A stretch of 23,573 bases of DNA from a virus, in the IMG/VR virus record IMGVR_UViG_3300008459_000413, positions 1-23,573 of that record; one strand, written 5' to 3'. Made by a program: the position numbers and the translations under genes. Numbering within the stretch: the first letter of the stretch is position 1; every line of letters starts with the position of its first letter. Positions 1-23,573 of this stretch are shown one piece after another. The notes under the pieces were generated by a model. The model saw only the letters and a list, made by a program, of their open reading frames with translations. It did no database searches and was not told the DNA's origin.

Positions 1-2556
1 TTTTGTTTTTTGGGTTACAGAGCCATCAAAAATTTCATAATATTCTCTACCACATAAATATTTTGTTGGCGGACACCAAAAACACGCAAAATCATTTGTA
101 GAATTAGAAAATAAATCATTTGCTGTAAAAACTTCTTGTACTAAGTATGGTTCAGTACCCTTAATTAAACAACCTTTGGTGGGGTTCCAATAAACATCTG
201 TCTCAACAACCGAACTTTTACAACATGATTGGTTTTCTATACCTAAAACTAAACCACTATCTAATATTAATAATTGTCCTTTTGATGGGCAATTCACTAC
301 ATCTAATTGACTAAGTGGTGTATAATAACCACCTAGTTCTTCACAACAAATTTGTGATATTTCAGATGATTTAACTAAATCATTTAAATTAGTATTAAAA
401 AAACTATTAATATTAGTATCAGTTAGATTTAATGTAGTTAAATCATTCGCTAATATAATACCATTATCATAGTAAATTAAATCTTTAGGACAAGTTAATT
501 CACAATTTGATCCTCCATAATTAAATGTAATTCTTAAAGGTGTGCTACTACTATTATACACAATATCTGTAGAACTACCAGCTTTTATTATTGTAGCGTT
601 AGAAGAAACTTGGCCGTTATTATTTAAAATTTGTGCAAAATTTTCACCGTAATTAGGTACATTATTTTGTGTATTAGTACCTTCTTTGGTATATTCTTTA
701 AATAAATTTTTTAAGTCAGTAAAATTAACTGTATTAATTGTTACACCAGAAAAATTATCTATAAAACATCTAAATTTATCAAAATAATGTTTACCGTAAT
801 CATACAAACCAATATGTGGATTATTCCCTAATTCGGATAAATTACCACCATTATACCAAAATCCATACATTTGATAATAATTGTCTCCATTATCTGGATG
901 AATAAAAGGGAATCCAAAATTATCTAAAGGGTAACCAGCATTTATATAAGTGGTATCATTTTGTGATGTTAATTCAGTTACATCAACACCTAAATAATCA
1001 GCTATAGCATCCAAAGTATCTATTGGATCTAACCTATTTTTGGCTATATATATAAATTCATCTAAACTAACAACACAGTTTTGTATTTTAAATAAATTTA
1101 AAAAGAATTCTAATACTTTTCTATGTCCTTTGGATTTGAATAACCACCAAGCATTTATAACTAATCTTCTCCATAATTCATAATCTAACTCTTTTGGTGA
1201 TAAATTTCTTGAATATCCTAAAAAGGGTGTGTTAAATGTGTCTCCATACCCTTCTTCACCGGAATTAGAAGGTAAAACATCACCAAATAAATTATCATCA
1301 AAATAACTAAGTAAAACATCTAAACCTAATTCAGATGCTAAAACTTTAACTAATTCATCAGCAGTATTATCTTTTTTATCGTAAGTTACAACTCTAGAAA
1401 AAGTAATACCATCAATATATTGTTTTATTTGGTCAAATTCTCTACCATATATTCTTAATAACTTATTAACTTTTCTACCATATATTTCAGTACCATCACC
1501 TTGTGTATCAAACTCAATTATAGATTCACTAACAAATCTTCTAGCCACTAAATCAGTTTTGTTTTGATCCATTTCTAACGCTATATCAATCCAATCGTTA
1601 ATATAGTTTGTAAATTCAGTTGAACCGTTATCTAAATTATAACCATCTGAAGTAGGCCAAGTTAATCTTCTATTACTAGAAATAATAACTCCAGATTCAT
1701 TTCTTAGTGGTAAATTTAATGAAATCGTATAAGGTGGTGAGACTAATCTATTTAAAATTAATGACTCAAATTCGTTTAATCTGTTAAAGAAATATTTGTT
1801 AAGTACTTCTTCTTTAGGTCTTATATGGTAATTAAAACTACCAAATCCTGAACTAACTAAGTTAGGCCATGGGTTACCGTTAACTTTTAAATATATATAA
1901 TTATCATTAGGTGTACTACCAGTAAAACTTAATAAATAAAAATCACCAAATAAGTTAGTTAACTGATAATTTTCGTAACTATAATTTAAATTAGATATAT
2001 CACCATATTCATCTGAAGTATTAAACAATACTTCACTAGTGTATATTAAAGCAAATTTATTTTTTATTAAAGATACAGGTACTTTAAAAGTAGAAGTTTG
2101 TGTAATATTATCATACACATAATTAAGTATGGTATTTTTATAAGACCTAGTAGGGTCATCATCTAATAAATTTTCTATTAATAATGAACCTTTCCATTTT
2201 AATAATATTTGTTCTATATTACTTTTAATGAAGGTATAAAAACTACCAAAATAAACATATCTTTCTAATCTATTAGGGTCTAGGTTAAGTATAACTTTTA
2301 AACTCTCATTTGATAATTCATCAGAATCAGCGTTAGTTAAATTTAAACTATTTAAATTATAAGAGTCTGAAAAAGTACCCGTATTATAAACTTTACTTGT
2401 AGCTGGAGTAGTTTTTGTTGTAATAGCAAAATTACCCAAAGTAAAAAGTGTAACACCATCAGTAGATTGTAATCCTACTAAATTTGGAGCAAAATCACCC
2501 TGTCCTATTTTATATGCTTCTGTTAATGATCCAGGTACTACTATTTTATTAGGCAT
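1..2556 (-). CDS. gpI/gp7-like baseplate wedge protein with Cys-rich C-terminal extension (partial, C-terminus beyond window)
   Basis: An open frame starts at ATG 2556 (MPNKIVVPGS) and runs 852 codons to the left edge without a stop, so the C-terminus is missing. Residues about 355-495 resemble the P2 gpI tail-protein family: a helical stretch around YGREFDQIKQYIDG (370-383), then LWRRLVINAWW...KGHRKVLEFFLNLF (461-489), which matches the family's 'R..i......KGt..al...l' signature. gpI is the equivalent of T4 gp7, which joins gp6 in the baseplate wedge. The N-terminal 350 residues and the region after 500 are not recognised. The C-terminal part is rich in cysteines, often paired (CCEELGG, SCCKSS, CFWCPP). 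It is the last visible gene of the operon that begins with gp25, 15 nt after its neighbour's stop. Its leader is A/T-rich with no Shine-Dalgarno. The structural role is fairly sure; the exact gp7 equivalence is inferred. Confidence 0.72.
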   Translation of the reverse strand, partial: MPNKIVVPGSLTEAYKIGQGDFAPNLVGLQSTDGVTLFTLGNFAITTKTTPATSKVYNTGTFSDSYNLNSLNLTNADSDELSNESLKVILNLDPNRLERYVYFGSFYTFIKSNIEQILLKWKGSLLIENLLDDDPTRSYKNTILNYVYDNITQTSTFKVPVSLIKNKFALIYTSEVLFNTSDEYGDISNLNYSYENYQLTNLFGDFYLLSFTGSTPNDNYIYLKVNGNPWPNLVSSGFGSFNYHIRPKEEVLNKYFFNRLNEFESLILNRLVSPPYTISLNLPLRNESGVIISSNRRLTWPTSDGYNLDNGSTEFTNYINDWIDIALEMDQNKTDLVARRFVSESIIEFDTQGDGTEIYGRKVNKLLRIYGREFDQIKQYIDGITFSRVVTYDKKDNTADELVKVLASELGLDVLLSYFDDNLFGDVLPSNSGEEGYGDTFNTPFLGYSRNLSPKELDYELWRRLVINAWWLFKSKGHRKVLEFFLNLFKIQNCVVSLDEFIYIAKNRLDPIDTLDAIADYLGVDVTELTSQNDTTYINAGYPLDNFGFPFIHPDNGDNYYQMYGFWYNGGNLSELGNNPHIGLYDYGKHYFDKFRCFIDNFSGVTINTVNFTDLKNLFKEYTKEGTNTQNNVPNYGENFAQILNNNGQVSSNATIIKAGSSTDIVYNSSSTPLRITFNYGGSNCELTCPKDLIYYDNGIILANDLTTLNLTDTNINSFFNTNLNDLVKSSEISQICCEELGGYYTPLSQLDVVNCPSKGQLLILDSGLVLGIENQSCCKSSVVETDVYWNPTKGCLIKGTEPYLVQEVFTANDLFSNSTNDFACFWCPPTKYLCGREYYEIFDGSVTQKTK

Positions 2557-2571
2557 TAAATTTTAAAAATT

Positions 2572-3465
2572 TTAAAGGGTAGTTATTGTATCAAAATCTT
2601 TAGTATCATCAATTTGGTCAACTTCTTCTCTAATTTCAAATAAAGGTTCATTAGTAAATTGATCTTGAATTTCATAAAGATTGTATTGTTTATAGATTCT
2701 GTTATCAAAATCGTAAATAGTATATTTACCATCAACGATACTTTTACTTTGATTACCGAATAATCCGTATGCTAATGTTTCAATATCATGTTCAACCATT
2801 TCTAATTCAATTGTAACAGGATTAAAAAATGTATTTGTTATTACAACTGATTGTCCGGGTGAACCAATAAAAGGTATTTTGTTTGGTGTTACCACAGATG
2901 GTGAAGATGGTGTTAATGTACAAAATAATAAATTAGAATTATCATTAAACCTATATCTAATAGCCTTTTGTGATGTATTAGATAAATTTTGATTAACCGC
3001 TTCAGCTAAATTAGCTGATGTTATTATTCTATATACATTAGGTAGAATTTGGTTAGTATCATCTAAATATTCTATTCTATAACCTACCATACTATCATTT
3101 TGTGTCAAAATTGGTGGTAATTGGTTAACATTAAAAACTATACCTTTTATATCTGGATAAGCAGACAAAACACCACAATCAATAATTGTTGTATAATATT
3201 GTTTAGGTCTTATCATTATAGTATAATAACCTTTAGATGAAAATAAGTTTGCTGGTAAATTTAAATTATATAAACCACTTAATATCGGTTGTACACCATT
3301 AACACTTAAAGGGTTATTAAATTGTGTTAAAAAAGAGTTAGCATCTAAAACTCTTACAGGTACAGAAGGCGGTACATCTCTACTAGGTGAGTATGTATAA
3401 AAAATATCTATATCATCAGGTGATACGTTAGCCGGTCTTACTGTCCCAAAATTTCCTGTAGCCAT
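2572..3465 (-). CDS. Unknown baseplate/tail structural protein, 297 aa
   Basis: The start is ATG 3465, preceded by TAA-A, so the upstream gene's stop and this start form TAAAATG with one base between them. The protein (MATGNFGTVRP...) has no signal peptide or membrane segment. It is rich in Asn, Thr, Ile and Tyr and looks mostly beta-stranded, with an acidic C-terminus (EEVDQIDDTKDFDTITTL). No family is recognised. It lies between a 152 aa gene and the gpI-like gene in an unbroken run starting at gp25, so a role in the baseplate or short tail appendages is inferred from position only. Only two cysteines are present, unlike its two large neighbours. Confidence 0.6.
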   Translation of the reverse strand: MATGNFGTVRPANVSPDDIDIFYTYSPSRDVPPSVPVRVLDANSFLTQFNNPLSVNGVQPILSGLYNLNLPANLFSSKGYYTIMIRPKQYYTTIIDCGVLSAYPDIKGIVFNVNQLPPILTQNDSMVGYRIEYLDDTNQILPNVYRIITSANLAEAVNQNLSNTSQKAIRYRFNDNSNLLFCTLTPSSPSVVTPNKIPFIGSPGQSVVITNTFFNPVTIELEMVEHDIETLAYGLFGNQSKSIVDGKYTIYDFDNRIYKQYNLYEIQDQFTNEPLFEIREEVDQIDDTKDFDTITTL

Positions 3466-3466
3466 T

Positions 3467-3925
3467 TTATTCTATGTTAAAAATATTGTAATATCCATTT
3501 TTATATGTGTCGAATTGGTCAACGCTTTCTATATCCTCCAATCTTAAGTGTCTTTCAAATACAGATATTGACTGTCTTTCAATAAATATCTGATTTTCAA
3601 TTTTAGGAGGAAAAGATATACCCATTTCAGCCTCTCTCTTAATAAGACTCATATTTTGTTTAGTTAGACCACTACTTTCAAAAAAATAAACTGTTTTTGT
3701 TTTAAAATAAAGGTCAGAATCTGGGAATAACGGTTTTTCTATACTGGTAATGTATTTAATACCATTTATAGTATATTCAACTTGTGATAATGTGTTACCA
3801 GAATTAACAACATTTGGGGTATAAACTACGTTAGTTACCCCATTAAGACCAACTATATATGGGTTATTTTTATCATAACTAATAACCTCATTTAATCTAG
3901 AATCTGTAAAACCCGATATTACCAT
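3467..3925 (-). CDS. Unknown small tail-operon protein, 152 aa
   Basis: The start is ATG 3925 in TATAAAATG. The first 7 nt overlap the end of the upstream 816 aa gene (AAATGGTAATA), a spacing typical of translationally coupled phage genes. The N-terminal half looks beta-stranded (NVVYTPNVVNSGNTLSQVEY). A more charged segment at about 90-125 follows (KREAEMGISFPPKIENQ, FERHLRLEDIE). No catalytic motif, signal peptide or membrane helix is seen and the family is not recognised. Position between two baseplate-operon genes suggests a virion or assembly protein. Confidence 0.55.
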   Translation of the reverse strand: MVISGFTDSRLNEVISYDKNNPYIVGLNGVTNVVYTPNVVNSGNTLSQVEYTINGIKYITSIEKPLFPDSDLYFKTKTVYFFESSGLTKQNMSLIKREAEMGISFPPKIENQIFIERQSISVFERHLRLEDIESVDQFDTYKNGYYNIFNIE

Positions 3926-6369
3926 TTTATATATTTTATACCATTAGTAGGACCTTTTAAGTCACTATTATTACCAGTAAATACGCCAGATTGTTTTTCT
4001 TCTGAACTACATTTGAAACCAAAAATACATTTCATACAATTATTTTTTGGACAATTAGGGTCATTATTAACTCTTGTACATTTTAATGGTAACTTAGTCC
4101 CAACAACACAAGTATCAGTAAAATTTAAAGGAGTAATCTCATCAAAACCTGTTTGTGTTGAAACAATCACACCATAACTATCAGTTAAAGATTTATTTGG
4201 TGTGTATTGGACTCCTCCTCCATGTAATATACCACCTATATATAATTCATCAGTACTTACACCTAATTCAGAATTTATAATCTCAACACCATTTTTATTT
4301 TTAACATCTCGACAAAATTTATTAGCTTTAGAAAAGGCTAAACCATAACCATTATATGTTGGATTTTGTGGGTCATAGAAAGGTCCATAATACGTATCAC
4401 TATCTGTTGTCTGCATAGCTATTCTAGTTGTTTCATCTAAAACAGGTTGTGCTGACCTAGCTGTCATTTGTCCGTGACAAGTTAAACATTCACTATTATA
4501 ATAAGGTCCGTCACTTGAAATATCTAAAGAACTATCATATGTTTTTGAACAACACCCACCTTTATTACTATTAATATTCCATATATGTGGTATTGTAGTA
4601 CCTGTACCAAAATCAGCGTATTTTGAATAATTATTAAAATAAGGTTGTTGTAGAAATATATTACTATTAGATTGGTCAACCATTTCAGGTTTAGTATCTA
4701 CAATAGATAAATGATTTACACCCCCTAATTGACAGGTTGGTGAAACATTTTTAAATGAATAATTAGTGACATTAGTTAAAGATTTAATTAACTGTGTTGT
4801 AACATAAGCATAATTTTTCCAACCACCATTAGAACTAGGGCTATAAGGAAAATCTTTTTCTAATTTAGAAGTTATTGTTAATGGATTATCATTTAAAGGT
4901 TCTAAACCATCTTTAGTACCAGGTTTTATAAAAATATATGGTGAATCATATCTAGTTTTACTAAATAAACCATTATCAACAGAACCTAAATTACCGTTTT
5001 CAACAAAACCATCACCGTTTCTATCAAAAAAAGAAACATAATTTTCTTTAACGTTACAATTGAATGGGTATTCAATTAACATTTCATTTGGGTTTGTATA
5101 GTAATTTAAATCATCACCATCAATATTATATAAAATTGTTTTTTGGTTATCATCACCAAAATCATTTAAAATTTTAACATTAGGATTTGTATAAAAACTA
5201 CCAACTTCTATTTCGGTTGAGGATGGTCCCCAATAAACTTTATTTTTTGGTTCTTTATAACCGTTTAAATAATTTTGCCAAGTTAAATATTTGTTTTCAA
5301 CATCACCATTTTGTATATAGTGAAAAGTTTCACCCTCAGAATATCTATCTATGGGTTTACCAATAAATTCATTTAATTGGACAATATTTTGTGCCCATGT
5401 ATATCCACTTAAAATTTTAGTAGGTGTAGGTGGTGTTGGGGTTGTTACTGGTATATAACCTTTTATTAACTGTAACCTTAAATGTTTAGCATATTTTTGA
5501 TAATGTGTTATATCCACATTAGAATTTAAATATGTTACCCTAATTTTAGAATTACTATCAGATTTAAAAGTTATATCTCTATAAGGTTTAGTTGTATAAT
5601 ATTTATTAGGGTTTGTATTGGAGTTTATTTTCCAAATTCTAACTTTATCACTTAAAGTAAAAGTTTTATTTTGTTCATTAAATATAATATCAGAATCTAT
5701 GTTACTAATAATAGAATTACTAGGCTCTATGGGTGAAAAACCATAACCATTATCAACTTCTATTAATATTGAAGCACCATACCAACCACCTTTCACAAAT
5801 TCATTTTCAATGTACAATTGATTTATTAACCTCAAAGAAAAAGTACAATCAATTTTTTTAACATAAATTTGTTCAGTATCATTATATATTAATTCATCAT
5901 TCCATGGACCCCAATCGGTATAGAAAACTAAACAATTCAGATTTTGTTCTACCGTTTTTTTACTTCTTTTATATTCTTGGATTGTATCATAACCACAACA
6001 CTCATTGTTTTCACAAGGTGAATAACCATTAACACCAATTAATGATGGATTATAATTATTAGCTTTAGGGTCGTTACAAAATTTTACTGAAGAATCTGGT
6101 TCAACAAAAGAAGAAAATCTACTATGATTATAATCAGCCTCTTCATGTGATTGGTTATTCCAAAAATTTCCTAAATCCAAAACTTCGGGTATTGTATCAT
6201 CTGTATTATCGAAATAACCCACATTTTTAATGTCTTGTTCTAAACTAAATTGCAAGTGATAATTTGTAGATATTGGACTATAAACAATGGTATCTTTAAC
6301 ACCATCTCCATTAGTATCTATTAATTTAAAAGATTTATAATATTGTATTTTTCTATTATATAAGTTCAT
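3919..6369 (-). CDS. Large Cys-rich tail/baseplate protein with EF-hand-like loops, 816 aa
   Basis: The start ATG 6369 shares a base with the preceding stop (TAATG). Visible elements, in order: an EF-hand-like loop DTNGDGVKD (18-26); a cysteine module beginning CNDPKANNYNP and ending ECCGY (98-127), like the C-DP-A-NYNP repeats of Bacteroidota secreted proteins; a Pro/Thr linker (about 308-318); a second loop DRNGDGFVE (449-457); a Cys-rich C-terminal third with GGCCS (604-608), CLTCHG (628-633) and a cluster at 764-787 (CPKNNCMKCIFGFKC). There is no signal peptide or transmembrane segment. It sits in the gp25-gp6 baseplate operon, so it is probably a virion protein such as a tail spike, pin or fibre connector (inference). 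Calcium binding at the loops and zinc or disulfides at the Cys clusters are plausible but unproven. The family is not recognised as a whole. Confidence 0.65.
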   Translation of the reverse strand: MNLYNRKIQYYKSFKLIDTNGDGVKDTIVYSPISTNYHLQFSLEQDIKNVGYFDNTDDTIPEVLDLGNFWNNQSHEEADYNHSRFSSFVEPDSSVKFCNDPKANNYNPSLIGVNGYSPCENNECCGYDTIQEYKRSKKTVEQNLNCLVFYTDWGPWNDELIYNDTEQIYVKKIDCTFSLRLINQLYIENEFVKGGWYGASILIEVDNGYGFSPIEPSNSIISNIDSDIIFNEQNKTFTLSDKVRIWKINSNTNPNKYYTTKPYRDITFKSDSNSKIRVTYLNSNVDITHYQKYAKHLRLQLIKGYIPVTTPTPPTPTKILSGYTWAQNIVQLNEFIGKPIDRYSEGETFHYIQNGDVENKYLTWQNYLNGYKEPKNKVYWGPSSTEIEVGSFYTNPNVKILNDFGDDNQKTILYNIDGDDLNYYTNPNEMLIEYPFNCNVKENYVSFFDRNGDGFVENGNLGSVDNGLFSKTRYDSPYIFIKPGTKDGLEPLNDNPLTITSKLEKDFPYSPSSNGGWKNYAYVTTQLIKSLTNVTNYSFKNVSPTCQLGGVNHLSIVDTKPEMVDQSNSNIFLQQPYFNNYSKYADFGTGTTIPHIWNINSNKGGCCSKTYDSSLDISSDGPYYNSECLTCHGQMTARSAQPVLDETTRIAMQTTDSDTYYGPFYDPQNPTYNGYGLAFSKANKFCRDVKNKNGVEIINSELGVSTDELYIGGILHGGGVQYTPNKSLTDSYGVIVSTQTGFDEITPLNFTDTCVVGTKLPLKCTRVNNDPNCPKNNCMKCIFGFKCSSEEKQSGVFTGNNSDLKGPTNGIKYIKW

Positions 6370-7388
6370 TATGTATCCAATATATATTCAGTAAAGGTTA
6401 TACCGTTTGGTTCGTTTGCTCCATTTGGTAATGTTACGTCAGTTTTAAAATATCTATTACCCCCATTTAGATTTGGGTTTAATATCAATACTTTACTACT
6501 CCTCCAAAACGGTTTTGAAGCTAAAGTACTGACAGATGGTGGGGTTGTTACTGTTTCATCCATATTAATAAACCTATGAACTCTACCAGTTTTAGCATTA
6601 AAAAATCTGGCTTCAACATAAACTTTTCTAGCTGAAAAAGTTGTACCAGTAAATAAAGGATCATTTTTTAACCAATAAAGTTTATTAAAATTAAAAATAG
6701 GTTTAACGCTACCATAAATACTTATATCCTCAGTTAATAATAAATTTTGTTTTTTAGTATCATTACTATCGTAAAAATAAAGTCTAAAATAACTTTTTTT
6801 AAATCCATTTTTAACATTAATTTCTGAAGGTAAAAATCCAGCTGGTTCATACCCATAAGTTTCTGGTTCAGCAAAAAAAGCGTTATTACCTAGAGATTTA
6901 TAATAAAATCTAAACCTTATTTTGATTGGTTCGAAATTAGGTGTTAGATATTTAACTTTTTCCCCATCTATTATAGGATTTATACTTTTTGTTTTTTCTC
7001 TTTGTACAAAATCATTTATATCGTCAGAATAATCTGTAGGTTCTAAATTTAAACTTATAGGTATTGTTATATTTTTATAATTTAAAATAGGGTTTATAGT
7101 ATTACCTGAAGATATTAATATACCACCACTATTTTTTACATTATAAAATTGTTCTGGGTTAGTGTTAAATAAATCTTTTGAATTATCAAAAGAAGGTCTA
7201 AAAGAAATGTTTTTAAATAAATTAGCTGGTGCTACATATTCAGGACTATTTTGACCAGGTTTTACACTATAAGTTGTTAAATAATCAGTAAATTTCTGAT
7301 TATTAGTAACAGTATTAACCATAGGGTTTATTGTACCCCCAGTTATATTAGTATAATTATTCCTTATTTGGTATCTATATAAACTCAT
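6369..7388 (-). CDS. Unknown baseplate/tail structural protein, 339 aa
   Basis: I place the start at ATG 7388 (MSLYRYQIRNN), which shares its A with the previous gene's TAA (TAATG). An in-frame TTG two codons upstream is less likely. The C-terminal half is beta-rich with aromatic runs (RFRFYYKSLG, YFRLYFYDSND, KVYVEARFFNAKTGRVHRF). There is no signal peptide, membrane segment or cysteine cluster, and no family is recognised. It is flanked by the 607 aa and 816 aa baseplate-operon genes, both joined by one-base TAATG overlaps. This suggests matched production of the three proteins, which may act in one subassembly (inference). Confidence 0.58.
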   Translation of the reverse strand: MSLYRYQIRNNYTNITGGTINPMVNTVTNNQKFTDYLTTYSVKPGQNSPEYVAPANLFKNISFRPSFDNSKDLFNTNPEQFYNVKNSGGILISSGNTINPILNYKNITIPISLNLEPTDYSDDINDFVQREKTKSINPIIDGEKVKYLTPNFEPIKIRFRFYYKSLGNNAFFAEPETYGYEPAGFLPSEINVKNGFKKSYFRLYFYDSNDTKKQNLLLTEDISIYGSVKPIFNFNKLYWLKNDPLFTGTTFSARKVYVEARFFNAKTGRVHRFINMDETVTTPPSVSTLASKPFWRSSKVLILNPNLNGGNRYFKTDVTLPNGANEPNGITFTEYILDT

Positions 7389-9211
7389 TAACAATTTATT
7401 TTAGCTTTTTTACTAACACTATAAATTATTGGTGTTACATCTGGTATTTGTCTTTTTAAATAAACGAACTTATTAAAATATATATAATTAACACCATTAA
7501 TAAATGGATAGTTAACACCATTATCACCATTTTCAATATAACCTGGCTCTAAAATATCTCTCCATTGATAAGATCTATTAGGTCTTAATTCAGCATCACC
7601 AGGTATACCAATAACTTTGTCACCAATAAAAGCTGTCTCAATAACATCAGAAAATCTTCTTATATATATTTTCTGAAAAGGTTCAAAATAATAACCTTTT
7701 TGTGGGGTATTTGAGTTATCTAATGCAAATCTATGTATTATTTTTGATAACGTTTTTTCTAATAATTCACCTCTATTATATTCAACAAAATCACCAAAAT
7801 ATTCACTACTTTTAGGTATATTTTTTTCAATACTACCGCCACCTGAAGGATTATTTTTAGAAACAACTTCTAATCCTGTAATAGTTGTAGCTACTTTATA
7901 TTGGAAATCCCAATGAGCTGTTACATCAGACCAATTAATATTGTTTTTACCAGACCTTTTGATTGTAGCAAAATATAGTTCTGTTAAATTACCGTTTCTA
8001 TTGGTGAATAGTCCTTCTGTTTCTATATCTTGTGTGAATGTAAACAACCAAGTATCGTTAGCGACACCTAATTTATTATCATTAATTTTTGGGTATATAC
8101 TTTTACCAAAACTAGTAGCTTTGTTTATATCATAATCATTACCAGTAATTAATTTAAATTTTCTAATATAATAATCTGATGGTATACCATCCATTCTCCT
8201 AAATAAAGGTTTCGTTGTACCTATAGGTACATTAACTCCAGGTAATAAACCTGTCCTTAAATCTATTACAAAATTATACCTATCTATTATGTGTTCAACT
8301 CTGTATAATCCGTTTAATAAAGCCGGACCACTTAAAGATCTAATTTCTATATAATCTGACACCCTTAAATTATGTGTTGATGCTGAAAAAGAAGGTGATA
8401 AATTACCTACATTAATCTTAGTATAATTAGCATCATTAAAAGTTATAGTAGTATTACCACTAATATTTGTAGGTGTAGCAGATAATATTTTAATTGGGTT
8501 AACAAAATTTAAATCATCATCTGAAATGTTTATAACCCTTTTTAGTGTTAATTTATTACCATTAGGAACTCCTTTATATGATGTAGTTAAGACTAATTTA
8601 TTTTCTAAAAACTCCCCATCAACACCCAAAGATTGTACTGTGTGATAACCAGTATAATTACTAAAATGTGTGTTACTATAGATATAACAAAGATCACCCT
8701 CAGATAATTTATTTTTTTGTTGTGTATCTATTATTACCTGATTTTTTGTGGCTGACGGGTTGATTGAGGTTAAATTTGAAATACTAATACCTTTATAAGC
8801 CTGATTGTCACCTACATTTGTATACTTATCTGTTTTATAAGGATATAAAATTTGTAAAATCCAATTTTTAGGTTGTATACCATTAATAGGGTCATTGTAA
8901 AGTAAAAAATCCCAATCACTATCGGCTGGGAATGTGGAGATTTTTTTACTACCATTTAAATTATTAACCGTTGAGGCTGTATAAAAAATTGAATTGTCTG
9001 TTATTAAATTTAATCTACCTAATATTCTATATCTAGTAGATTTATTTCTTTCATCACTAAAAACTTGTTCAGCACTAAGTGTCGATATAACTTTATTTAA
9101 GTTATTCTTTAACGGACCAGTAGTATTTTCTAAATGTATTTTATAATTAAAGTCCGTATTTGGAGCTAATTTATATCTAGCTTTACCTATTATTTGTTTA
9201 ATACTATCCAT
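7388..9211 (-). CDS. Baseplate-operon structural protein with two similar beta modules, 607 aa
   Basis: The start ATG 9211 overlaps the gp6-like stop by one base (TAATG). The N-terminus (MDSIKQIIGKARYKLAP) resembles the short leader helices of baseplate adaptor proteins. Two segments look related: 153-212 (LSEGDLCYIYS...YTGYHTVQSL...FLENKLVL) and about 245-320 (LRVSDYIEIRS...LNGLYRVEHI...YNFVIDL). Both follow the pattern 'L..gD.i.I.s....NG.y.V..i....f.l', typical of small beta domains repeated in phage tail proteins. The remainder is unrecognised. It directly follows gp6, so a baseplate-wedge or peripheral baseplate role is inferred. It ends KKAKINC. No membrane segment or catalytic motif is seen. 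Confidence 0.6.
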   Translation of the reverse strand: MDSIKQIIGKARYKLAPNTDFNYKIHLENTTGPLKNNLNKVISTLSAEQVFSDERNKSTRYRILGRLNLITDNSIFYTASTVNNLNGSKKISTFPADSDWDFLLYNDPINGIQPKNWILQILYPYKTDKYTNVGDNQAYKGISISNLTSINPSATKNQVIIDTQQKNKLSEGDLCYIYSNTHFSNYTGYHTVQSLGVDGEFLENKLVLTTSYKGVPNGNKLTLKRVINISDDDLNFVNPIKILSATPTNISGNTTITFNDANYTKINVGNLSPSFSASTHNLRVSDYIEIRSLSGPALLNGLYRVEHIIDRYNFVIDLRTGLLPGVNVPIGTTKPLFRRMDGIPSDYYIRKFKLITGNDYDINKATSFGKSIYPKINDNKLGVANDTWLFTFTQDIETEGLFTNRNGNLTELYFATIKRSGKNNINWSDVTAHWDFQYKVATTITGLEVVSKNNPSGGGSIEKNIPKSSEYFGDFVEYNRGELLEKTLSKIIHRFALDNSNTPQKGYYFEPFQKIYIRRFSDVIETAFIGDKVIGIPGDAELRPNRSYQWRDILEPGYIENGDNGVNYPFINGVNYIYFNKFVYLKRQIPDVTPIIYSVSKKAKINC

Positions 9212-11097
9212 TAAGGTATGCTTAAAGTATCTGTAACAGTAGAACTTCTTTTTACTCTTACTTTTATATCGTTTTCAGGAAATTTTATTTCAAACATAGA
9301 ATCTACTGAACCAAATAAAGCGTAATCTGTTCCTAAATCAATTTGTTTAGAATTATTAAAAGGTATAGGTGATGTTAATGAGGCTGATGGTACAAATCCT
9401 TGTGTTGTGATAGAGTTAAGTGAATATGGTGAACCTATAATATTGTAAACTCTAATGTCTATAATATTTAATACACCACCAACGTTATTGATGTTTTCAA
9501 CCAATTGAGCCATATAAACTGTTTCACCCATTTCCCATTTTTTAATATCAAAATAATTTTTAACTTTATTAATTACATTATTTATAACTTCGGATTGGTT
9601 TACTTGTTTATCTATAAACAAATCTATTTCAAAAGCTAGATTAATAATTCTACCGTCACTAACAACAACATAATCATTAATCATCCTATAATCAGATAAC
9701 CAAGTAGCTATATTTTCTTTTAAAGTATTGGTAGACTGATTGGTTAACTTACCTGAAGTATCCAAACCTAAAGTATATATAGCTATTTTATTTTGTGTTT
9801 CAGTTATTTTATGTCTATATGGTGAACCAAATTTACCAGGTATTTTAGCTAATAGAGCTTCGTAATCTTTAATTGTTACAGCTCTATTTTGTGACGCAAA
9901 ATTATATTTTGTATATTGTCTAATTTGGTCTACAGATGGTACTCCAGAACCACCGATAGCTGGTATAGGGTTATTAACTCTCAAAGACCTAGTTACCGTT
10001 TGGTTACTTTGTGTGTTTGGTCCATTAACATTAATGTTTATATTACCAATACCATTTATTATGTTAGGTCCAACATTACTACTAGGTCCACCACCTACTC
10101 TATATCTTATAAACATAGTTGTATTTGGTTTGGGTATCTCTCCTAAAGCTATAGTATTTATAAAGTCACCTATTTTTATACCACTAGATATTAAATTTTC
10201 TTGTTGTTCTTGGTCGGTACTAATACCACTACCAAAAGTTATTTTACAATAATTGTTATCGGTAAATTCTTTAATAAATTTTCTTGTTGTATGTACATAT
10301 TTCCCAGGTTTTACAGCTTCATTATCACTAGTTCTTGTACTATCTTCAATAAAAACTTTATCTTCCGCCAAAGAATCCATTTCATACCATCTTAAAGTTG
10401 GACTTATGAATTGGTCTATTGTTGGGTTGTTTACATAATTGGTTCCTTCCAAGTTAATTATACTGTCAACAGACAATACGTTTGTATCTGGTAAGAAAAC
10501 TTCTAAAAAAGGTATCGATTCAGATGGGGATACTGTTTTTTTAAATATTTTTGTTAATCCATTAACAACTAATTCTCTTTTAACTATGGTATAATTTTGT
10601 AAAACACCATTATCATCAACATTAGGTAAAATTAATCTATTAGGTACTCCACCAGATGTATATGGTGATGAGAAATCTATATCTTCTAAATTTTCAAATA
10701 CTTGTCCTCCACCAGTTACTTGTGAACCATATCTAATAACAGGAGCATATCTAATATCCCAACTATCACCATAAACAGGTACAACAACTGAATAATCGAC
10801 TAAAGTAATACTAGGTCTTAGTCCTGGTATTTTTAAACCTAATGTTCTAGCTATAGCTAGAATATTTTTTCTTTCTTGGGCATAATCAATAAAAGTTTCA
10901 TTAAACATTCTATCTGTATGATAAGATAACATATCACCAACAGCAGCATTTAAATCTACTAACATCTGACCTACAGATGCATCATTAAAATCAGAGAATA
11001 CTTCTGGATAATATAATTTAATAAAATTAACTAATTCTGACCTTACATCAGCGAAATTTCTAGCAAAATAATTTATTTTTTTACTTTGTGTTGCCAT
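9211..11097 (-). CDS. Baseplate wedge protein, gp6 / P2 gpJ-like
   Basis: This 628 aa protein is the core wedge subunit of contractile tails. In T4, two gp6 copies and one gp7 form the trifurcation unit that opens the baseplate on contraction. The N-terminus carries the family signature: a helix ending in YYPEVFSDF, then DASVGQMLVDLNAAVGDMLSYHTDRMFNETFI (about 39-70). Near 400, NRAVTIKDYEALL is the typical 'RAvT..Dye.l' segment of Baseplate_J proteins, followed by an alpha/beta domain. The length is close to that of T4 gp6 (about 660 aa). It starts at ATG 11097, 13 nt after the gp25 stop, the same order as W-J in P2-like phages. Confident in family, less so on exact T4 orthology. Confidence 0.88.
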   Translation of the reverse strand: MATQSKKINYFARNFADVRSELVNFIKLYYPEVFSDFNDASVGQMLVDLNAAVGDMLSYHTDRMFNETFIDYAQERKNILAIARTLGLKIPGLRPSITLVDYSVVVPVYGDSWDIRYAPVIRYGSQVTGGGQVFENLEDIDFSSPYTSGGVPNRLILPNVDDNGVLQNYTIVKRELVVNGLTKIFKKTVSPSESIPFLEVFLPDTNVLSVDSIINLEGTNYVNNPTIDQFISPTLRWYEMDSLAEDKVFIEDSTRTSDNEAVKPGKYVHTTRKFIKEFTDNNYCKITFGSGISTDQEQQENLISSGIKIGDFINTIALGEIPKPNTTMFIRYRVGGGPSSNVGPNIINGIGNININVNGPNTQSNQTVTRSLRVNNPIPAIGGSGVPSVDQIRQYTKYNFASQNRAVTIKDYEALLAKIPGKFGSPYRHKITETQNKIAIYTLGLDTSGKLTNQSTNTLKENIATWLSDYRMINDYVVVSDGRIINLAFEIDLFIDKQVNQSEVINNVINKVKNYFDIKKWEMGETVYMAQLVENINNVGGVLNIIDIRVYNIIGSPYSLNSITTQGFVPSASLTSPIPFNNSKQIDLGTDYALFGSVDSMFEIKFPENDIKVRVKRSSTVTDTLSIP

Positions 11098-11110
11098 ATT
11101 TTTTTTTACA

Positions 11111-11515
11111 TTAAATTGTTAAAGTAACAAAGTCTACTTTATTTAAAGCACCTTCAGTCACCACATAATCCACACGAACTACAGCAGTATGTTCAGACCT
11201 ACTCCCATACTCATTTTCTTCTGGTTTATCAACTGTTAAAGTTGTAATAATTAAATTTGGTATAAATTTACTAACAGCTGTTTGTATTTCAGTTTTAATA
11301 CTCTCTCTAGTACTATTGTCATTTGGTTCAAAAATATATTGTCTTAAATTAGTCCCAAAGTCTGGTAAGTATAATCTTTCACCAGGTGTAGTTAACAATA
11401 AATGAAGTAAATCGGATTTAATTACATCATAACTATTTTTATTCATTTCTAAAAAATAGTTCTTAACTTCATCATCTCTAAAGGGAAACGCTATGTTTAT
11501 AAATCTTTCGGCCAT
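11111..11515 (-). CDS. Baseplate wedge protein gp25 / gpW-like
   Basis: This 134 aa protein is of the usual gp25/gpW family length (T4 gp25, 132 aa). The diagnostic core is LLLTTPGERLYLPDFGTNLRQYIFEP (about 39-64, with PGER, P-FG and L..YIFEP). This is the lysozyme-like family segment that anchors the wedge around the hub and nucleates the sheath-baseplate interface. Start ATG 11515 is preceded by an A-rich leader with no Shine-Dalgarno. It is the first gene of the baseplate operon and lies just downstream of a TAnnTTTG-type promoter and the nrdA terminator. The gp6-like gene follows after 13 nt. Despite old naming, there is no reason to expect free lysozyme activity. Confidence 0.92.
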   Translation of the reverse strand: MAERFINIAFPFRDDEVKNYFLEMNKNSYDVIKSDLLHLLLTTPGERLYLPDFGTNLRQYIFEPNDNSTRESIKTEIQTAVSKFIPNLIITTLTVDKPEENEYGSRSEHTAVVRVDYVVTEGALNKVDFVTLTI

Positions 11516-11536
11516 TTCTTTTTATTTATAAATATT

Positions 11537-11567
11537 CAAACATATAATTTATATGATAAATATGAAA
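11537..11567 (-). promoter_or_regulatory. Putative Bacteroidota-type promoter for the baseplate operon
   Basis: Read on the minus strand, a -7 element TATGTTTG (11537-11544) fits the Bacteroidota consensus TAnnTTTG. It is preceded, 19 nt away, by TTTC (11564-11567), one mismatch from the -33 TTTG. The start of the gp25-like gene lies 21 nt downstream of the -7 box. A palindromic TATTTATAAATA between box and start also contains the T4 late-promoter word TATAAATA. In such AT-rich DNA that could be chance. This is the only sizeable gap before the operon, which supports a promoter here. Confidence 0.5.
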
Positions 11568-11583
11568 TGTAAATTTTAAACAT

Positions 11584-11610
11584 AAAAAACCCCTCAAAAA
11601 GAGGGGTTTT
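11584..11610 (-). terminator. Rho-independent terminator after nrdA
   Basis: There is a perfect 10-bp stem, AAAACCCCTC / GAGGGGTTTT, with a 5-nt loop, located 8 nt past the nrdA stop. On the minus strand it ends in a run of T (GGGGTTTTTT). It closes the replication/nucleotide operon and separates it from the baseplate operon. The AT ends make it partly symmetric, but no plus-strand gene needs it. Confidence 0.88.
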
Positions 11611-11617
11611 AAATAAT

Positions 11618-14032
11618 TTAAGAAGAACAACCGAAACATTCAAATTGTGAATCTATTGGTTTCGGTGGTAATATGTCTACCGTAGGTTTTTCAGAAGAAT
11701 CTTTAGATTTTTCGATTTTTGAAATATCAAGTGCTAAATGTTTTGCTCCTGTTGATATTGCTTTTGACCTAACATAATAACAAAGAGTTTTCAAACCTTT
11801 TTCCCATGCGTGGAAATGTGATGATGTTATCTTAGATAAAGTTGGGTTACCCATATAAATATTCATAGATTGTGATTGGTCTATGAATGGTGCTCTATCT
11901 GCTGCCATATCAATTAATTCTCTTTGTGATATTTCCCAAATACTCTTATATTTTTTAATTAAATGTTCAATTCTTCTAACTTTTGTTTTGTATTTTTTAT
12001 CTTCTTGATCCAAATACTTATTAAAGTTTATGTTTTGAATTGACCCTTCATTAAAAATGATTTCATTCTTTAATTCTTCAGACCATAATCCTATTTTTTC
12101 AAAATCACTGATAAGATATTTGTTAACAATCATAATCTCACCACCTACAACACGTCTATTAAAAATAGCTGAATGTGCTGGTTCAGTCATTTCATAGGAA
12201 CCAGTGATTTTAGCTGAAGATGCTACAGGCATTTGTGCTGTGAATAATGAGTTACATATACCATATTTTTTAACATTTTCTTTCAATTCAGACCAATCCC
12301 AAAATAAATCACTTTCAGTTAACCCCCACATGTCAAATTGGAAAATACCTTTAGACATTGGTGAACCATTAAAGTGGTTATATGGTTGATATTTACCTGA
12401 TTTACACAATTCCATACTTTCGGTAATTGCTGCGAAATAAATTGTTTCAAAAATATCTTTATTTAATTGTCTCGCTTCATTTGAAGTGAACTCATAATCC
12501 ATTAAATAAAATACATCTGCCAAACCTTGAGTTCCAATCGCAATAGCTCTTTGGTCTAAACCACCTAGTTCACCTTTACTTGTTGAATATTTGTTGATGT
12601 TAATAACTTTATTAAGAGTTCTAACAACTTTTCTAACCTCATCATGTAACAATTTGAAATCAAATTTTCCGTCAATAATAAAGTTTTTCAATACCATAGA
12701 TGATAAAGTACAGATTGCTGTTGTATTCTCATCAGTATATTGATAAATCTCATTACAAAGGTTTGATTGTTTAATCACTCCAATGTTTTGGTGATTAGTC
12801 TTTCTGTTCGCATTGTCTTTAGAACATAAATAAGGAACACCTGTCTCAACTTGTGATTCAATAACTTTAGTCCAAATATCTTGTGCTTTAACTTTAGTAC
12901 CCAAACCTAAATTAATAGCTTTTTGATATACTTCTTCGTATTCTTCACCATAACATTCTTGAAGGGCTTTAAGACCAGCCTTTTTAATATCGTTAGGACA
13001 AAACAAATACCAATCAGAGTTGTTTTTAACCGCTCTCATGAAGTTATCAGGAATCCAAAGTGCCGTAAACAAATCTCTCGCTCTTAACTCTTCTTTACCT
13101 GTGTTCTTTTTAATATCTAATAGGTCAAAAATATCTTTATGCCAAGGTTCAATGTAAATAGCTGCACTACCAGGTCTTCTACCTTGTTGATTAAAGAATC
13201 TTAACGATTCGTTTACAATTTTAAGGTATTTTAACAATCCACCAGCATAACCACCTGATGTAGAGATTCTACTTTCCTTACTTCTCAAGTTAGACATACA
13301 TAAACCAATCCCCGCAGCATCTGATGAGTATGTTGAAATATCATTCATAGTACCCAATAATCCTTCTCTTGAATCTGAGTTATTATAATGTAATACACAA
13401 GACGCTAACTGAGGTATCAAAGTTCCCGAATTAATCATAATTGGTGTTGCCTTTGAAATTAATTGTTTCGATAATGAATGGTAATAATCAACAGCATCTT
13501 CAAAACTATCCGTTACCCATAAAGCAATCCTCATATACATGTGTTGGGGTCTTTCGATCACTTTACCATTTGGTAATTTCAACAAGTACATTTCTTGTAA
13601 TGCTTTCCAAGCAAAATAATCAAAATTATAATCGTTATCATGGTTAATAATCTCATCAATTTTTTCTGAACCATATTCATCAATTAATTCAATCATTCTA
13701 TCATGAATAACACCCTCACTATGTAATACTTTAATAGTATTAGAAAAACTTGGGTCAGTTTCTTTATGGTATGAAGATATAGCTACAGATGAAGCTAATC
13801 TAGAATAATCATGATGACTACCTGTATAAGATGCTGCAATCTCATACACTAGTTTATCTAACTCTTTAGTTGTAATAAAACCTTCTGTTGGAACAGAAGT
13901 GATAACTTTAATAAAAATCTCGTCAGAGTTAACATTTAAACCTTTCGAGGCCTTTTTAACTCTATTATAAATTTTTTGTGGATTAAAAGATACATCTTCA
14001 CCACTTCTTTTTTTAATGCGTAATGACATCAT
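11618..14032 (-). CDS. nrdA: Class Ia ribonucleotide reductase, large (alpha) subunit
   Basis: This 804 aa protein reduces ribonucleoside diphosphates to deoxy forms for phage DNA synthesis, together with NrdB. An N-terminal ATP-cone (about 1-90; IKKRSGEDVSFNPQKI) provides allosteric activity control. Active-site residues are visible: redox C212 (QLASCVL), catalytic N424/C426/E428 (SNLCNEI), and redox C441 (TTAICTLSS). The radical-transfer Tyr pair is in LCYYVRSKA. PGSAAIYIEPWH and MPVASSAKI are other family blocks. The C-terminal swinging pair is C799 and C802 (ECFGCSS). ATG 14032 is followed at once by a second ATG, and either could start. It follows nrdB by 19 nt and is the last gene before a strong terminator. 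All key residues are intact. Confidence 0.96.
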   Translation of the reverse strand: MMSLRIKKRSGEDVSFNPQKIYNRVKKASKGLNVNSDEIFIKVITSVPTEGFITTKELDKLVYEIAASYTGSHHDYSRLASSVAISSYHKETDPSFSNTIKVLHSEGVIHDRMIELIDEYGSEKIDEIINHDNDYNFDYFAWKALQEMYLLKLPNGKVIERPQHMYMRIALWVTDSFEDAVDYYHSLSKQLISKATPIMINSGTLIPQLASCVLHYNNSDSREGLLGTMNDISTYSSDAAGIGLCMSNLRSKESRISTSGGYAGGLLKYLKIVNESLRFFNQQGRRPGSAAIYIEPWHKDIFDLLDIKKNTGKEELRARDLFTALWIPDNFMRAVKNNSDWYLFCPNDIKKAGLKALQECYGEEYEEVYQKAINLGLGTKVKAQDIWTKVIESQVETGVPYLCSKDNANRKTNHQNIGVIKQSNLCNEIYQYTDENTTAICTLSSMVLKNFIIDGKFDFKLLHDEVRKVVRTLNKVININKYSTSKGELGGLDQRAIAIGTQGLADVFYLMDYEFTSNEARQLNKDIFETIYFAAITESMELCKSGKYQPYNHFNGSPMSKGIFQFDMWGLTESDLFWDWSELKENVKKYGICNSLFTAQMPVASSAKITGSYEMTEPAHSAIFNRRVVGGEIMIVNKYLISDFEKIGLWSEELKNEIIFNEGSIQNINFNKYLDQEDKKYKTKVRRIEHLIKKYKSIWEISQRELIDMAADRAPFIDQSQSMNIYMGNPTLSKITSSHFHAWEKGLKTLCYYVRSKAISTGAKHLALDISKIEKSKDSSEKPTVDILPPKPIDSQFECFGCSS

Positions 14033-14051
14033 ATTTTAAATATTTTTTTAA

Positions 14052-15002
14052 TTAAAAATCGTCAGTAAAAGTTATAGTTTCATTTAGTTTTGCTTTCTGA
14101 TACTCAACAGTTCTTGATTCAAAGAAATTACCTTTAGTCTCAACTGCTATCTGTTCCATAAACTTAAATGGTTGTGTTACATTGAATTGTTTACTACAAC
14201 CAAATTTAACAAGTAAACCATCAACAACAAACTCAAGATATTGTTTCATTAAATTTTGATTCATACCAATTAAAGACACAGGTAATGATTCAGTAATGAA
14301 TTCTTTTTCAATTTCTAATGCTGATAATAAAATTTCTTTAATTCTTTTTTCACTTGGTTTATTTTCAATATGATTATTCAATAAATGAATAGCAAAATCA
14401 CAATGTAAATTTTCGTCTTTAAAAATAAGAGCGTTCGCACTACACAACCCCGGCATAATACCTCTAGACTTTAACCAAAATATTGAACAAAATGAACCTG
14501 AAAAAAATATTCCTTCAACTGCTGCAAAAGCAACCAACCTTTCTTGGAAAGAAGCGTTCTCAATCCAATCCAAAGCCCATTTAGCTTTCTTTTGAACTGC
14601 AGGTAATCTATCAATAGCATTAAAACATTCATCTTTTTCTTTTGGGTTATTGATATAAGTATCAATTAAAAGTGAATACATTAATGAATGTATATTTTCC
14701 ATAGCCAATTGAAATCCATAGAAGAACTTTGCTTCTGGATATTGAACTTCTCTATAAAAGTTTTCAGCTAAATTTTCATTAACAATACCATCAGATGCTG
14801 CGAAAAATGATAATACGTTTTTAACAAAATATTGTTCGTTTTCTGATAATTTACTCCAATCTCTGATATCATCAGTTAAATCTACTTCTTCAGCTGTCCA
14901 AAAAGCTGCTTGGTGTTGTTGATAAAAATCCCATATATCATTGTGTTGAATCGGAAAGATCACAAATCTACCAGGGTTTTCCTTTAATATTTTTTCTTCC
15001 AT
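14052..15002 (-). CDS. nrdB: Class Ia ribonucleotide reductase, small (beta) subunit
   Basis: This 316 aa diiron protein generates the stable tyrosyl radical that NrdA uses. All metal ligands of the family are visible at correct spacing: D41 (TAEEVDL), E102 and H105 (MENIHSLMY), E163 (AVEGIFF), E197 and H200 (KDENLH). Radical tyrosine Y109 follows H105 by four residues, as in Y122 of E. coli R2. The C-terminus (TITFTDDF) is acidic with a terminal aromatic residue, as expected for the peptide that docks on NrdA. It is shorter than T4 NrdB (388 aa) and nearer to the compact eukaryote/virus-like R2 proteins. It starts at ATG 15002, 28 nt after the helicase stop, and lies directly upstream of nrdA. 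Confidence 0.95.
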
Positions 15003-15030
15003 TTTACTAATTATTAATTGTATTTGATTT

Positions 15031-16434
15031 CTAATCGGTTTCCTTTTGTTGTTTTCTAAGTTTAGCCATTTTTAATCTTTCTCTAACGTTTTCATCTTTT
15101 CTTTCTTCAACCTTTTTCTCGTAACCTAAAAAAGTATCTGAAGTTTCCGTGTCAATAAATACTCTACCATTATCAAATGTACAATCCTCAAAAATAACCC
15201 CATCTTTACCGAATCTAGATTTTAAAACTGCTATCGTTGCTCTATTACTTTCTTTTTGTGTTAAAGTTCTAGCGATAGACATTATAAAATGACCTATTTG
15301 TGCTTTCTTAATTGAACCACCCATTTGGTCACCTGTAACGACATCTGATGAAATTGAACTTCTATTACCTTGAACAGCTGTCCACCCCACCATTTGATAT
15401 TCCGCTAACATTGATTCAAAACCTCTCATAACATTACCTTCACCAGACCATTCATCATTGTATCTTTTAGTTGATTCGACACAATCAATATAGTCTAAAA
15501 TAATAATATCAGGTTTGAAACCAACTGAAATTAAGTGTCTTATATAGGATTTAATGTGATTAACAGTAACCCCTTCAGACGAAAATTTTCTAATAACCAA
15601 ATCGTTTTCTTTACCACTTGTTCTATCTTTTATTACTTCAAGAATATGTTCTTCTTGTTCAGATAAAGCATTTAACTCAATACCACTCCAACAAGCTGCG
15701 TGTTTTCTTTTAATAACGTCTGGTATATCTTCAAAAACAATTTGTAAAACATTATACCCCATATTATATGCGGTATTAGAAATCTTAGTTAAGATAGTTG
15801 TTTTACCAACACCATAGGGAGCTAAAATAACACCTAATTCACCCCTTGATAAACCTCCGTCAGTTAATTCATCGATACCACTTATTCCCGTAGGAACTGG
15901 ATGTCTAAAATCCGGTTTTAAAACTGTATCCCAACCTTCGGAGATTGAGGTTCCATCATCTTTTTCTGCTCCAACAGATAAAGCTTCTTTCATTATTTCA
16001 GCACATTCCTCATACTTGTCAAAATCACCTTCATCAATAATTTTTGATATTTTGTCATTTGCCTTTTTAAGTTCTTGCTGTCTACAAAAGTTTAATGATT
16101 TTTCTTGTATAAACTCCCAATCCTCAACTTCTAAATTTCTAATTTCTTTTGTGATTTCAAACACATATTCTTGTGTTATCTTATCTTTAATTTCAACTTT
16201 AAGAATAGTCTCTAGTGTACTCCAAGAAGGTATTTTTTCAAATCTTTCAAAATAATCTTTTATTGTAGCAATGATAAGTCTAAAATATTCATTATCAAAA
16301 TACTTTGCGTGTACAATATCAATAATTCTATCAGCGAATTTTTTATTTGCTGGATGTAAAATCTGATTTATAAATTCTGTCTGAAACTTGTAACCTAAAT
16401 AACCTAATGTAACTTCTTTACTCATATCCAACAT
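15031..16434 (-). CDS. Replicative DNA helicase, T4 gp41 / DnaB-like
   Basis: This 467 aa protein has the two-part layout of hexameric replicative helicases: an N-terminal helical region (about 1-155) and a RecA-type motor. Walker A is APYGVGKT (205-212), the catalytic Glu region is in VFEDIP (233-238), and Walker B is IIILDYID (310-317). The DnaB-family DNA-loop region ([12 protein letters not shown], then SIARTL) follows. The length is close to T4 gp41 (475 aa). A highly charged tail ([24 protein letters not shown]) may contact primase or the loader. No primase gene (gp61) is in the window. The start at ATG 16434 (MLDMSKE) could instead be the fourth codon. It sits between a 145 aa unknown and nrdB in the replication operon. 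Confidence 0.9.
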
Positions 16435-16451
16435 TTAATAATAAGTATAGT

Positions 16452-16889
16452 TTATAGTGCAATTCCGCTATATTCCACACTAAAATTTTCTAAAGAAAAT
16501 GTTTCTTGTATTTCTTTAATTAAAGAAGGAATAATTTTACGAACATCAACAGAGTATCTAACACGTTGTGGGTAAACATTACCAGTAAAACTTTTTCTTA
16601 CAATACATTTCTCATCAATTTTAATTTCAAAATCAAAAATATCTTCATTATCGTATATATTCTCAGATACGATTTCTTCTTTAGTTTGTTCTTTATACGG
16701 ATTATAATTTTTGTATAAATACTCGTATGTTTTTTCTTTTAAATCATCTTCAATCAATTTTACACAATTGTTTACACAATCAGTTAGTTCTAGAGAACGA
16801 ACAACTCTTTGATTAAAGTTTTTAATGGAAAAAAATCTTTGACAAATAATGTTTCCGTTAATGTACAATACAAATTCAAATTTTTTCAT
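16452..16889 (-). CDS. Unknown replication-operon protein, 145 aa
   Basis: Start ATG 16889 overlaps the nuclease stop as ATGA, so translation is probably coupled. The protein begins with a beta-stranded N-terminus (MKKFEFVLYINGNIICQRFF) and has a charged middle with Glu/Asp runs. The C-terminal half is alternating strand and helix (VRYSVDVRKIIPSLIKEIQETFS). It has four cysteines in scattered positions and no zinc motif. No family is recognised. Its place between a 5'-nuclease and the replicative helicase suggests a replication accessory role, but nothing in the sequence shows what. It does not resemble a primase or a gp59 loader as far as I can tell. Confidence 0.6.
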   Translation of the reverse strand: MKKFEFVLYINGNIICQRFFSIKNFNQRVVRSLELTDCVNNCVKLIEDDLKEKTYEYLYKNYNPYKEQTKEEIVSENIYDNEDIFDFEIKIDEKCIVRKSFTGNVYPQRVRYSVDVRKIIPSLIKEIQETFSLENFSVEYSGIAL

Positions 16890-17917
16890 TTTTTTACGTT
16901 TTTAAAATTTAACTTTTCTTTTTTTAATAATTTAATAAATGGTTCCATAAAATTTATATAACCGTTTTCACCTCCAGGTATTGCGTACATAACTCCGTCT
17001 TCTATCATCATTTTTAAAACGTTCTTGTAATCTCTACCTTCAGGGTCTAATGGTAAATCTAATAAATTTTTCATAGATTCTCTAGCCTCTTCTGTTAATA
17101 AAGGTTGATTTAAATCTATTATTTTTTGATTTATTTCATAAAATGGTCCTCGATGTACACCTTTAGAGACACCATTAATGATATTATCAATAACTTTTAA
17201 AGGTTTATTCCCTCTTTCTTCTTGGATTAATTTACTTTGTTCAAATATTTCATCCAAAGTCATTTTACGTTCTTTTAATTGTGGAAAATGTGTTAATAAA
17301 GTATTTTCAGTTACACCATCGATACCTTTAATGTTATCACTACTACAACCTTCTATCATTTTTATTAATCCAGCGTTTGTATAGTGATGTTCAAAAAACC
17401 ATTGATAGTTACCTATTCCGATTTCCATTTTTTTATCAGCTAAAAAAATAGTTACATCTTCATTAATTAATTGGCATAGGTCCCTATCATTAGTATAAAC
17501 CATAACTTCTTCCATTTTATTTCTATTTTGAGAATAGAATGCTATTAAATCATCTGATTCTACATCAGAATGTTCATATTGTCTAATAAAAAGGTCTTCA
17601 GCGTACTGTTTAACTCTAATTTTTTGTAGTTCATAATCTTGGTCGAAAAATCTAGGTCTATTACCTTTATATTCTGGGTAATAATCTAAACGCAAAGTTC
17701 CACCACGTTCACCATCCCAAGTGATTACTACTTTATCAATTTTATGTTCAATGATTAATTTACGTAAAGTACTATAAAAAGCAAATATACCTCCAATATG
17801 TTTGTCTTTATGGTAAACGTTCTTAGCTCCATTATAAGAACGTTTCATAAGAACGTTACCATCGACAATCAGAGTTTTTGTTTTCCTACTTTTACTTTTA
17901 GGAATTCGTAGACCCAT
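16886..17917 (-). CDS. 5'-3' exonuclease / flap nuclease (FEN-like, T4 RNase H type)
   Basis: The metal-dependent nuclease domain is clear. Numbering from ATG 17917 (MGLRIPKSKS): D19 (IVDGN), D68 (ITWDGE), the helical-arch/gateway motif YKGNRP (83-88), E120/D122/D123 (DVESDDLIA), D144 and D146 (TNDRDL), and D194/D200 (SSDNIKGIDGV), the helix-turn DNA-binding region. In T4 the equivalent RNase H removes RNA primers and trims flaps on the lagging strand. An upstream in-frame ATG at 17977 would give 363 aa, but it would overlap the 83 aa gene by 80 nt, and the extra 20 residues lie before the nuclease core. I prefer 343 aa with a 20-nt overlap. It ends in an ATGA overlap with the next gene. Confidence 0.88.
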   Translation of the reverse strand: MGLRIPKSKSRKTKTLIVDGNVLMKRSYNGAKNVYHKDKHIGGIFAFYSTLRKLIIEHKIDKVVITWDGERGGTLRLDYYPEYKGNRPRFFDQDYELQKIRVKQYAEDLFIRQYEHSDVESDDLIAFYSQNRNKMEEVMVYTNDRDLCQLINEDVTIFLADKKMEIGIGNYQWFFEHHYTNAGLIKMIEGCSSDNIKGIDGVTENTLLTHFPQLKERKMTLDEIFEQSKLIQEERGNKPLKVIDNIINGVSKGVHRGPFYEINQKIIDLNQPLLTEEARESMKNLLDLPLDPEGRDYKNVLKMMIEDGVMYAIPGGENGYINFMEPFIKLLKKEKLNFKNVKK

Positions 17918-18149
17918 TGGTACTGAAATTAAAAGGTCCAACAATATTTCTTCTTTGTGATTCTTCTTCAGATTCAATTAAAACACCTAAATCGATTAAA
18001 AAAGTCCTGTTTTGGTCACTTAATGTACCATTCATTAAAAATTCCTCAACACCTCTTTGAATTAAAAAATAACAAGACAAAGTATTTACACCATTTTCTA
18101 TACTAGCCTCTTTATTTAATTCTACTAATTTATTATAATCGACTTTCAT
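17898..18149 (-). CDS. Unknown small protein in replication operon, 83 aa
   Basis: It starts at ATG 18149, four bases after the uvsX stop, and its last 20 nt overlap the nuclease start. The protein (MKVDYNKLVELNKEASIENG) looks helical, with an acidic segment (LIESEEESQRR) and a Ser/Asn-rich tail. No domain, metal site or membrane segment is seen. The tight packing on both sides supports a real gene. It is too short and plain to assign a function. Its position between recombinase and nuclease is the only hint. Confidence 0.6.
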   Translation of the reverse strand: MKVDYNKLVELNKEASIENGVNTLSCYFLIQRGVEEFLMNGTLSDQNRTFLIDLGVLIESEEESQRRNIVGPFNFSTNGSTNS

Positions 18150-18153
18150 AATT

Positions 18154-19209
18154 CTAAACTAAACCATCAATTTCCTCACTATCAAATTCTTCAGATTCTT
18201 CAATAGCAAAATCTAAATCATTTTCATCAACTTCTTCAAGTCCACTTTGGATAAACATATTAATCCAATAATCAGCGTACTTATCTTTATAATCTTTCTC
18301 AGCTTCTTTTGAATCTTCTATAAAATCGTGTGGTGTAACAATTACTTTACCGTCTTGATAACCAATACCATTTACGTGATTTTTTAGTATTGATATTTTA
18401 GAACGTGTTCCATAATTAACACTTCTACCATTTTTAGTAGCTTTTAATTTATTTGTTCCAGCATTTTTTTGACTACCAAACAAGAAAATTAAAGTACTAT
18501 TAAGATAAATAGCTTCACCACCTTTCATTTTAATTCTTGGTTGACCCATTGGTGAGTCTGGTAACTCTACCCAAGGTTGGTTAACTATAATTAAAGTATT
18601 TGTATGTGTAGAAGTTTCTTTTCTAGAACCTGTAATTCTACCATTTAAACCCATACCAATTTTATCAGCCAACACTGAAGCGTTATGCATCTTACCACCT
18701 TTACCTTCAAATGTCATTTTACAAGGAATGGAACCAACCGAATCCCAAAGAAAACAAATATCTAATGGTTTCCCATCTTTTTGCCAATTTTCTTTAGCTT
18801 GAGCATCAAGAATTTCATTCATGTAATCAGTAATTTGTTCTATATATTCAAAATCATCTTTAAATATGAAAAAACCATTCCAATCACCAGGACTTTCTTC
18901 TTCACATTCAAAACCCATTAACTGAGCGTGTTTAAAACTCCATTTTTTCTCAGTGATAATGAATATCGGTAGAATGCCATTTCTCTGACACCAAATAGCA
19001 CTCTTAATGAGTGCTGTGGTTTTTCCAGTGTCAGAATGTCCCAAGAATACATTTAAATGTCCAATTGCTGGTCCTGGAACCCCAGTAGCTTGTTGAAACA
19101 CTTTACCTAAATCGATAAACCTATCAGGTTTATATTTTGTTTTTGATGAGAATCTATTGGATATAGAATCCAATGAAAACTCTTTTTTCTGAATTGTTTT
19201 CTTAGACAT
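18154..19209 (-). CDS. uvsX: UvsX/RecA-like recombinase
   Basis: This 351 aa protein forms filaments on ssDNA and performs strand exchange for recombination-dependent replication. Walker A is GHSDTGKTT (57-65), the catalytic Glu is probably E87 (IITEKKW), and Walker B ends at D156 (ICFLWDSVGS). QPWVELPDSPMG (about 214-225) falls where RecA-family DNA-binding loop L1/L2 residues are expected, and KMKGGEAIYLNSTLIF matches the family's post-L2 block. The N-terminus is a basic helix. The C-terminus is strongly acidic (DLDFAIEESEEFDSEEID), as in UvsX/RecA tails that regulate filament growth. It is slightly shorter than T4 UvsX (391 aa). It lies 10 nt after the gp32-like gene and 4 nt before an 83 aa unknown. 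It ends in TAG. Confidence 0.92.
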   Translation of the reverse strand: MSKKTIQKKEFSLDSISNRFSSKTKYKPDRFIDLGKVFQQATGVPGPAIGHLNVFLGHSDTGKTTALIKSAIWCQRNGILPIFIITEKKWSFKHAQLMGFECEEESPGDWNGFFIFKDDFEYIEQITDYMNEILDAQAKENWQKDGKPLDICFLWDSVGSIPCKMTFEGKGGKMHNASVLADKIGMGLNGRITGSRKETSTHTNTLIIVNQPWVELPDSPMGQPRIKMKGGEAIYLNSTLIFLFGSQKNAGTNKLKATKNGRSVNYGTRSKISILKNHVNGIGYQDGKVIVTPHDFIEDSKEAEKDYKDKYADYWINMFIQSGLEEVDENDLDFAIEESEEFDSEEIDGLV

Positions 19210-19219
19210 TTTTTAAATT

Positions 19220-20095
19220 TTAGAATGGATCTTCATCTTCATATTCATCATTAACCTCAACTGTTTTAGTTTTGGTATTTGAAGGGGTTGATTTAAATGA
19301 TGATTCTGTATCAGTATCATCACCTTTAGCAACAAATTTTTCAAGGTTTTTATCCCATGTAGGTGTTTCTCCATCAGCTATTAATTGTACATAATCTAAT
19401 GGTTGTGCTTTATAAATTTCTTTCCATGTTAAATTATCACTCACCCATTCTTTAGCTTGTGATGATTTAGGGTCAGTAAGAACTGATTGATCTTCAGACA
19501 TAATAGAAGTAATTTTTGCATAACCTTTATTATCTTTACCAATAATTAAAGTTAAATCTCTACCTTCTCTTGGGTCTGTTACATCACCTTTTTTAGTAAA
19601 AATGGGGATAATTTTATCTAAAGCACCCTCACCTTTATAGTTATGTGGGAATCTCCAAAATTTAATGCCATCTTTTTCATTAGCTCTATCAATAATTCTA
19701 GCTAAATAAAATTTCTTAGCTGAATATTGTGTTGCTAATTCTTTGTCTGTTTTGTTGCCTGTTTCTTTCCATGATTTAAATAAATCATCAGAAACTTCAC
19801 ATAAAGGACATTGTTCACCATCATTGTGTTTTCTACAATAAATCTTACGCCATTTACCACCCACTTTAACTGAATGCCAATGACCTTCATCAAAAGGGGT
19901 ATCACCTTCTTTAACAAGGGGATGAACTCCTTTTTTAGGAGGCATCAATCTAATAGTAAATTCACCATTATCATGACCCTCTTCAAGTCTTACAGCAAAA
20001 TACTTACTGAAATCTTGTTCGTATGAACCTCCACTTGTACTGTTTCCAGATTTGTTGTTTTCATACTGTTTTGCAATTGCATCGAGTACACTCAT
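19220..20095 (-). CDS. Single-stranded DNA-binding protein, T4 gp32-like
   Basis: This 291 aa protein coats ssDNA at forks and recruits recombination and replication proteins. The zinc site matches T4 gp32 almost exactly: H74-x12-C87-x8-C96-x2-C99, against H64-x12-C77-x9-C87-x2-C90 in T4. The surrounding OB-fold core has aromatic and basic residues (KWRKIYCRKH, KFWRFPHNY). A flexible Thr/Ser-rich segment leads into an acidic tail ending in EYEDEDPF, equivalent to the C-terminal domain that binds UvsX, helicase loader and polymerase partners. The length is near that of T4 gp32 (301 aa). It is the first gene of the replication operon, with its own leader and an upstream terminator. Confidence 0.92.
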   Translation of the reverse strand: MSVLDAIAKQYENNKSGNSTSGGSYEQDFSKYFAVRLEEGHDNGEFTIRLMPPKKGVHPLVKEGDTPFDEGHWHSVKVGGKWRKIYCRKHNDGEQCPLCEVSDDLFKSWKETGNKTDKELATQYSAKKFYLARIIDRANEKDGIKFWRFPHNYKGEGALDKIIPIFTKKGDVTDPREGRDLTLIIGKDNKGYAKITSIMSEDQSVLTDPKSSQAKEWVSDNLTWKEIYKAQPLDYVQLIADGETPTWDKNLEKFVAKGDDTDTESSFKSTPSNTKTKTVEVNDEYEDEDPF

Positions 20096-20138
20096 AACTA
20101 CTTTTTTTTTGTTAATTAATAAATTTGTTATCTTGTTA

Positions 20139-20167
20139 ATTATAATAAAACATTCTTATAAAGTAAA
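20139..20167 (-). promoter_or_regulatory. Candidate promoter for the replication operon
   Basis: On the minus strand, TTTACT (20162-20167) and TATAAT (20139-20144) are 17 nt apart, a sigma70-like arrangement. It lies between the terminator at 20169-20195 and the gp32-like start, with a 43-nt leader. No TAnnTTTG box is seen here, so this promoter may be of a different class from the one before gp25. The high AT content makes chance matches likely. Confidence 0.35.
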
Positions 20168-20168
20168 C

Positions 20169-20195
20169 AAAAAAGAGGTCTTTTGGACCTCCTTT
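20169..20195 (-). terminator. Hairpin terminator after the acidic-protein gene
   Basis: The stem GAGGTC / GACCTC (20175-20180 with 20186-20191) has a 5-nt loop. On the minus strand it is followed by a run of six T (plus-strand AAAAAA at 20169-20174). A further A/T stretch can pair past one bulged base. It lies 7 nt after the acidic-protein stop and before the gp32-like promoter region, so it separates the two transcription units. Confidence 0.8.
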
Positions 20196-20202
20196 TATTT
20201 AT

Positions 20203-21006
20203 TTACTTTTTAAAATTTTTAAGAACTTTTTTTTTAGTTTTAGATTCTGGTACAAAAGATTTTTTAATATCAACGTCATTAAAATCGTCAACATCTTCAG
20301 GTGTTATTTTATATTCAACTTCTCTACCATCGACATTGCTTTCACCACCACTAATATCGTAATGTTTGTTTTGTGCCGCCTTTTCAACCCAAAAATCACT
20401 AAGGTTAATATTAAATGGGTAACTATCTAAAGAACGTAATTCTAATTTTTCTTCGGGAGTTTTAATATCTTGTTCTAATTTATTAATTTTTGTAGCTATA
20501 GAATCCATTTTAGTTAATTGTGATTCTAGATTTGAAAGTTTATCTGTTAAAGCCTTTAAATAAGACATATTTTCTTGTCCTACAGATACAGCTTGTTGAG
20601 CCATTTCTTTAGCTTCATCAGATTTAGATACTATTGAAGTTACATCTATTTCTTCGACATCTTCATCATCAGTACTTTCTAAATCATCTACAGCACTAAA
20701 TTCATCAGTGGTACCAAACTCATCTTCAGTTTCTTCAGTTTCACCAGCATCAGTTGGAGTTTCCTCCCCTTGAGCAGGTACGTTATCTTCTGGATTACCT
20801 TCATCACCAAAGTCAAAATCAGTGTTTTCTTCTTCATTATCACCACCTTCTTCTTCTTCACCAGGTTCAGCTTCATTCAAGGACATATAATCTCTATATC
20901 CTGGAGCTTCTCTCCTCATTTTAGCCTCATTAATATTACCCTTAGAAGGGTCATAACCGATTAGGGATTTAAATCTGTTTAAATCTTCTTTTATAGTATT
21001 AGCCAT
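20203..21006 (-). CDS. Highly acidic coiled-coil protein, possible prohead core/scaffold, 267 aa
   Basis: I choose ATG 21006 (MANTIKEDLN) in GATAAAATG, one base after the stop of the 60 aa gene. An in-frame GTG at 21024 is less likely. Layout: a short basic/helical N-terminus (1-40), a strongly acidic low-complexity segment (45-123, rich in E/D with T and G), a helical heptad-like stretch (about 126-185; YLKALTDKLSNLESQLTKM), a conserved-looking block RSLDSYPFNINLSDFW (191-206), and a basic tail (KTKKKVLKNFKK). INE-A (25-28) and LNE-A (43-46) match the (I/L)-x-E|A cleavage pattern of T4-type prohead proteases. This architecture fits a prohead core or scaffolding protein, but a DNA-mimic or other assembly factor cannot be excluded. 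No catalytic motif is seen. Confidence 0.6.
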   Translation of the reverse strand: MANTIKEDLNRFKSLIGYDPSKGNINEAKMRREAPGYRDYMSLNEAEPGEEEEGGDNEEENTDFDFGDEGNPEDNVPAQGEETPTDAGETEETEDEFGTTDEFSAVDDLESTDDEDVEEIDVTSIVSKSDEAKEMAQQAVSVGQENMSYLKALTDKLSNLESQLTKMDSIATKINKLEQDIKTPEEKLELRSLDSYPFNINLSDFWVEKAAQNKHYDISGGESNVDGREVEYKITPEDVDDFNDVDIKKSFVPESKTKKKVLKNFKK

Positions 21007-21007
21007 T

Positions 21008-21190
21008 TTATCTAGTATATTCACTTAAAAGTTGACGACCATCGTTAGTGATGATTTTCTTATGTTCTCTTTGAACTAAATCTTGTGGATCTTTAATAAT
21101 ACATTCTTCTCCTTCACAAGATTTATTGTCTTTTAAAAAATTATTTAACTTTTCTTTAAGTTCTTTTTCTTTTTTATTATTATCTTCCAT
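21008..21190 (-). CDS. Small charged protein, 60 aa, unknown
   Basis: It starts at ATG 21190 after an A/T-rich leader and ends one base before the acidic-protein start. The N-terminal half is a lysine/glutamate helix (KKEKELKEKLNNFLKD). A middle C-x4-C pair (SCEGEECII) follows, then REHKKIITNDGRQLLSEY. The C-terminal 'DGRQLL' phrase is of a kind I associate with small conserved T4-like phage proteins, but I cannot assign a role. Coupling to the following acidic protein suggests a shared assembly function. Confidence 0.6.
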   Translation of the reverse strand: MEDNNKKEKELKEKLNNFLKDNKSCEGEECIIKDPQDLVQREHKKIITNDGRQLLSEYTR

Positions 21191-21216
21191 GACTGTCTTT
21201 TTTTATAAATATCTTA

Positions 21217-21621
21217 TTATTCTATAATTTTCTTTTTTAGATTTAAAATATCTAATTCATTATTTTTAATTAATATTATAACATTCTCATATTTACTCCA
21301 ATCCAATTCATAATCAGAATATTTTACATTACCGAAATCTAAATTGAAATCTTTCTCTATTAATTTATTTAAAGCATTTATCGTAAAAAAAGTACTACCT
21401 TTTTTATGTATCTGTACTGTTTTGGGTAATTCTTTTTTTATATCTATTTTTTGATCTAATTCTAGATATATTTTATATGTTAATAATAAATCTTCTGTAT
21501 CTGTTTCAAACATAAAAACAGATTTCTTTTTTACACCAAAAGTTTTGTATATTTTGTAAAGAAATTTATCTAAATAAGATGGACTAACAAATGTCGCTAC
21601 TAATATTATTTTTTTTTGCAT
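21217..21621 (-). CDS. Unknown phage protein, 134 aa
   Basis: It starts at ATG 21621, 38 nt inside the end of the 188 aa gene, and just before an A9 run. The N-terminus is a hydrophobic strand (KKIILVATFV) followed by helix. The C-terminal half has GSTFFTINALNKLIEKDF and DWSKYENVIILIKNNELDIL. The pattern 'T(F/Y)(F/Y)TINALN..I' with a later 'W..Y.n.iil' looks familiar from small T4-like phage proteins of unknown function. There is no signal peptide or convincing membrane helix. The role is unknown. Confidence 0.6.
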   Translation of the reverse strand: MQKKIILVATFVSPSYLDKFLYKIYKTFGVKKKSVFMFETDTEDLLLTYKIYLELDQKIDIKKELPKTVQIHKKGSTFFTINALNKLIEKDFNLDFGNVKYSDYELDWSKYENVIILIKNNELDILNLKKKIIE

Positions 21622-22150
21622 TTAAATAGGGGATGTATTTTATATCAATGTCACCAATAATTTTAGGTATTTCATTGTATTCTTTCATTGTTATTAGTTG
21701 TTTAATTTCATCTATTATATCCCAAGACATAAAAGATAAAAGACTTAAATCTATGTGGTTTATTATATTACCACAATAAATGTAAAGTCTATTTGAATAT
21801 AAATATCCGTCACAACCAGTAACGTTCCCTTTAACAAAATTTAAATAATCCCATCTAGTCTCAAATTCTAATGGGTTTAAATTATTTATCTTAATATTTG
21901 TAATAATTTCATTTAAAGCTTCATGTAGAAAAGAATTTATATGCTCTTCAAATACTTTTCTTTTTTCATTAGGTGAAAAAGTCCAATATAAATTTTCTTT
22001 AATTTTATGATTTAATATTGAACCTCCTTTATTTTTAGCTAAATCCCAACCAACAATAATTTCAATAATACCATCATCAAATGACATCACCTCTGTCATA
22101 TATGGTTTTACCAATTCAATATCATTTGTAGTTATTTTAACTAATTTCAT
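21584..22150 (-). CDS. Unknown phage protein, 188 aa
   Basis: It starts at ATG 22150 and overlaps the next gene by 38 nt. The protein appears globular alpha/beta: an acidic N-terminal part (SFDDGIIEIIVGWDLAKNKGG), a helical middle (EEHINSFLHEALNEIIT), a Cys/Tyr-containing strand region (GCDGYLYSNRLYIYCGN), and a helical C-terminal part. It has three cysteines and no recognised metal motif, signal peptide or membrane segment. No family is recognised. It is the first gene after the decayed stretch at 22190-22361 and probably begins a new transcript. Confidence 0.58.
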   Translation of the reverse strand: MKLVKITTNDIELVKPYMTEVMSFDDGIIEIIVGWDLAKNKGGSILNHKIKENLYWTFSPNEKRKVFEEHINSFLHEALNEIITNIKINNLNPLEFETRWDYLNFVKGNVTGCDGYLYSNRLYIYCGNIINHIDLSLLSFMSWDIIDEIKQLITMKEYNEIPKIIGDIDIKYIPYLNAKKNNISSDIC

Positions 22151-22154
22151 ATAA

Positions 22155-22162
22155 CAAATATA
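22155..22162 (-). promoter_or_regulatory. TAnnTTTG box immediately before the 188 aa gene
   Basis: The minus strand reads TATATTTG, an exact fit to the Bacteroidota -7 consensus, four nt before ATG 22150. If used, the transcript would be almost leaderless. No -33 TTTG is visible at the usual 19-21 nt, so this is weak support. Confidence 0.28.
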
Positions 22163-22189
22163 AACATTAAAAATAAAATAATCTATATT

Positions 22190-22361
22190 TTACACTTTTG
22201 GTTTATTTTTAACTAAAGATTTTGATGACATAAATGATTCTATGTATTTATGGTAACCACTACCATAGAAAGTTACAGATTATCACATAAAGTATAAGTT
22301 CTTTAGGTATTTGTGCTTAACGAAAATTATTATTACCAGCAGGAATTTTATCAAAATTACC
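22190..22361 (-). pseudogene. Decayed C-terminal coding remnant
   Basis: This is the 211-bp gap between two genes. Reading straight on past the TAG of the upstream gene, the frame gives GNFDKIPAGNNNFR, then TAA (22317-22319), then AQIPKELILYVI. After a change of frame, 25 codons follow (YGSGYHKYIESFMSSKSL...KPKV) that end in TAA at 22190-22192. Both halves read like real protein. The likeliest history is a C-terminal domain, or a separate downstream gene, broken by a stop mutation, a frameshift and probably an internal deletion. I cannot name the domain. The stretch also holds a 7-bp inverted repeat (22249-22267) with no T-run. Confidence 0.45.
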
Positions 22362-23573
22362 CTAAATATTATTACTAATAGTAGGTTCTATCGGTTGTTG
22401 TACTGTTGGTTGTGTTGATATTTCAGTTAAAGCTATGTCTAATAAACTTAAAGCTTCTGTAACTACTGGTATAGTAATCCTAGGTTGTCTCATACCAGTA
22501 AATTCAGTTTTAATGTTATGTGGTGTTATTGTATGTTTAACACCCATTATTAAATAAGTACCTCTAAACATTGGTACATTTTCTAATTTAAAGTACATTA
22601 GTGGTTGTATTGCCATATTTCCTAAACCTGAAACTGTACAATTATACGACCTAGTCAAATAAAGATCATACATATTATTACCTTTACCTATTTTATTAGG
22701 GTTAGAACCACTATTAGGATTATTCATAGAATCTATTATTTGTAAAGATTCTTGTGTTTCTTTAAACTCGGTTTGATCTAACTCTATTGAGTTAAAATGA
22801 TTTTGTGCCTCTTGTCCATATCTAACTTTAAAAGCCACAATACCTTCATTGTTTGAACTATATTCTGATGGCCAATCTGAGGTTTGTGATATATCAAAAG
22901 AATCATCATTATAATAAAAACCACCACCATTGTTAACACAAATATTACTTCCACTATTTAAATCAGCTAAACTTCTAGAACTACCACCAATATAAACACA
23001 TACGAAAGTAGGTCCTGGTTCTATATTTTTAACAAAATTTAATGGTCTAAATATATCTTTAACATCTTCTTCACTCATTGATTGAGTAGATAAATTTATA
23101 TTAGCTGGTAAAGGCCAAAAATCAAAATTATTTTTACTTAAAACACCTGTTAAAGATTCGTATAAAGATTGTGTTGGTCCTTGTCCATTTTGTTTATTAG
23201 CTAGATTAGATAAATAAGAAAAATCTATTACAGCCTTTTTACCAACATCCTGATTAGCTCTATTAATAAATTTAAAATGTTCAAATAATAATCTATCATT
23301 ATCTTTACCATAATTATTATAAAAATAACCATTCGTAACTCCATTTGGGGTTTCTGAATTTGAAATCCATTTATCATACAAAGATTTAAATGACCTATAT
23401 AAAGATAATTTAACATCAAAATCGTCCATACCAGATTCTAAAGAATCTAAACCACTATTTTCATTAATAGCAGATTCTTTAACTTTTTCAATATTATCGG
23501 TTATAGCTTGAATAAATCCATCAACATAATAATTTAATTCTTCTTCAGATATGTAAAAATTTTCACCAAAATC
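22362..23573 (-). CDS. Tail hub-like virion structural protein (partial, N-terminus beyond window)
   Basis: The frame is open from the right edge (DFGENFYISEEEL...) and ends at TAG 22362, so at least 403 residues are present and the true start lies outside. An internal Met at 23429 is not the start, since the frame continues upstream with good coding sequence. The C-terminal part contains YNCTVSGLGNMAIQ, MYFKLENVPMFRGTYLIMGVKHTITPHNIKT, then EFTGMRQPR. The pattern 'f.G.Y.i..v.H.i....i.T...g.r' is typical of the last domain of tail hub or late-control-D-type proteins (gp27/gpD-like). It ends with a Pro/Thr/Gln-rich tail (STQPTVQQPIEPTISNNI). A hub or tail-spike adaptor role is inferred. The coding-like sequence after the stop suggests the protein once had a longer C-terminus. 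Confidence 0.55.
   Translation of the reverse strand, partial: DFGENFYISEEELNYYVDGFIQAITDNIEKVKESAINENSGLDSLESGMDDFDVKLSLYRSFKSLYDKWISNSETPNGVTNGYFYNNYGKDNDRLLFEHFKFINRANQDVGKKAVIDFSYLSNLANKQNGQGPTQSLYESLTGVLSKNNFDFWPLPANINLSTQSMSEEDVKDIFRPLNFVKNIEPGPTFVCVYIGGSSRSLADLNSGSNICVNNGGGFYYNDDSFDISQTSDWPSEYSSNNEGIVAFKVRYGQEAQNHFNSIELDQTEFKETQESLQIIDSMNNPNSGSNPNKIGKGNNMYDLYLTRSYNCTVSGLGNMAIQPLMYFKLENVPMFRGTYLIMGVKHTITPHNIKTEFTGMRQPRITIPVVTEALSLLDIALTEISTQPTVQQPIEPTISNNI

Follow-up and report, generated by a model that had tools for sequence, protein, structure and literature searches.

A coding remnant beside the last gene of the window

The window analysed here is the whole of an IMG/VR virus record, 23,573 bases long. 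The final gene lies on the minus strand and is a predicted tail-hub core gene (22362-23573) with 403 codons visible; the reading frame is open at the window edge, beyond which any upstream hub copies would lie. The gene stops at TAG (22362-22364), 18 residues past the core, and TAG ends 4 of the 20 listed genes with a stop in view, the hub included. The next gene 3' of the hub, also on the minus strand (21584-22150), encodes a conserved 188-aa protein to which no function is assigned; it also lies directly 3' of the hub gene in L002, L003, L007 and L008. The hub TAG and the 188-aa gene are 211 bases apart.

Most of that interval reads as coding sequence. Past the TAG, the hub frame runs as GNFDKIPAGNNNFR, a TAA (22317-22319) and AQIPKELILYVI, 27 codons including the TAA (half 1; 22281-22361, minus strand), and a different frame then gives VTFYGSGYHKYIESFMSSKSLVKNKPKV, 28 codons (22193-22276) closed by a stop at 22190-22192 (half 2; 22190-22276 with its stop, minus strand). 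The two are joined by a deletion junction with a change of frame (22271-22280, minus strand) that overlaps the first two codons of half 2. Rereading the sequence bore out the initial annotation on the two frames and on the coordinates of the TAG and the TAA. Half 1 is in frame with the hub and begins at a domain boundary, directly past the 18-residue linker, and no in-frame ATG, GTG or TTG and no N-terminal extension was found on reading the sequence between linker and half 1. A minus-strand spacer of 39 bases (22151-22189) separates the remnant's stop from the start codon of the 188-aa gene. The same spacer measures 21-81 bases in nine relatives' loci, and 37-54 bases in seven of them, in a set where L002 and L025 are identical in sequence at this point and where L032, L034, L036 and L038 have a gene other than the hub itself immediately upstream. 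The region was also searched for a terminator or a known RNA, and none was found. The remnant is known from one genome.

The gene is predicted to encode a baseplate hub

Relatives of the hub core were found at 8 IMG/VR loci (78-57% identity), and an alignment query with the core returned 15 loci, these 8 among them; sequence comparison of the core with solved structures gave no match. A first AlphaFold model built from 5 sequences had a pLDDT of 30 and was set aside, and a second from 22 sequences reached moderate confidence (pLDDT 55, pTM 0.54). For this model, every one of the ten top-ranked structures (Z 9.4 to 8.0) comes from a baseplate, either of a phage or of a contractile injection system, and several have hub, cell-puncturing device or central spike in the title. 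Model residues 91-371 match baseplate entries from contractile injection systems, pyocin R2, T4, P1 and Mu (Z 9.4 to 7.9), in a type of comparison that often gives best Z values of 7 to 8. Foldseek alone returned nothing from the PDB at E <= 0.001 (best E 2.5e-3), and in the set of predicted viral proteins the top named structural match was a myovirus 'Lysozyme' (3.1e-26), with hub subunits ranking lower. Two further window genes, at 9211-11097 and 11111-11515, match baseplate wedge families. Because many baseplate structures agree and two wedge homologues lie in the same window, assignment of the gene to a baseplate hub fold of the gp27/gpD/VgrG type is supported at the level of a predicted model, and the 'hub-like' label given to it from the letters alone is backed by structure comparison.

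Related hubs carry exchangeable enzyme domains

The window core is the counterpart of the last ('C') hub copy of its relatives. In L002, L003 and L007 this gene runs in frame into Phage_lysozyme2 (2e-20, 2.1e-20 and 1.4e-16), and the orthologues with a tail lysozyme at the place of the remnant are 78-60% identical to the window hub, which itself has no match to this family (PF18013). The initial annotation had suggested that a virion protein had lost a C-terminal domain; the presence of an enzyme domain at the same point in relatives speaks for that suggestion. L002 and L003 carry one more domain, by eye SGNH-esterase-like, past the lysozyme, and the L008 hub has a different C-terminus with no Pfam match over cut-off. 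Other hub paralogues and homologues end in VanY, Phage_lysozyme2, Amidase_2 or Glyco_hydro_25 (GH25) over Pfam cut-offs; no C-terminal family passed cut-off in L012 copy B or in L021, where an M23 domain was read by eye and Pfam reported none. The pattern of the group is therefore a hub core, a short linker and then, mostly, an exchangeable enzyme domain. One naked hub tail is present, L017 copy B (L017:5506-6897), which extends 43 residues past the core. A separate 313-aa gene (L017:6916-7854) comes after it; this gene is CHAP-like by eye and has no Pfam match at E <= 0.1.

A tree of 17 hub cores places the window with L010 copy C, and L012 copy C as sister to the pair, both forks with support of 100/99. 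Two sequences show the lysozyme end: L012 copy C, which was read from the same contig under the handle L003, and L002. Up to the point where the L010 contig breaks off, L002 copy C and L010 copy C are equal by eye. Since L012 copy C and L002 retain it, the simplest reading is that the lysozyme end was lost on the branch of the window.

Several relatives carry hub C-terminal halves in tandem: two in L016 and L017, three in L010 and L012, and tandem halves also in L207 and L208. The L010 copies end in VanY, in Phage_lysozyme2 and in a lysozyme-type end cut by the end of the contig, and those of L016 in Amidase_2 and Phage_lysozyme2. A trio of copies inherited by all lineages was considered and rejected: the tree pairs L016 B with L016 C and L017 B with L017 C, so duplication or gene conversion was lineage-specific. 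Three genes, each lying immediately upstream of tandem copies (L207:8773-13944, L208:9506-14581 and L016:1308-2699), combine a part that resembles the hub N-terminus by eye with an intein/Hint-like end. Matches to Intein_splicing (1.4e-6) and Hint (2.9e-5) in L207 fall under cut-off, Vint in L016 (7.1e-8) is over cut-off, and AXH is over cut-off in L207 and L208; a split or ligated hub is possible. The hub core of L020, L034, L035, L038 and L206 lies inside one long ORF of 1982-2804 aa.

The remnant matches both ends of a DSP-like domain

Half 1 resembles what we take to be the start of dual-specificity (DSP-type) phosphatases, a likeness that prompted the search for them. A degenerate pattern drawn from half 1 led to two contigs encoding a single 242-aa protein with matches to both halves. 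This route to the DSP family used the remnant itself and is to that extent biased; to counter the bias, loci were gathered by the active-site pattern HCxHGxDRTG alone, which gave at least 120 stretches. The main profile was built by phmmer from L137 without use of the remnant motif (43 ORFs recruited, 32 retained), omitting duplicates and the pattern-found L039, L040 and L159; the seed L137 had itself been chosen after matching both halves. A search of all six frames across the entire window with this profile gave only two matches, and these are collinear: 22290-22409 for half 1 (14.0 bits, model positions 42-79) and 22199-22288 for half 2 (3.1 bits, model positions 203-231). In 100 dinucleotide-preserving shuffles of the window, the best score per window had a median of -4.7 bits and a maximum of 2.1 bits. 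The half 2 match is weak by itself and draws its weight from its adjacency to half 1, the order of the two and the distance to the C-terminus. An earlier profile gave E values of 9e-6 and 0.008 among 781 window segments, and is biased for half 1 because its members had been picked with the N-terminal motif.

Single proteins in L117, L155 and L039 match both halves. The initial annotation held that its reading would fall if relatives had no protein matching both; comparison with relatives gave the opposite. Among 38 further DSP loci (E <= 0.05), half 1 matched in 26, half 2 in 17 and both in 16. The best matches to half 1 are in L186 and L187 (67% over 27 columns), neither of which matches half 2, and the best match to half 2 is in L183 (59% over 22 columns); many DSPs are without the half 2 motif. 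Other searches were empty: tblastn of the hub, half 1 and the L039 DSP in a phage collection, Pfam with both halves, and the remnant query in 19 hub-family records gave no match; the remnant query in viral contigs gave 26 pattern stretches, none of them confirmed; and genome contigs gave no confirmed match to either the hub or the DSP profile.

The spacing of the two motifs shows what lies between the halves in intact proteins. In all 15 intact DSP proteins showing both motifs these are 136-139 residues apart, against 18.3 codon equivalents in the window; about 120 codons have therefore been lost, and the active-site loop with them. In agreement, the HCx5R loop is absent from the window, with no profile match for model positions 80-202. 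The window has 26 residues from the FxGSG motif to the end, within the span of 23-29 measured in 14 of the 15 intact proteins; the fifteenth (L143) is truncated where its locus stops and gives no end distance. At the level of sequence profiles, these results establish the two stretches as the ends of one predicted DSP/PTP-like domain whose middle is missing. The initial annotation had described a coding-like tail with a frameshift. The coding remnant stands; one continuous tail with a simple change of frame does not, with about 120 codons missing between its halves.

Viral DSP-like proteins are divergent and in some cases joined to cell-wall domains

Intact viral relatives of the remnant carry the HCxHGxDRTG loop. 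Against known families they score weakly: the best of 11 viral proteins scores 26.5 bits with Pfam DSPc, below the cut-off of 33.5 bits; the Y_phosphatase3 cut-off is barely passed, by L172 only (22.3 against 22.2 bits); and matches to DSP/PTP structures are weak and lie mainly at the catalytic loop (best E 0.0086). The domain is joined to PG_binding_1 (just under cut-off) in L172 and to Peptidase_M23 and PG_binding_1 (both well over cut-off) in L178, which makes a predicted role at the cell wall plausible.

A hub homologue is also present in 3 of 26 DSP-bearing records. Two of these three, L205 and L206, each hold 9 of the 20 searched window genes, in the same order and at up to 90% identity, so the DSP family occurs in phages related to the window; in L205 the DSP is encoded separately, just before a homologue of a window baseplate wedge gene. 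The hub core was found in none of 124 motif-carrying DSP ORFs (best E 1.2) and in none of the 38 further DSP loci. Conversely, no DSP was returned from the 19 hub-family records, an empty answer that, for that search, carries no weight, and Pfam DSPc matched 0 of the 19.

Runs of adjoining and otherwise unlike small genes in L172, L175, L179 and L180 share an N-terminal stretch resembling 'MNLxESIRRILREE' or 'MKxLIRxILKEE' by eye, with which the DSP proteins of L172 and L175 begin similarly; it is perhaps a targeting tag. L040 and L183, virus contigs with gene content resembling, by eye, that of tailless membrane phages, also hold this DSP, there with an N-terminal hydrophobic stretch and near apparent structural genes.

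Probable origin and decay of the domain

We consider it probable that this hub lost its lysozyme-type end and gained a DSP/PTP-like domain, which then decayed. In the lineage of the window, the inherited lysozyme-type C-terminus would have been swapped for an in-frame domain of the DSP/PTP-like, cysteine phosphatase fold. An internal deletion of about 120 codons would then have removed the active-site loop and shifted the frame, and the TAG and then the TAA would have arisen in the hub frame, the TAG being, we infer, a lesion rather than an old stop. With these stops in frame, the protein now ends 18 residues past the core, and the hub core, still open, presumably builds a tail tip that lacks this enzyme. 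The sequence of events and any effect on the virion are our reconstruction.

Two layouts were weighed, a domain within the hub and a neighbouring gene. A small separate DSP gene may have stood between the hub and the 188-aa gene, and lost its start and its middle, so that its ends were left behind a hub for which the TAG was already the stop. In favour of such a gene, no intact DSP ORF was seen with a hub core, L205 keeps its DSP as a gene of its own elsewhere while having a hub homologue, and a short naked hub tail does exist in L017 copy B. Half 1, however, lies in the hub frame at a domain boundary, with no start codon or N-terminal extension before it, and near relatives hold a fused enzyme in the same slot, so that we regard a separate gene as unlikely. 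Fusion is favoured instead by a junction that keeps the hub frame at a domain boundary, by the absence of a start codon in that frame and by a 3' spacing like that of relatives, and the domain had probably been joined to the hub. The main gap in the case is that neither an intact fusion nor a DSP in the 19 hub-family records was seen, and because no intact hub-DSP fusion was found we infer the fusion from the layout of the locus.

An assembly or sequencing artefact over a gene intact in the real virus deserves thought for an assembled record with the gene at its end, but it would require two stops and the loss of about 120 codons within 170 bases while the 20 other listed genes are open; we judge it very unlikely. 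Programmed readthrough or frameshifting to an extended hub, also raised in the initial annotation, takes its appeal from the continuation of the frame past the TAG. It is made highly improbable by the TAA 14 codons on, the change of frame that follows, the missing active-site region, the ordinary RNA folding of the region (z 0.34) and the use of TAG as terminator by other window genes. TAG recoding was considered too, and rejected. Chance coding-like intergenic sequence is conceivable for short fragments in an A+T-rich region; two collinear profile matches that each beat the best of 100 shuffled windows leave it scarcely any room. A further reading, in which the remnant descends directly from the lysozyme or SGNH-like end of relatives, was likewise rejected: neither half had a convincing match there.

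Implications and comparison with known systems

If the DSP-like domain was fused to the hub, it would have come into contact with the host envelope during injection. In other proteins the domain is paired with peptidoglycan-binding and M23 domains, which suggests a substrate in the wall or at the surface. The other hub copies of relatives do carry enzymes, and infection would not have to stop on loss of one domain if such copies were also present here. More tentatively, the hub of the group may be a multi-payload device, composed of a Hint-ended N-terminal chain and two to three tandem halves with varied, largely wall-active enzymes, from which a cysteine-phosphatase payload is being discarded in this lineage; if so, one virion could bear several tip enzymes. 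On the main reading, the locus shows turnover of a tail-tip enzyme in steps that a tree can order, from a lysozyme-type end (relatives) through a phosphatase-like remnant (window) to nothing, and a phosphatase-type domain in the hub slot would broaden the range of tail-tip chemistry. Among the titles listed by narrow searches of the open-access literature, none concerned a phosphatase-type tail-hub domain.

In T4, a cell-wall enzyme belongs to the baseplate hub. The predicted window hub is like the T4 gp27/gp5 type in fold, matching 1k28 chain D, which we take to be gp27 (Z 8.8, rmsd 5.2 over 165 residues), and in its association with a wall enzyme, which in relatives of the window is on the same chain as the hub. 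It differs from gp27/gp5 in that the enzyme of those relatives is an exchangeable C-terminal extension of the hub core, lost in the window, and from solved hubs generally in having no sequence match to them. The PF18013 hubs of L002, L003 and L007 are closer, being orthologous genes with the same downstream gene, but they keep their enzyme, whereas the window has the remnant of another domain type. The viral relatives of the remnant resemble cysteine phosphatases of the DSP/PTP-like kind (DSPc, Y_phosphatase3) in their HCxHGxDRTG loop and in their weak matches in Pfam and the PDB; unlike these relatives, the window is without the loop, and the viral domain is divergent, nearly always falling under Pfam cut-offs.
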